Assembly: GCF_023101665.1 (NCBI RefSeq)
Contig: NZ_CP082161.1
Span: forward strand, 186,001 to 250,000
DNA length: 64,000 nt
Direction of reading: 5' to 3'
Origin: Bradyrhizobium sp. 195
Lineage (GTDB): Bacteria; Pseudomonadota; Alphaproteobacteria; Rhizobiales; Xanthobacteraceae
Shown: one piece after another, positions 1 to 64,000 of the stretch
Layout: each line of letters begins with the position of its first letter
Numbering within the stretch: position 1 is the stretch's first letter
Made by a program: the position numbers and the translations under genes
Notes under the pieces: model-generated
Database searches by the model: none
The model's input: the letters and a program-made list of their open reading frames with translations, nothing else
What the model was told of the DNA's origin: nothing

Positions 1-173
1 TTGGGCATCGCATGCGGGCAACGGCAGCGGTCGGCCAGCTCTCGATCGCCAGCCTGCCAGCGCCGCAGCCATTTGTAGCCCACGTCAGGGCTGATGTTGA
101 ACCGTCGGCACAACTCGCGCCGATTGGCGCCCTCCTGCAAAGCCAGCCGCACGAACTCGTGACGCTGATCCAT
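1..173 (-). CDS. IS481-family transposase, N-terminal fragment (cut by the window edge)
   Basis: The minus strand from an ATG at 173 encodes about 57 residues starting MDQRHEFVRLALQEGANRRE and continuing into a helix-turn-helix (LCRRFNISPDVGYKWLRRWQ). That is the N-terminal DNA-binding part of IS481-type transposases, followed in the family by a DDE integrase domain that would lie to the left of base 1. The frame is open to the window edge. It is too short to be in a list of long reading frames but the helix-turn-helix is clear. Confidence 0.75.
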   Translation of the reverse strand, partial: MDQRHEFVRLALQEGANRRELCRRFNISPDVGYKWLRRWQAGDRELADRCRCPHAMP

Positions 174-259
174 TGCTGACACCTCACTCCAGGGCATGGA
201 CGGCCTCCCGAATCGGACCAATCCAGCCAATGTTGATGTGTCAGCTATGTCTCCGAACA
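1..259 (-). mobile_element. IS481-type insertion sequence, right-hand end only
   Basis: The window opens inside an insertion sequence read on the minus strand. The end is inferred at about position 259, where the minus strand begins TGTTCGGAGACATAGCTGAC, a TGT-type terminus usual for IS481 elements. The transposase start lies about 85 bases inside this end. The other end and any target duplication are outside the window, so the exact boundary and whether the element is intact cannot be judged. Confidence 0.65.
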
Positions 260-271
260 CCCGTCAGTGAT

Positions 272-305
272 CTGTCCGGGCTAAACAACAAGCCGGGCGA
301 TGACA
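272..305. repeat. short hairpin repeat, 'CCGGGCTAAACAACAAGCCGGG' type
   Basis: An inverted repeat with CCGGGC and GCCGGGC arms around TAAACAACAA. The same core occurs in opposite orientation at 16084-16121. It lies only about 13 bases beyond the inferred IS end. Confidence 0.6.
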
Positions 306-335
306 GTTGAGAGTGTGACGGAGCTTCGCCCAACC

Positions 336-422
336 CGTCATTGCGAGCGTAGCGAAGCAATCCAGAAGTGCGCGCGCCGAAGCAGTCTGGATTGCTTCGT
401 CGCAGTGCTCCTCGCAATGACG
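336..422. repeat. intergenic inverted repeat, 'CGTCATTGCGAG' family (copy 1)
   Basis: The ends CGTCATTGCGAG and CTCGCAATGACG are inverted, with inner arms around AGCAATCCAG/CTGGATTGCTTCG. Other copies are at 36755-36841 and 61820-61924. It lies just downstream of purC and could fold as a long hairpin in the transcript. Confidence 0.85.
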
Positions 423-443
423 GAGCGAAAGGCGACGATGGAG

Positions 444-1358
444 CTAGATCTTAAGCTCTTCCCCCGTCACCCGCCGATACGCTTCCAGGTACCGCTTGCT
501 GGTTGCGTCCACTACGCTCGCCGGCAGCGGGGGCGGCGGGGCGTCGCCGTTCCAGCGGCCGGCACGGCGCTCGACGTCGAGATAGTCGCGCAAGGGTTGC
601 TTGTCGAAGCTCGCCTGAGGTTGGCCGGGCGTGTAGGCGCTGGCTGCCCAGAAGCGCGAGGAATCCGGCGTCATCACCTCGTCGATCAGGATGATGCGGC
701 CGTCCTTGTCACGGCCGAACTCGAACTTGGTGTCGGCGATGATGATGCCCTGCTCGCGGGCCAGCTCCTCGCCGAGCGTGTAGATCGCGCGCGTCATGCT
801 CTCCAGCGTGTAGGCGACCTCGTCGCCGACCACCGTGCGCATCGTCGCGACGGTGATGTTCTCGTCATGGCCGCTCTCGGCCTTGGTTGCCGGGCTGAAG
901 ATGGCAGGCTCGAGCTTCTCGCTCTCGACGAGTCCGGCCTTCAGCTTTTCGCCGGCCAGCGTGCCGCTCGCGGCGTATTCCTTCCAGGCCGAGCCCGAGA
1001 GATAGCCGCGGATCACGCATTCGATCGGGAACACAGTGGTGCGCTTGCACAGCATGGCGCGGCCGAGAATCTCGGCGCGGTGTGGCTTCAAGGCCGGTAC
1101 GGCCGCCAAAATCGCGTCGGTGTCGGCGCTGATCATGTGATGCGGCACCACGCCTTCGAGCTCGTTGAACCACCAGGCGCTGATTTGGGTCAGCACCGCC
1201 CCCTTCATCGGAATGGTCTCGCCCATCACGACGTCGAAGGCGCTAATGCGGTCGGTGGTGACGAGCAGCAGGCGGTCGCCGTCGACGTCGTAGATATCGC
1301 GCACCTTGCCGCGTCCGATCTTGGTCAGGGGCAGGTCGCTGGAGAGCATGCTGGTCAT
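444..1358 (-). CDS. purC: phosphoribosylaminoimidazole-succinocarboxamide synthase (SAICAR synthase)
   Basis: PurC joins aspartate to CAIR using ATP, giving SAICAR in de novo purine synthesis in the cytosol. The protein of 304 residues begins with the glycine-rich [20 protein letters not shown] segment that is typical of the N-terminal ATP-binding fold and carries [10 protein letters not shown] and [14 protein letters not shown] near the end, the substrate and metal region. The length fits the roughly 300-residue form of the family, not the shorter 240-residue form. An upstream in-frame ATG at 1397 has no ribosome site, so the ATG at 1358 is preferred. It stands alone, with no other pur genes beside it. 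Confidence 0.93.
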
Positions 1359-1435
1359 CGGCAAATCTTTCGCAGACAAGGCTTTCAGGCAGGACATCCG
1401 ACCGCGTGAATGGCGCGGCCGGAAGCCGGAATAGC

Positions 1436-2353
1436 CTATTCCGGCAGCGGAATGAACTCATGTTCCTGCGGAACTGCGGCGAAGCGGCCGGTTTTCCAGT
1501 CCTGCTTGGCCTGCTCGATCCGCTCCTTGCTGGAGGAGACGAAATTCCACCAGACGTGGCGTGGCCCCTCCAGCGCATCGCCGCCGAGAAACATCATCCG
1601 CGTCGCCTTCAGCGCCTTCACGGTGATGCGGTCGCCGGGCCGGAAGATCAGCAATCGCGGTGCCTCGTAACGCTCATTGGCGATCTCGACCTCGCCGTCG
1701 ACGATGTAGATCGCGCGCTCCTCATGATCAGGATCGAGCGGCACACTCGCGCCCGCGACCGCCGTGACCTCGGTGTAGAACCAGGGCGACACCATGGAAA
1801 CCGGCGAGGCGATGCCGAAGGTCGAGCCCGCGATCACCCGCGCGGTAAAATCGCGCTCGGAGATCATCGGCAAATCGCCGGCCGCGTAGTGCTGGAACGA
1901 CGGCGCGATCTCCTCCGATCCCGCCGGCAGCGCGATCCAGCTCTGCAGGCCGAGCATTTTCTGGCCGGAGGCACGCTGCGCATCAGGCGTACGCTCGGAA
2001 TGGGCGATGCCGCGCCCGGCGGTCATCAAATTCATCGCGCCCGGCGCGATCTCCTGGACATTGCCCTCGCTGTCGCGATGCATGATCGCGCCGTCGAACA
2101 GATAGGTCACGGTGGCGAGCCCGATATGCGGATGCGGCCGCACGTCCATGCCCTTGCCGGAGACGAATTGCACCGGCCCGAAATGGTCGAAGAAGATGAA
2201 CGGCCCGACCATCTGCCGCTTGCCATGCGGCAGCGCGCGCCGCACCGCGAATCCGTCACCGAGATCACGCGTGCGCGGCACGATGACGAGATCGAGCGCG
2301 TCGCAGGACATGGGATCGCCGAGCACGGGATCGTTCGAGGGTTGCCAGCTCAT
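1436..2353 (-). CDS. pirin family protein
   Basis: A 305-residue bicupin. The N-terminal half has the pirin signature [20 protein letters not shown] with the metal-binding His residues, followed by [10 protein letters not shown]; the C-terminal half has the second cupin ([20 protein letters not shown]). Pirins bind iron; some members oxidise quercetin and others act as redox-sensing co-regulators, and the sequence does not say which applies here. The start at 2353 is set by a good AAGGAGT ribosome site; a longer frame to 2455 has none. It is about 80 bases upstream of purC on the same strand but the purpose of that association is unclear. Confidence 0.85.
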
Positions 2354-2462
2354 GGGGGACTCCTTTTTCGCTTTGTTGGAGGCGAGCCTAGCAGGAATTT
2401 GCAGCGTCGTCGCGACAAGGGCCAGGCGAGACGTCGTGTCGCAATAGCGCCACATATTCCGC

Positions 2463-2586
2463 TGTCATGCCCCGGCTTGACCGGGGCATCCAGTACGCCG
2501 CGGCCTCTCGATTCTATCACTGCTGTCTCGGAGTACTGGATCGCCCGGTCCTGGTGCGCAATTGCGCACTGGCCGGGCGATGACAG
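2463..2586. repeat. intergenic inverted repeat, 'TGTCATGCCCCGG...GGGCGATGACAG' family (copy 1)
   Basis: The outer ends TGTCATG and GATGACA are inverted; the inside carries GGCATCCAGTACGCCGCGG and the palindrome GTGCGCAATTGCGCAC. Related copies are at 33478-33600 and 61531-61652. Confidence 0.85.
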
Positions 2587-2595
2587 TCTCCGAGC

Positions 2596-2688
2596 CGTAG
2601 GGTGGGCAAAGCGAAGCGTGCCCACGCATCTGTTGCAATATTGACGAGGTCGTGGGCACGGCGCTAACGCGCCTTTGCCCACCCTACG
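2596..2688. repeat. intergenic inverted repeat, 'CGTAGGGTGGGCAAAG' family (copy 1)
   Basis: The ends CGTAGGGTGGGCAAAG and CTTTGCCCACCCTACG are perfect inverted repeats, with inner GTGCCCAC/GTGGGCAC arms. Other copies are near 11000, 20478, 34939 and 61663. Confidence 0.85.
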
Positions 2689-2777
2689 ATTTTGAGGTGA
2701 GCGCCGATGATCCTTGAAAAAGCCGGCACAACAACCGATGTTCGGCTGCTTTCAACCGCGACCGATCGCATCGCCCG

Positions 2778-3839
2778 ATGACCCTTGCCGCAACCGAGCT
2801 TGCCTTTCGCGCCGCCAGCGTCGCGCTGCTGCTGGTGCTGGCTGCGTCATTGGTCGCCGATTTCCGCAACGTGCTGGCGGGGCGGCTTGGTGCGGCGCTC
2901 GCACTGGGCCTGGCCGCGCATGCGGTGAGCTACTCGGTGGATGTCACGTCGCGGGTCCCGGCATCGCATGCGCCGCTGATCGCTCTGTCGACCGGCAACA
3001 TCGTGGTGTTCTGGCTGTTCACGCGTGCACTGTTCGACGACGAGTTTCGCCTCCGCTGGTGGCACGGATGGGTCTGGGCGCTGGTGACCGCGTTCAGCTT
3101 CGCAGGCTGTGTCTGGATTGCGCCCAGTGGCCACGTGCGCTTCTCGGTGACGGTGGTCAACCTGATCGTGCTCGGTTTCATCGCGCTTGCGATCGGGCAG
3201 ACGATCGCCTCGTGGCCGGCCGATCTGGTCGAGCGCCGCCGTCGCGTTCGCGTCTTCATCGTCTGTGCCGGCGCGCTCTATGGCGGGGTGAATGCGCTGC
3301 TTCAGATCTCCGTCGCGGGGTCCCGCGTCGGCGAGGCCGCCGATGCGATCAATGCCGGCGTGCTCGCCTGCATCGTCGCGGCCATCGCCTACGCCATGAT
3401 GCGCGTCGATGCCAGCGATCTGTTTCCGCTCGAAGCGAAGGCCGCGCCGGCGGTCGTTTTCTCTCCGCAAGCCACCGAGGACGCCGCCGACCAAAAGCTC
3501 ATCGACGCGCTGATGCGGCTGATGGCGGACGAGCGGATCTATCGCCAGGAGAACATCACCATCGGTGTGCTTGCGGGACGGCTGAAGATTCCGGAATACC
3601 GGCTACGCCGTCTGATCAACCAGCGGCTCGGCTACCGCAACTTCAATGTGTTCCTGAACAACCACCGCATCGAGGAAGCCAAGGCCGCGCTGGCCGATCC
3701 CGCCCAGGCCGAGGTCCCCGTCATCACCATCGCGATGGATGCCGGCTTCCAGTCGCTCGGTCCGTTCAACCGCGCCTTCAAGGCGGTCACGGGCGTGACG
3801 CCGACGGAATATCGCCGGCTCAAGGTCAATGCGGCCTAA
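2778..3839 (+). CDS. AraC-family transcriptional regulator with an N-terminal membrane domain
   Basis: 353 residues. The first 210 or so residues contain several hydrophobic helices (for example around residues 10-27, 35-50, 75-95 and 105-140), so the sensing half is probably in the inner membrane. The C-terminal 110 residues hold two helix-turn-helix units: one around ITIGVLAGRLKIPEYRLRRL and one around ITIAMDAGFQSLGPFNRAF, ending in the VTGVTPTEYRR motif typical of AraC proteins. The target genes are unknown; the next gene, a serine hydrolase, is on the same strand 142 bases downstream. No convincing ribosome site fixes the start, so the N-terminus is approximate. Confidence 0.85.
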   Translation: MTLAATELAFRAASVALLLVLAASLVADFRNVLAGRLGAALALGLAAHAVSYSVDVTSRVPASHAPLIALSTGNIVVFWLFTRALFDDEFRLRWWHGWVWALVTAFSFAGCVWIAPSGHVRFSVTVVNLIVLGFIALAIGQTIASWPADLVERRRRVRVFIVCAGALYGGVNALLQISVAGSRVGEAADAINAGVLACIVAAIAYAMMRVDASDLFPLEAKAAPAVVFSPQATEDAADQKLIDALMRLMADERIYRQENITIGVLAGRLKIPEYRLRRLINQRLGYRNFNVFLNNHRIEEAKAALADPAQAEVPVITIAMDAGFQSLGPFNRAFKAVTGVTPTEYRRLKVNAA

Positions 3840-3981
3840 TTTTTAAGCTGCTGTAATCACTTGAATATTCCAGAATCGATCGGCTCTTTCTGACTTCAGC
3901 CAGCTCATTTTCCAAATCCGGCGAGCCGCGCTCCGTCCGTTCCGGCTTCCTCCCGGCCTATGCCCCGTCAGGAGAAAGCCA

Positions 3982-5409
3982 GTGACCCGCCGCCGCCAGA
4001 TCATCCTCCTCACCGCCACCATCGCCTGTGCCGGCCTCGTGCTCGGCGCCGCGCGCGGGCGCGACGCGCCCAAGGTCGCCACCGGCTTCGTCGCCGACAT
4101 CCTGTGCTCGGAGACCTTTATCTCCGGCCTCGATCCGCAGCGCACCTTCGCGGAAACCACCGATGCCATGCCCGGCACGGGCCTGATCACCTGGGCCATG
4201 GATTACCGGGTCGATCGCGTCCGCAAGGACGTCACGGTGACGCTGTTCGGCCTCGGCCGCAGCCATGCCGTCTATCGCGAAGGCCTTGGTTGCACGCTGG
4301 ACCACGGCGCGCCGCTCGCCGACGTCACGCTGCCGCCTGACGATAAACAGCCTGCGCTGCTGCCCGAGATCGCCGGTTCCGGAATCGTGCCGCCGCAGAG
4401 CCCCGAGCTTGTCGCCGCGCTCGACCGTGCCTTCACCGAGCCCGCCCAGCCGCCTTACCGGCGCACCCGCGCGGTGGTCGTGATGAAATCCGGCCGCGTC
4501 ATCGCCGAGCGCTATGCCGATGGCATTGGACCTGAGACGCCGCTGCTCGGCTTCTCCATGACGAAATCGATGATTTCGGCGCTGGTCGGCGTGCTGGTGC
4601 GTCAGGGCAAGCTGAAGCTGGACGGACCCGCGCCGGTCGCGGCCTGGAAAAATCCCGATGATCCGCGTCACGCCATCACCGTCGATCAGCTTCTGCGCCA
4701 CACTGCAGGACTTGCGCTCGGAAGCTCTCTCGAGGCCTCACTCGGCTCAGCCTTCGAGCCGGTCAACCGGATGAAGTTCATGGAAGCGGACATGGCCGCC
4801 TATGCCGGGACCATCCCGCTCGAGACCGCGCCTGGCGCTGCCTGGAATTATCACGACGGCAATATCCTCATTCTCTCGCATCTGATCCGCGATGCGACCG
4901 ATGGCACGCCCGAAGGTGCGCTGCGTTTCGCGCGCCGCGAATTGTTCGCCCCGCTCGGCATGCGTCATGTCACGCTCCAGCTCGATGGCTCCGGCACGAT
5001 CGAGGGATCGAGCGAGATGCTCGCATCCGCGCGCGACTGGGCGCGCTTCGGCCAGCTCTATCTCGATGACGGCGTCGCCGGCGGCAAGCGTATCCTGCCG
5101 GAAGGCTGGGTGAACTACACGGTCTCGCCGACACCGAACGCGTGGGTCGGCATCGGCGCCGGCTTCTGGACCAACCAGGGCGACAGCTTTGGCGCGAAAT
5201 TTCGCGTGCAGCATGGCTGGCCGCGCGATGCGTTCTTCGCCAAGGGCACCATCGGGCAATACGCCATCGTGATTCCGTCGGAGCGGCTGGTGATCGTGCG
5301 GATGGGACGCTCGCCGAACGCCCCGCCGCAAGCGGACGGCGTGTTCGATCTCGTGCGCGACGTGGTGGCCGCAACGCGCGAGAAGGGGAAACTGGCGGGG
5401 GCGAATTGA
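3982..5409 (+). CDS. serine hydrolase of the class C beta-lactamase / penicillin-binding-protein-like family
   Basis: 475 residues with an N-terminal hydrophobic segment (about residues 7-24) that could be a signal or anchor, so it probably acts in the periplasm. The SxxK motif is SMTK at residues 192-195 and the second catalytic motif is Tyr290-His-Asp. The family contains esterases, D-aminopeptidases and 6-aminohexanoate-dimer hydrolases as well as beta-lactamases, so the substrate cannot be assigned. The first 130 residues precede the hydrolase fold and are unfamiliar. The GTG start at 3982 is supported by AGGAGAAA eight to ten bases upstream. Confidence 0.8.
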   Translation: MTRRRQIILLTATIACAGLVLGAARGRDAPKVATGFVADILCSETFISGLDPQRTFAETTDAMPGTGLITWAMDYRVDRVRKDVTVTLFGLGRSHAVYREGLGCTLDHGAPLADVTLPPDDKQPALLPEIAGSGIVPPQSPELVAALDRAFTEPAQPPYRRTRAVVVMKSGRVIAERYADGIGPETPLLGFSMTKSMISALVGVLVRQGKLKLDGPAPVAAWKNPDDPRHAITVDQLLRHTAGLALGSSLEASLGSAFEPVNRMKFMEADMAAYAGTIPLETAPGAAWNYHDGNILILSHLIRDATDGTPEGALRFARRELFAPLGMRHVTLQLDGSGTIEGSSEMLASARDWARFGQLYLDDGVAGGKRILPEGWVNYTVSPTPNAWVGIGAGFWTNQGDSFGAKFRVQHGWPRDAFFAKGTIGQYAIVIPSERLVIVRMGRSPNAPPQADGVFDLVRDVVAATREKGKLAGAN

Positions 5410-5431
5410 GAGGTGTGGAGCGCCCTTTCTT

Positions 5432-5573
5432 CCTTCTCCCCTTGGTGGGAGAAGGTGGCGCGAAGCGCCGGATGAGGGGTATGTCTCCGCAAACTCACCT
5501 GCTGAAGCGTTTGCGACATACCCCTCACCCGGCTGCGCTTCGCGCATCCACCCTCTCCCACAAGGGGCGAGGG
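5432..5573. repeat. intergenic inverted repeat, 'CTCCCC...GGGGAG' large family (copy 1)
   Basis: A long inverted repeat with outer arms around CCTTCTCCCC/GGGGCGAGGG and inner arms around GGATGAGGGGTATG/CATACCCCTCACCC. Related copies are at 11136-11288, 26542-26670, 30188-30324 and 54049-54166. It separates two convergent genes and may act as a bidirectional terminator. Confidence 0.85.
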
Positions 5574-5600
5574 TGCACCGTCTGCGCGGCTAGAATCTAA

Positions 5601-6968
5601 TTACCTTCCCAATTCCGTCGCCTGCGCCACGCGATCGAACCGCTCCAGCGTCATGATCGCGTCCGCGAATTTCTCCGCGCGCGCGTTCAGCACCGGCCGC
5701 GCCAGCGTCAGGAATTTCTGCTGCATCGCCTGCGCGTCGGGAAAGGAGGTCGGCTCACCCGAGGGATCGGCATAGAGCCGCTCATGCACGCCGTCGTCCG
5801 TCGTGATACTCACGCGTGCACCAAAAGGATGCGTGCGGCCGATTTCGAGCCGGTCGTCCTGCACCACGTCGAACTTGTCGGCGAGCGCGTCGATCGCGGC
5901 GTCGCCAAGGCGGCTGTAATCGTCCCAGCCGAATGAACCCTGGTCGAGCGCGAGCGCGCCGGTGAAGAACATCGAGAACTGGCCGCCGACGATCGAGGTC
6001 GGATGACGTTTGGTGGCGGCATCGCCGGTCAGCGTGATGCCGTTGCGGTGCAGCCCGATCTCGACGCGCTTGACCTGGTCGGGCGTCAGATTGTGCTCGC
6101 GCCGCATCGCGATCAGCGCGTCGATGGCGGCATGGGTATAGCGGCAGCTCGGATACGGCTTCACGCCGATCTTCATGGTCTCGTAGCTCTTGCCGAGCTC
6201 GGCGACCGCTTTGCCCGGATGCGCATCGTCGGTGTAGCCGGCGAGCAGGCCGTGCTTGCCTTCGACCGATTCTGTCGCGCCGACGAAATCGTTGCGTGCC
6301 AGCGTCGCGGCGATCACGCCGTTCATCGCGGCGGCGCCGACCTGGTAGCGCTTGTTCCAGGCGCCGTTGACCAGGAATTGCAGCGAGCCGGCGGCCTGGC
6401 TGCCGGAGACGCCGAAGGCGGCGACGAGCTGCTGCTCGGAGAGGCCGAACAGCTTGCCGGCGGCCGCGGCTGCGCCATAGGTGCCGGCGGTCGCGGTCGG
6501 GTGGAAGCCGCGCGCGTAATGCGAGGTCGGATCGAGCGCATTGCCGAGCCGGCAGCAGACCTCGTAACCCGCCACGATCGCGGTCAAGACATCGCGTCCG
6601 GAGGCGCCGACCATCTCGCCGACGGCGAAGGCGGCCGGAACCACCGGCGCGCTCGGATGCAGCGAGGAATCGGCGTGGGTGTCGTCGAAATCGAGGGAAT
6701 GGCCGAGCGCGCCGTTGAGCAGCGCGGCCACTGCCGGCGTCCAGGTCTTGCTGTCGCCGAACACGGTGGATTCGCCCTTGGTGTCGAGTGCCAGCGCTTC
6801 CAGCATCTTCAGCATCGACGGGGTCGATTCCGCCTCGCGCCGCGCCCGGATCGCGCTGCCGAGGAAGTCCAGCGTCAGCACTTTTGCGCGATCCAGCACC
6901 TCTGCCGGAATATCCTGGTATTTCAGATTGAAGACATAGGCGGCGAGCGTTGCAGTTTCGTGGGCCAT
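5601..6968 (-). CDS. MmgE/PrpD family protein
   Basis: 455 residues, the normal length for this family, which includes 2-methylcitrate dehydratase and cis-aconitate decarboxylase. Family features seen are LTLDFLGSAIRARRE, NGALGHSLDFDDTH around residue 90 (the conserved HxxDxDD stretch), GFHPTATAGTYGAAAAAGKLFGL near residue 160 and KPYPSCRYTHAAIDAL near residue 275. There are no prp neighbours (no prpB or prpC), so a role in the methylcitrate cycle is not supported and the substrate is unknown. The start has a GAGGAAA ribosome site. Confidence 0.88.
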   Translation of the reverse strand: MAHETATLAAYVFNLKYQDIPAEVLDRAKVLTLDFLGSAIRARREAESTPSMLKMLEALALDTKGESTVFGDSKTWTPAVAALLNGALGHSLDFDDTHADSSLHPSAPVVPAAFAVGEMVGASGRDVLTAIVAGYEVCCRLGNALDPTSHYARGFHPTATAGTYGAAAAAGKLFGLSEQQLVAAFGVSGSQAAGSLQFLVNGAWNKRYQVGAAAMNGVIAATLARNDFVGATESVEGKHGLLAGYTDDAHPGKAVAELGKSYETMKIGVKPYPSCRYTHAAIDALIAMRREHNLTPDQVKRVEIGLHRNGITLTGDAATKRHPTSIVGGQFSMFFTGALALDQGSFGWDDYSRLGDAAIDALADKFDVVQDDRLEIGRTHPFGARVSITTDDGVHERLYADPSGEPTSFPDAQAMQQKFLTLARPVLNARAEKFADAIMTLERFDRVAQATELGR

Positions 6969-7086
6969 CGTGTTTCCTCGTTTTGGCGCGCAAGTTAGGC
7001 GGGCTGAATTGGCCTTTCAAGCGGCCTTGCGGCCGCGGGCATCAGCCATGCTTCTGCTCGGCCTTAAAAGGATCGGGGCGTCAACG

Positions 7087-8202
7087 ATGGCATTCGCAGG
7101 ACAGGTGTGGGAGCGGATCAGGTCGCGGCGGACGCAACTGGGGCTAGCGATCCGGGTCACGGTCGCCGCGACCGCAGCCTATGCGCTCGCCACCGCGCTG
7201 CATCTGCTGTTGCCGCTCTGGGCGGTCCTGACCTCGCTGATCGTGACCCAGATGAGCGTCGGCCGCTCGCTGAAGGCGACGCGCGACTACATGCTCGGCA
7301 CCATCGGCGGCGCGATCTATGGCGGTGCCATCGCGATCCTGATCCCTTATTCCAGCGAAGCCGGGCTGTTGGGATTGCTGGTCCTCTCGGTCGCCCCGCT
7401 CGCCTTCATCGCCGCGATCAATCCGAGCCTGAGCGCTGCAACGGTCACCGCCGTGATCGTGCTGCTGGTCCCGACCATGCATCACTCCGATCCCATGACT
7501 TCGGCGATCGACCGCGTCAGCGAGGTCGCGGTCGGTGCGGTCACGGGTCTGCTCGTGTCGTTCCTGGTGCTGCCCTCGCGCGCGGTGCGGCAGATCCGCG
7601 CCAGCGCGGCAAAACTGCTCGAGCTGATCGCCGATGCCTTCGCTGAGCTGCTCGCGGGCCTGACGCGCGGCCGCGACAACGACGCGCTGCACCGGATTCA
7701 GGACGGCATCGGCACGGCCATGGTCAACCTCAACGCGATCGGCTCTGAGGCCGAGCGCGAGCGTGCCGCACGCCTGTCGAGCGGGCCGGACACCGGCCCG
7801 CTGCTGCGAACCATCCTGCGGCTGCGGCATGACGTCGTGATGATCGGCCGCGCCACCGTGGTGCCGCTGCCGGCCGACGTGCAGATGCGGCTCGCAGGAC
7901 CGCTGACGGAAGTCTCGACGGTGATCGCGCGCTTCCTGCGTTCGGCCGCCGCGGCCTTGCGCGAAGGCGCCGGTGCGCCGCCGATCCATCCCGTCCACGT
8001 CGCGCTCCAGCATTATGCCGAAGCGGTCGCCGCCGTCCGTCACGATGGCCTGATCCGCGGTCAGCCCGGCGACACCGCCGAACGCTTTTTTGCGCTCGGC
8101 TTCTCGCTGGAGCAGATGCACCAGAATCTCTGCGATCTCGATCGCGTCGTTGGCGAATGGTCGGAGGCCTCGGCCGACAAATCCGCGCGCGTTGCGGAGT
8201 GA
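7087..8202 (+). CDS. FUSC-family membrane transporter
   Basis: 371 residues. The N-terminal 170 residues form about six membrane helices (ATAAYALATALHLLLPLWAV, then a run to LLVSFLVLPSRAVRQ) and the rest is a soluble helical region. This is the half-size arrangement of the FUSC/aromatic-acid-exporter superfamily (compare YccS and AaeB). The substrate is unknown. The frame is open from 6970; the ATG at 7087 is chosen because AAAAGGATCGGGG lies upstream, while the earlier ATGs have no ribosome site. It is divergent from the MmgE/PrpD gene. Confidence 0.8.
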   Translation: MAFAGQVWERIRSRRTQLGLAIRVTVAATAAYALATALHLLLPLWAVLTSLIVTQMSVGRSLKATRDYMLGTIGGAIYGGAIAILIPYSSEAGLLGLLVLSVAPLAFIAAINPSLSAATVTAVIVLLVPTMHHSDPMTSAIDRVSEVAVGAVTGLLVSFLVLPSRAVRQIRASAAKLLELIADAFAELLAGLTRGRDNDALHRIQDGIGTAMVNLNAIGSEAERERAARLSSGPDTGPLLRTILRLRHDVVMIGRATVVPLPADVQMRLAGPLTEVSTVIARFLRSAAAALREGAGAPPIHPVHVALQHYAEAVAAVRHDGLIRGQPGDTAERFFALGFSLEQMHQNLCDLDRVVGEWSEASADKSARVAE

Positions 8203-8515
8203 GTGCGAGCGTGTCCGTGTAAACGTCGGCCTTCGACAGCAATACGTACGTCGCGCGGCTCAGCCGTGATCGGCTTCCTCCTGAGACGCTGCACGCACCG
8301 GTTCCATCGGGTCATGCTGCTGACGCATTCTCTGTCTTAGTGGCTGCGAAGCTAAAAACACGACGTGTGGACCACCCCGGTTCTCACAACGGTTCCGTAG
8401 CCAGGGGTTGGCTCGAATCCGCAAAAGATTGGCTCAAGTTCATGAACGCTTCGGCGTTGGCTTGACCACGTTCGCGGTTCTGGAACCGGACAAAACCTAA
8501 AAAATCACAGGACTT
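8203..8515. other. gene-free intergenic stretch upstream of the RlpA-like gene
   Basis: About 310 bases without a supportable gene or known repeat. The last 30 bases are AT-richer (AACCTAAAAAATCACAGGA) and carry the AGGA ribosome site of the next gene. Confidence 0.5.
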
Positions 8516-9010
8516 ATGATGCTATTCCGCTCGAGCGCCGCAGTTTGCGGCGCCCTGGTTGCGCTTGCCGTTTCTGTTTCCGTTGCGCGAAGTGAAACGC
8601 GTGGGGATCACTCAAGTGCCGTCGTTGATGCCGCCTCTGGCGATGCCATCGTTGGCGCGGCGTCCACGTACAATCCATTCAAGCCGGGCAAGGAGGAGGG
8701 CGGTCCGAAGACAGCCTCAGGCGAGCGTTATGATCCCTCTGCCTGGACGGGTGCCATCAAGACGAGCTTGCGCCGGAAATTTGGTGGGGTCGGATTTGGC
8801 GGGAGGCCCAAATTTGCCCTCGTCGAGGCCGTGGGCAAGAAGGTCATCGTCAAGATAAATGACGTGGGGCCGCTCAGACCTGGCCGCATCATTGACCTCA
8901 ACGAGCGGACGATGCGCCATTTCGATCCGAGCATGGACCTCGGTGTGATTCCCGACGTGAGAGTTAGTCCGCTTGCAGGGGACAATTGGACCCCGGGGCC
9001 GGCTGGCTGA
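8516..9010 (+). CDS. rlpA: RlpA-like secreted double-psi beta-barrel protein
   Basis: 164 residues with a cleavable signal peptide (about residues 1-26, ending VSVARSE). The DPBB fold is recognised by GAASTYN at 47-53, KTASGERYDPSAWTGA at 65-80 and the C-terminal VKINDVGPLRPGRIIDLNER at 112-131. RlpA proteins cleave naked peptidoglycan strands at septa in some bacteria. Here Asp116 of the NDxGP motif is present, but the position after TGA, where catalytic RlpA proteins have His (A-H-R/K-T), is Ile81, so lytic activity is doubtful. There is no SPOR domain. Confidence 0.78.
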   Translation: MMLFRSSAAVCGALVALAVSVSVARSETRGDHSSAVVDAASGDAIVGAASTYNPFKPGKEEGGPKTASGERYDPSAWTGAIKTSLRRKFGGVGFGGRPKFALVEAVGKKVIVKINDVGPLRPGRIIDLNERTMRHFDPSMDLGVIPDVRVSPLAGDNWTPGPAG

Positions 9011-9045
9011 ACACGGGCGTGTTCATCAATGTCGGCCCGCGCGAG

Positions 9046-9534
9046 TCATTGCGCTGGCGCCACGATTCGTCCCATCATGCTGCGGACCACGAGCTTGTGG
9101 AAGGGCACGATGAGCGCGAGGTAGGTCCGGCCAAGCAGATTATGCGTCCGCACCAGCGTGGTCGACGTGACCTGCCGGCCCGCGGCATCGCGGGTCACAT
9201 CGACGACGATGCGGAAATCGAGATGAGAATCGTCGAAGCCCGCGACCAGCCGCTCCGGCGTCTCGCTCAGCACCGGAAACAGGCCGATCAGGCCATGCGG
9301 GGCCGGCGCGCCTTCGCCCGATGTTTTCAGCCCGAACGGCGTCACCAGAATGTTGCGCAGGCGCAGCAGCGCATCGATCCAGCGCGGCCCGTGCAGCACC
9401 ATCCGGGTGCAGGCCTCGCGGGCATTCACTTGCGCTGCGCCGATCTCGACGCGAAACGCGTCGGCGAACTGCGCGCCTGATAGCAGCGTGTTGGCATCGA
9501 CCTCGGGTGCGACTTCTCGGACGGTCCCGTTCAT
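9046..9534 (-). CDS. DUF2867-type protein
   Basis: 162 residues, no signal peptide or membrane helix. The pattern of LLSGAQFADAFRVEI, RWIDALLRLRNILVTPFGLK, DDSHLDFRIVVDV and RTHNLLGRTYLALIVPFHKLVVRSMM resembles DUF2867, a small lipocalin/START-like family of unknown function. Its start codon overlaps the end of the upstream MATE transporter gene by four bases, so the two are co-translated. Confidence 0.7.
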   Translation of the reverse strand: MNGTVREVAPEVDANTLLSGAQFADAFRVEIGAAQVNAREACTRMVLHGPRWIDALLRLRNILVTPFGLKTSGEGAPAPHGLIGLFPVLSETPERLVAGFDDSHLDFRIVVDVTRDAAGRQVTSTTLVRTHNLLGRTYLALIVPFHKLVVRSMMGRIVAPAQ

Positions 9535-10925
9535 CCCGCCAATCTGCGCGTCAGCATCCGGAAGCGCAAGATCAGCAGCCCGGCATAGACGAACGTCCCG
9601 ACCGAAAACCCGACCCAGACGCCGACCGCGCCGAGCCCGGCGTTGAAGGCCAGCACCCAGGCGATCGGAAAGGCAATGCCCCAATAGCCGATCGCCGCGA
9701 ACAGCAGTGTCATCCTGGTGTCGTTGATGCCGCGCAGCGCGCCGCCCATGATGGTCTGGAGGCCGTCGGCGATGAAGAAGGTGGCGCCGACCAGCAGCAG
9801 CGTCGCGGTCAGCTCGACGGTTGCCGCGCTGGCCTCGCCGCCGCCGAAGAACAGCCGTCCGACCTGGTAGCGGCCGAGGATGATCGCAATCGTCAGCGCG
9901 GAGACCAGCGCGATGCCGAGTACGGCCGCGACCAGCCCTGCGCGTTTCACCGCGGCCGGCTCGCCCCGGCCGAAGGCGTGGCCGACGCGCACGGTCGCGG
10001 CCATGCCGATGCCGAGCGGGACCATGAACAGCACCGCCGTGACCTGCAGCGCGATCTGATGCGCGGCGAGCGCGGCGGTCGAGATCAGCCCCATCAGCAG
10101 TGCGGCCGAGGAGAACAGGCCGTATTCCATCAGCAACGAGAACGAGATCGGCGCGCCGATCGCGATGAGCTGACGCATCAAGGGCCTGTCGATCCGCCAG
10201 AGACGAGCGAGCGGGTGATAGTCCGCGAACGGCTTTCGCCATGCGGCGATTGCGAGCGCAGCGAGGAAGGTGCCGAGATTGACCAGCGTGGTCGCAAGCC
10301 CCGCGCCGAACAGGCCGAGCTTCGGCAGGCCGAACAGGCCGTGGATCAGGACATAGACCAGCGCGGCATTGGCAGGGATCGCTGCAACCGTGATCCACAG
10401 CGGCGCCTGCGGCCGGTTGACCGCGCTCATCATGCTGCGGAGTGCGATGAAGCCGAGCGCCGGCGCAATGCCCCAGGCCAGTCCGTTAAGATAGCGCTGG
10501 GCCAGCGCTGCGGAATCGCGCGTCTGCCCCAGCGCGAGCAGGATCTGCTCGCCATAGAGCGGCGAGGCCATCATCGGCAGCGAGATCAGCAGCGCGACCC
10601 ACAGCCCGACGCGCAAGGAGCGGCGGATCAGCCTGACGTCGCCGGCGCCGAAGGCCTGCGCCGCGAGCGGCGATACCGCCGACATCAATCCGAGCCCGAA
10701 GGTGAAGCTGACGAAATAGACCGTATGCGCCAGCGCCGCCGCGGCCACCGAATCCTCGCCGAGCCGGCCGATCATCGCGAGATCGGTCGTGATCATCGCG
10801 ATCTGCCCGAGCTGCGTCAGCATCAACGGCACGGCCAGCCGCAGCGTCTCGGCGAATTCTTGCGCGAGATGATTTGGCGGCACGCCGGCTTGCGGCTGCG
10901 ATTGATGTTGGACGGTGTCGAGCAT
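9531..10925 (-). CDS. MATE-family multidrug/Na+ or H+ antiporter (NorM-like)
   Basis: 464 residues with about twelve hydrophobic helices. The N-terminal MLTQLGQIAMITTDLAMIGRLG and the matching second-half GIGMAATVRVGHAFGRGEP are typical of the two MATE repeats. Proteins of this family export cationic drugs or other organic compounds across the inner membrane. A GTG eight codons upstream is also possible; neither start has a clear ribosome site. It is co-transcribed with the DUF2867 gene. Confidence 0.88.
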   Translation of the reverse strand: MLDTVQHQSQPQAGVPPNHLAQEFAETLRLAVPLMLTQLGQIAMITTDLAMIGRLGEDSVAAAALAHTVYFVSFTFGLGLMSAVSPLAAQAFGAGDVRLIRRSLRVGLWVALLISLPMMASPLYGEQILLALGQTRDSAALAQRYLNGLAWGIAPALGFIALRSMMSAVNRPQAPLWITVAAIPANAALVYVLIHGLFGLPKLGLFGAGLATTLVNLGTFLAALAIAAWRKPFADYHPLARLWRIDRPLMRQLIAIGAPISFSLLMEYGLFSSAALLMGLISTAALAAHQIALQVTAVLFMVPLGIGMAATVRVGHAFGRGEPAAVKRAGLVAAVLGIALVSALTIAIILGRYQVGRLFFGGGEASAATVELTATLLLVGATFFIADGLQTIMGGALRGINDTRMTLLFAAIGYWGIAFPIAWVLAFNAGLGAVGVWVGFSVGTFVYAGLLILRFRMLTRRLAG

Positions 10926-10999
10926 GGCGGGTGAATAGCACAGCGACACGTCGAAAACATGGCCCCGAGAATAAGACGGCGAGGGGATCTATCCGCTAG

Positions 11000-11089
11000 C
11001 TCGGTACAAAGGCGCACTTGCGCCGTGCCCACCATCATCAAGGATTTCGAGAGAAGTGGTGGGCACGCTGCGCTTTGCCCACCCTACAA
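11000..11089. repeat. intergenic inverted repeat, 'GGTGGGC' family, degenerate (copy 2)
   Basis: The right end CGCTTTGCCCACCCTAC is kept, while the left end is degenerate (GGTACAAAGGCGCACTTGCGCCGTGCCCAC). Relative of 2596-2688. Confidence 0.7.
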
Positions 11090-11135
11090 TACTGCGTCCG
11101 GGGCACGAGATTGTGCGAAACGCGAAGCGCCCTTC

Positions 11136-11288
11136 TTCCCCTCTCCCCCCTGTGGGAGAAGGTGGCTCGCCGCGCAGCGGCGAGACGGGTGAGGGGTATG
11201 CCTCGACGATTTCAGATCAAAATTGGACTCGCGGATGGAGACCCCTCATCCGGCGCTTCGCGCCACCTTCTTCCACAAGGGGAGAAGG
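11136..11288. repeat. intergenic inverted repeat, 'CTCCCC...GGGGAG' large family (copy 2)
   Basis: CCCCTCTCCCCCCTGTGGGAGAAGG at one end (inner parts CGAGACGGGTGAGGGGTATG) is mirrored by ACCCCTCATCCGGCGCTTCG and CCACAAGGGGAGAAGG at the other. Ends just before the stop of murA. Confidence 0.8.
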
Positions 11289-11300
11289 AAGAGGTACACC

Positions 11301-12596
11301 TCAGCCCTTCCGCTCCGGCACGCGCTTGATCTTCGCACCCAGCGCGTTGAGCCGCTCTTCGATGCGCTCGTAGCCGCGCTCGATCTGGTCGGCGTTGTTG
11401 ATGGTGGAGGTGCCCTGGGCGCACACGGCCGCCAGCAGCATGGCCATGCCGGCGCGGATGTCGGGCGAGGTCATGGTCGCGCCGTGCAGGCGGCTGGGCC
11501 CTGCGATGATCGCGCGGTGCGGGTCGCAAAGCACGATGCGCGCGCCCATCGCGATCAGCTTGTCGACGAAGAACATCCGCGATTCGAACATCTTCTCGAA
11601 CATCAGGATCACGCCCTCGCATTGCGTGGCGGTGACGATCGCGATCGACATCAGGTCGGCCGGGAAGGCCGGCCAGGGCTGGTCTTCCAGCTTCGGCACG
11701 TGGCCGCCGAAATCGTCCTGGATTTTCAGCGTCTGGTTCGACGGCACGATGAGATCGTCGCCCTCGACGCGGCAGACGATACCGAGCCGCTCGAACCCCA
11801 TGCGGATCGAGCGCAGATGCTCGACACCGGCGCGCGTGATACGCAGCGGCGAACGCGTCACGGCAGCAAGCCCGATCAGCGAGCCGACCTCGATATGGTC
11901 GGGCTGGATCCGATAGGTCGCAGTGCCCAGAGTCGCCGGCCCATGCACGATCATGGTGTTGGTGCCGATGCCCTCGATCTTCGCACCGAGCGCGACCAGG
12001 AAGTTGGCGAGATCCTGCACATGCGGCTCGGAGGCCGCGTTGCGCAAATAGGTGACGCCGTCGGCGGCGACCGCCGCCACCAGCGCGTTCTCCGTCGCGG
12101 TGACGCTCGGCTCGTCCAGGAACACGTCCGCGCCGGCAAGCTTGGGTGCGCGGAATTCGAGCCGGTCGGTCGCGGTGACTTTTGCGCCGAGCTGTTCCAA
12201 AGCCAGCACATGGGTATCCAGCCTGCGGCGGCCGATGACGTCGCCGCCGGGCGGCGGCAGCATCACTTCGCCGCAGCGCGCGAGCAGGGGGCCTGCCAGC
12301 AGGATCGAAGCGCGGATGCGCACGCACAGCTCGGGGTCGAGATCGGCGGCGCGGATGCTTTTGGCGTGGATGTGAAGCGTATTTCGGGCGGTCCATTCCG
12401 CCGCCGCACCGACCGAGCGGATCAGCTCGACCAGCGTCTCGGTATCGCGGATGCGCGGCACGTTCTCCAGCGTCACCGGATGCTCGGTGAGCAGGGCCGC
12501 GGCGATGATCGGCAGCGCCGAATTCTTGTTGCCGGACGGCTCGATCGAGCCCGAGAGCCGGTGACCGCCCTCGACAATGTATTGGATGGGCGCCAC
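11301..12596 (-). CDS. murA: UDP-N-acetylglucosamine 1-carboxyvinyltransferase (MurA type) with Asp at the catalytic Cys position
   Basis: MurA transfers enolpyruvate from PEP to UDP-GlcNAc, the first committed step of peptidoglycan synthesis. The 431-residue protein has the family length and the SGNKNSALP motif (Lys24-Asn25) near the N-terminus. In the active-site loop, where E. coli has Pro-Gly-Gly-Cys115, this protein reads PPPGGDVIGRRRLDTH with Asp119 (codon at 12240-12242). Cys-to-Asp MurA variants are known to be active and insensitive to fosfomycin. The start is a GTG at 12596, judged from the alignment of VAPIQYIVEGGHRL with family N-termini; the frame is open much further upstream. 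It could be a second paralogue; whether another murA exists elsewhere cannot be seen. Confidence 0.88.
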   Translation of the reverse strand: MAPIQYIVEGGHRLSGSIEPSGNKNSALPIIAAALLTEHPVTLENVPRIRDTETLVELIRSVGAAAEWTARNTLHIHAKSIRAADLDPELCVRIRASILLAGPLLARCGEVMLPPPGGDVIGRRRLDTHVLALEQLGAKVTATDRLEFRAPKLAGADVFLDEPSVTATENALVAAVAADGVTYLRNAASEPHVQDLANFLVALGAKIEGIGTNTMIVHGPATLGTATYRIQPDHIEVGSLIGLAAVTRSPLRITRAGVEHLRSIRMGFERLGIVCRVEGDDLIVPSNQTLKIQDDFGGHVPKLEDQPWPAFPADLMSIAIVTATQCEGVILMFEKMFESRMFFVDKLIAMGARIVLCDPHRAIIAGPSRLHGATMTSPDIRAGMAMLLAAVCAQGTSTINNADQIERGYERIEERLNALGAKIKRVPERKG

Positions 12597-12721
12597 GGGG
12601 ATTTCTCGCTGTCCTGTTGGGTGGGCTGTTTCGGGGCGGAAACTACAGAGAATCGAGCGCGGGAGCAATTGCGCTGGCCGGGCCCGCCCATCGATCTGGA
12701 GCTTGTGGCAGGCGGCAGCTC

Positions 12722-13189
12722 TTAGAACAACCCGATGATGTTCCCCACCACATAGAGGATCGCGATCAGGATCAGCGCACCGATCATGACGAAGGAGATT
12801 TCGATCGCGATGGCGCCGGTGCCGAGCGCGGCGGCGACGGCGGCGAGGAGCCGTTCTTCCCGGAAGATCAGCGAGAGGACCGAGAGCAGGATGGCGAGCA
12901 GGCCGAGCGAGATTGCGGTGACTGACGCGGTTTCGCTCCAGCTTCGTCCTGGCGATTTCTCGACCTTCGGAGCCTGATATTCCACGCCTTTCACCTTCGC
13001 GATGACCCGGTCCTTGATGCGATGTCCGGTCTCGACGATCACCTTGTCCGCAGGCGGCGGAGGAAACACGATCGGCACGACCCAATGCGGCAGCACCGCC
13101 GCCATCAGCGCCAGCACGCCGACGATGCTGCCGATCACGCCGAGACGGCGGGATGGCACGGCGGAACTGGGCGTTGCAGAGGCGGTCAT
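12722..13189 (-). CDS. small membrane protein of unknown function
   Basis: 155 residues with three predicted membrane helices: about residues 16-40 (LGVIGSIVGVLALMAAVLPHWVV), 92-107 and a long hydrophobic C-terminus (about 118-155). A loop of about 50 residues rich in charged residues lies between the first two. I do not recognise the family. It lies 125 bases upstream of murA on the same strand, so they may share a transcript. Confidence 0.7.
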   Translation of the reverse strand: MTASATPSSAVPSRRLGVIGSIVGVLALMAAVLPHWVVPIVFPPPPADKVIVETGHRIKDRVIAKVKGVEYQAPKVEKSPGRSWSETASVTAISLGLLAILLSVLSLIFREERLLAAVAAALGTGAIAIEISFVMIGALILIAILYVVGNIIGLF

Positions 13190-13280
13190 GACGTGGCGTC
13201 CCGGCCGGAAAGGCCGCTGGGTTCATGCTACTTCGTCGCGAGGAACGCTGGTGAGATTCAGGAACGCAAGGATTGGCCGA

Positions 13281-13362
13281 CATGCCCGGGCTTGTCCCGG
13301 GCTTCCACGTTCTTTGTGCCGCAGTTGAGACGTGGGTGGCCGGGTCAAGCCCGGCCATGACG
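13281..13362. repeat. intergenic inverted repeat, 'CATGCCCGGGCTTG' family
   Basis: Outer ends CATGCCCGGGCTTG and CAAGCCCGGCCATG are inverted, with inner TCCACGTTC/GACGTGGGT arms. It lies directly downstream of gyrB and could serve as its terminator, although no U-run follows. A shorter relative is at 16084-16121. Confidence 0.75.
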
Positions 13363-13380
13363 TTGTGGAAGCAGCAAGCG

Positions 13381-16128
<2,748 letters not shown>

Positions 16129-18294
16129 TCAGTACATCTGAAGCGGCAGCACGTCCCCGCTCGGGCCCACCAGAAGGCCCCAGGCCTCGCCGGCGGCAAC
16201 AGTCAGGGCCTCGGTGCGGGCGGGTTGCCCGGGCATGCGCAGCGCGTACTGGTACTTGCCCGGGGGCAGATCGAGCATCGGGCCCTTCGGTGATCGCGGG
16301 CCGCCGGCGCCTGCCGCGATCTTCACCGTCTGCTTGTTGATCGTCAGCGAGGCCTCGTTCGGTCCCATATTTCCGAGCATGAGCCTCGCTTGTCCCGCCT
16401 TCGGCATGATGTCGGCCTTAACAGCCGCATCGGAATTCTTCTGCGCCAGATTGACCGTGGTCTCGCCCTTGGCCCGGTCGAGCTTGAGCACGGCGGGTCC
16501 CTGCGGCGAGGTGAAGTCGATCTGTGCGTGCTCTGCCGACACGGTCGCGCCGTCGGTCTTTTCCTGCCAGCTGAGCTTGGATAGCTCCGCCCGGTAGAAG
16601 GCGAGGACGTCCTGGAGCGGCGCCGGGATGCTGGCTGTCAGCTCGCGGCGGAGCGGCGCCTCGCCGCCGGGTACCTTCGTGGTGGCCAGCGATTTCGACG
16701 AACGCTGCGTCGGCACGGGCAATTGGGAGTCAGCATCTGGCTTGAGCGGCTCGGAGGATTTGGCCTGTACTTCCACCTCCGCAGCGGCCGCAGGCTTGGC
16801 CGCTTCCGTCACCAGGCCCGATCCGTCGGCCCGGACATTCACCTTCGGACCCATCTGCATCACGGTCATCGAGATCGACTTGCCGCCCTTGGCGAACGCC
16901 ATCACCGCCATGTTGGGCTGGTTGATGACCGAAGGCTGCTCCTTCCAGCCCGAGCTCTTCAGCGCCGTGCGATAGAAGCTGCTGAGTGCCTTCACGCTCG
17001 ATGCCGCGGAGAACTCCAGCCGGCCGTCGCCGCCTTCGAACTTCACGCCTTCGGCGTTTTCGGGCAGCGGCACCGGCGTCTTGCTGTCGGCGAGCGCAGT
17101 GAGCGGCGCGTCCGACAGCGAGGCGGCCTGCGTTTTGCGCCTGGCCTCATCGGCAGCGATGAGCTGCTGAGCCGCACCCAAGGCATCGCCGAGGAACCTG
17201 TCGTCGGCCTCTTTCTTCGCCCTGGCGCGGGCCGCCAGCGCTGATTCCTTCACCTGCGCGGTCAGGCTGATCATGGTGAAATCATGTTTGCGGCCGAGCC
17301 GCAGCACGCCGGTCTCCTCGGCGGAAGAGATCTTGATCGCGACCTCGTCACCGGGAAGGAGCGGCGCGTTGCCATCCTCCTGCCAGCCGCGCGCGGCGAG
17401 CTCGCGATGATAGAAGGCGCGCACGGCGGGCAGCTCGGCCATCGCGGCGGCGCTGATCTCGCGCTTGTTGGAGCTTGCGCTGCCGAGGCCCCGCGCCGAT
17501 TTGGTTGGCTTCGGCCGTGGCAGGCCGGCCATGTCATCATCGGCCTGGAGCTCTTCGGGCAGCGCGAACGGCGCCACCCTGATCTCGACATTGGTGCGGC
17601 CATCGTCGCGGCGCGTCAGCGTCAGCATCACCGGCTTCTGCTTGTAGAACTGCGTCGTGTCGCCGTCGGGATGGTCGTAGAACACACGCACGCCGTTCGG
17701 GACGGTCTCGCCGAGATCGGCATTCGGCCAGCGCGCCGCCGTCTCGGGCGTGAGCTTGCGCCAACCAATCGCCGCCATGTCTTTCGCAAAGAACTGCGCG
17801 GTCGCGTCGAGCGCGCTGGGCGCGATGCAGCCGAGATAGGGCCGGGTCTCGTCGAACACGAGGTCGGTCGCGCCGTCCGGGAAAGACACGTTGGAATAAA
17901 TCCGGCTCGGCGTGTAGGACACGGCGGACTGATCGGGACGCCCGCGCGCCTGCGTAAGGGAGACGCGTAGCCCCTGCCGTCCCTTCTTGAAGCTCAGCGC
18001 GGTGCTTTTCTCATCCAGCGGATAAACATAGGGCACCCAGCCGTCGGCGCTCAGCAGTTTCCTGGTGGCGTCCAACGTGGCGGTAACGGCGGTAGGCACG
18101 GTATAGATCACGCGATGGTTGTCGGGGCGTGAGGTGTCCTCCACCGCGCCCTCGAGACGCGGCAGCGCATGGACGTCGACGATGCCGTCGTCTGCGGCGC
18201 CCGCCGGACGCGAGGTGCTCGCCATCGCGAGAATGCCGCAGGCAAGCAGCAGCCATCTTGCCGGGACTTGCGCCCCGCGCCGGATCATCGGCAT
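16129..18294 (-). CDS. secreted modular protein with five FYR/GW modules and a C-terminal beta domain; unknown function
   Basis: 721 residues from an ATG at 18294, which has AGGAG eight bases upstream; a TTG two codons earlier is too close to that site. Residues quoted count from the TTG. A signal peptide ends near residue 36 (RPAGA|ADDGI), so it is exported. The mature part holds five related modules of about 70 residues, each with a helix of the type x-FYRxxLxxxGWxE: at about 72-90 (divergent, no FYR), 164-182 (FFAKDMAAIGW), 290-308 (FYHRELAARGW), 436-454 (FYRTALKSSGW) and 562-580 (FYRAELSKLSW). Each is followed by beta-rich sequence containing a hydrophobic 'lkL.r....T.V.l' stretch. A charged helix lies at 352-392 and a Pro/Ala/Ser linker at 500-550. 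The last 90 residues look like a PEGA-type beta sandwich (LPPGKYQYAL) and end LPLQMY. It lies between gyrB and recF and is a larger paralogue of the next gene. I do not recognise a named family. Confidence 0.8.
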   Translation of the reverse strand: MPMIRRGAQVPARWLLLACGILAMASTSRPAGAADDGIVDVHALPRLEGAVEDTSRPDNHRVIYTVPTAVTATLDATRKLLSADGWVPYVYPLDEKSTALSFKKGRQGLRVSLTQARGRPDQSAVSYTPSRIYSNVSFPDGATDLVFDETRPYLGCIAPSALDATAQFFAKDMAAIGWRKLTPETAARWPNADLGETVPNGVRVFYDHPDGDTTQFYKQKPVMLTLTRRDDGRTNVEIRVAPFALPEELQADDDMAGLPRPKPTKSARGLGSASSNKREISAAAMAELPAVRAFYHRELAARGWQEDGNAPLLPGDEVAIKISSAEETGVLRLGRKHDFTMISLTAQVKESALAARARAKKEADDRFLGDALGAAQQLIAADEARRKTQAASLSDAPLTALADSKTPVPLPENAEGVKFEGGDGRLEFSAASSVKALSSFYRTALKSSGWKEQPSVINQPNMAVMAFAKGGKSISMTVMQMGPKVNVRADGSGLVTEAAKPAAAAEVEVQAKSSEPLKPDADSQLPVPTQRSSKSLATTKVPGGEAPLRRELTASIPAPLQDVLAFYRAELSKLSWQEKTDGATVSAEHAQIDFTSPQGPAVLKLDRAKGETTVNLAQKNSDAAVKADIMPKAGQARLMLGNMGPNEASLTINKQTVKIAAGAGGPRSPKGPMLDLPPGKYQYALRMPGQPARTEALTVAAGEAWGLLVGPSGDVLPLQMY

Positions 18295-18453
18295 CGTCAA
18301 AACTCCTGGATGTTACGCGGGTCGTCCTGCCCTCGCGCATTGGCAGGCTGCGGCGCCATCGGCGCGCGGCCTCAGACGAGAAGTCGCGGTGGGAACCAGA
18401 GAGGTTCAACGGAGATCGTCCGGCCGGCGCGAAGGCCTGGACAGGCCGAGGGC

Positions 18454-19188
18454 TCAGTACAGCTGCAGCGGCGGCCACGCGTCACCATCGCGCCCGACCG
18501 TGAGCTCCCAGGTATCGCCGGCCGCGACGGTGAGGGTGTTCGTGGTGACCGGATAGCCCGGCACGCCCAGCCTGTAGGGATATTTGCCGGGCACGAGGTC
18601 CAGCGCGACAGCGTTCGCGCCGGCCCGGCGCGGGATGGTTTGCTCGTTGATCTCGAGCACGGCTTCCTTTTCGCCGATGTTGCTGAACACCAGCTTCGCC
18701 TGTCCCGGCTCTGGAAGGACGTTCGCTTTGGTCGCCGTCTGCGCGTTCTTCTGCACGAGATGGACCGATGTGCCGGAATCCTTGCGGTCGAGTTTCAACG
18801 CGGCCGGCCCCAGCGGCGAGACGAAGGCGAGCTGGATGTGATCGGCGCCGATCACCGCGTCATCATGCTGTTCCTGCCAGCCGAGCCTTCCAAGCTCGGT
18901 GCGATAGAACGCGAGCACGTCGCCGAGCGCTGCGGGCACGGTGGCTTCCAGCCTGACACGAAGCGGCGCTTCGACGCCCCGCATCAGCGTGGTGTGGATT
19001 CCTCTGTAATTGTAACGGGTCGGTGCGGGCAGCTTGGCATCGGAATCCAGCGTCAGCGTCGTCGGAAACAGATGGGGCAGCGTGGCGCCGGCGCTGGCCG
19101 CGAGCAGGCACATCGCAAGCAGGACGAGGCCATACGCAAACATCCGCCATCGTGCCGGGGCTCGCGCCCCATGCCTCACCGTTGTCAT
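18454..19188 (-). CDS. secreted protein with one FYR/GW module and a C-terminal beta domain; unknown function
   Basis: 244 residues from an ATG at 19188, which has GGAG seven bases upstream; an ATG two codons earlier overlaps that site. A signal peptide ends near the ASAGA|T site. The single module has LGDVLAFYRTELGRLGWQE, nearly identical to the fifth module of the neighbour (LQDVLAFYRAELSKLSWQE). From there on the two proteins align to their ends: VHLVQKNAQTATKANVLPEP against VNLAQKNSDAAVKADIMPKA, LVPGKYPYRL against LPPGKYQYAL, and final LQLY against LQMY. So this is a short paralogue of the C-terminal third of the larger protein, probably from tandem duplication. Role unknown; both likely act in the periplasm or at the envelope. 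Confidence 0.78.
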   Translation of the reverse strand: MTTVRHGARAPARWRMFAYGLVLLAMCLLAASAGATLPHLFPTTLTLDSDAKLPAPTRYNYRGIHTTLMRGVEAPLRVRLEATVPAALGDVLAFYRTELGRLGWQEQHDDAVIGADHIQLAFVSPLGPAALKLDRKDSGTSVHLVQKNAQTATKANVLPEPGQAKLVFSNIGEKEAVLEINEQTIPRRAGANAVALDLVPGKYPYRLGVPGYPVTTNTLTVAAGDTWELTVGRDGDAWPPLQLY

Positions 19189-19296
19189 GCTCATGCTCCA
19201 AGGATATCGCGCGTGTCAAAATTCGGCGCGATGGCCGCTGCCAGCGGCCTCAAGCAGCTAGTCGCTGATGAAACCGAGCGGGTTCAACCCGTCGGC

Positions 19297-20433
19297 CTAG
19301 CTTCGGGCCGAGACCTGTCCGCTCTCGACGTCGAAGACTTCGCCTCCGGCGCCGATCTCGGCGAAGGCCGCCGGGTCCGCGCCGGTCAGCCACACCTGCG
19401 CGCCGAGCGTCTTCAGCTCGTCGAACAGCGCGGCGCGGCGGTTCGGATCGAGATGGGCGACGACCTCGTCCAGCAGCAGCAGCGGCACGATGCCGGTCAT
19501 TTCCGCCACCAGCGTCGCATGCGCCAGCACGAGGCCGATCAGCAGCGCCTTCTGCTCCCCCGTCGAGGCATCGCGCGCCGGCATGCTCTTGGGCGCATAG
19601 ATCACCTGGAGATCGGTGAGATGCGGGCCGTCGGTGGTGCGGCCGGCGATGGCATCGCGCGGGCGGTTGTCGCGCAGGATCTGCCGGTAGCGGTCCTCGA
19701 CCGACGTCGCGGTCTCCTGCAGCAGCGCGTTCTCCATCCAGCCGTCGAGCGCGATTTTAGCCGATGGGAAGGCGGAGGCCTGCGCGCGCGCGTTCAGCAT
19801 GCCGGTGAGCCTTGCTGCGGTCTGCCCGCGCGTTGCCGCGACCGCGACCGCAAGCTCCGCGGTCTCGCGCTCGATCGCGTCACACCAATGGTCGTCGTAA
19901 TTGCGGGTTTCGAGCAGGCGGTTGCGCGAGCGTAGCGACCGTTCCAGCGCCGAAATGCGGCTGGAATGATCGCTGTCGATGGCGAGCACCAGGCGGTCGA
20001 AGAAGCGCCGCCGCTCCGAGCCTGCGCCCATGAACAGCCCATCCATCGCCGGCGTCAGCCACACCATGCGGATGTGGTCGCCGAAGGCTGCGGCCGAATT
20101 GACCGGCTCGCGGTCGATCCGGCAGCGCCGGCTCATTGTGCTGTCGGGCCGCGGCGTATCGATGCCGGTGCCGAGCGTCGCCAGCCCCAGCGCGCCCTCG
20201 ACCTGCGCCGACACCGCCCAGGAGCCGTCGCCCTGGTTGTCGGCAACGTCCTCCAGCGTCGCGCGCCGCAGGCCGCGTCCCGGCGACAGGAACGAGATCG
20301 CCTCGATGCAATTGGTCTTGCCCGCCCCGTTCGGCCCGACCAGCGCCACCATGTCAGCCGCCGTCTCGAGCCCCGCCGCCCGATAATTGCGAAAATGCGT
20401 CAGCGTCAGGCGATGAATGCGGGAGGGGGTCAT
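19297..20433 (-). CDS. recF: DNA replication and repair protein RecF
   Basis: RecF is an SMC-like ATPase that loads RecA at gaps together with RecO and RecR. The 378-residue protein has the Walker A motif GPNGAGKTNCIEAISFLSPGRG near residue 35, the ABC-type signature region STGEQKALLIGLVLAHA near 290, and Walker B LLLLDEVVAHLDPNRR. Length and position next to dnaN fit. The start ATG at 20433 gives the usual RecF N-terminus (RIHRLTLTHFRNY). Confidence 0.96.
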   Translation of the reverse strand: MTPSRIHRLTLTHFRNYRAAGLETAADMVALVGPNGAGKTNCIEAISFLSPGRGLRRATLEDVADNQGDGSWAVSAQVEGALGLATLGTGIDTPRPDSTMSRRCRIDREPVNSAAAFGDHIRMVWLTPAMDGLFMGAGSERRRFFDRLVLAIDSDHSSRISALERSLRSRNRLLETRNYDDHWCDAIERETAELAVAVAATRGQTAARLTGMLNARAQASAFPSAKIALDGWMENALLQETATSVEDRYRQILRDNRPRDAIAGRTTDGPHLTDLQVIYAPKSMPARDASTGEQKALLIGLVLAHATLVAEMTGIVPLLLLDEVVAHLDPNRRAALFDELKTLGAQVWLTGADPAAFAEIGAGGEVFDVESGQVSARS

Positions 20434-20477
20434 ATGCTATTCGTCATGGGCACGCGCTCTCCTTCGCGGGAGCATGC

Positions 20478-20605
20478 CGTAGGGTGGGCAAAGGCGCGCT
20501 CTGCGCGCGCCGTGCCCACGTCTCGCCGCGATCCGGGCCGCTGCATGGTGGGCACGCTTTCGCCTTCGCTCTTCGAGCTACGGCGCAAGCTTTGCCCACC
20601 CTACG
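20478..20605. repeat. intergenic inverted repeat, 'CGTAGGGTGGGCAAAG' family (copy 3)
   Basis: CGTAGGGTGGGCAAAGGCGCG at the left (matching GCAAGCTTTGCCCACCCTACG at the right), with inner GTGCCCACG/GGTGGGCACG. It fills the gap between dnaN and recF. Confidence 0.85.
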
Positions 20606-20634
20606 GCTCCGATGGATGGTCGAGAGAGCGCCCC

Positions 20635-21753
20635 TCACACCCGCATCGGCATCAGCACGTACAGCGCGCTCTTGTCGTCGCGGTCTTGCACCAGGGTCGG
20701 GGAGCCGGGGTCGGCGAGCCTGAGCGTTGCGACGTCGCCTTCGATCTGGGCGGCGATGTCGAGCAGATAGCGGGAGTTGAAGCCGATATCGAGGGCGTCG
20801 GAAGCGTATTCGACCTCGAGTTCTTCGGTCGCGCTGCCGGAATCCGGATTGGTCACCGACAGCACCAGCTTGCCCGGCGCCAGCGACAGCTTGACCGCGC
20901 GGCCACGCTCGCTCGAAATCGTCGAGACGCGGTCGACCGCGTTCTCGAAATCCTTCTTGTCGACGACGAGCTCCTTGTCGTTGCCTTGCGGGATGACGCG
21001 GCCGTAGTCGGGGAAGGTGCCGTCGATCAGTTTCGAGGTCAGCACGACGTTACCGATCGTAAAGCGGATTTTGGCCTGCGACAGCTCGATCGTCATCTCG
21101 GCGTCGGTGTCCTCGATCAGGCGCTGCACCTCGCCGACGGTCTTGCGCGGCACGATGACGCCGGGCATGCCCTCGGCGCCCTTGGGCTGCACCAGATCGA
21201 GCTGGGCGAGGCGGTGGCCGTCGGTGGCGACGCCGCGCAGGGTGGCGGCCTTAGGCGTGCCGGCGGCGTGCAGATAGATGCCGTTGAGGTAGTAGCGCGT
21301 CTCCTCGGTGGAGATCGCGAACTGGGTGCGGTCGATCAGTCGCTTGACGTCCTTGGCCGCGAGCGAGAAGGAATGCGACATGTCGCCGGCGGCCAGATCC
21401 GGGAAATCATTCTCCGGCAGGGTCTGCAGCGTGAAGCGGGAGCGGCCGGCGCGGATCGCCAGCACGGCGCGGTCGCCGTCGGCCTCCAGCACGATCTGCG
21501 AACCATCCGGCAGCTTGCGGACGATGTCGTAGAACATGTGCGCCGGCACGGTGGTGGAGCCCGCGGTCGCGGTTTCCGCCGGCAGTGTCTCCGTCACCTC
21601 GAGGTCGAGGTCGGTCGCCTTCAGCGACAATTTGGCGTTCTCGGCGCGAACCAGCACGTTGCCGAGGATCGGAATCGTGTTGCGGCGCTCGACCACGCGG
21701 TGGACATGACCCAGCGACTTCAGGAGTTGCGCGCGTTCGACCGTAACCTTCAT
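20635..21753 (-). CDS. dnaN: DNA polymerase III sliding clamp (beta subunit)
   Basis: The clamp is a ring dimer that tethers polymerase III and many other DNA enzymes (including the DinB encoded at 43983) to DNA. The 372-residue protein begins MKVTVERAQLLKSLGHVHRVVERRNTIPILGNVL, a standard DnaN N-terminus, and ends with SALYVLMPMRV, the conserved C-terminal MPMR(V/L). The three-domain length is normal. It lies between dnaA and recF in the classical order. Confidence 0.97.
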   Translation of the reverse strand: MKVTVERAQLLKSLGHVHRVVERRNTIPILGNVLVRAENAKLSLKATDLDLEVTETLPAETATAGSTTVPAHMFYDIVRKLPDGSQIVLEADGDRAVLAIRAGRSRFTLQTLPENDFPDLAAGDMSHSFSLAAKDVKRLIDRTQFAISTEETRYYLNGIYLHAAGTPKAATLRGVATDGHRLAQLDLVQPKGAEGMPGVIVPRKTVGEVQRLIEDTDAEMTIELSQAKIRFTIGNVVLTSKLIDGTFPDYGRVIPQGNDKELVVDKKDFENAVDRVSTISSERGRAVKLSLAPGKLVLSVTNPDSGSATEELEVEYASDALDIGFNSRYLLDIAAQIEGDVATLRLADPGSPTLVQDRDDKSALYVLMPMRV

Positions 21754-21981
21754 TGCACTACTCGCCCGATCCCCAAGGAAACACAACGTTGAGAAGGCCG
21801 GGCGGCGGGACGCGCGCCACGGCACCGAAGACCCCGGAAAGCCGGATCATCCAGCCGATATGACCAAAGCCGTCGGGGTCGCGCAAGGTGGCGCGGAAAG
21901 TCATCCTTTTCAAGAGATTGCCGAGCAGTTCCCCACGATTTACCGCCCCAGAACCAGGGTCGCCGCCCAGGCAAACGAAGA

Positions 21982-22009
21982 CCGCCGCCCAGGCATGGCC
22001 GGGCGGCGG
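21982..22009 (-). terminator. hairpin downstream of dnaA, possible terminator
   Basis: The minus strand folds CCGCCGCCC with GGGCGGCGG around a ten-base loop, 27 bases after the dnaA stop, followed by TCTTCGTTTG. The U-run is poor, so termination efficiency is uncertain. Confidence 0.55.
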
Positions 22010-22035
22010 GAGAATGGCAGGAGCGCCTTAGGCGT

Positions 22036-23445
22036 TTATTCCTGAAGCTGGCGCTTCAGCGACTCCACTTCCTCCGACAGCGCGTTGTCCTTGGAGACTA
22101 GGGCCTCGATCTTGCGCACGGCGTGCAGCACCGTGGTGTGGTCGCGCCCGCCGAAGCGGCGGCCGATCTCCGGGAGCGAGCGCAGCGTCAGCGTCTTGGC
22201 GAGATACATCGCCACCTGGCGCGGACGGACCACGTTGGCGGTGCGGCGCGAGGAGAGGAGGTCGGAGCGGCTGACATTATACTGCCGCGCCACCACGCGC
22301 TGGATGTCCTCGATCTTGATCCGCTTCGGCTCCTGCGGCCGGACCAGGTCGCGCACCTCGTGCTCGGCCATTTCCAGCGTCACCGGCCGGTTGTTGAGTT
22401 TCGAGTGCGCGAGCAGACGGTTGATCGCGCCTTCGAGGTCGCGGCCGTTATGGGTGATGGTGCGCGCCAGATAGTGCAGCACCTCCTCGGGCACTTCGAA
22501 CGTCGCATGATGGGCGCGGGCGGCGGCGACGCGAGACTTGAGAATGCCGTGGCGCAGCTCCTCGCCGAGCGAGCCCATCTCGACCACGAGGCCGCCGGCA
22601 AGCCGCGAGCGCACGCGGTCATCGAGGCTTTCGAGATCGGACGGCGGCCGGTCGGCTGCGATTACGACCTGGCGGCCGGCATCGATCAGCGCGTTCAGCG
22701 TGTGACAGAACTCGGCCTGGGTCGACTTGCCCTGCAGGAACTGGAGATCGTCGATGACCAGCACGTCGATGCCGCGCAGCGCTTCCTTGAAGGCCAGCGC
22801 GGTCTGCGTCTTCAGCGCGGCGACGAAGCCGTACATGAATTTTTCCGCCGTGAGATACAGCACCTTGCGCTCGTTGCCGGAATTGCCGGCCCAGGTCACC
22901 GCCTGGAGCAGATGCGTCTTGCCGAGCCCGACGCCGGCATGGATGTAGAGCGGGTTGAACATCACGGGGTCGCCGCGGCGACCTTCCGCGACCTGACGCG
23001 CGGCTGCATGGGCCAGCGTGTTGGAGCGGCCGACGACGAAGCTCGCAAAGGTCAGGCGCGGATCGAGCGGCGAGCCGCCGAGCGCGTCGTGATTGGCCGA
23101 GACCGGCGCGGTCGCGGTCGAGCGCAGCTCCGGCGTGGGGGTGCGTCGCATTTCGACCGGCGCCGGGGCTTCCTTCGGTTGCACCACCGGACGCACGGCC
23201 GAACGCACCGTGAGGTCGATGCGATGCACTTCCGGCATCTCGGCCTGCCAGCACGACAGCACGCGCTCGGCATAATGGGCCTGAATCCAGCTCTTCAGGA
23301 AGCGGGTCGGTACCGAGAGCCGCACGCTCTCGTCCTGCACGCCTTCCAGATCCATGCGTGCAAACCAGCTCGTGTAAACGTCCTCGCCAACGCTCGAGCG
23401 CAGCCGACCCTTCACGCGTGACCAGCGATCATGTTCCATTGTCAT
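22036..23445 (-). CDS. dnaA: chromosomal replication initiator protein DnaA
   Basis: DnaA binds DnaA boxes at oriC and opens the duplex. The 469-residue protein has the N-terminal domain ([26 protein letters not shown]), a variable linker to about residue 125, the AAA+ domain with Walker A ([13 protein letters not shown]) and Walker B ([10 protein letters not shown]), and the C-terminal DNA-binding domain with the signature [17 protein letters not shown]. ATGs at codon 1 and codon 3 are both possible; neither has a strong ribosome site. The upstream 1.3 kb carries no gene. Confidence 0.98.
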
Positions 23446-24722
23446 CGTCAGAAAACTTCTCTTGAGAGATATAGTTGCGTTGTGAGCGCCATGCAGGTGT
23501 TCCTGCAGGACCCCTCAGCAGGGCCCTTGGAATGGCGCGACCTCAAAGCGAGTCCATCGTCAGGCATGGCTCGACCGTCCGGCGGGAACGCCGCGTCAGA
23601 TCAGCGATGTCAGAGATGGAGGGTTCGCGAGGTCAGCGCGTACTCGGCGCTGCGTCACACGCGGGAGGCTGGAGATCTGACGGATCTAGAACGGCATCGT
23701 TGGAATTGGAAACGTGCTGAAATACCGCGTTGAGTCCGTAAGACATGATACCTCCCCGTCCTGCCGTGATTGCTCGCGACAAGGTCCTGCGTGTCTTGAC
23801 GACAGCCGCGCCGTACTCCTGCGCGGATGCCTGCCCGTGTACTGGTCGTCCGCTCGACTTCGCCGCCTTGCGTGCCGGGGTAGCTTCGCGATGTCTCTCA
23901 TATGCGCTTGGCACGAGGCGGGAAGATCCCGCTTGGAGACATTCAGACAAAGAGCTACCATTCCCATATTGCTATGGGTTGTGAACCGACATCGCTTGTT
24001 GAAGCGTCGCCTACGTGCACACCGCCGCCGATTTGCACGCTCGCCCCGTTTCCTAAACCGCGCTGGTCTGAAGATCGTGGGCGCCGCTGACCACTTAAGG
24101 AATACACTAAGCGGAAAGACTCGCAACGAATTGATTCACACTTGAGCCACCAAAAAAACTTGACGTCGGTTAACGCCACACGCGACTTGTGCACAGGCTT
24201 CGGAGCAAGTTTTTGGATTCGTGCACAGAATCGAAAATGCCGCGCCTCATGTGACAATTCTCCGCCACCGCCAAAATTTTTTAACAAATTCGTCACGCAC
24301 CCTACGCGCGGGTGAATTTTCCAAACGCTTGCGATCACTATGTCGATAAGTGATTAGCGAGACATCGTTTTTTGAGTCTCGTTTCATAGGGTAACTCCGG
24401 CCCGATGTGCGTTCCTGTGAATCTACGGTGTGTAGAACTTTCGTCGCCCGCGGATTCAATTCGAGCGCGCGGCACAGGGGTTTTTTGCAATGCAGTGAAA
24501 GTTTCCGCTGTTGCAAAACATCCGCAGGTAGAACTACGGAACGAAGCATAGCGCGGGCGAAGCAAACCTTCCAATCGAAGATCGACTGCGGCGTGACTGC
24601 GTGCGTGAAAGATGACAGGCAACAAAAAAGCCCGGCGCGATGCCGGGCTGTTTGACGCGTGCGATGTTCGATCGATCAGTCGACCGATGGTCCGCCGTTA
24701 CCTGACGAACTTACCTGGCGCG
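23446..24722. other. gene-free region upstream of dnaA with GANTC and DnaA-box-like sequences
   Basis: This is the longest gene-free stretch in the replication block. The part at 24100-24500 is visibly AT-richer, with TTTTTTAACAAATTCG and AAAAAAACTTGACG. It contains six GANTC (CcrM-type methylation) sites between 24133 and 24457 (24133, 24216, 24228, 24374, 24419, 24453) and two more at 23550 and 23732. DnaA-box-like sequences are TTGTGCACA at 24187-24195 and TGTCGATAA at 24341-24349 (one mismatch to the complement of TTATCCACA). It must hold the dnaA promoter; an origin function is possible but not shown. Small reading frames here have no family resemblance. Confidence 0.55.
24623..24648 (-). 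terminator. rho-independent terminator of rpsT
   Basis: On the minus strand GCCCGGC pairs with GCCGGGC around a five-base loop and is followed by TTTTTTG. It lies about 75 bases after the rpsT stop. Confidence 0.9.
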
Positions 24723-24723
24723 C

Positions 24724-24990
24724 TTACTTGGCGAGCTTGGCGATCTGCGCGGTGAGCCGCGAGACTTTGCGGCTGGCATTGTTCTTGTGAATGATGTTGC
24801 GCTGAGCGGCACGCATCAGTGCGGGCTCGGCATTCGCCAGCGCCTTCGCGGCAGCGGCGCGGTCGCCGGTCGCGATGGCTTCCTCGACGGTGCGGACGGC
24901 GCCGCGCATCTGGGTGCGGCGCGACTTGTTGACGGCGGTGCGGCGGGCGATCTTGCGCGTCGCTTTCTTGGCGGAAGTGGTATTGGCCAT
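24724..24990 (-). CDS. rpsT: 30S ribosomal protein S20
   Basis: S20 binds 16S rRNA early in 30S assembly. The 88-residue, Lys/Arg/Ala-rich protein has the family start [25 protein letters not shown] and the C-terminal [19 protein letters not shown]. An AAAGGA ribosome site precedes the ATG. It is a single-gene unit with its own terminator. Confidence 0.98.
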
Positions 24991-25086
24991 GGTCTCAATA
25001 TCCTTTGCGGGTACCGGTCGCGTCTTGGTCGGGTAGCGCCGGCTTGCTTGACCGCGTAATCGACGCTCGGATTTAGGGTGTTCGGT

Positions 25087-25369
25087 TGCTGGGCTGTCCC
25101 CGGAACATGAGGCCTCAAAGAGCCTTTAAGCTCGAGGAGCCTGCAACTGCTCAAAGAACAGCGGCGGCAGGATTGCGCCCGCCGCCAGTTGGCGCCCTTA
25201 TAGAGAGGGTCTTGCGCACCGTCAACGCTTTCCGGGCTGGAAAAGCGGCCCCGGGGCGCTCCAGGGAGCACGGTAACGCCCTGAAGAGGTTGAATTTCTG
25301 CCGTCTCCCGGCTATTGGCAGGCGGCGTTTTGTCGGGTCCTCCGATCGGACGACCATATAAGGTGGGGC
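25087..25369. other. intergenic stretch between divergent rpsT and the small membrane protein gene
   Basis: About 280 bases that must hold both promoters. No repeat family or gene is seen. The TATAAGGTGGGGC just before 25370 supplies the ribosome site of the small membrane protein. Confidence 0.4.
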
Positions 25370-25687
25370 ATGATCCGCGGCTTTTTCCGACTGATTGGGC
25401 TGTTGCTGCTCGCCGGCGGGTTCATCTTCATGGTCTACGACGGCGCCCGCTGGGTGGCCGACCAGACCCTGCGGTTCACCCGGTTCGGCCAGTTCTGGAA
25501 CGACATCAATCAGGCCAGCCAATCGGCCTTCCGCACCTGGGTCGAGGCCAAGGCGCCCTGGCTCTGGACCTCGGTGATCCGCCTGCTGCTGGATCAGCCG
25601 GTCTTTGCCGTCCTCGGCATCCTGGGCATCCTGCTGATGATCCTGTTCCGGCCGCGGAAACCGCTGATCGGCTACTCCCGGGATTGA
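25370..25687 (+). CDS. small membrane protein of unknown function
   Basis: 105 residues. A hydrophobic helix at about 5-24 (FFRLIGLLLLAGGFIFMVY) and a second at about 78-95 (PVFAVLGILGILLMILFRP) flank a Trp-rich segment of about 50 residues (WVADQTLRFTRFGQFWNDI). A good AAGGTGG ribosome site precedes the ATG. The stop codon falls inside the first unit of a short tandem repeat. Function unknown. Confidence 0.72.
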   Translation: MIRGFFRLIGLLLLAGGFIFMVYDGARWVADQTLRFTRFGQFWNDINQASQSAFRTWVEAKAPWLWTSVIRLLLDQPVFAVLGILGILLMILFRPRKPLIGYSRD

Positions 25688-25734
25688 TCTTCAATTCCCG
25701 CCGGGATTGATCTTTCAATTCCCGCCGGGATTGA
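25676..25734. repeat. short tandem repeat (unit about 24 bases, 2.5 copies)
   Basis: The unit CCCGCCGGGATTGATCTT followed by TCAATT occurs as a partial first copy, a full copy and a partial third. The first copy contains the stop codon of the membrane protein gene. The CCCGCCGGG parts are self-complementary, so it may form small hairpins. Confidence 0.8.
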
Positions 25735-25864
25735 GTGCTGCGAGGCGCGCGGCGTAACAACGCTGCCTGCGCTCACGTAGAGCCCTATATTCCCACCTGA
25801 TCGCGAGCACGCCGCGTGAGCATCTGGCTCAGGCGACGGACAGCTCGCCTCCGGAGATCCAATC

Positions 25865-26521
25865 ATGCTGTTCATGCGCAAGACCACCGCATTGCCGAGC
25901 GCAACTGAGGCGCTGCCCGGCCGTGCGCAAGCCATTCCGAACGCGACCAGCCATTTCGTCAATGGCAGCAAGCTCAAGCCGCCTTATCCCGCCGGCCTCG
26001 AGCAGGCCGTCTTCGGGCTCGGCTGTTTCTGGGGCGCCGAGCGCAAGTTCTGGGAGCTCGGCGATGGCATCTATACGACCGCTGTCGGCTATGCCGGCGG
26101 CCACACGCCGAACCCGACCTATGAAGAGACCTGTTCGGGGCGCACCGGCCACACCGAAGTGGTGCTGGTCGTGTTCGATCCGAACAAGATCTCCTACGCG
26201 AGGCTGTTGAAGACGTTCTGGGAGAGCCACAACCCGACGCAGGGCATGCGTCAGGGCAACGATGTCGGCACGCAGTACCGAAGCGCGATCTACACCTGTT
26301 CCGATGCGCAGAAGAAAGCGGCTGACGAGTCGAAGGCGCTCTATCAGAAGGCACTCGCGGCCAAAGGCCTCGGTGCCATCACCACCGAGATCGCGCCATC
26401 AGGCGAATTCTATTTCGCCGAGGACTACCATCAGCAATATCTGGCGAAGAATCCCGCCGGCTATTGCGGCCTTGGCGGCACCGGCGTGTCCTGCCCGATC
26501 GGGGTGGGTGTGAGCGCGTAA
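25865..26521 (+). CDS. msrA: peptide-methionine (S)-S-oxide reductase
   Basis: MsrA reduces methionine-S-sulfoxide in proteins and repairs oxidative damage. The 218-residue protein has the catalytic [11 protein letters not shown] motif around residue 53, the substrate motif GYAGG, the HTEVV segment with the conserved His-Thr-Glu and the [12 protein letters not shown] region near the C-terminus. A GGAGATCCAATC ribosome site precedes the ATG; an ATG three codons in is also possible. The N-terminal 45 residues before the fold are longer than in E. coli, as in other rhizobial MsrA. It appears to be a single gene. Confidence 0.95.
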
Positions 26522-26541
26522 GCCAGCTCCGGGCTCGCCGC

Positions 26542-26670
26542 ACCTCTCCCGCTTGCGGGAGAGGTCGCATTGCATCGTAGATGCAATGCGGGTGAGAGTT
26601 TCTCCTCTCGGGGAGTGTCCCGTTGCGGAAACACCCTCTCCCCAACCCTCTCCCGCAAGCGGGAGAGGGA
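26542..26670. repeat. intergenic inverted repeat, 'CTCTCCCGCTTGCGGGAGAGG' type (copy 3 of the large family)
   Basis: CCTCTCCCGCTTGCGGGAG at the left and ACCCTCTCCCGCAAGCGGG at the right, each itself a hairpin; the middle holds GCATTGCATCGTAGATGCAATGC, a further hairpin. Confidence 0.85.
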
Positions 26671-26776
26671 GCGCACCGCGCTCGTGACGAGCATCGCCGC
26701 CGTCGCCCCCGCTCAACGCTTTATTAACCATAACTAGTGCATCACTGGAGCCGTCTCGTTTCGAGGGATAGGTCCG

Positions 26777-27520
26777 GTGCCGGTTGCACGCGCGTTTCGA
26801 TGGTCGAACTTGGCGTCTTTGGCAGCGTCCGCCGCGCTGACCCTTGGCGGCTGCATGCAGACTGCCGGTCCCGTCGCGATGGTGCAGCCGCGCGCCGATC
26901 TCGACTCCATGGCCTATGGCCAGCCCTACAGCGCGCCGCAGCCGGTTGTCGTCGCCGATGGTGGCGGCGCCATTGGCGCGCTACGCAACTCCTTTGCCTC
27001 TTCGCCTGCACCCATGCCGGTCGGCTACGCCGCGCCGATGGCGGCGCCGGTACGCTATGACGCCTCCTACCATCTCGATGCCGGCGACAAGCTCCGCGTC
27101 GTGGTTTACGGCCAGGAAGGTCTCACCAACAGCTACGCCATCGATGCCGGCGGCTCCATCACCATGCCGCTGATCGGCGCGGTGCCGGCCCGCGGCCGCA
27201 CCACGGCTGGTCTTGCCGGCGAGATCGCCGCGCGCCTGCGCAACGGCTACATCCGCGAGCCCTCGGTCGCCGTCGAGATCGAGGCCTATCGCCCCTTCTT
27301 CATTCTCGGCGAAGTCACGGCGCCCGGCCAGTATCCCTACGTGCCGAACATGACGGTCGAAAGCGCGGTCGCGATCGCCGGCGGCTTCTCGCCGCGCGCC
27401 AAGCGCGACGTGGTCACCATCACGCACACCGAGAATGGCGGCTCGATGCGCGCCGTGGTGCCGCTCGGCACCCCCTTGAACCCCGGCGACACCGTGTTCG
27501 TCGGCGAGCGCTGGTTCTAG
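26777..27520 (+). CDS. polysaccharide export lipoprotein (Wza/OPX-type)
   Basis: 247 residues with a lipoprotein signal (LTLGGCMQ; lipobox Cys near residue 26), so anchored to the outer membrane. After a low-complexity, Pro/Ala-rich linker comes the polysaccharide export domain (YHLDAGDKLRVVVYGQEGLTNSYAIDAGGSITMPLIGAVPARGRT, about 97-140) and a single SLBB-like unit (RPFFILGEVTAPGQYPYVPNMTVESAVAIAGGF, about 175-210). OPX proteins form the outer-membrane channel for capsule or exopolysaccharide. No polymerase, Wzc-type kinase or glycosyltransferase lies nearby, so it is an orphan here. GTG start with GAGGGATAGG upstream. Confidence 0.87.
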   Translation: MPVARAFRWSNLASLAASAALTLGGCMQTAGPVAMVQPRADLDSMAYGQPYSAPQPVVVADGGGAIGALRNSFASSPAPMPVGYAAPMAAPVRYDASYHLDAGDKLRVVVYGQEGLTNSYAIDAGGSITMPLIGAVPARGRTTAGLAGEIAARLRNGYIREPSVAVEIEAYRPFFILGEVTAPGQYPYVPNMTVESAVAIAGGFSPRAKRDVVTITHTENGGSMRAVVPLGTPLNPGDTVFVGERWF

Positions 27521-27521
27521 C

Positions 27522-28004
27522 TCACCTTCGAAAATCCAGCCGCCCGTTCGGAAAACATCCGTCGATCCGCGCAGCGTCCACCACCCGCCCGACCCAGGGA
27601 CGCGTGATCGCCGGCGTGGTCAGGTTGATGTATTTCCCGACCAAGCGATCCGCGCCCTCGCGCGCGGCCTCGATCAGCCCGTGCCGGCGGCCGTTGTCCC
27701 AGTCGAAGCGCAGATAGATCCGGCTGCCCGCGATGCGGATCTCCGCGCGCCCCTGCTTCCACCTGTCCGGCGTATCGCCGGCAATGGTCGGATCGGCGCC
27801 GCCGTTCCAGCGGCTCGCCCAGATTCCCTCGATCGGATCTGATGGTGCTGCGATCGCCGCCCACGCCGCCGCGTTGTCGTCCGCGGCATCGCCGGGCAGC
27901 GTGGCCGTCGCGGCATAGTCCATCACCTCGGAATCATCGGGTGAGGGGACATCCATGGTTCCGAACGGATTGCGGATGACGAGGTGCGTGACAGCTTGCT
28001 GCAT
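27522..28004 (-). CDS. hypothetical protein
   Basis: 160 residues, no signal or membrane segment. Trp-rich (IEGIWASRWNGG, RPWVGRVVDA) with a mainly beta pattern in the second half (RAEIRIAGSRIYLRFDWDNGRRHGLIEAAREG). No family recognised. The ATG at 28004 has GGGAAA upstream, and is favoured over a frame start at 28070. It converges with the OPX gene with only one base between the stops. Confidence 0.6.
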   Translation of the reverse strand: MQQAVTHLVIRNPFGTMDVPSPDDSEVMDYAATATLPGDAADDNAAAWAAIAAPSDPIEGIWASRWNGGADPTIAGDTPDRWKQGRAEIRIAGSRIYLRFDWDNGRRHGLIEAAREGADRLVGKYINLTTPAITRPWVGRVVDAARIDGCFPNGRLDFRR

Positions 28005-28111
28005 GGCGATTTCCCGGCGTGAGTTGGCTTGACCGGCGAGCTCTATCGCCGGGCGGCAGGATGCAGCCACCCGATTTCTGCTTTGAGGCGAGCGGGATCA
28101 ACTCTCTCCTT

Positions 28112-28157
28112 CGTCATTCCGGGATGCGCCGCGAAGCGGTGCAGGCCCGGAATGACG
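28112..28157. repeat. short inverted repeat, 'CGTCATTCCGGG' type
   Basis: CGTCATTCCGGG is mirrored by CCCGGAATGACG with GCGCCGCGAAGCGG in the middle. It ends about 20 bases after the stop of the dienelactone hydrolase gene. Confidence 0.75.
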
Positions 28158-28177
28158 AGTGGAGAGAGACACGCGCG

Positions 28178-28849
28178 CTACTTCAAATGCTTCGCGAAGA
28201 ACGTCATGCTGCGCGGCCAGGCGATGTCGGCGCTGGTCTTGTCGTAGCTCGCCCGCTCGTCGCAATGGAAGCCGTGCTGCGCGCCCGGATAGACAAAGAC
28301 CGCCAAATCCGGCCGCTTCGCCTTGATGGTCTCGACGTCGGTCAGGGGGATGCCGGCATCCTTCTCGCCGAAATGCAGCTGCGTCGGCACTTTGGGTGTC
28401 TCGTCGGCAAAGCGCACCACCGCGCCGCCGTAATAGCCGATCGCGGCTTTCAGGCCGGTCAATCGCGTCGCCGCGACGAAGGCGATGCTGCCGCCTAGGC
28501 AAAAGCCGATGATGCCGACCGGGCCGGCTCCTTTGACCGCGTCGATCGCCGCCTGCGTGTCGCGCAGCATCGCCGTCCAATCCGGATTGGCAACGAACTT
28601 GCGCGCCTCCGCGATCTCGTCGGGCGAATAGCCCGACTGGAAGTTCGGTGAGGTCCGGTCGAAGATCGACGGGGCGATCGCGACATAGCCTTCCCCGGCG
28701 AGGCGGTCGCAGACCGAGCGGATGTGGTGATTGACGCCAAAGATCTCCTGGATCACCACCACCGCGCCCTTCGGCGCGCCGCTGGGATCGGCGCGATAGG
28801 CGCCGAGCTGGAAATTGTCGGATGCCGTCAGCTTGATGTCTTGTCCCAC
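28178..28849 (-). CDS. dienelactone hydrolase family protein
   Basis: 223 residues of alpha/beta-hydrolase fold. The nucleophile is a cysteine in GFCLGGS (about residue 124), with Asp in HFGEKDAGIP (about 171) and His in GAQHGFHC (about 202), the Cys-Asp-His triad that defines the family. The N-terminal VVVIQEIFGVNHHIRSVCDRLA is also typical; the Glu in it is conserved. Characterised members open carboxymethylenebutenolide in chlorocatechol degradation, but no catechol genes are near and the substrate is open. GTG start with AAGGACA upstream. Confidence 0.9.
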   Translation of the reverse strand: MGQDIKLTASDNFQLGAYRADPSGAPKGAVVVIQEIFGVNHHIRSVCDRLAGEGYVAIAPSIFDRTSPNFQSGYSPDEIAEARKFVANPDWTAMLRDTQAAIDAVKGAGPVGIIGFCLGGSIAFVAATRLTGLKAAIGYYGGAVVRFADETPKVPTQLHFGEKDAGIPLTDVETIKAKRPDLAVFVYPGAQHGFHCDERASYDKTSADIAWPRSMTFFAKHLK

Positions 28850-28890
28850 GCGGGTTGTCCTTGTTGGTTGCTACAAACTCTGCTGTCTCC

Positions 28891-29006
28891 CCTCATCCTG
28901 AGGAGCGCGCTCTTCGCGCGCGTCTCGAAGGATGCAAGGCCGAGATGCGGCGGCGGGGACCTTTCATCCTTCGAGACGCTTGCTGCGCAAGCTCCTCAGG
29001 ATGAGG
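28891..29006. repeat. intergenic inverted repeat, 'CCTCATCCTGAGGAGC' family
   Basis: CCTCATCCTGAGGAGCGCGC is mirrored by GCGCAAGCTCCTCAGGATGAGG, with inner GTCTCGAAGGATG/CATCCTTCGAGAC. This kind of repeat is common between genes in Bradyrhizobium. Only one copy is in this window. Confidence 0.85.
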
Positions 29007-29014
29007 GGCAACGC

Positions 29015-29365
29015 CTACTCCCACATCCAGTTCTCGCCGTAATCCTCCTTCCATCCCGCCAGCCGTCCGTGACGGAATTGCAGGAACAGGCGGTGGCGAT
29101 AAGGGATCAGGCCGCTGCCGCCGATGTTGCGCAAAGCGAGGTAGATCTCATTGCCGGGACGCCCCCGCACATATTGCAGCGGCTGCCCGAGGGCGCGGGC
29201 GGTCTGTTCGGCGTCCATGCCGAAGGCGAGCGGAATGTTGTTCGACAAGGTCGCGACGAAGGGCTGGCGCGACGGCACCGCGCCGAACGGTTCGGCCAGC
29301 GCCGCCGACGACAGCAGCGATGCCATTGCGCCCGCCGCGAATATCGCTCGCATCATGGTCCGCAT
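29015..29365 (-). CDS. small secreted protein of unknown function
   Basis: 116 residues. A signal peptide ends near ASLLSSAALA|EPFG. The mature part of about 90 residues has AFGMDAEQTARALGQPLQYVRGRPGNEIYLA and ends YGENWMWE, a compact fold with one likely helix followed by beta strands (similar in outline to SmpA/BamE-like domains, but that is only an impression). Starts at 29371 (TTG), 29365, 29356 and 29353 are all possible. It follows the alpha/beta hydrolase gene by 9-15 bases, so the two are co-transcribed. Confidence 0.65.
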   Translation of the reverse strand: MRTMMRAIFAAGAMASLLSSAALAEPFGAVPSRQPFVATLSNNIPLAFGMDAEQTARALGQPLQYVRGRPGNEIYLALRNIGGSGLIPYRHRLFLQFRHGRLAGWKEDYGENWMWE

Positions 29366-29380
29366 CCCCAATTGCCCGAC

Positions 29381-30145
29381 CTATGCCGGCAAGTTCTTCA
29401 GGAAAGGCTCGACGGCGTCAACAAAAGCCTTGGGCTGATCGATGTTGACGGCGTGACCGGCGGCGGGGATCACGACCTTTTGTGCGCCAGGGATTTTTGC
29501 GGCCATGTAATCGGACGCGGCGAGGAACGGCGTGTCGTCAGCGCCGACCACGATCAGGCAGGGCACCTTGATGTCGGGGAGCAGCTCGATCACGCGGGCA
29601 TCGCGCTGGGTCAGCATGCCGCGTGCGGCGAGCGCCAGTCCCTTGGCGTTGCGATGACTGGCGGCGGCGCGTTCGCGCGTTGCCGATTTCAGGACGTCGA
29701 GCCCTTCGCGGTCGAGCCTGTCGGCGGTGGCCAGTGCCCGCGCGTTCCAGGCCTCGCGGGCGTCGTCCTTCTTGAAGCCGGGACCGGTGTCAATGATCAG
29801 CAGCGCGCGGGCGCGCTCTGGATGCGTACGATAGAACGCGAGCGACATGTAGCCGCCGAGCGAGAGTCCGCCGATGATGGCGCGTCCAGCGCCTGCTGCA
29901 TCGAGGATCGCTGCGATGTCGCCGACAGTCAGAGCTTCACTGTAGGCGCTCGGATCATCGGGATAATCGGATTGGCCGTGGCCGCGCATGTCCCACAGGA
30001 TCAGCTTGTGCTCCTTCGCGAGCGCATCGATCTGCCCATGCCACATCGCCGACGTCGATGAGTAACCGTGGGTCAGCAGCAGCGGCGGCCCCTCGCCGTG
30101 AACTTCGTAGTAGATATTGACGCCGTCTCTGCTGATCTTCGGCAT
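29381..30145 (-). CDS. alpha/beta-fold hydrolase
   Basis: 254 residues, single domain. The oxyanion HG motif is in [11 protein letters not shown], the nucleophile Ser in [10 protein letters not shown] (about residue 95), the acid in VVGADDTPF (about 202) and His in [12 protein letters not shown] (about 230). The closest general resemblance is to 3-oxoadipate enol-lactonase-like hydrolases, but this assignment is only at superfamily level. Good GGGAG ribosome site. Confidence 0.88.
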
Positions 30146-30187
30146 GTCTCCCGCCCTTTGTTCTTATGCTCACCGCGACTTCAGTGC

Positions 30188-30324
30188 ACCCTCGCCCCTT
30201 GTGGGAGAGGGTGGTTCGCGAAGCGAAGCCGGGTGAGGGGTTCTCTCCTCACGAAAGCTCTTGCGAGTGGAGAGAACCCCTCATCCGGCGCTTCGCGCCA
30301 CCTTCTTCCACAAGGGGAGAAGGG
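30188..30324. repeat. intergenic inverted repeat, 'CTCGCCCC...GGGGAG' large family (copy 4)
   Basis: ACCCTCGCCCCTTGTGGGAG, then AAGCCGGGTGAGGGGTTCTCTC; mirrored by GAGAGAACCCCTCATCC and CCACAAGGGGAGAAGG. The remaining 300 bases up to 30622 show no supportable gene. Confidence 0.85.
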
Positions 30325-30622
30325 GCGGCGCCACTTCTTTCATCACTTTAGCCTGCCAAGTTACCTGGAAGAAACTGCCTCAACGCGATGGCACGCATGT
30401 GCGATGCGCTGGCTGTTGCGTTCAGTGGCTGCGTCGGCGCCGTTGGCGCGGCGCACAACGAGCAGATGCAGAGGTGGTCTGTTTCGACTCATTCCAAATT
30501 GCATTTGCCACGGCGCGCGAACGCGATCATGCTTGTGGCCAAGGCTGGCGCCGGCCCGGTGGGCGTCCGTCATTCAAGTTGCCGCCGTAAGCGGCTTCAT
30601 GCACCGGCAGGGGAAGACGCCT

Positions 30623-31114
30623 ATGCCAACTCTCACCATCAACGGGCGGAGTATGTCCGTGGATGCGGCGAACGACTCGCCGCTCCTCTGGGCGATCCGC
30701 GAGCAATTGCAGATGACCGGCACCAAGTTCGGCTGCGGTGCCGGGCTGTGCGGTGCGTGCACCGTGCACGTCAACGGCGAAGCCGTGCGCTCGTGCCAGA
30801 CCATGGTCGGTGACGTCGCCGGCAAGAAGATCACCACCATCGAAGGCCTCTCCGCCAAGGGCGACCATCCCTTGCAGAAGGCGTGGGTCGCCGAGCAGGT
30901 GCCGCAATGCGGCTATTGCCAGTCCGGGCAGATCATGCAGGCCGCATCGCTGCTGTCGAAAAATCCCAATCCGTCCAAAGAGGAAGTGGTCGCGCATATG
31001 GACGGCAATCTGTGCCGCTGCATGACCTATTCGCGGATCCAGAAGGCGATCATGCGCGCCGCATCCGAGATGCGCACCGCGTCGGCCACCTCCAGCGAGC
31101 GGAGGCCCACATGA
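30623..31114 (+). CDS. (2Fe-2S)-binding subunit of a molybdenum hydroxylase (isoquinoline 1-oxidoreductase alpha type)
   Basis: 163 residues. It carries the plant-type [2Fe-2S] cluster ligands Cys38, Cys43, Cys46 and Cys58 ([15 protein letters not shown]) and a second cluster in the helical domain with Cys97, Cys100, Cys131 and Cys133 (CGYCQSGQI and GNLCRCMTY). Such subunits pass electrons from the molybdenum site to an acceptor. It has no signal peptide; the partner carries a Tat signal, so the pair can be exported folded. GGGGAAG precedes the ATG. Its stop overlaps the start of the next gene (ATGA). Confidence 0.93.
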
Positions 31115-33393
31115 ACGAGCATGTGAAGAACGTGACCCCTGAGACGACGGATCTCAGCCGTCGCTCCTTCCTCGTCGGCAGCGCCGCGACCGGCCTCGTG
31201 CTGGGCTACGCCGGCGTCCCCGGCATCGGCGAAGCGCTCGCTGCGCCCTCGAATTTTGAGCCGAGCGTCTGGTACGCGATCGCGCCCGATGGCCTGGTCA
31301 CCGTGACCTGCGGCAAGGCGGACATGGGCCAGCACATCGCCTCCACCATGGCGCAGATCGTAGCCGAGGAACTCGGCGCGAAATGGAGCGACATGCGGGT
31401 CAATCTCGCCTCCAACGATCCCAAGTTCAACGATCCCGTTCTGGGCGCGCAGATCACTGGCGGAAGCTGGTCGACGATGATGAACTTCGATGCCATGAGC
31501 CGCGCGGGTGCCGCCGGCCGCATGGCTTTGACGGAAGGCGCGGCCGCCGCAATGGGCGTGCCGGCGTCCGAGCTTACGGTGCGCGATTCCATGATCGTGC
31601 ATCCGAAGTCGAAGAAGCAGATGTCGTTCGCCGACGTGGTCAAAAGCGGCAAGGCGACGAAAACCTTCACGCCGGATGAGCTGAAGGCGATCAAGCTGAA
31701 GACGCCGGATCAATACACCATGATCGGCGTCTCGGTGCCGCAGCTCGACATCCCCTCCAAGACCAACGGCACGGCTAAGTACGGCATCGACGTGATGCTG
31801 CCGGGCATGGCCTATGGCGCGGTGGTTACCCCGCCGGTGCGGTTCGGGGCCACGGTGAAATCGGTCGACGACAGCGCGGCGAAGAAGGTGCCGGGCTTCA
31901 TCAAGGCCGTCACGCTCGACGACAAGACCGGCACGACCTCCGGCTGGGTCGTCGCGCTCGCCAGCACCTATGCCAATGCCAAGAAGGCGGCGCAGGCGCT
32001 CAAGATCGCCTATGACGGCGGCCCGAACGCGAAGCTGTCGAGCCAGTCGCTGCTCGACGAGGCCAAGCGGCTTCAGAAGCTGGAGGATTCCGGCCAGTTC
32101 TTCGTCAAGGACGGCGATCCCGCAGCGGCCTTCGGCTCGGCCGCAAAGGTGGTGGAGGCCGAGTACACCACCAGCATCAACATCCACGCGCCGCTGGAGC
32201 CGATGAACGCCACTGCGGAGTTCAAGGGCGACATCCTGCACATCTATTCCGGCAACCAGTTTGCGACGCGCTCCGGCGCGATTGCAGCAGGCGCAGCCGG
32301 GATCGATCCGAAGTTCGTGGTGATGCATCAAATGTGGCTCGGCGGCGGCTTTGGCCGCAGGCTCGATGCCGACATGATGATTCCCGCGGTGCAGGCGGCG
32401 AAGGCGATCGGCAAGCCGGTGAAGGTGATCTACACGCGCGAGAACGACATGACGATGGATTTCTCGCGGCCGCTCACCTATCAAAAGGTCAAGGCCGGCG
32501 TGGACGGCGACGGCAAGCTGGTCGCGCTCAGCCACGACGTGGTCTCGGCCTGGCCGACTGCGCGCTGGGGAATCCCCGATTTCCTGACGCCCTCGGTCGA
32601 CAAGAAGGGGCCGCTCGACAGCTTCACGGTGAACGGAGCCGACTTCTTCTACACCGTGCCCAACCACTATGTGCGCGCGATCAAGAACGAGCTCGCGCAC
32701 AACGCCACGCCGTCCGGCCAGCTCCGCTCGGTGGCGCCGGGCTGGACCTTCTGGGCGGTCGAAAGCATGATCGACGAGATCGCGGCTGCCACGGGCAAGG
32801 ATCCCGCGCAGTTCCGCATCTCGCTGCTCGACGGCGCGGGCAAGAACGACGGCGGAGCGCAGCGGCTGCGCAACACGCTGCTCGCCGCGATGGGACTGTC
32901 GGGTTACGGCACCAAGCCATTGCCGAAAGGCGAGGGTATGGGCGTCGCCTGCGTGTCGTCGCAGGAGCGTGCGACCGCGAGCTGGACGGCGTGCGTCGCC
33001 CATGTCGCGGTGGCGCCATCGGGCGAGGTGACCGTGAAGAAGCTCACGGTCGCAACCGACGTCGGCACCCAGGTCCATCCCGACAACATCCGCGCCCAGG
33101 TCGAGGGCGCGGCTCTGTGGGGCCTGTCGCTGGCGATGTACGAGAAGGCGACGCTGAAGGACGGTGGCATCGAGCAGACCAATTTCGATAGCTACACGCC
33201 CTTGCGCATGAGCCAGATGCCCGAGGTCGCGGTTGCCGTGATCGCCAATGGCGAGAAGGCCACCGGCGTCGGCGAGCCCGCCGTGACGGTGGTCGCCCCC
33301 GCCATCGGCAACGCCATCTTCAACGCGAGCGGCGCGCGCGTCCGGGCTCTGCCGATCACGGCGGAGGCGGTGAAGGCGAGCATGAAGGCGTAA
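31111..33393 (+). CDS. molybdopterin-binding subunit of a xanthine-oxidase-family hydroxylase (isoquinoline 1-oxidoreductase beta type)
   Basis: 760 residues with a Tat signal ([13 protein letters not shown], about residues 17-45), so the enzyme is probably periplasmic. The body has the two aldehyde-oxidase-like domains: [26 protein letters not shown], the cofactor-binding [16 protein letters not shown] (about 410-425) and the C-terminal [23 protein letters not shown], which carries the Glu of the active site. This two-subunit arrangement without an FAD subunit matches isoquinoline 1-oxidoreductase and related aldehyde or N-heterocycle dehydrogenases, which give electrons to cytochromes. The true substrate is unknown. 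A downstream terminator at 33421 closes the operon. Confidence 0.92.
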
Positions 33394-33420
33394 GGCTAGC
33401 TGCGATTGCCGAATGAGATG

Positions 33421-33455
33421 ATCCGCCGGAGGGTGACCTCCGGCGGATTTGTTTT
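33421..33455 (+). terminator. rho-independent terminator of the molybdenum hydroxylase operon
   Basis: A perfect 12-base stem, ATCCGCCGGAGG with CCTCCGGCGGAT, around GTGA, then TTGTTTT. It begins 28 bases after the stop codon. Confidence 0.92.
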
Positions 33456-33477
33456 GAGGGCCGTCTCCACATCGCGC

Positions 33478-33600
33478 TGTCATGCTCCGCGAAAGCGGGG
33501 CATCCAGTACGCCGCGGCTCCTCGGTTCCAGCCGCGCCGTCTCGGCGTACTGGGTCGCCCGGTCCTAGTGCGCAATTGCGTACGGGCCGGGCGACGACAG
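33478..33600. repeat. intergenic inverted repeat, 'TGTCATGC...GGGCGACGACAG' family (copy 2)
   Basis: Shares GGGGCATCCAGTACGCCGCGG and GTGCGCAATTGCGTAC with 2463-2586. The 220 bases from here to 33824 show no gene. Confidence 0.85.
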
Positions 33601-33824
33601 CGGAGAGTGGGGCACAAAGCGTCCGAAATTCCCCTTATCCATCAACGCCCGTTCTACTGTGCATGGGGTTGTTTTCGCGGTTTTGAAGTTCCGGCCTCCG
33701 GAACCCAAAATCCCTAAAATTGCACGCAATCCCCCAAGGTTCCATTGAGCACGCCTCTTAAGGGCCAGAGAACCTGATCCGGCTTAGGCTGTGGCCAAAT
33801 CCAGACCCATGCTTTGGGGAAGTC

Positions 33825-34919
33825 ATGAACGCGCTAGCCAAAATCGCCGCCAAACGCCAGCTTCTGCTCGCCTCTGACCGGAGCGACGAGAGCACCGAGC
33901 TCGCCAGCATTTTGAAAGCGGTCGGCGAAGTCTTGACGGTGTCGACAGAGGCGATTCCCGCCCAGCCGGCGCGCGATCTCTCCGGCCTCGTGGTCGACAT
34001 CAACTTGCGCTCGCCCGAGAGCGTGCAGCGGGTGCGCAACAAGCTGCGCGGCGATGCCTATCGGTCGATGCCGCGGCTGTTCGTGCTTGCCGACGCCCTG
34101 CACCACGGCACCATGCAGGCCTGGGCGCTGGGCGCCACCGACACCATTTCACGGCCGCTCCAGGCCGATGCCATCCTTCAGCGCATCCGCGCCGCCTTCC
34201 CCGACACCGCCGCCTATGACGCGACCGACCGCGGCAAGACGCTCAACCGCGGGGTCGATGCGGCTCATACGGTGCTGAAGAAGATGTTCGAGAAGCTTCC
34301 GCTCGGCGTGCCCTTGACGTTCGACGATGTCATCGCCGCGGAAAGCAAGATCCTGAAGGCGATCAAGCACTCCTCGCTGCGTGAATGGCTCACCACGGTG
34401 GGCTGCCACCATGTCGGCAGCTATCGTCACTGCCTGTTCGTCACCGGCTTCGCCGTCGCCTTCGCGCAGCATCTCGGCATGCGCGAGGACGACCAGCGCC
34501 GCCTGACCCGCGCCGCGCTGCTGCACGACGTCGGCAAGGCCTTCGTTCCCTCCGCGCTGCTCGACAAGCCGGGCAAGCTCACCGACGAGGAGATGGCCGA
34601 GGTGCGCCAGCATCCGCGCCGCGGCTATGACGCGCTCGCAGCCCAAGGCGGCTTCCCGCCGGAGATGCTCGACGTCGTCTTGCATCACCACGAATTCCTC
34701 GACGGCAGCGGCTATCCGAACGGTCTGTCGTCGAACCAGATCAGCGACATCGTGCGGGTGACGACGATCGTCGACATCTACGCCGCCCTGGTCGAGAAAC
34801 GCGCCTACCGCATGCCCTTCACGCACTCGCGTGCGTTCGGGATGATGGAAGGCATGGGCGGCAAGCTGGATCAACAGCTGTTGCAGGCGTTCCGCCCGGT
34901 GGCGCTGGGGTCGTTCTAG
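33825..34919 (+). CDS. HD-GYP domain phosphodiesterase with a degenerate receiver-like N-terminus
   Basis: 364 residues. Residues 10-125 resemble a receiver fold (RQLLLASDRSDESTELASIL, LSGLVVDINL, MPRLFVLAD, WALGATDTISRP) but the acidic pocket at the first strand is missing, so phosphorylation is doubtful. The C-terminal HD-GYP domain has the metal-binding His234-Asp235 in LLHDVGK, HHHE at 287-290 and the full GYP motif DGSGYP at 293-298. HD-GYP enzymes hydrolyse cyclic di-GMP. It is monocistronic by position; three further c-di-GMP genes lie in the window, none adjacent. Confidence 0.9.
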   Translation: MNALAKIAAKRQLLLASDRSDESTELASILKAVGEVLTVSTEAIPAQPARDLSGLVVDINLRSPESVQRVRNKLRGDAYRSMPRLFVLADALHHGTMQAWALGATDTISRPLQADAILQRIRAAFPDTAAYDATDRGKTLNRGVDAAHTVLKKMFEKLPLGVPLTFDDVIAAESKILKAIKHSSLREWLTTVGCHHVGSYRHCLFVTGFAVAFAQHLGMREDDQRRLTRAALLHDVGKAFVPSALLDKPGKLTDEEMAEVRQHPRRGYDALAAQGGFPPEMLDVVLHHHEFLDGSGYPNGLSSNQISDIVRVTTIVDIYAALVEKRAYRMPFTHSRAFGMMEGMGGKLDQQLLQAFRPVALGSF

Positions 34920-34938
34920 GCGAGCTATTCGCCGCTGC

Positions 34939-35029
34939 CGCAGGATGGGCAAAGGCGCGTAGCGCCGTGTCCACGAGCATTCTCCGATCACACTCAGAAG
35001 GTGGGCACGGCGCTGACGCGCCTTTACTG
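34939..35029. repeat. intergenic inverted repeat, 'GGTGGGCAAAGG' family, degenerate (copy 4)
   Basis: Left part GCAGGATGGGCAAAGGCGCG and right part GGCGCTGACGCGCCTTTACTGC keep the plan of the family, with inner GTGTCCACG/AGGTGGGCACG, but the CCCACC end has decayed. Confidence 0.65.
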
Positions 35030-35051
35030 CAGTGTGCCGTGTGGCGACGCC

Positions 35052-36632
35052 TCACTCCACCATCTTCCTCAACTCCGCCTTCGCGACCTTCTCCAGTGTC
35101 GAGCGCGGCATGTCGTCGACGAACCTGATCTCGCGCGGCACCTTGAAGTCGGCAAGGCTTTTGCGGCAGGCGGCCATCACGCGATCATGCAGGTCGGGCG
35201 CAGCGCCCGCGACGCCGCCCTGCGGGATGATGAAGACGACAGGCACCTCGTCCAGCATCGGATGCGACTTCGCCACCACGGCGGCCTCGCGCACGCCTGG
35301 TACGAGCGCGATCACCTGCTCGATCTCGGAAGCCGCGACGTTCTCGCCGCCGACCTTCAGCATGTCCTTGGCACGGTCGCCGAACTTGATGTAGCCGTTC
35401 GCGAGACGCTCGACGCGATCGCCGGTGAGGAAGAAGCCGTGCTCGTCAAAACTCTCGCGCGTCGCCTTCTCGTTGTGTAGGTATTCGGCGAACAGCGACA
35501 GACCAGGGATGCCCTTGATCGCGAGGTTGCCGGTGTCGCCGACCTCGGTCGGCCCTCCGTCATCGTCGGTGATGCGGATCTGATATTCCGGCGCGGCGCG
35601 GCCGATCGACATCGGGATGTTGGGTTGGTCCACCTCGCCGACGATGCCATGGGTGATGGTCTCGGTCATGCCCCACCAGCCGATCATCTTGACCCCGAAC
35701 GCGGCAAAGGCCGGCGGCTCGTTGATCGCGGTGCCCCACAGGCGGAATTTGTGGTCTTTCGGGATCTCCTGCTCGAGCAGCGCCTTCATGCAGAACGGTA
35801 TAGTCGAGGTCCAGGTCGCGCCGTGCTCGCGCGCGACGCCCCAGAACCGGCTCGCGGAGAAGCGCGGCTGGATCACGCAGGAGCCACCGACCCACAGCGT
35901 CGCCAGCATGGAATAGGCGAGAGCGTTGGTATGGAATAGCGGCAGGTAGGCCTGGTGCACGTCGCCGGCATGCAGGTCCTCATGCGCGGCATTGATCTTG
36001 GCGCCCCACAGCGCGTTGGCATGGGTCCACAGCACCGCCTTCGGACGCGACGTCGTGCCGGAGGTGTATTGCACGCTGCACGGCGCGAGCGGATCGGTCG
36101 CGCGTTTCGGACGATCGGCGCTGTCGGCGAACAGGGATTCAAAACTGTCGCCGCGCGAGACCGCCTGCGCGGGCACTACGCCCGCGTCATGCGAGGTCAC
36201 CGCCATCCAGCGGATGTTGTGGCAGTTCTGCGCGACGATCTCGGCATAGGCCGGCTGCGTGATCGCGGCGACTGCGCCGCAATGATCCGCGAAATACGCG
36301 ATCTCGGCCGGCGCCGAGCGCGTGTTGGTGGTGACGGCGATGGCCCCTAACTCGACGCAGGCAAACCAGGCCAGCATCGCCTCGATGCAATTGTCCAGAT
36401 GAATGAGCACATATTCGCCGGGCTTGATGCCGCGTCGCGCCAGTCCCGCCGCGAGCGCGCCGACCCGCTCGTGAAATTCGCCATAGCTCCAGCGCCGCGC
36501 CGGCGCATCGAACGGCGCCCAGATCAGGAACGGATGTGAGCTGCGCACCTCGGCCCGCATCCTCAAGAGCCAGGGCACATCAAGCCCATCGAATGGGCCG
36601 ACGATTCCGGCTGCGGTCTGTTGAACAGGCAT
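35052..36632 (-). CDS. AMP-forming acyl-CoA synthetase (carnitine/crotonobetaine-CoA-ligase-like)
   Basis: 526 residues of the ANL superfamily. The P-loop is YTSGTTSRPKAVLWTH (about 178-193; the usual Gly after TSGTT is Ser), followed by the adenylate motif WWGMTE, the hinge and ATP-binding FLTGDRVERLANGYIKFGDRAKDMLKVGGENVAASEIE (about 410-448) and the catalytic Lys near the C-terminus (STLEKVAKAELRKM). It activates an organic acid as its CoA thioester; the substrate is not predictable. The frame is open to 37088, but the ATG at 36632 has GGGGAGGA upstream and starts the family homology. Neighbours are a VOC protein and a TctC-type binding protein. Confidence 0.9.
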   Translation of the reverse strand: MPVQQTAAGIVGPFDGLDVPWLLRMRAEVRSSHPFLIWAPFDAPARRWSYGEFHERVGALAAGLARRGIKPGEYVLIHLDNCIEAMLAWFACVELGAIAVTTNTRSAPAEIAYFADHCGAVAAITQPAYAEIVAQNCHNIRWMAVTSHDAGVVPAQAVSRGDSFESLFADSADRPKRATDPLAPCSVQYTSGTTSRPKAVLWTHANALWGAKINAAHEDLHAGDVHQAYLPLFHTNALAYSMLATLWVGGSCVIQPRFSASRFWGVAREHGATWTSTIPFCMKALLEQEIPKDHKFRLWGTAINEPPAFAAFGVKMIGWWGMTETITHGIVGEVDQPNIPMSIGRAAPEYQIRITDDDGGPTEVGDTGNLAIKGIPGLSLFAEYLHNEKATRESFDEHGFFLTGDRVERLANGYIKFGDRAKDMLKVGGENVAASEIEQVIALVPGVREAAVVAKSHPMLDEVPVVFIIPQGGVAGAAPDLHDRVMAACRKSLADFKVPREIRFVDDMPRSTLEKVAKAELRKMVE

Positions 36633-36754
36633 GTGTCCTCCCCGTGCAGCCCGCATCTTGATGGCGGCTGTCTCTGGATTATTGCGTCTTCCTGCCATTT
36701 GGACGGGGCGGGGCGCAAATCCGGAGTTGCATGCGGGCGAGGCGCGCTCTCTCC

Positions 36755-36841
36755 CGTCATTGCGAGGAGCCCTTGCGACGAAGCAATCCAGGCTCCCCCC
36801 GCGGAGCCAGTCTGGATTGCTTCGCTTCGCTCGCAATGACG
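36755..36841. repeat. intergenic inverted repeat, 'CGTCATTGCGAGGAGC' family (copy 2)
   Basis: Ends CGTCATTGCGAG and CTCGCAATGACG with AGCAATCCAGGCTCC/GGAGCCAGTCTGGATTGCT inside. Confidence 0.88.
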
Positions 36842-36874
36842 GCGGTTGGGGTTGGCGGCGAGGCCCTATTGGCC

Positions 36875-37285
36875 TCAATCCTCGTACGACGAAATCTCGA
36901 TCAGGCTGCCATCCGGATCCCGGCAATAGACCGAGCGCAGCGTGCCGCGGGCTCCCTGCTTGGGAACTGGGCCTTCCTCGATCACGACGCCGTGTGCCTG
37001 CAAATGCGCCACCACCTCGTCGGGCGCAGCAGAGGTGAGGAAGCAGAGGTCCTCGCTGCCGGCGGTCTGGTGGTCTGCGGTGAACCACTCCACCTTGTCA
37101 GCATCGCGCGGCCGAACGTTGATCTTCTGGTTACCAAAGACCAGTGACGTCCGCGGCGCTTTGCCGCCGCCGGGATCGAACACCTTGACTTCCATGCCGA
37201 GAATTCTGCGGTACCACTCCGCGGTGGCCGCGACGTCGGCGACGTTGATCACGAGATGATCGAGGGCCTCAACCTTGACCGGCAT
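36875..37285 (-). CDS. VOC-family (glyoxalase-like) protein
   Basis: 136 residues in two beta-alpha-beta-beta-beta units: VEALDHLVINVADVAATAEWYRRILGMEV and EDLCFLTSAAPDEVVAHLQAHGVVI...GTLRSVYCRDPDGSLIEISSYED. His10 and the Glu in LIEIS are in metal-ligand positions. The family includes glyoxalase I, extradiol dioxygenases and fosfomycin-resistance enzymes; the sequence does not pick one. Good AAGGATAAGG ribosome site. Confidence 0.88.
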   Translation of the reverse strand: MPVKVEALDHLVINVADVAATAEWYRRILGMEVKVFDPGGGKAPRTSLVFGNQKINVRPRDADKVEWFTADHQTAGSEDLCFLTSAAPDEVVAHLQAHGVVIEEGPVPKQGARGTLRSVYCRDPDGSLIEISSYED

Positions 37286-37410
37286 GCCTTATCCTTTCGT
37301 CGCGATGCGCCCCGCGCACTTTCCGCCTGCAGCAAGCTTTGTTACAACCCCACCGACGCCGGCTTCAAGATATCTGGCTTCAAGAACAACACGTTGGGAG
37401 AACCCTTGAG

Positions 37411-38385
37411 ATGATCACTCGCCGTACCGCGCTGGGCCTGCTCGCCGCCAGTCCGCTTGCAGCCACCCCGCTGTCGAAGGCCCTTGCCGCCGATTATCCG
37501 GCCCGCCCGGTGAAATGGGTGGTCGGCTATCCGCCGGGCGGCGCCACCGACATTCTGGCGCGGCTGATCGGCCAGCGGCTGTCGGAAAAGCTCGGCCAGC
37601 AATTCGTGATCGAGAACAAGCCGGGCGCCGGGAACAACATTGCCACCGAATCGGTCGTCAATGCCGAGCCCGACGGCTACACGCTGCAGCTGGTCAATCC
37701 GGCCAACTACATCAACACCTCGCTCTACAAGAACCTCAAGTTCAACTTCGTGACCGACATCGCGCCGGTGGCCTCGTTCCAGCGCGTGCCGAACGTGATG
37801 ACCGTCAACAAGGACGTGCCGGCCAAGACCGTCGCCGAGTTCATCGAATACGTGAAGGCCAATCCCGGCAAGGTGAACATGGCCTCGTCCGGCAACGGCA
37901 CCTCGGTGCATCTGTCCGGCGAGATGTTTATGGCCATGACCGGCTGCAAGATGCAGCACGTGCCCTATCGCGGCGCGGCGCCCGCGATCACCGACATGCT
38001 TGCCGGCCAGGTCCAGGTGATCTTCGACAACATGCCTTCGATCATCCAGCACATCCGCTCCGGCTCGCTTCGCGCCATCGGCGTCACCACCACCGAACGC
38101 TCGCCGCAGCTGCCTGATATCCAGCCGATCGCCGACACCGTCAAGGGCTATGAGGCCAGCGCACTGTTCGGCATGGGCGCGCCGAAGAACACGCCAAAGG
38201 AGATCATCGCCAAGCTTAACGCCGAGGTTAACGCGGTGCTCAAGGATCCCGACATGGCCAAGCGTCTGGTCGAGCTCGGCGGCGAGCCGCGCGCGCAGAC
38301 GCCCGAGGCCTTCGGCGAGGAGATCAAGGCCGAGACCGAGAAGTGGAGGAAGGTCGTCGAGTTCGCCGGCCTGAAGGTCGAGTAG
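37411..38385 (+). CDS. periplasmic solute-binding protein of the tripartite tricarboxylate transport (TctC/Bug) family
   Basis: 324 residues. The signal peptide (TRRTALGLLAASPLAATPLSKALA, about 3-27) begins with a twin-Arg, so Tat export is possible. The mature protein begins ADYPARPVKWVVGYPPGGATDILARLIGQRLSEKLGQ, the characteristic Bug N-terminus, with the binding-loop Asp, and contains VNMASSGNGTSVHLSGEMFM and HVPYRGAAPAITDMLAGQV. Such proteins bind carboxylates. No tctA or tctB membrane genes are nearby, so it is an orphan binding protein. GGGAGAACCC precedes the ATG. A terminator follows. Confidence 0.93.
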   Translation: MITRRTALGLLAASPLAATPLSKALAADYPARPVKWVVGYPPGGATDILARLIGQRLSEKLGQQFVIENKPGAGNNIATESVVNAEPDGYTLQLVNPANYINTSLYKNLKFNFVTDIAPVASFQRVPNVMTVNKDVPAKTVAEFIEYVKANPGKVNMASSGNGTSVHLSGEMFMAMTGCKMQHVPYRGAAPAITDMLAGQVQVIFDNMPSIIQHIRSGSLRAIGVTTTERSPQLPDIQPIADTVKGYEASALFGMGAPKNTPKEIIAKLNAEVNAVLKDPDMAKRLVELGGEPRAQTPEAFGEEIKAETEKWRKVVEFAGLKVE

Positions 38386-38410
38386 CGATCTTGTGATCGT
38401 GAGGATAGGA

Positions 38411-38436
38411 GCCCTGCCATCCGGCAGGGCTTTTTT
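38411..38436 (+). terminator. rho-independent terminator after the TctC-type gene
   Basis: GCCCTGCC pairs with GGCAGGGC around ATCC, directly followed by TTTTTT, 25 bases after the stop. Confidence 0.95.
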
Positions 38437-38533
38437 CTTCGTTCTTTGTTTCGTTGATCTGGAATAAAATGGCGCCGCGAAACCTGATGAGAGATGGCGC
38501 CGTATCTCGGGCCAGCTGGAGAGGAGTTGGATC

Positions 38534-38809
38534 ATGCGCAAGACGCAATTGGTGCTGCTGACGCTCGGCGTTGCGGTCCTGGGCGGCTTCGCCGCCGTCA
38601 CGCCCGCAGCCGCGCGGGACTATCCATGGTGCGCCCAGGGCGGCGACTATGATTACCCCGGCGAATGCGCCTACAACACCTATGAGCAATGCCAGGCCAG
38701 CGTGTCCGGCCGGCTGCTGTACTGCGATCGCAATCCTCGCTTCGCCTACGGCCAGGTGCAGCCGCAACCACGCCCGCAGCGGCGCGTAAGGCCGGTCGCG
38801 CCGTATTGA
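38534..38809 (+). CDS. DUF3551 family small secreted protein
   Basis: 91 residues. A signal peptide ends near VTPAAA|RDYPW. The mature part has RDYPWCAQGGDYDYPGECAYNTYEQCQASVSGRLLYCDRNPRF with four Cys, the DUF3551 pattern, followed by a Gln/Pro/Arg-rich tail. The family is common in many copies in Bradyrhizobiaceae and has no known role. GGAGAGGAG precedes the ATG. Confidence 0.88.
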   Translation: MRKTQLVLLTLGVAVLGGFAAVTPAAARDYPWCAQGGDYDYPGECAYNTYEQCQASVSGRLLYCDRNPRFAYGQVQPQPRPQRRVRPVAPY

Positions 38810-38821
38810 GAGCTGACCGAT

Positions 38822-40069
38822 TTAGCGCTTCGCGTCCGCCTGTTCCGTGCCGGTGCACGAGATCAGCATCGTATAGGCGCGGGCGTTGGTGGCGATGTCG
38901 GTGGTCTTCAATTCGCCCTTGGGCTCTGCGGTCTGGTAGGGCACCACGGAATTGTCGAGGAAGTCGCGCAGCGCGCCGGTCTTGATGGCGAAGTTGATGT
39001 TTTCTGTCAGCTGCCCGGTCTCCTTGATCATCCTGAGCGCGTTGAGCTTGGCCACGACGACGCCTGCGACCTGGCCGGACAAGTCGAACAAGGGGCCTCC
39101 ACTGTTGCCCGCTTGAACAGCCGCGCTGATCTGCAGACGTCCCGTGTGATTGCGGAAGCCGCTGAGCGAGCTGACGATGCCCGTCGTCACGGTCAGGTCG
39201 GAGGAGAGATAGCCGTGCAGCGGGAAGCCGATGGCGACCACGGAATCGCCGGAGTGCATCGAGCGGTCCCGGATCTTCGCAAAATCCTTGAATGCTGCTG
39301 TCGCCGGAGCTTGCAGCAGCGCGAGATCATTTGTCGCGTCGCTGGAGACAACCCGCAGCACCATCGCGGTCTCCCCGGCGAGATTGCCTTTGATATCTCC
39401 GGTGCAGCTATCGATCACGTGACTGTTGGTGACGATGTGTCCATTGGGGCTGACCACAAAACCAGTGCCAGTGAAAGTCCCGGTTCGCCCCGGCTTGGTG
39501 GGAGGCGCACCTTGCTTGTCGCCGACCAGTGCGGGCTTCGCTGCAACCTTGGTGAAGTCGCCGGCCTTATCCAGCCCGTCGGCCTTGACCCGCGTTACGC
39601 AATTGGTGACCGCGACGATCAAAGGCGCCGTTGACGTCAGACTGAATTGAAAAGGTGTGCCTCTCGCCACCGCCACCATCAGGCTCGCCTTCTGGAAAGC
39701 ACGCGCTACGTTGGTGGGCAGAACGGCCGAGACCATCACATCGGAGAACGCGGTCGCGAAGAGTCTTACCTCGGCCTGACCGTCGAAAGTCACGTCGATC
39801 GTCAGGTTCTCGCCCTTTTTGAAACGAAACGCTGGATTGGCAAAGCCGAGCAGCCACGCATTGTTAGAATCCTGGCCGACAAGCAGTGTCATGCCGTTGG
39901 CGTAGGGTGTGCTTGCGGCGCAGTGGGAGAATGCGCCGGTTGAATCATTGGTATAAGCGCCGCCGTTCCAATTGCCGACATGGATGGTGCCGAAAGGCCC
40001 CGCCGCATGAGCGAGTCCGGCCAGCATGGCCTGGAAAACAAACGCAACGACAAATGACTTGAGCCACAT
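38822..40069 (-). CDS. secreted trypsin-like serine protease with an unusual N-terminal domain
   Basis: 415 residues. A signal peptide ends near LAGLAHA|AGPFG. Residues 24-165 form an N-terminal beta-rich domain (GTIHVGNWNGGAYTNDSTGAFSHC, with WLLGFANPAFRFKKG further on) that I have no name for. The protease domain at about 198-375 has the full triad: His217 in TNSHVID, Asp248 in TNDLALL and Ser323 in QAGNSGGPLF. There is no PDZ domain, unlike DegP. Residues 376-415 are a short tail with one Cys. It is divergent from the prenyltransferase operon and 12 bases from the DUF3551 stop. Confidence 0.88.
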   Translation of the reverse strand: MWLKSFVVAFVFQAMLAGLAHAAGPFGTIHVGNWNGGAYTNDSTGAFSHCAASTPYANGMTLLVGQDSNNAWLLGFANPAFRFKKGENLTIDVTFDGQAEVRLFATAFSDVMVSAVLPTNVARAFQKASLMVAVARGTPFQFSLTSTAPLIVAVTNCVTRVKADGLDKAGDFTKVAAKPALVGDKQGAPPTKPGRTGTFTGTGFVVSPNGHIVTNSHVIDSCTGDIKGNLAGETAMVLRVVSSDATNDLALLQAPATAAFKDFAKIRDRSMHSGDSVVAIGFPLHGYLSSDLTVTTGIVSSLSGFRNHTGRLQISAAVQAGNSGGPLFDLSGQVAGVVVAKLNALRMIKETGQLTENINFAIKTGALRDFLDNSVVPYQTAEPKGELKTTDIATNARAYTMLISCTGTEQADAKR

Positions 40070-40173
40070 ACCAGCCCCCGGGAATGCTTCGGATCCATCT
40101 TATCTGGGCCAGCCGGCGTCGCGCAACCGGCAGTTGTCTGTTCGAGCCGGACGTCGCGTCGGGGCATTCGGGC

Positions 40174-40201
40174 TTGCGTTTACTTTGCATCCGTATATAC
40201 T
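40174..40201 (+). promoter_or_regulatory. possible promoter of the membrane protein / regulator / prenyltransferase operon
   Basis: TTGCGT at 40174-40179 and TATACT at 40196-40201 with a 16-base spacer resemble a sigma-70-type promoter. The palindrome at 40199-40215 overlaps the -10 element. Confidence 0.45.
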
Positions 40202-40215
40202 TTGCGATACAAAGT
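40199..40215. promoter_or_regulatory. palindromic operator candidate, copy 1
   Basis: ACTTTGCGATACAAAGT has perfect six-base arms ACTTTG/CAAAGT. It matches the palindrome at 41270-41286 in 15 of 17 positions. A further half site ACTTTGCAT lies at 40182-40190, 17 bases away. It overlaps the likely -10 element of the operon. Confidence 0.7.
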
Positions 40216-40263
40216 GACGGGGCAGGCAGTCCCGGCAAGCATGGGCGGAGCGAGGTTCTGGCG

Positions 40264-40887
40264 TTGCCAATACGCGATCTCGACAAGGCACTGGCCGACA
40301 TCGTGACGATCCGCAGCCAGATCGCGGCCGGCACGGCGTTCCGCGGTTACGGCCCTGCGACGATGGTCGCGACCGGTGCCGTCGCGCTGCTCACCGCGAT
40401 CCTGCAATTCTGGCTGCTCGGCGATCCCACCAGCGAGCCGCTCGGCTTCTTCTTCGGCTGGTTCATCGCCGCCGCGCTCTCCGGCCTGATGATCGGGATC
40501 GAGATGCGCGCGCGATCGCGCCGTCATCATTCGGGTCTGGCCGACGCCATGATCCATCAGGCGGTCGAGCAGTTCCTACCCGCAGGCGTTGCCGGTGTGC
40601 TGCTCGCGGTGGTGATGTGGAAGTTCGCAGGCGAGACGCTGTGGTTGCTGCCGGGCCTGTGGCAGATCCTGGTGTCGCTCGGCATTTTCGCCTCCGTCCG
40701 CTCGTTGCCGCGCAGCGTCGCGTTCGCCGGCGCCTGGTATTTCGTGTCCGGCTTCGCGGTGGTGGTCGTCGCCAGCCAGACTCACACGCTGTCGCCATGG
40801 ACCATGGGCCTGCCCTTCGTGATCGGGCAGTCGATGATGGCGGGCATTCTGCATGTCGCATCCGGAGACCACGATGTCGAAGACTGA
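40264..40887 (+). CDS. four-to-five-helix membrane protein of unknown function, first gene of a prenyltransferase operon
   Basis: 207 residues from a TTG at 40264 with GAGG eight bases upstream; no ATG is available near the start of the conserved-looking part. Hydrophobic helices lie at about residues 32-52, 58-78, 103-120, 128-145 and 155-195 (MVATGAVALLTAILQFWLL, FFFGWFIAAALSGLMIGI, LPAGVAGVLLAVVMW, LWQILVSLGIFASV, YFVSGFAVVVVASQ). Family not recognised. It overlaps the downstream regulator gene by 14 bases. Confidence 0.75.
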   Translation: MPIRDLDKALADIVTIRSQIAAGTAFRGYGPATMVATGAVALLTAILQFWLLGDPTSEPLGFFFGWFIAAALSGLMIGIEMRARSRRHHSGLADAMIHQAVEQFLPAGVAGVLLAVVMWKFAGETLWLLPGLWQILVSLGIFASVRSLPRSVAFAGAWYFVSGFAVVVVASQTHTLSPWTMGLPFVIGQSMMAGILHVASGDHDVED

Positions 40888-41248
40888 CAGCGCACCCTTC
40901 TCTTACGAAGGATTGGACCGCGTGATTCACGAGAAGGCGAGGCTCGGGCTTCTGACCTCGCTGATGGCGCATCCGAAGGGACTGGCATTCGCCGACCTCA
41001 AGCAGCTGTGCGGCCTCACCGACGGCAATCTCAGCCGGCACCTTGCCGTGCTCCAGGAGGCCGGCCTCGTCGAGGTGACCAAGGGCTACGAGGGCAACCG
41101 TCCGCACACCACTTGCCGCCTCACCAAGACCGGCCGCCGCCGTTTCCTCGACTATCTCGCCGTGCTCGAGCGTCTGGTGCGCGACGCTGCGAAGGCCGCC
41201 GGCCGCGAGGCGCCACCGCTCGGCCGCCTCGGCATCGCCTCGACCTGA
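40874..41248 (+). CDS. winged-helix transcriptional regulator (ArsR/MarR-like, HTH_34 type)
   Basis: 124 residues. The winged helix is KARLGLLTSLMAHPKGLAFADLKQLCGLTDGNLSRHLAVLQEAGLVEVTKGYEGNRPHTTCRLTKTGRRRF, about residues 20-92; recognition helix around DGNLSRHLAVLQ. There are no Cys metal sites of the ArsR type (one Cys only in LKQLCGLT and one in TTCRLT). The ATG at 40874 has GGAG; an ATG at 40853 is also in frame. It is the obvious candidate to bind the two 17-bp palindromes in this operon. Confidence 0.85.
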   Translation: MSKTDSAPFSYEGLDRVIHEKARLGLLTSLMAHPKGLAFADLKQLCGLTDGNLSRHLAVLQEAGLVEVTKGYEGNRPHTTCRLTKTGRRRFLDYLAVLERLVRDAAKAAGREAPPLGRLGIAST

Positions 41249-41269
41249 TCCTCCCCTTTTTGACCGGAG

Positions 41270-41286
41270 ACTTTGCAATGCAAAGT
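41270..41286. promoter_or_regulatory. palindromic operator candidate, copy 2, over the prenyltransferase start codon
   Basis: ACTTTGCAATGCAAAGT is a perfect palindrome (eight-base arms). The ATG of the next gene is at 41278-41280, inside it, and the GGAGA ribosome site directly abuts it. A bound repressor would block elongation into, or a fold would mask initiation of, the last gene only. Confidence 0.7.
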
Positions 41287-42018
41287 GATCTTACGTCCCG
41301 CAACGAGAAGCTTCATGTCGGCATCATCATGGACGGCAACGGACGATGGGCGACGCGGCGCGGCCTGTCTCGCTTGCGCGGCCACGAGGCGGGCGTGGAG
41401 ACGATCCGCCGTATCGTCGAGGCTGCGCCCAAGCAGGGCATCGGCACGCTGACGCTCTACGCCTTCTCCACCGACAATTGGCGGAGGCCGAAAGCGGAGG
41501 TCGCTGCATTGATGACCTTGCTGCGTTTCTATCTTGCCAATGAGGTGCAGAGCCTGGTCAAGAACGGTGTGCGCCTCACCGTGATCGGCCGTCGCGATCG
41601 TCTGCCTGACGGCATCGCAACTGCGATTACGCGTGCCGAGGAAACCACCGCCCGGGGCGGCACGCTGCACCTGCGCATCGCGGTCGATTATTCCGCGCGC
41701 GATGCCATTCTCAATGCTGCTGCGAAGGCGGCCGCGTTGACCAGCATCACCCGCGAAGCCTTCTCGCAGCTCGTCACCGGCGAAGCCGGCCTGCGCGACG
41801 TCGACCTCATCATTCGCACCTCCGGTGAGAAGCGGCTGTCGGACTTCCTGCTCTGGGAAGGCGCCTATGCCGAGCTGCACTTCACCGAGCGGATGTGGCC
41901 CGAGTTCGACGCGAGCGATCTTGCCGCTGCCCTGGCCTCCTTCCATGGCCGCGAGCGTCGCTTCGGCGGCCTTCAGGCGGTCATGCCCGAGGAGGTGCCG
42001 TCGCTCTCCCGTGTGTGA
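41278..42018 (+). CDS. uppS: cis-prenyltransferase (undecaprenyl diphosphate synthase family)
   Basis: 246 residues. It has the family regions in order: HVGIIMDGNGRWATRRGLSRLRGHEAG (about 13-39, catalytic Asp in MDGNGRW), TLYAFSTDNWRRPKAEV (about 60-76) and DVDLIIRTSGEKRLSDFLLWEGAYAELHFTERMWPEF (about 174-210). The usual function is condensing isopentenyl diphosphate units onto farnesyl diphosphate to make the lipid carrier for cell-wall sugars. The usual uppS lies with frr, cdsA and dxr; this copy lies with a regulator and a membrane protein, so it may be a paralogue with a specialised product. 29 bases after the regulator. Confidence 0.92.
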   Translation: MQSDLTSRNEKLHVGIIMDGNGRWATRRGLSRLRGHEAGVETIRRIVEAAPKQGIGTLTLYAFSTDNWRRPKAEVAALMTLLRFYLANEVQSLVKNGVRLTVIGRRDRLPDGIATAITRAEETTARGGTLHLRIAVDYSARDAILNAAAKAAALTSITREAFSQLVTGEAGLRDVDLIIRTSGEKRLSDFLLWEGAYAELHFTERMWPEFDASDLAAALASFHGRERRFGGLQAVMPEEVPSLSRV

Positions 42019-42395
42019 CGCGCGGCACATGAAACGAGCCGTTCGTTTTCAGCCGCATGATTGACGGCAATGTCCAAGCGGCCAGTGCGCGGCTTCGGCT
42101 AGGTGTGCAAGTCCCAGCACCTGCCGAAAGCATCACGCATGTCACAGCTGTTTCCGGGAGCCGTCGTCGAGCCGGTCGAACTGACCGAAGCGTCCACCTC
42201 GCGAAGCGCTTGTTGCGCTAGCCGGGCCTGCCGATCGGTCGGCCGCCTTTGGCGGGATTTCGCGGCGGCAAGGCGTTTGCACGCTGCTCGGTGCACATGA
42301 TTCGCCGGCATGACCGGATCAGTCGTCAGCACCGCGGGGCTGGACGGCATCGTCGAATTCTGATGTCGTGGCGTGCCCTCAACCGCTTGTGTCGC
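42019..42395. other. intergenic stretch between the prenyltransferase and glycosylase genes
   Basis: About 380 bases without a repeat family or a supportable gene. A 65-codon frame at 42103 lacks a ribosome site and any family likeness. Confidence 0.4.
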
Positions 42396-43082
42396 ATGAC
42401 CCCCTTCAAGACCATTCGTGCCCGCGCCGAAAAACGCAAGGGCGGGCCCAAGGCGCTGGAAAAGCTGATGCCGGCAAAGCCCGACCTGAAGCGGCTGGCC
42501 AGGCTCGGCGACGACCGCATCCTCGCCGAGATGACCAAGCGCGTATTCTGCGCCGGCTTTGCTTGGAGCGTGATCGAAACGAAATGGGATGGCTTTGAAG
42601 AGGCCTTCCTGCGTTTCCAGCCGGCCAAGCTCAGCTTCCAGCCGGAGGACTATTGGGAAGGCCTTTTGCGCGACGCGCGTATCGTGCGCAACGGTGCCAA
42701 GATCATGTCGGTGCGCGACAATGCGGGCTTCGTGCAGGAGATCGCGAAGGAGCATGGCAGCTTCGGCAAGTTTCTGGCGAAATGGCCTTCGTCCGACCAG
42801 ATCGGCCTGCTCGACCTCCTGACCAAGCGCGGCAGTCGTCTCGGCGGCAATACCGGCCAGATGCTGCTGCGCTTCGTCGGTTGGGATGGCTTTGTCACGT
42901 CAAAGGATGTCGTCGCGTCCTTGCGCGATGCAGGCCTCGACATTGCCGAAGAGGTCAAGTCGAAGGGCGATCTCGCCAAGGTGCAGGCGCAGTTCAACGC
43001 CTGGGCCGAGGAGACTGGTCTATCCTACACCTATCTGTCACGCATCTGCGCGCTGTCGGTCGGCGAGAACCGCAGCGACTAG
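42396..43082 (+). CDS. Tag-like DNA-3-methyladenine glycosylase I family protein, divergent
   Basis: 228 residues of helix-hairpin-helix glycosylase type. The segment VFCAGFAWSVIETKWDGFEEAFLRFQPAKLSFQPEDYWEGLLRDARIVRNGAKIMSVRDNA parallels E. coli Tag (AGLSWITVLKKRENYRACF...GIIRHRGKI). However the Glu before the AGLSW motif, which contacts the base in Tag, is Arg here (KRVFCAGFAW), and the N-terminal and C-terminal Cys/His zinc ligands of Tag are absent. It may remove alkylated bases with altered preference. The ATG at 42396 is chosen for homology; the frame runs further upstream. Confidence 0.8.
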   Translation: MTPFKTIRARAEKRKGGPKALEKLMPAKPDLKRLARLGDDRILAEMTKRVFCAGFAWSVIETKWDGFEEAFLRFQPAKLSFQPEDYWEGLLRDARIVRNGAKIMSVRDNAGFVQEIAKEHGSFGKFLAKWPSSDQIGLLDLLTKRGSRLGGNTGQMLLRFVGWDGFVTSKDVVASLRDAGLDIAEEVKSKGDLAKVQAQFNAWAEETGLSYTYLSRICALSVGENRSD

Positions 43083-43108
43083 CATGTCCCCGAACCAGGA
43101 GAACAAAA

Positions 43109-43402
43109 ATGGCCAAAGCCTATTGGGTTGCCACCTATCGTGCGATCAAGAATCCCGATGCCATGGCGGCCTACGCCAAGGTGTCGCGCCAAGCCATCGA
43201 AGCGGCAGGCGGCCGCGTGATCGCGCGCGGGATGCCCGCTGCGGTCTTCGAGCTCGGCCAGATGGAGCGCGTCGTTCTGATCGAGTTCGACAGTGTCGAG
43301 CGCGCCAAGGCGGCGTATGCGAGCCCGGCCTACCAGGCCGCGCATGACTTGCTCGGAGACGGCGCGGACCGCGACATCCGGATCGTTGAAGCGGTTGAAT
43401 AG
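43109..43402 (+). CDS. DUF1330 domain protein
   Basis: 97 residues of dimeric ferredoxin-like fold (alpha/beta barrel type). MAKAYWVATYRAIKNPDAMAAYAK, GGRVIARG and VLIEFDSVERAKAAYASPAYQAA are characteristic. Function of the family is unknown. Excellent CAGGAGAAC ribosome site; 26 bases after the glycosylase, so co-transcription is likely. Confidence 0.9.
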   Translation: MAKAYWVATYRAIKNPDAMAAYAKVSRQAIEAAGGRVIARGMPAAVFELGQMERVVLIEFDSVERAKAAYASPAYQAAHDLLGDGADRDIRIVEAVE

Positions 43403-43601
43403 CATCCCGCGGCCAGATCGCGTGCATTCTGTGGCGATCTCGCGCCATGAGCGCGGCAGACGCAACACGCGATCACAAAATACATTTCGCAGGAACATTT
43501 GCGCGCAGCACCGGTTCGGAATTGAGCCAGGCGGACAAAGGCGCAGGGAACGCGCGCTCCCGCCCGGGCCAATGAAACCGGATACAGAAACGGAGCAGCT
43601 C

Positions 43602-43895
43602 ATGAAGCTCACATCCGAACAGGTGAAGCAGACTGTCAACCAACTCGGCGCTCAGGTGCTGCCCGACGAACATCCGGCCATGCCGCAGCTCAACAGCATG
43701 TTCGGCGAGCACACATTCTTCGTCGACGAAATGGGCCTCAAGGTTCTCGAGCCCACGCCATCACTCGGTGCCGATCGCGAGAGCGGTGAAGTCGTCAGCC
43801 TCGCTGATTGGGGCGATTCCGACCTGACGCGCCTGATGGCGCACGAGCCCGAGCCGACAGGCGTGATCGTGGTGTTCGAGCACGTCAGGCATTGA
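43602..43895 (+). CDS. hypothetical protein
   Basis: 97 residues, acidic, no signal or membrane helix. MKLTSEQVKQTVNQLGAQVLPDEHPAMPQLNSMFGEHTFFVDEMGLKVLE with an acidic C-terminal half. An ATG ten codons upstream (43572) is possible, but GGAGCAGCTC supports 43602. Not recognised. Confidence 0.62.
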   Translation: MKLTSEQVKQTVNQLGAQVLPDEHPAMPQLNSMFGEHTFFVDEMGLKVLEPTPSLGADRESGEVVSLADWGDSDLTRLMAHEPEPTGVIVVFEHVRH

Positions 43896-43982
43896 ACGGG
43901 CGAGCGTGGCGACCTTCATCGGTGGCGGGTCTAAAATTCCGGCCACCGTCGGTCGCACAACGCGGAGGATCGACAGCCTCGC

Positions 43983-45083
43983 TCAAATGCCCAATGTCAG
44001 CTGCGGCTCCGGCTCGTCGCCGGCCTGGAGAGCAGACAAGGATACGCCGAGGAGCCTGACGCGCTTTGGCAGCGGCATCTCCGCTTCGAGCAGGCCGCAG
44101 GCCAGCCGCTCCAGCTCATTCCGTCCCGCAACTGTCGCTGCGACGGATCTGCTGCGCGTGATGATCTCGAAGTCGGCAAATTTGATCTTCAAGGTGACGG
44201 TGCGGCCGCGATTGCCGGTCGTCTCGCAATGGCGCCAGACCTTGTCGACGAGAGGTTTGAGCTCGGCCGACAGCGCACCATATTCGATGAGATCGGTTGA
44301 GAACGTGTTCTCCGCGCCGATCGACTTGCGAATTCGGTCGGCGCGGACCGGCCGCTCGTCGACGCCGCGCGAGATCCAATAGTAATAGGCGCCCGACTTG
44401 CCGAAATTCGCATTCATGAACTCCAGCGACTGATTGCGGATGTCCAGACCAGTGAACATGCCGAGTGCGTTCATCTTCGCACTCGTCGCCGGGCCTATCC
44501 CGTGGAACTTGCCGACAGGCAGCGTCTCGACGAAGGCGGGCCCCATCTCCGGCGAAATCACGAACTGACCATTGGGCTTGCGATGATCGGAGGCGAGCTT
44601 GGCCAGAAACTTGTTGTAGGAGATGCCTGCCGACGCGTTGAGGCCCGTCTCGGCCTTGATCTTCTTGCGGATCCGCATCGCGATGTCCCGCGCCAGCGGG
44701 ATGCCTTGCAGGTTTTCGGTGACGTCGAGATAGGCTTCATCCAGCGACAACGGCTCGATGACGGGCGTGTGCTCGGCAAAGATCTCGCGGATCTGCCTGG
44801 AGATCGCCTTGTAGACCTCGAAGCGCGGCCTGACGAAGATCAGATCGGGACATTGCCGCTTCGCCGTCACCGACGGCATGGCGGAGCGAACGCCGAATTT
44901 GCGGGCCTCATAGCTCGCGGCCGCGACGACGCCGCGCTCCGCAGAGCCCCCCACCGCAACCGGCTTTCCGCGCAGCTCCGTATTGTCGCGTTGTTCCACC
45001 GACGCATAGAAGGCATCCATGTCGATATGGATGATCTTGCGCACCGGCGAAGCCTCGCCGGTGACCATGTCGGAATCGCTCAT
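43983..45083 (-). CDS. dinB: DNA polymerase IV (Y-family translesion polymerase)
   Basis: 366 residues. DinB copies past damaged bases. Catalytic carboxylates are in IDMDAFYASVEQ (about residues 20-31) and SLDEAYLDVT (Asp-Glu near 116), with the palm, fingers and little-finger regions in order and a single HhH segment (VGKFHGIGPATSAKMNALG). The C-terminus EPQLTLGI fits a beta-clamp-binding peptide. The frame is open to 45272; the ATG at 45083 was chosen because it leaves a short leader like other rhizobial DinB, although there is no clear ribosome site; an ATG at 45071 is the alternative. No LexA box was seen in the 43-base gap to tspO. Confidence 0.95.
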   Translation of the reverse strand: MSDSDMVTGEASPVRKIIHIDMDAFYASVEQRDNTELRGKPVAVGGSAERGVVAAASYEARKFGVRSAMPSVTAKRQCPDLIFVRPRFEVYKAISRQIREIFAEHTPVIEPLSLDEAYLDVTENLQGIPLARDIAMRIRKKIKAETGLNASAGISYNKFLAKLASDHRKPNGQFVISPEMGPAFVETLPVGKFHGIGPATSAKMNALGMFTGLDIRNQSLEFMNANFGKSGAYYYWISRGVDERPVRADRIRKSIGAENTFSTDLIEYGALSAELKPLVDKVWRHCETTGNRGRTVTLKIKFADFEIITRSRSVAATVAGRNELERLACGLLEAEMPLPKRVRLLGVSLSALQAGDEPEPQLTLGI

Positions 45084-45126
45084 GGAGAGATGATACAATT
45101 GCGCGATGAGATGCGCGAGGTGATGG

Positions 45127-45570
45127 ATGCTGCAGCTGTTGGTCTTCGTGGTGGGCGTGGTTGGCATCGGCTGGCTGATCGGCGCGGCCAATCTGCCGGG
45201 TAAATGGTATGCCGGCCTTGCCAAGCCCAGCTTCGTACCGCCGAACTGGGCGTTCCCGGTGGCCTGGACCATCCTCTACATCATGATCGCGGTGGCGGGT
45301 TGGCGAACCTTTCGCCGTGAACCCAGGGGCAGAGCGATGCTTGTCTGGGCCGCGCAAATGGCGCTCAATTTCGCCTGGTCGCCGGTCATGTTCACGATGC
45401 ACCAGATCGGCGCCGCGCTCGTCATCCTCATTGGTCTGTTCGTCGCGATCGTGACTTACATCAGTCTGGAGATGTCCAAAGACAAGCTAGCCGCCGCGTT
45501 GTTCGTGCCTTACGCAGCCTGGGTCGCGTTTGCCGGCGTGCTCAATGCGGCGATCTGGCGCTTGAATTGA
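45127..45570 (+). CDS. tspO: TspO/MBR family tryptophan-rich membrane protein
   Basis: 147 residues with five membrane helices. Family features are WYAGLAKPSFVPPNWAFPVAWTILYIMIAVAGW (about 26-58) and the cholesterol/porphyrin-site-like stretch AAQMALNFAWSPVMF (about 75-90). TspO binds tetrapyrroles and affects oxygen- and stress-linked control in Rhodobacter and others. Divergent from dinB with only 43 bases between the starts. Confidence 0.92.
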   Translation: MLQLLVFVVGVVGIGWLIGAANLPGKWYAGLAKPSFVPPNWAFPVAWTILYIMIAVAGWRTFRREPRGRAMLVWAAQMALNFAWSPVMFTMHQIGAALVILIGLFVAIVTYISLEMSKDKLAAALFVPYAAWVAFAGVLNAAIWRLN

Positions 45571-45664
45571 GACTTTCGGTCTCGGGCCGTTCAAACCGCA
45601 GTCTCAGGCTTGTGAGTGGCAAGCCGGGTCATGCGACCTAATATCAGCATGCGGAGGACAGCCC

Positions 45665-45874
45665 ATGCAATACAGCTCCGAGCTCATTCACACGATGCGT
45701 CAGGCCCTCGAAACGGTGATGGCGAGCGTCCCGGCGGACCAGTCCGTGTTCGGTCTGAAAGCGGCCGTCGCCGAATGCATATTGAAGGCTGCTGCGCACG
45801 GCCACACGTCGTATGACGCCCTGGTGACGGTCGCGTCCGATCAGATCCAGGCGATTGTCTCGATGCTGACGTAG
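45665..45874 (+). CDS. small hypothetical protein
   Basis: 69 residues, all-helical in appearance: [27 protein letters not shown], then [55 protein letters not shown] ribosome site stands eight bases before the ATG. Resembles many short uncharacterised rhizobial proteins. Confidence 0.65.
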
Positions 45875-45900
45875 GCGCCGGCGTCAAAACGGCGGCAGGC

Positions 45901-45977
45901 TGGCGCACCCGACACGATTCGAACGTGTGACCTTTGCCTTCGGAGGGCAACGCTCTATCCAGCTGAGCTACGGGTGC
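45901..45977 (-). tRNA. tRNA-Arg (anticodon CCG)
   Basis: Reading the minus strand, the acceptor stem GCACCCG pairs with CGGGTGC and the gene ends GCCA, so CCA is encoded. The D-arm begins TAGCTCAGCTGGATAGAGC, the anticodon loop is CTCCGAA (anticodon CCG, codon CGG) and the T-arm is ACACG-TTCGAAT-CGTGT. All four arms pair well. Confidence 0.97.
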
Positions 45978-46028
45978 TAGTGGGAGTTCATTTAGCCGAT
46001 TGGCGAGAGGGGGGCAACCGCTTCTCGC

Positions 46029-47129
46029 CTATCGCGCGCGAGCTGATTTGCGCTGGAAAGGCGCCGGAACCACCGCAGCCTGCCGGCCGAGGGCGGCGAA
46101 TTCGGCCAGCAGCCTTTCGGCGCAGATGACGCGGTTGCGGCCGAGGCGTTTGGCCACATAGAGCGCCTCGTCGGCAGCGCCCAGCAGCCGGTCGGGACCG
46201 CCATCGGCCCCGCCGGGAATGTGGCTGGCGACGCCGACGCTGAGGGTGACATGGTCGCCGGCACCCGTGGCGCCGTGGGCGATCGCTAAGGCCATCACGG
46301 CGCAGCGGATCTCCTCGGCGATGACGCAGGCGCTATCGCAATCCATGTCCGGCAGGATCAGCGCGAACTCCTCGCCGCCGTAGCGGCTGGCGAGATCCAG
46401 CGGACGCACGGCATGCCGGCTGACGACGGAGGCGACCGCGCGCAGGCATTCGTCGCCAGTCTGGTGGCCGTGCTGGTCGTTGAACAGCTTGAAATGATCG
46501 ACGTCGACGAACAGCAGCGCCAGCGGCTTCTGGGTGTGGTGGGCGCGAGCCCATTCGCTCATCAGCATCTGGTCGAACGAGCGGCGGTTCGACAGGCCGG
46601 TCAGGCCGTCCTTGGTGGCGAGCTCCTTCAGCGCCATCTCGGCCCGCTTCTGGTCGGTGAGGTCGCGCAGCGTCTCCACCACGGCGATCAGATGGCCGGC
46701 CTCGTCGTGGATCGGGCCGGCGTCGATGGCGAGATAGAGCTGGCTGCCGAGCTTCGGCATCACACACCAGTTCTCCGCGGAAAAGCCGAGCCCGTTATGG
46801 CCGCGCGCTGCGTATTCCGAATAGAACTCCGGCAGCTGCTCCGGCCGGTCGAGCGCGACGAGATCGGCAAGGCAGGGGCGCCTGGTTTCGTAGAAGGCCT
46901 GCCAGTGCTTGCTGGTGCCGATCACCTCGGAGGCGGCGAGACCGGTCAACCGCTCGCAGGCCCTGTTCCAGATCACGACGCGGCGCTTCGGGTCGATCAC
47001 GAAGGTCGGCACCACCAGGTGCTGCATCAGCCGCACGGCATAGGAATCCGCGACGTCGACGGTCTTAGCCGGCGTCTTGCCTGACGTCTTTCCTGGTGAC
47101 GTGCTTGACGACTTCACTGGCTTCGCCAT
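46029..47129 (-). CDS. PAS-GGDEF diguanylate cyclase
   Basis: 366 residues. After a Lys/Ser/Thr-rich leader comes a PAS domain (about 32-160; VVPTFVIDPKRRVVIWNRACERLTG) and a GGDEF domain (about 170-335) with TKDGLTGLSNRRSFD, the I-site-like region and the active-site RYGGEEF. It should make cyclic di-GMP. No membrane segment. The start shares a base with the stop of the upstream GGDEF/EAL gene (TGATG), so translation is coupled. Confidence 0.93.
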   Translation of the reverse strand: MAKPVKSSSTSPGKTSGKTPAKTVDVADSYAVRLMQHLVVPTFVIDPKRRVVIWNRACERLTGLAASEVIGTSKHWQAFYETRRPCLADLVALDRPEQLPEFYSEYAARGHNGLGFSAENWCVMPKLGSQLYLAIDAGPIHDEAGHLIAVVETLRDLTDQKRAEMALKELATKDGLTGLSNRRSFDQMLMSEWARAHHTQKPLALLFVDVDHFKLFNDQHGHQTGDECLRAVASVVSRHAVRPLDLASRYGGEEFALILPDMDCDSACVIAEEIRCAVMALAIAHGATGAGDHVTLSVGVASHIPGGADGGPDRLLGAADEALYVAKRLGRNRVICAERLLAEFAALGRQAAVVPAPFQRKSARAR

Positions 47130-50100
47130 CAGGCCACCGCCGCCACCGGCACAGCACTGCCCGAGCCGAACAATTTCCGCACCTCGCTGGCCGGCTTCGG
47201 CGGGCTGAACAGATAGCCCTGCATCTGCGTGCAGCCGAGCGCACGCAGCAGCTCGCGCTGCGCCTCGGTCTCGACCCCTTCGGCGACCGTGGTCATGCTG
47301 CTGGCGGCCGCAATGTTCACCACCGCCTGCACAATCACGGGTGCGCCGCTCTCCTCCGCGATGTCGGCGACGAAGCAGCGGTCGATCTTGATCTTGTCGA
47401 ACGGGAAGCGCTTGAGATAGCTGAGCGAGGAGTAGCCGGTGCCGAAATCGTCGAGTGCGATGCGTACGCCGATCGAGCGGAGCTGATGCAGGATCGAGAG
47501 TGCGGCCTCGTCGTCGCGGATCAGTACGGCCTCGGTGATCTCGAGTTCGAGCCGGCGCGGGTCCAGCCCGGAGGCGGCGAGTGCGCCCGCGATCCGCAGC
47601 GCCAGCGTGTCGCATTTGAGCTGCACCGGCGACACGTTGACCGCGACGCGCACCTGCGCCGGCCAGGTCGCGGCCTCATTGCAAGCCATCCGCAGCACCC
47701 AGTCGCCGAGCTCGTTGATCAGGCCGGTATCCTCGGCGACCGGAATGAACTCCGCCGGCGACACCATGCCGCGCTCGGGATGCCGCCAGCGCAGCAGCGC
47801 CTCGCAGCCCGAGACCTCGTTGGTACGCAGGTCGACCAGCGGCTGATAGTGAATCTCGAAGCCGCCGTTCACCAGGGCCTGCCGCAGGTCCTGCTCCATG
47901 CTCAGGCGCGCCTTGGCGCTCGCATCCATCTCCGGCTCGAAGAAACGGTGGCTGCGACGCCCTTGGGCCTTCGCGCCGTACATCGCCAGATCGGCGTTCT
48001 TGACGAGCTGGTCGAGATCGGTGCCGTCCTGCGGTGCCAAGGCAATCCCGATGCTCGCGTCCGTGGAGAGCTGATGGCCGAGACAATGATAGGGCTGCCG
48101 GATGGCCTGATAGATGCGGGTCACGAAGGCCAGCACATCGGCAGGGGATTGGATCGCGGTCTGGATCACGGCGAACTCGTCGCCGCCAAGCCGCGCGATC
48201 AGGTCGCCCTGCTTGAGGCAGCCGCGCAGACGGCCGGCGATCGCCTTCAACAGCTCGTCGCCGACGTGGTGGCCAAGCGAATCGTTGATGCCCTTGAATT
48301 CGTCGACGTCGATGTAGAGCAGCGCGAACTGGCCGCCGCCGCCGACCTTCTCCAGCTCGCGCTCGATCTGCTCGCGGAACAGTGACCGGTTCGGCAGGTC
48401 GGTCAGCGCGTCGTAATGCGCCATGTGCGCGATCTTCTCGTCGGCGCGCCGCCGTTCGGTGACGTCCTCGACGACGTTGATGATGTAGCGCGGCTCGCCG
48501 GCCTTGTCGCGGATGCCGATGCGCCGCGAGGTGATGTAACGGCGCCCGATGCTCGGGGTGTTCCAGATGTGCTCATCGAGGAACAGCCCGTCCGGCGATT
48601 GCAGGAGTGTGTCGTCGTGTCGGGTGACGATCTCGGCGTCCGCCGTCACATAGAGGTCGAACGCGGTCTTGCCGACGATCGTGTCATGCTGCTCGGCGAG
48701 TTGCTCCTCGGCGACCTGGTTGGCCAGCAGGTAGCGCCGCGTCCTGGCGTCCTTCACGGTAATCCGAGACGGGATATGGTCGATGATCTCGCGCAGGAAC
48801 GTGTGGTTGCGGTCCCGCTCCTGCTCCAGATGGCGACGCTCGGTGATGTCTTCGATCGTGGCCACCCATCCGCCCTGCGCGAGCGGCGTGTTGATGACCT
48901 GGAAGGCGCGGCCGTTGGGCAGCTCATGGATTCTGGTGGAGACCGTGCCTTCGGCGACCACCCGCATCACATCGGTGCAAAACGCCTCGACGTCGCCGGC
49001 GAACGCGTCACGTTCCTTGCGATGGTACATCGCCTCACGGATGTGGCAGCCGGGCTTGATGACGTCGTGGGAGAGACCGAACATCTCGGCATAGCGGCGG
49101 TTGCAGGTGACGATGTAGCCGCTCGCGTCATACAGGATCAGCCCCTGGGTCATGTTGTTGAGGGCGGTGTCGAGCCGCAGCCGCTCCGCTTCCAGCCGTT
49201 CCTGCGCTTCACGGTTCTGCCGGTTGATCTGGCGAATGATCAGATAGAGGATCAGCGCGATTACGCCGGCCGAGAAGCCCGCCGTCGCGACCGTGAAGCC
49301 GGTCTGCTGCCGCCAGTCCGCAAGCGCTGCCGCCATGGTGTTGGTGGCGACGATGACCAGCGGGAAATGCGTCAGTGGCGCAGCAGAGCCGAGCCGCTCC
49401 TCGCCGTCGAGCGGGCTCCTGACGCGAAGCGTGTGCTGACCGCCCTCGCTCAGCACCTTATGCATCAGCGGCGCATCCTTGAAGCTCCGTCCGATCAGCT
49501 CTTCGCGATGCGGATAGCGCGCCAGCATCTTGCCCTCGCGATCGAACAGCGAGATGGCGGTGCCCTCGGCGAGCACGACGGATGCGAAATAGTGCTGATA
49601 GCTGTCCGGATCGATCCGGCGCACCATCGCGCCGAGGAAGGTGCCGTCCGCGCCGTTCAACCGGCGTGCGACGACGGTGGTCCATTTGTTGATGATGAAG
49701 CTGCGGACGGATTCGAGCAGCACCGATTCGGACTGCGGATTCGTCTTGAACGTCTGAAAGTACGCCCGGGATGAAATGTTGATCTTGGGCAGCGGCTGGG
49801 CCCGCGACCAGTTGATCAGCTCGCCATCGGCATCGTAGATCGCGATATCGCCGAGATAGGACACCGAGCTGATCTTGCTGCGCAGCATCTGGTTCGTCAC
49901 CGATCCCGACATGCGCTCGCGGAACGTCGCCGGCGAGGTGATCTCCGCCAGGTTCATCTGCCCGATCAGATCGGCGGCGACGACATCGGAATCTTCAAAT
50001 TGCTGGTCGAAGTGGCGCGCGATCAGCTGCACCGTGTTTTCCAGCTCGCGCTCGCGATTGACCAGGGTTCGCTCGCGAAACTCGCCGACGGCCACGGCCG

Positions 50101-50239
50101 TCACGGCGAAGATGCCTCCGACCAGCAACACGCCGCACAGGGTCAACCACAGGACAGGACCACGCCGCGCCAAGACCTCCCAGCCGTTCCTCGCGGCTAG
50201 ACACATTCCGGCTGCCATCGTGGAAAAGACCTGGCGCAT
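47129..50239 (-). CDS. membrane-bound sensor with PAS-PAS-GGDEF-EAL domains
   Basis: 1036 residues from the ATG at 50239, which has a very strong GGAGG. One helix at about 28-52 and another at about 315-336 bracket a 260-residue periplasmic sensor of double-Cache type. Two PAS domains follow (about 355-470 and 480-600), then GGDEF (about 605-770) with LGGDEF intact, then EAL (about 785-1020) with EALLRW, NVSPVQ, DDFGTGYSSL and EGVET all intact. Both synthesis and breakdown of cyclic di-GMP are thus possible; the sensor probably sets the direction. Overlaps the next gene. Confidence 0.94.
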   Translation of the reverse strand: MRQVFSTMAAGMCLAARNGWEVLARRGPVLWLTLCGVLLVGGIFAVTAVAVGEFRERTLVNRERELENTVQLIARHFDQQFEDSDVVAADLIGQMNLAEITSPATFRERMSGSVTNQMLRSKISSVSYLGDIAIYDADGELINWSRAQPLPKINISSRAYFQTFKTNPQSESVLLESVRSFIINKWTTVVARRLNGADGTFLGAMVRRIDPDSYQHYFASVVLAEGTAISLFDREGKMLARYPHREELIGRSFKDAPLMHKVLSEGGQHTLRVRSPLDGEERLGSAAPLTHFPLVIVATNTMAAALADWRQQTGFTVATAGFSAGVIALILYLIIRQINRQNREAQERLEAERLRLDTALNNMTQGLILYDASGYIVTCNRRYAEMFGLSHDVIKPGCHIREAMYHRKERDAFAGDVEAFCTDVMRVVAEGTVSTRIHELPNGRAFQVINTPLAQGGWVATIEDITERRHLEQERDRNHTFLREIIDHIPSRITVKDARTRRYLLANQVAEEQLAEQHDTIVGKTAFDLYVTADAEIVTRHDDTLLQSPDGLFLDEHIWNTPSIGRRYITSRRIGIRDKAGEPRYIINVVEDVTERRRADEKIAHMAHYDALTDLPNRSLFREQIERELEKVGGGGQFALLYIDVDEFKGINDSLGHHVGDELLKAIAGRLRGCLKQGDLIARLGGDEFAVIQTAIQSPADVLAFVTRIYQAIRQPYHCLGHQLSTDASIGIALAPQDGTDLDQLVKNADLAMYGAKAQGRRSHRFFEPEMDASAKARLSMEQDLRQALVNGGFEIHYQPLVDLRTNEVSGCEALLRWRHPERGMVSPAEFIPVAEDTGLINELGDWVLRMACNEAATWPAQVRVAVNVSPVQLKCDTLALRIAGALAASGLDPRRLELEITEAVLIRDDEAALSILHQLRSIGVRIALDDFGTGYSSLSYLKRFPFDKIKIDRCFVADIAEESGAPVIVQAVVNIAAASSMTTVAEGVETEAQRELLRALGCTQMQGYLFSPPKPASEVRKLFGSGSAVPVAAVA

Positions 50240-50414
50240 TCCCCCTCCCTGGAGGAACACGAATACACCGCACAAATGGCCTAAACCTTAGGAAAGCCAG
50301 TTACCTAAGCATTAATCCAGTTGCGCAACCGCATCCGCACCTAGCGGAGCGGGAATCGCGTCACGGTTGTGCGGCGTGCGCAGCAAACCGCTGCGCTGCA
50401 TCGTTAACCGCGGC
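50240..50414. other. intergenic stretch between the GGDEF/EAL gene and livM
   Basis: About 175 bases, AT-richer next to the GGDEF/EAL gene start. It must hold that promoter. Nothing else is recognised. Confidence 0.35.
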
Positions 50415-51500
50415 TTAATGCGAGCTGCCGCCGCTCTTGTCGCCGGCGGGATTGCGCAGCCGTCCGACCACGCCGGTCGGAAAGAAATAGACGCTGGCGA
50501 TGAACAGCAGCCCGAGCCACAGCAGCCAGCGGTCGGGATGCAGCAGCCCCGGCAGCAGCGGCAGGCCGGCTTCCGACGCCGCCGTGGAGGCGACGCCCAT
50601 CAGCGACTGCAAATAGTTCTGGGCGAGGATGAAGATGCTGGCGCCGATGATCGCCCCGTAGATCGTGCCCATGCCGCCGATCACGACCATCAGCAGGATG
50701 TCCAGCATGATGGAGAAGCTGAGCGAGGTATCGGGACCGGCATAGCGTAGCCACAGCGCATTCAAGATGCCGGCGCCGGCGGCGACCAGCGCGGCGAGGC
50801 AATTGGCGTAGGTCAGGTGGAACACCGTGCGAAAGCCGAGGGCCTCGGCGCGAAAACGGTTCTCGCGGATGGCCTGCAGCACGCGCCCGAACGGCGAATT
50901 CACGACGCGCAGCAAAGCGAGGATCATCAGGGCCGAGACCGCGAACACCAGGTAGAAGGTCAGGATGCGGCCGTTGACCTCGAAGCCGAACAGGTTCTTC
51001 GAGATCAGCACGGTGCCGGGACGCAGCAGCTCCGGCAGCTGGAAGCTGCGCCCGTCCTCGCCGCCGGTCAGCCATGAGAGCTGCGAGGCCAGCACCTGGA
51101 AGGCAGAGGCGACCGCGAGTGTGATCATGGCGAAGAAGATCGCGGCCACGCGCAGAGAAAAGAGCCCGATGGCGAGCGCGAGCAGGGCCGCGAGCGGCAG
51201 GCCGACGACGATGCCGGTTGCGACCGCCGCCCAATTGGGGCCCATCCCATACAGCGCGATCGCGATCGCGTAGCTGCCGATGCCGTAGAACATGGTGTGG
51301 GCGAACGACACCGAGCCGGTATAGCCGAGCAGGAGATCGTAGGAGGCGACCAGCGCTGCGAAGACGCAGATCTTGGCCGCGACGTTCAGGGCCTTGGCGC
51401 CCGGAAACAGGAACGGCGTCGCCGCCAGCGCCAGGATGATGAGGACGAGAACGAGCGTGAGGACGCGGCTGCGCGGCGGGTCGCCGGAGAGGATCATCAT
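50415..51500 (-). CDS. livM: branched-chain amino-acid-type ABC transporter permease (LivM family)
   Basis: 361 residues, about ten hydrophobic helices. Family features include SYDLLLGYTGSVSFAHTMFYGIGSYA (about 52-77) and GFRTVFHLTYANCLAALVAAGAGILNAL, with GGMGTIYGAIIGASIF near the C-terminus. It forms the channel with LivH. The start overlaps the livH stop by four bases. Last gene of the operon. Confidence 0.93.
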   Translation of the reverse strand: MMILSGDPPRSRVLTLVLVLIILALAATPFLFPGAKALNVAAKICVFAALVASYDLLLGYTGSVSFAHTMFYGIGSYAIAIALYGMGPNWAAVATGIVVGLPLAALLALAIGLFSLRVAAIFFAMITLAVASAFQVLASQLSWLTGGEDGRSFQLPELLRPGTVLISKNLFGFEVNGRILTFYLVFAVSALMILALLRVVNSPFGRVLQAIRENRFRAEALGFRTVFHLTYANCLAALVAAGAGILNALWLRYAGPDTSLSFSIMLDILLMVVIGGMGTIYGAIIGASIFILAQNYLQSLMGVASTAASEAGLPLLPGLLHPDRWLLWLGLLFIASVYFFPTGVVGRLRNPAGDKSGGSSH

Positions 51501-52507
51501 CGGCTGGTCACCGCATAGAGGCCGCGCGGGCGCCACATCAGAATGGCGACCATCAGCAGGATGTTGGAGACGAGGGCGAGTTTCGGCACCAGGAAGCCGC
51601 CGTAATTGGCGACCATGGCCACGAGGATCGCGCCGATGAAGCAGCCGCCGATCGACCCGAGCCCGCCGATGATGACGACGATGAAAATCAAGACGGTGAG
51701 GTCGTCGCTCATGGAGGCGTGGACCTGCTCGCGATAGAGCGCCCACATCACGCCGCCGAGGCCGGCCAGCGCCGATCCCGTCATGAACACGCCGAGGAAC
51801 AGGCGGCGGATGCGATAGCCGAGCGCCTCGACCATCTCGCGGTTCTCGACGCCGGCGCGGATCAAGAGGCCAAGCTTGCTGCGATTGAGAACGAGCTGGA
51901 TCGCGATGAAGATGGCAAGGCCGATCAGCATCGCCAGCACACGGTACTTTGCAATTGCGACATCGCCGAGGATGAAGGAGCCACGTAGCGAGGTCGGCAG
52001 CGGCATCGGGATGATCTGCGGTCCCCACAGCGCATAGAGCGTCTGCTCGGCGACGATCAGGCCGCCGGTCGTCATCAGGATCTGCTTCAGATGCTGGCCG
52101 TAGACCGGCAGAATCAGCACGCGCTCGACGACGAGGCCGAGCGCGCCTGATACCGCCATCGAGAGCAGCGCGGCCGGGGCGAGCACCGCGAGATTCATCC
52201 ACAGCGAATCCGCCTGAATGGAAGCCGCGAACGGCGCCAGCACGAGCGTGGCGACGTAGGCGCCGACGGCGATGAAGGCGCCGTGGCCGAAATTGAGCAC
52301 GTCCATCAGGCCGAACACCAGCGTCAGGCCGGAGGCCATGATGAAGATCATCATGCCCATGGCGAGGCTCGCGGCGGTCAGCGTCAGCCAGGAGCTGGTC
52401 GATCCAATCAGCGGGATCATGAGCAGCGCGAGCGCGATCGGCAGCAGGATCGGCGCGATGTCGCGCTTCGGCTTCGGCAGGGGATCATTTGCGGCAAGTT
52501 CAGTCAC
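51497..52507 (-). CDS. livH: branched-chain amino-acid-type ABC transporter permease (LivH family)
   Basis: 336 residues, with FIMASGLTLVFGLMDVLNFGHGAFIAVGAY (about 56-85), VVERVLILPVYGQHLKQILMTTG and IGGLGSIGGCFIGAILVAM typical of LivH. The leader of about 20 residues is polar. GTG start at 52507 overlapping the livF stop; the open frame runs back through livF but homology begins here. Confidence 0.93.
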   Translation of the reverse strand: MTELAANDPLPKPKRDIAPILLPIALALLMIPLIGSTSSWLTLTAASLAMGMMIFIMASGLTLVFGLMDVLNFGHGAFIAVGAYVATLVLAPFAASIQADSLWMNLAVLAPAALLSMAVSGALGLVVERVLILPVYGQHLKQILMTTGGLIVAEQTLYALWGPQIIPMPLPTSLRGSFILGDVAIAKYRVLAMLIGLAIFIAIQLVLNRSKLGLLIRAGVENREMVEALGYRIRRLFLGVFMTGSALAGLGGVMWALYREQVHASMSDDLTVLIFIVVIIGGLGSIGGCFIGAILVAMVANYGGFLVPKLALVSNILLMVAILMWRPRGLYAVTSR

Positions 52508-53226
52508 TGATGTGCCTCCAGGCTCAGGCCGAGCAGCCGCTCCTGCAGCGGCACGTCGGCGGCGAGCGCCGCCATCTCGCCGCGATGAACGATGGTGCCG
52601 TTGTCCATCACGAGCACGTTGTCGCCGAGCTCGCGGGCGGCAAAGAAGTTCTGCTCGACCAGGAGGATGGTGGCGCCCTTGCGCTTGATCTCCCTCAGGC
52701 ACTCGATCAGCGCCATCACGATCGCCGGCGCCAGGCCCTTGGTCGGTTCGTCGATCAGCAGGAGCTTACGCGGCTCGATGATGGCGCGGGCGATCGAAAG
52801 CATCTGCTTTTGCCCGCCCGAGAGACTTCCCGCGCGCGACAGCCAGAACCGGCGCAGCGCCGGGAAGAAGCCAAAAATCCAGTCGAGCTGGGTGTCGTCG
52901 AGCGGACCGTCGCGCGCCGCCAGCACCAGGTTCTCTTTCACGGTGAGATCGGAGAACACCGCCATGCTCTCCGGCACGTAGCCGACGCCGAGCCTTGCGA
53001 TGTCGGGCGTGGCGCGGCTTTCGATGCGATCGCCTGCGAGGTTGATCTCGCCGCTGGAAGCCTGCCACAGCCCCATGATGGTGCGCAGTGTCGTGGTCTT
53101 GCCGGCGCCGTTGCGGCCGAGCAGCATCGTGACCTGCCCCTGCGGGACCGCGAGGTCGATGCCCTGGAGGATGTGATAGCGGCCGATATGGGTGTGCACG
53201 CCGGAGAGCTTGAGCAGATCGGTCAT
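52504..53226 (-). CDS. livF: ABC transporter ATP-binding protein (LivF family)
   Basis: 240 residues. Walker A GRNGAGKTTTLRTIMGL (about 37-53), Q-loop VGYVPESM, signature LSGGQKQMLSIARA, Walker B LLLIDEPTKGLAP and H-loop LLVEQN. One of the two ATPases that power the transporter. Overlaps livG by four bases. Confidence 0.95.
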   Translation of the reverse strand: MTDLLKLSGVHTHIGRYHILQGIDLAVPQGQVTMLLGRNGAGKTTTLRTIMGLWQASSGEINLAGDRIESRATPDIARLGVGYVPESMAVFSDLTVKENLVLAARDGPLDDTQLDWIFGFFPALRRFWLSRAGSLSGGQKQMLSIARAIIEPRKLLLIDEPTKGLAPAIVMALIECLREIKRKGATILLVEQNFFAARELGDNVLVMDNGTIVHRGEMAALAADVPLQERLLGLSLEAHQ

Positions 53227-53996
53227 GCGACGCTCTCTGCGTTCTTGGGGGCGACGCCGAGATAGGCTTCCTGCACGATCGGCGAGGCGATCACCTCCGC
53301 AGGTGGCCCGTCCGCAACAAGTTGCCCGTTATGCAGGACGATGATGCGGTCGGCGAGCGAGCGCACCACGTCCATCTTGTGCTCGACCAGAAGGATGATC
53401 TTGCTCCTGTCCTGCTTAAGCTGCGCGATCAGGTTGAGGACCACAGGCACCTCATCGATGCTCATGCCGGCAGTCGGCTCGTCGAACATGAAAACCTTCG
53501 GCTCCAGCGCGATCATCAGCGCGACCTCGAGCTTGCGCTGATCGCCATGCGACAGCGCGGTCGCGGCGACGCCGCGGCGGCTGCCGAGCGCGACCTGGTC
53601 CAGGATGGCGTCGGCGCGTGCGATCAGGTCGCGGCGGACCGTCCAGGGCCGCAGCATGTCGTAATGGGTGCCGCTGGCGGCCTGCACCGCGAGGCGAACG
53701 TTCTCTTCCACGGTGAGGTTCGGAAAGAGATTGGTAAGCTGGAAGGCGCGACCGAGGCCCGCGCGAGTGCGCAGCGGCGCGGAGTGCTGGGTGATGTCGG
53801 TGCCGCCGAACAGGATACTGCCGTTCGAGGCGCGCAGCTGGCCCGAGATCAGATTGAAATAGGTGGTCTTGCCGGCACCGTTCGGCCCGACGATAGCGGT
53901 GAGCTCGCCCGGACGGAACGTGCAGGTGACGTTGTTGACCGCAACATGGCCGCCGAAGCGGATGGTGAGGTCACGGGTTTCGAGGGTCAGCGTCAT
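53223..53996 (-). CDS. livG: ABC transporter ATP-binding protein (LivG family)
   Basis: 257 residues. Walker A GPNGAGKTTYFNLISGQ (about 37-53), GRAFQLTNLFPNLTVEENV, signature LSHGDQRKLEVALMIA (His in place of the usual Gly/Ser), Walker B VFMFDEPTAGMS and H-loop LLVEHKMDVV. The LSHGD form is normal for LivG. First of the overlapping GFHM set, 178 bases after the binding-protein gene. Confidence 0.95.
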   Translation of the reverse strand: MTLTLETRDLTIRFGGHVAVNNVTCTFRPGELTAIVGPNGAGKTTYFNLISGQLRASNGSILFGGTDITQHSAPLRTRAGLGRAFQLTNLFPNLTVEENVRLAVQAASGTHYDMLRPWTVRRDLIARADAILDQVALGSRRGVAATALSHGDQRKLEVALMIALEPKVFMFDEPTAGMSIDEVPVVLNLIAQLKQDRSKIILLVEHKMDVVRSLADRIIVLHNGQLVADGPPAEVIASPIVQEAYLGVAPKNAESVA

Positions 53997-54048
53997 AGAG
54001 TGTCTGGCAATTGATGAAACGGGATATATCGGCGGGTCGCGCTGCGCT

Positions 54049-54166
54049 CCCTCCCCCGCTTGCGGGGGAGGGTCGGGGAGAGGGTATTTCCACGGGCGAG
54101 ACCCCCCAAGAGGAGAGAGCCCTCACCCGGCGCTATGCGCCGACCTCTCCCGCAAGCGGGAGAGGT
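54049..54166. repeat. intergenic inverted repeat, 'CCTCCCCCGCTTGCGGGGGAGGG' type (copy 5 of the large family)
   Basis: CTCCCCCGCTTGCGGGGGAG at the left and ACCTCTCCCGCAAGCGGGAG at the right are each hairpins and are mutually complementary; inner GAGGAGAGAGCCCTCACCC. It lies between the binding-protein gene and livG, where it may stabilise or trim the binding-protein message. Confidence 0.85.
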
Positions 54167-54173
54167 AAGCAAC

Positions 54174-55358
54174 TCAGCGCTTGTTCTTGACCGGAACGTC
54201 CATGTCTTCGATCTTTAGCTCGCGCACCGGCTCGAGCACGGCCCAGGCGACGTTCGGATCGACCTTGACCTTGAAGTGATACATGCTCTGCAGCGCCTGA
54301 TGATCTTCCTTGCGGAACACCATCTTGCCCTTTGGCGTGTCGAACTCCAGGCCTTCCATCGCCGTAATCAGCTTCTCGGTGTCGGTCGACTTCGCCTTGG
54401 TGACGGCGGCGACGACGGACATCGCGGCGGCAAAACCGCCCGCGGTGAAGAAGTCCGGCGGCGCGTTGAAGCGCTTCTGGTGCTCGGCGACCAGCCAGTC
54501 GTTCACCGGGTTCTTCGGGATCTCGTAGAAATAATAGGTCGCTCCTTCCATGCCGGGCAGGCCCTTATAGGCGGCGAGCGCCGGCAGGATGTTGCCGCCG
54601 GTGGAGAGCTCGATGCCGTAGCGCTTCGGGTCCATGTCCTGGAGCTTGGCCAGCGGATTGCCGGCGCCGGCCCAGATCACCCAGATCACCTTGCGGCCGG
54701 GCTTGTCCTTCAGGGCGTCGAACAGGCGCTGGCCGACGGCGGTGAAGTCGGTGGTGGAGGTCGGGGCATATTCCTCCGCAGCGAGCGTCGCGCCGGTCTT
54801 GGCGAGCGCTTCCTTGAAGGCGGCGACGCCATCGCGGCCGAACGCATAGTCCTGCGCCAGGGTGGCGACAGTGACGCCCTGCTTGCCGATCGCGACCGCG
54901 TTCGAGATCGCGTCCTGCGAAGAATTGCGCCCGGTGCGGAAGATGTAGCGATTCCACTTCTCGCCGGTAATCTGATCCGCGACCGCCGGCTCGACGATCA
55001 GGATCTTCTTGTTCTCCTCGGCGACCGGGAGAATGGCGAGCGCGGCGGCCGACGAGGTCGTGCCGATCGCGATGTCGGCCTTGTCGTCCTGATAGGCTTC
55101 GGCGAGCGCGGCCTTCGAAAGGTCCGGCTTGCCCTGGTCGTCCTTGGTGATGATGACGATCTTGCGACCATCGAGCGTCATCGTGCCCTTGGTGGCGTAT
55201 TCGAAACCCATTTTCAGGCCGGTCTCGGTCTGCTTGGCATAGGCCTCGAGCGGGCCGGTCTTGCCGTAGATCAGCGCGACCTTGAGATCGTCGGCCCGTG
55301 CGGAGGTGCCCGCGGCGAGTGCGAGGATGGTTGTTGTTATGATGAGTGATCGACGCAC
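54174..55358 (-). CDS. periplasmic substrate-binding protein of the Liv-type ABC transporter
   Basis: 394 residues. A signal peptide ends near ALAAGTSARA|DDLKV. The mature protein has type I periplasmic fold features: VALIYGKTGPLEAYAKQTETGLKMGFEYA, VIITKDDQGKPDLSKAALAEAY, AIGTTSSAAALAI and KWNRYIFRTGRNSSQDA. The order livK-G-F-H-M shows it feeds the adjacent transporter. Its ligand could be a branched-chain amino acid, but family members also bind aromatic acids, amides and other compounds; the neighbourhood of acid-activation genes leaves this open. GTG start with AGGAGGGACC upstream. Confidence 0.9.
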   Translation of the reverse strand: MRRSLIITTTILALAAGTSARADDLKVALIYGKTGPLEAYAKQTETGLKMGFEYATKGTMTLDGRKIVIITKDDQGKPDLSKAALAEAYQDDKADIAIGTTSSAAALAILPVAEENKKILIVEPAVADQITGEKWNRYIFRTGRNSSQDAISNAVAIGKQGVTVATLAQDYAFGRDGVAAFKEALAKTGATLAAEEYAPTSTTDFTAVGQRLFDALKDKPGRKVIWVIWAGAGNPLAKLQDMDPKRYGIELSTGGNILPALAAYKGLPGMEGATYYFYEIPKNPVNDWLVAEHQKRFNAPPDFFTAGGFAAAMSVVAAVTKAKSTDTEKLITAMEGLEFDTPKGKMVFRKEDHQALQSMYHFKVKVDPNVAWAVLEPVRELKIEDMDVPVKNKR

Positions 55359-55464
55359 GATGGTCCCTCCTGATTTAAAGTTTCTCGGCAACAGCGATTT
55401 GCACAACGTCACGGACATTGCAATTGAACCTTCCGGCCGAGCGTGCCGGCCTTTCGAACATGCA

Positions 55465-57492
55465 TCATTTTTGGGCTAGCCGCGCGTTGCCGGCGCCTTC
55501 GGACTGACGCCGATCCGACTGCGCCTCATCAGCGCTTTCGAAAATATGCGGCGCGACGCCGCGCCTCTCCAGGGCTTCGCCGAGCTTGATGCGCAGGAAG
55601 CCCGACGTGGTGTAGCGCGACACGCCGGAATAGAAGCGGTCGACGAGGCTGCGCACCATGGCCGAATAATCGTCCATCAGTTCCGGCAGGATGGAAAAAT
55701 TGTCATAATTGACGATGGCGTAGACCCGGCGGCCGAGCGGGGCGAGCCTGGCCTCGACGATAGCAGCGATGGTATCGATCTCGGCCTTGCTGCGCAGCGG
55801 ATAGCGCTCCAGGTTGACGAAAAACAGGTCCTGCTGCCCGTCAAGCGTGAAGCGCTGATCGAGCGGAATGGTGAGCAGGCGCTCGCGCAGATCCATCAGA
55901 CCTTCGCCGAAGATGCGCGCGTCCATCAAGGCGGGATCGCGCGGGATCAACGGCTTGAAATCCATCAGGCGCAAGATGTCGCGCTCGATATCCATGCCGG
56001 GCGCAATTTCCGTCAGCTCGAGCCCGTCGGGGCGCAGCTCGAACACGCAGCGCTCGGTGACGTAAAGCGTGCGCTGCTTGCGCGTGGCGGCGAACGGGCC
56101 GCTGAAGGTGACGTGCTCGACGCTGTCCACGAACTTGCGCGATGGCGCCTCGTCGAGAATGACGAGCTTGCCGTCGTTCACTGCGATGCGCTGCTTGCCC
56201 GCGCCGAAGGTGCCGACGAAGACGACCTCCTTGGCGTTCTGGCTGATGTTGATGAAGCCGCCGGCACCTGCGAGTTTCGGCCCGAACTTGCTGACATTGA
56301 GGTTGCCGGCACGATCGACCTGGGCGAGCCCGAGAAAGGCCGCATCGAGACCGCCGCCGTCGTAGAAGTCGAACTGATAAGGCTGGTCGATCACCGCCTG
56401 CGTGTTGATCGCCGCGCCGAAATCGATGCCGCTTGCGGGGATCCCGCCAATCACGCCGGGCTCCGCCGTCAACGTGATCAGGTCGATGATCCGCTCCTCA
56501 TTGGCCACGGAGGCGATCCCCTCGGGCATGCCGATGCCGAGATTGACAACGCTGTTGGCCTTCAGCTCGAGGGCGGCGCGACGGGCGATGATCTTGCGTT
56601 CGCTGACCGGCATCACCGGCAGCGAGGCGGCACGGACGCGGATCTCGCTCGAGAAAGCCGGATTGTATTGCGTGCCGAACGTCTGCCAGTGGTTCTCGGG
56701 CCTTGCCACCACGACGCAGTCGACCAGGATGCCGGGAATTTTGACCTGGCGCGGATTGAGGCTGCCGGCCTCGGCCACGCGTTCGACCTGGGCGATGACG
56801 ATGCCGCCGGAATTATGCGCCGCCATGGCGATGGCGAGCGCCTCCAGCGTCAGCGCCTCCTTCTCCATGGTGAGGTTGCCGTCGGGATCGCCGGTGGTGG
56901 CGCGGATGATCCCGACTTGGATCGGAAACGTCTTGTAGAGCAGGCAGTCTTCGCCGCCGATCCTGATCAGCTCCACCATGTCCTCGGTGGTGCGTGCGTT
57001 CAGCTTGCCGCCGCCCTGCCGGGGGTCGACGAAGGTGCCGATGCCGACGCGGGTGACATGGCCGGGCCGGTGCGCGGCGATGTCGCGGAACAGATGCGTG
57101 ATGACGCCCTGCGGCAGGTTATAGGCCTCGATCTGGTTCGCGATCGCGAGTTGCTGCAATTTCGGTGCGAGCCCCCAATGTCCCCCGATCACGCGCCGGA
57201 CCAGGCCTTCATGCGCGAAATGATTGAGGCCGCGCTGCTTGCCGTCGCCCTGGCCGGCCGCATAGATCAGCGTCAGGTTGCGCGGCTTGCCCTGCGTATA
57301 GGGCGCGTCGCCTTCGTGGGAAAGGTAGAGCTCTTCCAGCGCGATCGCGATCTCCTCGGCAAAGCCGATGCCAACGAAGCCGCCGGTCGCCACCGTGTCG
57401 CCGTCGCGAATCAGCATAACCGCTTCGGCGGCCGTGACGACCTTGCCTTTCTCGGAATTGGGCAAATAGGGCAGAGCTGGATGATGGCTCAC
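55465..57492 (-). CDS. acetate/3-ketoacid CoA-transferase family enzyme (fused alpha and beta parts)
   Basis: 675 residues. The first 250 or so are the alpha half ([36 protein letters not shown], with the GGFVGIG oxyanion motif) and the next 280 the beta half, with the active-site Glu in [17 protein letters not shown] (about residue 350). The remaining 130 or so residues ([85 protein letters not shown]) form an extra domain not in the short YdiF type. It moves CoA between short acyl groups. GTG start at 57492 with GGGAGG upstream. It follows the transporter gene by 110 bases. Confidence 0.9.
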
Positions 57493-57602
57493 GGCGTGCC
57501 TCCCGGTCCCTTCGATCGTATGCCGTTGTTGTGCATTGATCCTATCGCGAGGAGCAGCCGCGGAACAGGCCGCTCCTCGCGATGAAAACGTCATCAGGAC
57601 GC

Positions 57603-58913
57603 TCAGCCCTGAACTATCTTGCGTGTTTCGGTGGCGAAATAGACCGACACGATGGTGATGAGCGCCAGCGCGATCATGTAGAGCGAGATCGGCCAGGTGG
57701 CCGGCGCGTAGGCCGTCATCAATCCCGTCGCGATCAGCGGCGACAGCGCGCCGGCGAAGATCGAGGCGAGGTTGTAGCCGAGCGAGACGCCGCTATAGCG
57801 CACCTTGGTGCCGAACAGCTCCGACAGGAAGCTCGCCTGCGGGCCGTACATCGCGGCATGACCGATGGCGAGGCCGAGCACGATCGCGATCCAGGCATAT
57901 TGCGGGTTCCTGGTGGCCAGCAGCATGAACAGCGGGAACGACATCAGCGCCGAGAACACCGCGCCGAAGATGTAGACCGGCCGCCGTCCGACGCGATCGG
58001 ACAGCGCGCCGAAGGCCGGAATGGTGAAGGTCTCGATGGCGGCGCCGATCAGCACGCCGTTGAGCATGTCCTGCTTGTTCATGCCGAGCGACTGCGTCGC
58101 ATAGGCGAGCACGAAGGTCGCGTAGATGTAGAAGAAGCCGTTTTCGGCAAAGCGCGCGCCCATCGCGAGCAGGATGTTCTTGGGATACATCCTGATGGCC
58201 TCGAGAATCGGCATCTTCACTTCCTGCTTGGTGTCCTTGACCTTCTGGAACTCCGGGGATTCCGCGATGGTGAAGCGGATCCACAGGCCGACCAGCACCA
58301 GCGCAATCGAGAACAGGAACGGGATGCGCCAGCCCCAGGCGAGGAGCTGCGCGTCGGTCAGCATCGCCGACACCACCGAGAAAACGAGCGTGCCGAGCAC
58401 GAGGCCGAGCGGCGCTCCGAGCTGCGGCCAGCTGCCGTAGAAGCCCTTCTTGTCCGCCGGCGCGTGCTCGACTGCCATCAGCACCGCGCCGCCCCATTCG
58501 CCGCCGAGGCCAAAGCCCTGGATCAGGCGGCATGTGACGAGCAGGACGGCGGCCCAGATGCCGGCGGTCTCGTAGGTCGGCAGGAATCCGATCGCCGCTG
58601 TCGCCACGCCCATGATCAGCAGCGTCAGATACAGCATGGTCTTGCGGCCGATCTTGTCGCCATAGTGACCGAACACGACGCCGCCGAGCGGACGCGCGAT
58701 GAAGCCGAGCGCGTAGGTCGCGAACGCCAACAGCGTTCCCATCATGGGGTCGAAGGTCGGAAAGAACAGCTTGTTGAAGATCAGCGCCGCGGCCGTGCCG
58801 TAGAGGAAGAAGTCGTACCATTCGATGGCCGTGCCGATCAGGCTCGCGGTGGCGACCGTGACGTGCGACGGCTGCTTGGCCTGAAGCTGATGAACCGTGA
58901 TCGCTTCACTCAT
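57603..58913 (-). CDS. MFS transporter of the metabolite:H+ symporter (MHS) family
   Basis: 436 residues, twelve helices. MHS features: [20 protein letters not shown] at the start, [22 protein letters not shown] (about 73-94), [18 protein letters not shown] (about 128-145) and [20 protein letters not shown]. Members carry carboxylates such as alpha-ketoglutarate, shikimate, citrate or aromatic acids. Here it lies upstream of a CoA-transferase, so it probably imports the acid that is then activated. AGGGAGGACG precedes the ATG. A sigma-54 promoter lies about 60 bases upstream. Confidence 0.92.
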
Positions 58914-58973
58914 CTGGCGTCCTCCCTGTTTGCGAATGCGCATGTGCAGCATGCGTCATTGTGCAAAGCAAAG

Positions 58974-58990
58974 AGCAAGGTCCGCGCCAG
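58974..58990 (-). promoter_or_regulatory. sigma-54 (RpoN) -24/-12 promoter of the transporter and CoA-transferase genes
   Basis: The minus strand reads CTGGCGCGGACCTTGCT. It has the invariant GG and GC ten bases apart and agrees with the consensus YTGGCACG-N4-TTGCW except for one base (G for A). It is about 61 bases upstream of the transporter ATG, and the activator gene directly upstream is of the matching class. Confidence 0.8.
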
Positions 58991-59079
58991 ATGCGGAGGG
59001 TTTGCGCAAAATGGCTGAAAACACGGCAATTTCTGAAGTCGGCGCCGGGAAAGAGCGGAAAGACGCCGTGTCAGGAATC

Positions 59080-59106
59080 CGAGACTCCGGACAGTCTGGT
59101 GTCTCG
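59080..59106. promoter_or_regulatory. nested dyads upstream of the sigma-54 promoter; probable activator binding site
   Basis: CGAGAC at 59080-59085 mirrors GTCTCG at 59101-59106, and inside these AGACT at 59083-59087 mirrors AGTCT at 59093-59097 around CCGGAC. It is about 100 bases upstream of the -24/-12 element, the usual distance for an enhancer site, and directly after the regulator's stop codon. Confidence 0.6.
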
Positions 59107-59110
59107 AAAC

Positions 59111-60550
<1,440 letters not shown>

Positions 60551-60642
60551 GACATGCCTTGCGGGGAGGTCCGCCCGTGTATTAGCAAAAGGCCAGCAAT
60601 TTCAAAGCGGGAAATGGGAGCTGAGGCGTCTTCCCATACTCC

Positions 60643-60801
60643 GCTGTCGTCCCGGACAAGCGCCGCGAAGCGGAGCGCCGATCCGGGACCCATACGCCGC
60701 AGCACTAGTTTGGCGAGGACTTGGAGTGGGAGCTTCGCGTCACACAACTCCCTGTGGTTATGGGTCCCGGGTCTGCGCTGACGCTTGCCCGGGACGACAG
60801 C
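60643..60801. repeat. intergenic inverted repeat, 'GCTGTCGTCCCGG...CCGGGACGACAGC' family
   Basis: Ends GCTGTCGTCCCGGACAAGC and GCTTGCCCGGGACGACAGC are inverted, with inner GATCCGGGACCCATA/TATGGGTCCCGGGTCTG. Only copy in the window. Confidence 0.85.
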
Positions 60802-60889
60802 GGTGTGTGTTGCGCCGCTTGCGGCCGCCGATGCTCGCTCGCGATCGACGGGCGGAGATGCCCTGTGTCGGCCTCTGTCAATCCACCCG

Positions 60890-61500
60890 CGCAAAAATAT
60901 TCCTCTTTACCGAAATTCGGTTTTGTCGTATGTCTCATCCATCCCGGCTCATCCAAGAGGGGCGATCTTGTGTCGTCACTATCGCGAGCCGGGCTTGCGG
61001 TGGACGCGGCAGCGTCGGCAAGAGAGGTGCGGGCAGGGCGGGTAGTCCCTGTGAGCCCGTAACCGCGTGCAGACGAGCGGCGCTGTTCAGTTCGTCTCGC
61101 CACATTCTCTCGGCAACGTCGACAAGCCCGGGAGATAATGTGGTGACCAGCGAACGCGCGTACGGCAAAACCGTGTGGTCCTGGCCGTCGTTGCTACGGT
61201 CAAGCCCTTCGGAGATGTGAGCGAGCCCAACCGGGCAGACTGCATCATCCAATTCGCGGGGCGAGGGAGGCCAAAGGAAAGTTCGGCTCCCGGGAGATCA
61301 CGGCATAAGCCGTCCAGCCACTGCGCAGGGAAGGCCGAGTGATCGGCGACACCTGTATGCTGCTGTGCGGTTCTTTTTGCGCGTACCTTTCGCGCAGCGG
61401 ACCGCGGGTGCCAGCCGGCACCCGGCCTTCCCTGCGCCCTCTTGGATTTCAGAGGGCGGAGCGACCAAGCAAAGCTCGGGCGATTCAAGCCGCGAGAATG
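60890..61500. repeat. large dispersed repeat region of the Bradyrhizobium type
   Basis: A compound stretch with internal inverted segments such as GGCCTTCCCTGCGC against GCGCAGGGAAGGCC (about 61325 and 61425) and CGGGTGCCAGCCGGCACCC. From memory its spurious translations (for example GAGKAGCRLAPAVRCAKGT) recur widely in Bradyrhizobium annotations; I could not check this. The boundaries are approximate. Confidence 0.6.
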
Positions 61501-61530
61501 CGAAGGCGTGTCTGTCACCACACATTCGGT

Positions 61531-61652
61531 GTCATCGCCCGCGAAAGCGGGCGATCCAGTATTCCAGAGGAAGTTTTGACTGAACCGAGAAGCCGCGGCG
61601 TACTGGATTCCCCGCTCCAGTGCGCAATTGCGCACAAGGCGGGGAATGACAG
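61531..61652. repeat. intergenic inverted repeat, 'GTCATCGCCCGCG...GGGGAATGACAG' family (copy 3)
   Basis: Ends GTCATCGCCCG and GGGGAATGAC; inner GCCGCGGCGTACTGGAT and GTGCGCAATTGCGCAC match the copies at 2463 and 33478. Confidence 0.8.
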
Positions 61653-61662
61653 CGTCAGATGT

Positions 61663-61753
61663 CGTAGGGTGGCAAAGGCGCTCTTGCGCCGTGCCCACGA
61701 TCTCTCTCGGTCGCGAAAGATACGTGGGCACGCTTCGCTTTGCCCACCCTACG
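61663..61753. repeat. intergenic inverted repeat, 'CGTAGGGTGGCAAAGG' family (copy 5)
   Basis: CGTAGGGTGGCAAAGGCGC mirrors CTTTGCCCACCCTACG with inner GTGCCCACG/CGTGGGCACG. Confidence 0.85.
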
Positions 61754-61819
61754 ACACCGCAGCCTGCGGCAATCGCAGCCGGGATGTGCACTGGAGTATC
61801 GCGATGCCGCCTCACGTTC

Positions 61820-61924
61820 CGTCATTGCGAGGAGCCCTTGCGACGAAGCAATCCAGAATCCCTCCGCGAAAAGGCTCTGGATTGCTTCCGCCTTCGGCGG
61901 ACAAGTCGCTTCGCTCGCAATGAC
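61820..61924. repeat. intergenic inverted repeat, 'CGTCATTGCGAGGAGC' family (copy 3)
   Basis: Ends CGTCATTGCGAG and CTCGCAATGACG; longer than the other two copies because of an extra CCGCCTTCGGCGG hairpin near the right end. Confidence 0.87.
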
Positions 61925-61974
61925 GATGCGGGGATGACGGAATCGGGAGGTCGCTGGGTGGTCGAGGAACGGGC

Positions 61975-63720
61975 CTACCTTCGATACCCGCTTGCCCGCG
62001 AATAGCCCTGGCGGTTCTGCTGGTGCGGGCGGCTTGCAACGCTCGCCCGGGCTTCGCTGGAGAGCGGCGTTGCGAGCTTCAGCTCCTCCAGGAAGATCGG
62101 CCGGGAGAAGTAATAGCCCTGCGCGTAGCGGATCTTGGTCGCGGCCTGGAGATAGGCGAGTTCCTCGTAGGATTCGAGACCCTCGGCAATCACGGTCATG
62201 CCGAGCGCTTCGCTCAAGGATTCGATCGCGCGCAGGATGCCCTGGCTGCGCGGGCGCTTATGAATGTCGGTGATGAAGGAGCGGTCGATCTTGATCTCGT
62301 CGGCGGTGATGTCGGCCAGCGCCGAGAGCGAGGAGTAACCGGTACCGAAATCGTCGATCGAGATGCCGACACCGAGCTTGCGGAACGTCGGCAGGATCTC
62401 GTCCTGGAAATGATTCTTGGCGACGAAGGCATCTTCCGTCAGCTCGATCATGAAGCGGGTGGGAAAGCCGGTGTCGTCCAGCGCCTGCGCGAAGCTGCGC
62501 ATGAATTCGGGATTGCCGGCCTGCTTGGCGGCGACGTTGATGCTGATGGTCGCTTCCGCGCCGAATGTCTCGTTGATCAGGTCGATCGACTTGACGATCT
62601 CGGCGAGCACGAGGTGAGTCAGCTCGTCGATCAGGCCGAGCTCGCTGGCGAGATTGATGAACGAGCCGGGCGCCTGGATCACGCCTTCGTCGTCGCGCAG
62701 GCGCACCAGGGCCTCGATGCCCTTCACGGCCTGGGTGCGGATGTCGACCTTGGACTGAAAGGCGCAGCAGAAGCGCTTTTCCAGGATGGCGAGCCGTAGC
62801 GACTGCTCGACCTTCATCCGCGCCTGCGCCTCGCGCTCCATGCTGGCATCGAAGAAGGCGGCCAGTCCCTTGCCGTTGTTCTTGATGCGGTACATCGCGA
62901 TGTCGGCGTTCTGGCGCAGCGTCTCGAAACTGCTGCCGTGGTCGGGATAGAGGCTGATGCCGACCGAGGTCGAGGCGAAGACTTCCGAATGGTCGATGAA
63001 GAACGGCGCGGTCAGCCGCTCCAGTGTCGACTGCATGAATTCGGCGACCTCCTCCTGGCTCTGGATCGGCGACAGCAGCAGCAGGAATTCGTCGCCGGAG
63101 ATGCGCGACAGCATGTCGGAGTCACGCAAGTCGCGACCGAGACGCTTCGACAGCTCGACCAGCAGCGCATCGCCGACGGCATGGCCATAATAGTCGTTGA
63201 TGTGCTTGAAATTGTCGACGTCGAGGAAGGCCAGCGCGAAGCGCTCGCCGCCGCGATTTTCCGCAAGCAGATTATTGGCGCGATGTTCGATCACGCGCCG
63301 CGAAGGCAGTCCGGTCAACTCGTCGAAATAGGCCGAGCGGAACAGCTGGTCCTCGAAATTCTTCTGCTCGGTGATGTCGGAAGACGCCGAGATCAGGAGC
63401 TCGCGTCCGGCGAGGCGAACGGGACGATGGGTCGTGAGCAGCACCTGGCGCGCGGCGCCGCCGTGAAGCGCCTCTTCGGTGACGACAGGTTGGCCGGCGC
63501 TCAGAGCCTTGCGGCAGGCTTCGCGGCGCAGCGCCAGATCGGGTGAGGGTCGGCTGCCGTCCATGCCGAGCTGCGCGGCCGCGGCGTCGTTGACCAGCAG
63601 AAGCTCGCCATGCGCGTCCTGCACGGTCAATCCGGCCGGCAGCATTCTAACGATTTCCTTGAGAAAACCGAGCTCGGCTTCATTCGCGCCGGAGTATCTG
63701 TTGTCGTTCATAGAAGTCAT
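61975..63720 (-). CDS. PAS-GGDEF-EAL cyclic-di-GMP protein, cytoplasmic
   Basis: 581 residues without membrane helices. PAS domain at about 15-125 (EIVRMLPAGLTVQDAHGELLLVN), GGDEF domain at about 128-290 with RISGDEF (Ser for the first Gly), EAL domain at about 305-550 with EALVRL, NVAAKQ, DDFGTGYSSL and EGLES. The EAL residues for metal and catalysis appear complete, so phosphodiesterase activity is likely; cyclase activity with SGDEF is possible. A basic tail of about 30 residues ends the protein. ATGs at codon 1 and codon 4 are possible. Confidence 0.92.
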   Translation of the reverse strand: MTSMNDNRYSGANEAELGFLKEIVRMLPAGLTVQDAHGELLLVNDAAAAQLGMDGSRPSPDLALRREACRKALSAGQPVVTEEALHGGAARQVLLTTHRPVRLAGRELLISASSDITEQKNFEDQLFRSAYFDELTGLPSRRVIEHRANNLLAENRGGERFALAFLDVDNFKHINDYYGHAVGDALLVELSKRLGRDLRDSDMLSRISGDEFLLLLSPIQSQEEVAEFMQSTLERLTAPFFIDHSEVFASTSVGISLYPDHGSSFETLRQNADIAMYRIKNNGKGLAAFFDASMEREAQARMKVEQSLRLAILEKRFCCAFQSKVDIRTQAVKGIEALVRLRDDEGVIQAPGSFINLASELGLIDELTHLVLAEIVKSIDLINETFGAEATISINVAAKQAGNPEFMRSFAQALDDTGFPTRFMIELTEDAFVAKNHFQDEILPTFRKLGVGISIDDFGTGYSSLSALADITADEIKIDRSFITDIHKRPRSQGILRAIESLSEALGMTVIAEGLESYEELAYLQAATKIRYAQGYYFSRPIFLEELKLATPLSSEARASVASRPHQQNRQGYSRASGYRR

Positions 63721-64000
63721 GAATCTTGTTGTTTCGGCGCCTTTGCAATGGACGCGATCTTGCGTGGTTCCCTCTTAAGTTTGGTTAAGGGGTCCGGAGA
63801 AATACGGGGGTGTTTTGGAGAAAACTTGCGGCGTTGCGACGCGCGCTGACGATCGTCATTAACAGAGCGTCAACAGCGCATGCGAAACCGCGGGCGAGGG
63901 CCGCGGGTGCGCTTTCACGTGGCGCACGATGCTATTCGCTTCGCGGGATCCGGCATTGCATGATGCAATGCAGCCCGGTCTTCAAGTAAGAGATCTCGGA
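63721..64000. other. window-end stretch with a 19-base palindrome
   Basis: No gene is supported in the last 280 bases. GCATTGCATGATGCAATGC at 63953-63971 is a perfect palindrome with one central base. The AT-rich TTAAGTTTGGTTAAGG near 63775 may belong to the promoter of the GGDEF/EAL gene. Confidence 0.5.

Follow-up and report, generated by a model that had tools for sequence, protein, structure and literature searches.

A candidate self-repressing operon with two matching operators and a T-run at fixed spacing before a second cis-prenyltransferase gene in Bradyrhizobium sp. 195

Gene content of the operon

The window that we analyzed is a 64-kb (64,000-nucleotide) stretch of the 9.14-Mb genome (9,137,078 bases) of Bradyrhizobium sp. 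195. Three genes are tightly packed on its + strand, in the order membrane protein gene, HTH_34 regulator gene and uppS2, just as an earlier note on this DNA had described a membrane protein, a winged-helix regulator and a cis-prenyltransferase lying together. The membrane protein gene (40264..40887) was assigned a TTG start, chosen by reading; this genome has ATA at the position where several relatives carry ATG. The regulator gene (40874..41248) overlaps it by 14 nt and encodes a winged-helix protein of 124 residues, and after a gap of 29 nt it is followed by uppS2 (41278..42018), a second cis-prenyltransferase gene identified by a profile match (PRK14839/NF011412). The regulator scored 76.5 bits against PF13601 (HTH_34), for which the Pfam gathering cut-off is 27, and is therefore a member; in the same way, the uppS2 product belongs to NF011412 (427.3 bits against a curated cut-off of 334). 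Two other assignments of the regulator were rejected, namely as an ArsR/SmtB metalloregulator (NF033788, 34.2 bits, under the cut-off of 55) and as a member of the SdpR family (NF033789, 15.8 bits, far under the cut-off of 100).

PF01255 has two matches in the genome, uppS2 and one other uppS. The latter is the normal copy whose presence elsewhere the earlier note had proposed to check: it lies between pyrH/frr-like and cdsA-like frames, in a pyrH-frr-uppS-cdsA-like cluster in which the neighboring frames were named by reading their translations. In a tree of 45 selected UppS2 rows and 19 canonical ones, a single fully supported branch separates the two groups. All of the catalytic positions of Escherichia coli UppS, which we take to be D26, R30, R39, H43, S71, N74, W75, R77, R194, R200 and E213, are retained in the UppS2 of the window. 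Across the 45 UppS2 rows, for which R39 was left out of the scoring, S71 is replaced by A in three and R200 by A in one, E213 is unaligned in one, and the others are kept. UppS2 is thus a separate paralogue and, as judged from these residues, a catalytically intact-looking one.

The simplest reading is that UppS2 is a long-chain enzyme that would add to the carrier pool, and the leucine at the tunnel end (position 137) is kept in 44 of the 45 rows; another chain length or another allylic substrate is possible. The earlier note had gone further and proposed a specialized polyprenyl lipid in place of the ordinary carrier. In favor of this, UppS2 forms its own clade with substitutions that sit in conserved motifs and are specific to it, namely N144D and G146S in 45 of 45 rows and N203D in 44 of the 44 scored (E. 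coli numbering), where the canonical rows have N or S at 144, G or S at 146, and N at 203. However, the retained catalytic positions and leucine 137 speak against it, as does the lack of an evident lipid-modifying gene among the three genes of the operon. The proposal therefore went unsupported, and we regard a specialized product as conceivable but doubtful.

The membrane protein has no Pfam family; 65 members of its own family gave a few weak and scattered matches. Its AlphaFold model (mean pLDDT 85, pTM 0.78) has an N-terminal helix followed by six helices. In one metagenomic protein (P0029), the membrane protein is fused to the regulator, although this may be a frame error. Based on the gene order and overlap, this fusion and the precedent of SdpI/SdpR in Bacillus subtilis, in which an autorepressor is sequestered by its membrane partner (PMC1626106, in the excerpt consulted), the membrane protein is likely to be the sensor partner of the regulator. 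Both systems pair a small DNA-binding protein with a polytopic membrane protein, and the autorepression described in that excerpt is what we infer here. Unlike in SdpI/SdpR, the output here is a cis-prenyltransferase, there is a second operator, the regulator falls under the SdpR-family cut-off, and the membrane protein is without a Pfam family.

Two operators that accompany the operon

Operator 1, ACTTTGCGATACAAAGT (40199..40215, + strand), is an exact match to ACTTTG-N5-CAAAGT and is conserved in relatives. It is preceded by a -35-like element, CTTGCG (40173..40178), in which every column of CTTG reaches 97% conservation or more across 80 ungapped loci of the genus set, and by a predicted -10 element, TATACT (40196..40201), whose last three bases belong to the operator as well, so that the overlap with a probable -10 given in the earlier note is borne out. 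Of 84 genus loci, 81 have TAT directly before operator 1, where it forms TATACT together with the first three bases of the operator, whereas in other families just nine of 29 loci have TAT there, with TGT in six and the rest mixed. Within the genus, operator 1 is placed where a classical repressor site would be expected. There is also a half-site, ACTTTGC (40182..40188), 17 nt upstream of operator 1 and between the -35 and -10 elements, which, when up to one mismatch to ACTTTG is allowed, recurs in 77 of the 84 genus loci and, in other families, in 15 of 29; this half-site and the T-run described below are additional to what the earlier note had listed.

Operator 2, ACTTTGCAATGCAAAGT (41270..41286, + strand), covers the start codon of uppS2 (41278-41280), as previously noted, and the match between the two operators at 15 of 17 positions and their distance of about 1.07 kb (1071 bp) were likewise reproduced. 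Its conservation was counted in a genus set of 85 loci, comprising the window, 80 relatives and four others. The 80 relatives are the best 80 of 141 and consist of 75 Bradyrhizobium, one Frankia and four Alphaproteobacteria or Hyphomicrobiales; at least two rows of the set are double (L192 repeats L035, and L193 repeats L076). The counts leave out L201, in which site 2 is kept and uppS2 has no match, and L200 is a repeat of L187. With up to two mismatches, operator 2 was found by script in 84 of the 85 genus loci, and the remaining one (L062), which was scored as lacking it since its uppS2 match begins late, has an exact site; the contig of L062 is without site 1. Outside the genus set, 26 of 30 loci from other families have it with up to three mismatches. 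The start-codon triplet in operator 2 is ATG in 106 of 110 loci, GTG in two, TTG in one and ATA in one (L187). Both operators are thus kept in nearly all of the examined relatives that have the operon, which is the conservation that the earlier note had called for.

We also scanned whole genomes for the operator, as the earlier note had suggested for the 17-mer. ACTTTGN5CAAAGT occurs at exactly two places in the 9,137,078-base genome, both in this operon, and the reversed control pattern at none, so that the site is uncommon. When one mismatch was allowed, nine places were found against eight for the control; given these nearly equal numbers, no wider target set is visible. Among 98 congeneric genomes, searched for the regulator at E up to 1e-30 and for uppS2 above the NF011412 cut-off, 73 have both genes and the other 25 yielded neither; four of these 25 (G645, G682, G698 and G704) are less than 90% complete. 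The 73 operon-bearing genomes hold 133 exact sites, with at least one in 71 of them; the other two (G650 and G655) have variant sites. The 25 operon-free genomes hold three exact sites in two genomes (two in G633, one in G664), all with G+C-rich spacers. This is about background, given that the reversed control gave 15 places in the 98 genomes and, by manual tally, two in the 25; the stretches around the site of G664 and around one of the two in G633 contain no match to the regulator or to uppS2. These counts support the view that the operators depend on the presence of the operon.

The T-run before operator 2 and readings of the second site

The new point is an element formed by operator 2 and a run of T's. 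In the non-coding gap between the regulator stop codon and operator 2, the window has TTTTT (41257..41261, + strand), which ends exactly 8 nt before the operator. A run of five to eight T's ending at this same distance is present in 94 of the 110 loci that have site 2, and a gap of 8 (for runs of at least five T's) is seen at 77 of the 84 genus loci and, in other families, at 17 of 26. Among all other gaps from 0 to 15, there are only two cases, one of 9 (L189) and one of 12. As a measure of chance, 18 of the 64,000 positions of the window have such a run of five or more T's 8 nt upstream. The exact spacing extends over ten families (f1, f2, f17, f161, f232, f245, f247, f248, f250 and f256). 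It is missing in seven of the 84 genus loci and in nine of the 26 others (L087, L158, L159, L161, L164, L170, L174, L189 and L198), of which seven lack a run of five T's, L158 has an interrupted run, and L189 is the case with a gap of 9. These loci, together with L171-L173 (three of the seven of genus g206), in which the operon and site 1 are retained and site 2 is gone, show that site 2 and the T-run are both dispensable. We then expressed the element as a composite pattern, T5-nonT-N7-RCTTTRN5CAAAG, which occurs at 24 places in 24 of 397 genomes of the order, each beside a regulator match when coordinates were compared; its reversed control occurs at five places in the 397 genomes, with both strands counted. 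A close regulator (E up to 5e-46) is present in 35 of the 397 genomes, and the composite in 24 of these 35.

It may be asked whether the T-run acts in translation, as a U-rich stretch that recruits ribosomes before the Shine-Dalgarno (SD) sequence, in which case the gap would reflect the fixed positions of SD and start codon. Consistent with this, an SD resembling GGAG or GGAA lies within the 8-nt gap in most of the loci inspected. However, the T-run/SD/start pattern matched only this place in the 64-kb window, and L187 provides an informative exception. In this locus, ATA takes the place of the start codon within site 2, translation seems to begin at a new ATG that follows site 2 together with its own SD, and the gap is left without an SD; nevertheless, L187 keeps a perfect operator, T7 and the 8-nt gap, which argues against a purely translational role of the T-run, although this is one lineage. 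In addition, a hairpin of 6-7 bp, of the type found at terminators, directly abuts the T-run in L168, L169, L175 and L189, with the regulator stop codon in the loop or at its edge. Recruitment of ribosomes is thus an unlikely explanation of the spacing. Hairpins abutting the T-run are also found in L160 and L166, and no stable one was seen in the genus loci inspected.

Looping is another way in which two near-identical sites in one operon, the second of which is kept in most lineages, could act together: dimers at both sites would loop the intervening 1.07 kb, and site 2 would be an auxiliary operator similar to those of lac. The looped complex considered in the earlier note did not gain support from the comparison, as the sites lie between 1030 and 1087 bp apart in the genus set and as much as 1234 bp apart elsewhere (L160), with no visible phase; no periodic preference was apparent by eye, although helical phasing at 1 kb is a weak test. 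Moreover, looping leaves the fixed gap between T-run and site 2 unexplained, and a winged-helix protein of 124 residues would have little room for a tetramerization domain. We therefore give looping a low probability.

Two further readings seem to us very improbable. Site 2 may act in the mRNA, in which ACUUUGC-AAU-GCAAAGU would fold over the start codon and lower translation; the RNA of 41264-41292 indeed folds with a stem over the AUG (-8.2 kcal/mol, z of -2.5), and every pair is kept in 68 of 84 genus loci, but 16 of the 84 and 14 of 26 other loci have at least one broken pair and still keep the half-sites, the same letters recur at site 1, which should straddle the transcription start, and L187 retains the palindrome despite its moved start codon. 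Similarly, site 2 could serve an internal promoter of uppS2, with TTTTTGACC in the window as a -35-like element, but TTGACC is replaced by TTTTTTTGCCAGG or similar in most other families, and a scan of the + strand reported none there, although this counts for little, since the scan also missed the promoter at site 1.

A proposed two-site lock and the module behind it

The finding is confirmed as real and proves stronger than first stated, and its operator part is well supported by comparison. What the comparison supports is a pair of operators that depend on the operon, the spacing of the T-run and an intact-looking UppS2. We propose, as on balance the most probable interpretation, that this is a self-repressing operon of three genes that supplies additional polyprenyl (most likely undecaprenyl) diphosphate on demand and in which uppS2 is held under a two-site lock. 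We infer that ACTTTG-N5-CAAAGT is the binding site of the HTH_34 protein. On operator 1, this protein would cover the -10 element and repress the whole operon; at operator 2, it would form a roadblock about 1.07 kb downstream. A polymerase leaking past operator 1 would still transcribe the membrane protein and regulator genes, would then be halted before uppS2 with its active centre near the T-run, and would be removed there. Site 2 and the T-run would constitute one stop element for uppS2 alone, and thus the sensor and the regulator could be produced at a low level without the enzyme. Upon disturbance of the carrier pool or the envelope, the presumed inducing condition, the membrane protein would take the regulator off the DNA. 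The earlier suggestion of two operators, with autoregulation at the promoter and a prenyltransferase-specific block, is supported by the comparison, and none of the three outcomes named in that note as refuting it was observed. A plausible reason for locking uppS2 twice is that overproduction of UppS is harmful in B. subtilis, according to an excerpt of PMC11081497.

As for the way in which the polymerase would be stopped, we tentatively suggest that operator 2 and the T-run act as a repressor-gated terminator, in which the bound repressor stops the polymerase at the T-run, where backtracking and release would be favored; we hold this to be one possible mechanism and not the expected one. Once the repressor is lost, the polymerase would read into uppS2, which would thereby provide the wall-lipid carrier from a second, inducible source. 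In L169, whose membrane protein is identical to one from Methyloligella sp., and in a few other lineages with a full hairpin before the T-run, a trailing ribosome may take part, given that the regulator stop codon lies in or at the hairpin loop.

Roadblocks by repressors, including LacI, PurR, GalR, ArsR, CcpA and CodY, have been described in bacteria (PMC10310618, PMC4132739, in excerpts), and in E. coli the polymerase stalled by LacI is mostly removed by Mfd (excerpt of PMC4132739). Such removal would need no hairpin at site 2. The operon resembles these cases in having a candidate repressor site downstream of the start that would stop an elongating polymerase, and differs from them in its T-run, which is held at a fixed spacing and conserved across families; the excerpts of the two papers mention none. 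The geometry also resembles that of the terminators of RNA polymerase I (Reb1/Nsi1/TTF1), where a roadblock makes the polymerase pause within T-rich sequence about 15 bp before the roadblock site; backtracking is favored by both the roadblock and the T-rich sequence, and the RNA is set free by a hairpin (excerpt of PMC12366685). A T-rich stretch at about that distance is found here, with a run of at least five T's in the 94 of 110 loci; where it is T7, it spans -15 to -9, and the T5 of the window spans -13 to -9. The upstream hairpin is clear in L168, L169, L175, L189, L160 and L166, and weak or unseen in the genus loci inspected. The Pol I terminator is eukaryotic and constitutive, whereas the present element is bacterial and, if real, regulated. 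In addition, the Lac repressor and LexA are reported in the same excerpt to be inefficient roadblocks for hairpin termination with Pol I at a distance, and therefore the analogy need not carry over. Among the matches listed in a search of the open-licence PMC literature, we found nothing on this operon.

The supply of carrier lipid limits the synthesis of wall and surface polymers, and to our knowledge the adjustment of its synthesis by bacteria has been little studied outside Bacillus. In this light, it is of interest that a conserved operon joins a second synthase to a sensor-like protein and a repressor of its own. If the reading as a repressor-gated terminator is true, the operon would be a carrier-lipid homeostasis system in Alphaproteobacteria, and the stop element would be a regulated, conserved bacterial counterpart of the Pol I terminator. 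The constant distance between T-run and operator also makes this a well-defined case in which to test whether a repressor bound to DNA can switch termination. A comparable logic may underlie the control of undecaprenyl phosphate by SigM/YhdLK in B. subtilis, in which a membrane sensor would tune the supply or use of carrier lipid (excerpt of PMC11081497). According to that excerpt, SigM/YhdLK is of the sigma/anti-sigma type and chiefly affects how the lipid is used and recycled, whereas here synthesis would be induced through a second synthase.

Finally, we examined more distant relatives of the regulator. At 12 distant HTH_34 loci (35-45% identical), the regulator gene is in each case preceded by a hydrophobic frame, and no uppS2 match was found at any of them; a profile comparison gave no support for a relation between the membrane protein and its counterpart in a distant pair (probability 3%). 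Further distant loci were then added to these 12. Where the recognition helix reads TDGNLS, a site with up to two mismatches lies upstream of the pair of membrane gene and HTH_34 gene in five of five distant loci, and where it reads TDGNLG, TEGNLG, TDGNLD or TQGNLS, in none of 15. This count leaves out L093, L096 and L177, which have no regulator match. Given that the TDGNLS pairs have the site and that the distant loci are without uppS2, the operator is probably part of an older module of membrane protein and HTH_34 regulator, to which uppS2 would have been added later. L191, from a genome that is 58% complete, was treated separately: its helix reads TNGNLS, and both of its sites are altered, to AGTTTGCAATACAAATC and GGTTTGCAATGGAAACT. 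In this one example, helix and sites have changed together, as would be expected if the changed residue touches the outer base pairs of the operator.

Loci with altered operators or recognition helix

In locus L187 (genome G943), the second operator, which in the window covers the uppS2 start codon, has been parted from that codon. On the operon strand, the place of the start codon inside operator 2 reads ATA, replacing ATG, and a new Shine-Dalgarno sequence and ATG follow 3' of the operator (within site 2 plus the next 35 nt), while the T7 run and the 8-nt gap ahead of operator 2 are retained. Locus L191 (G849) encodes a regulator with the recognition helix TNGNLS instead of TDGNLS and carries altered sites, AGTTTGCAATACAAATC and GGTTTGCAATGGAAACT, 5' of the membrane protein gene and of uppS2; together, these changes represent a possible change of specificity.

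Operators and regulator pairs apart from uppS2

Genome G1086 (L201/L202) has both sites together with the membrane protein gene and the regulator gene, and no uppS2 match was found at this locus. Given that its site 2 (position 3103 of L202, oriented) is followed 3' by other frames, namely one of 71 codons and then a large hydrophobic one, we propose that the site-2 element may control a different gene here. The window's own genome contains a second membrane-protein/HTH_34 pair (L096; G000:C1:7166596-7166937), whose regulator has the recognition helix TDGNLG. No ACTTTG site was found at this pair, and a purD-like frame, named by reading, comes after it.

Neighbours, a possible duplication and a possible fusion

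The operon is flanked in the window by a trypsin-like protease gene (38822-40069, minus strand) and a methyladenine-glycosylase-like gene (42249-43082, plus strand), which were matched, within the stretches fetched, in 55 and 42, respectively, of the best 80 of 141 relatives; no link of either to the operon was evident in the window and these 80 loci. Contig G622:C16 carries the operon twice, with equal scores and about 0.55 Mb between the copies, reflecting either a recent duplication or an assembly artefact. P0029, a metagenomic protein of 321 residues, joins membrane protein and regulator in one chain; such a fusion could exist in nature or could stem from a frame error.
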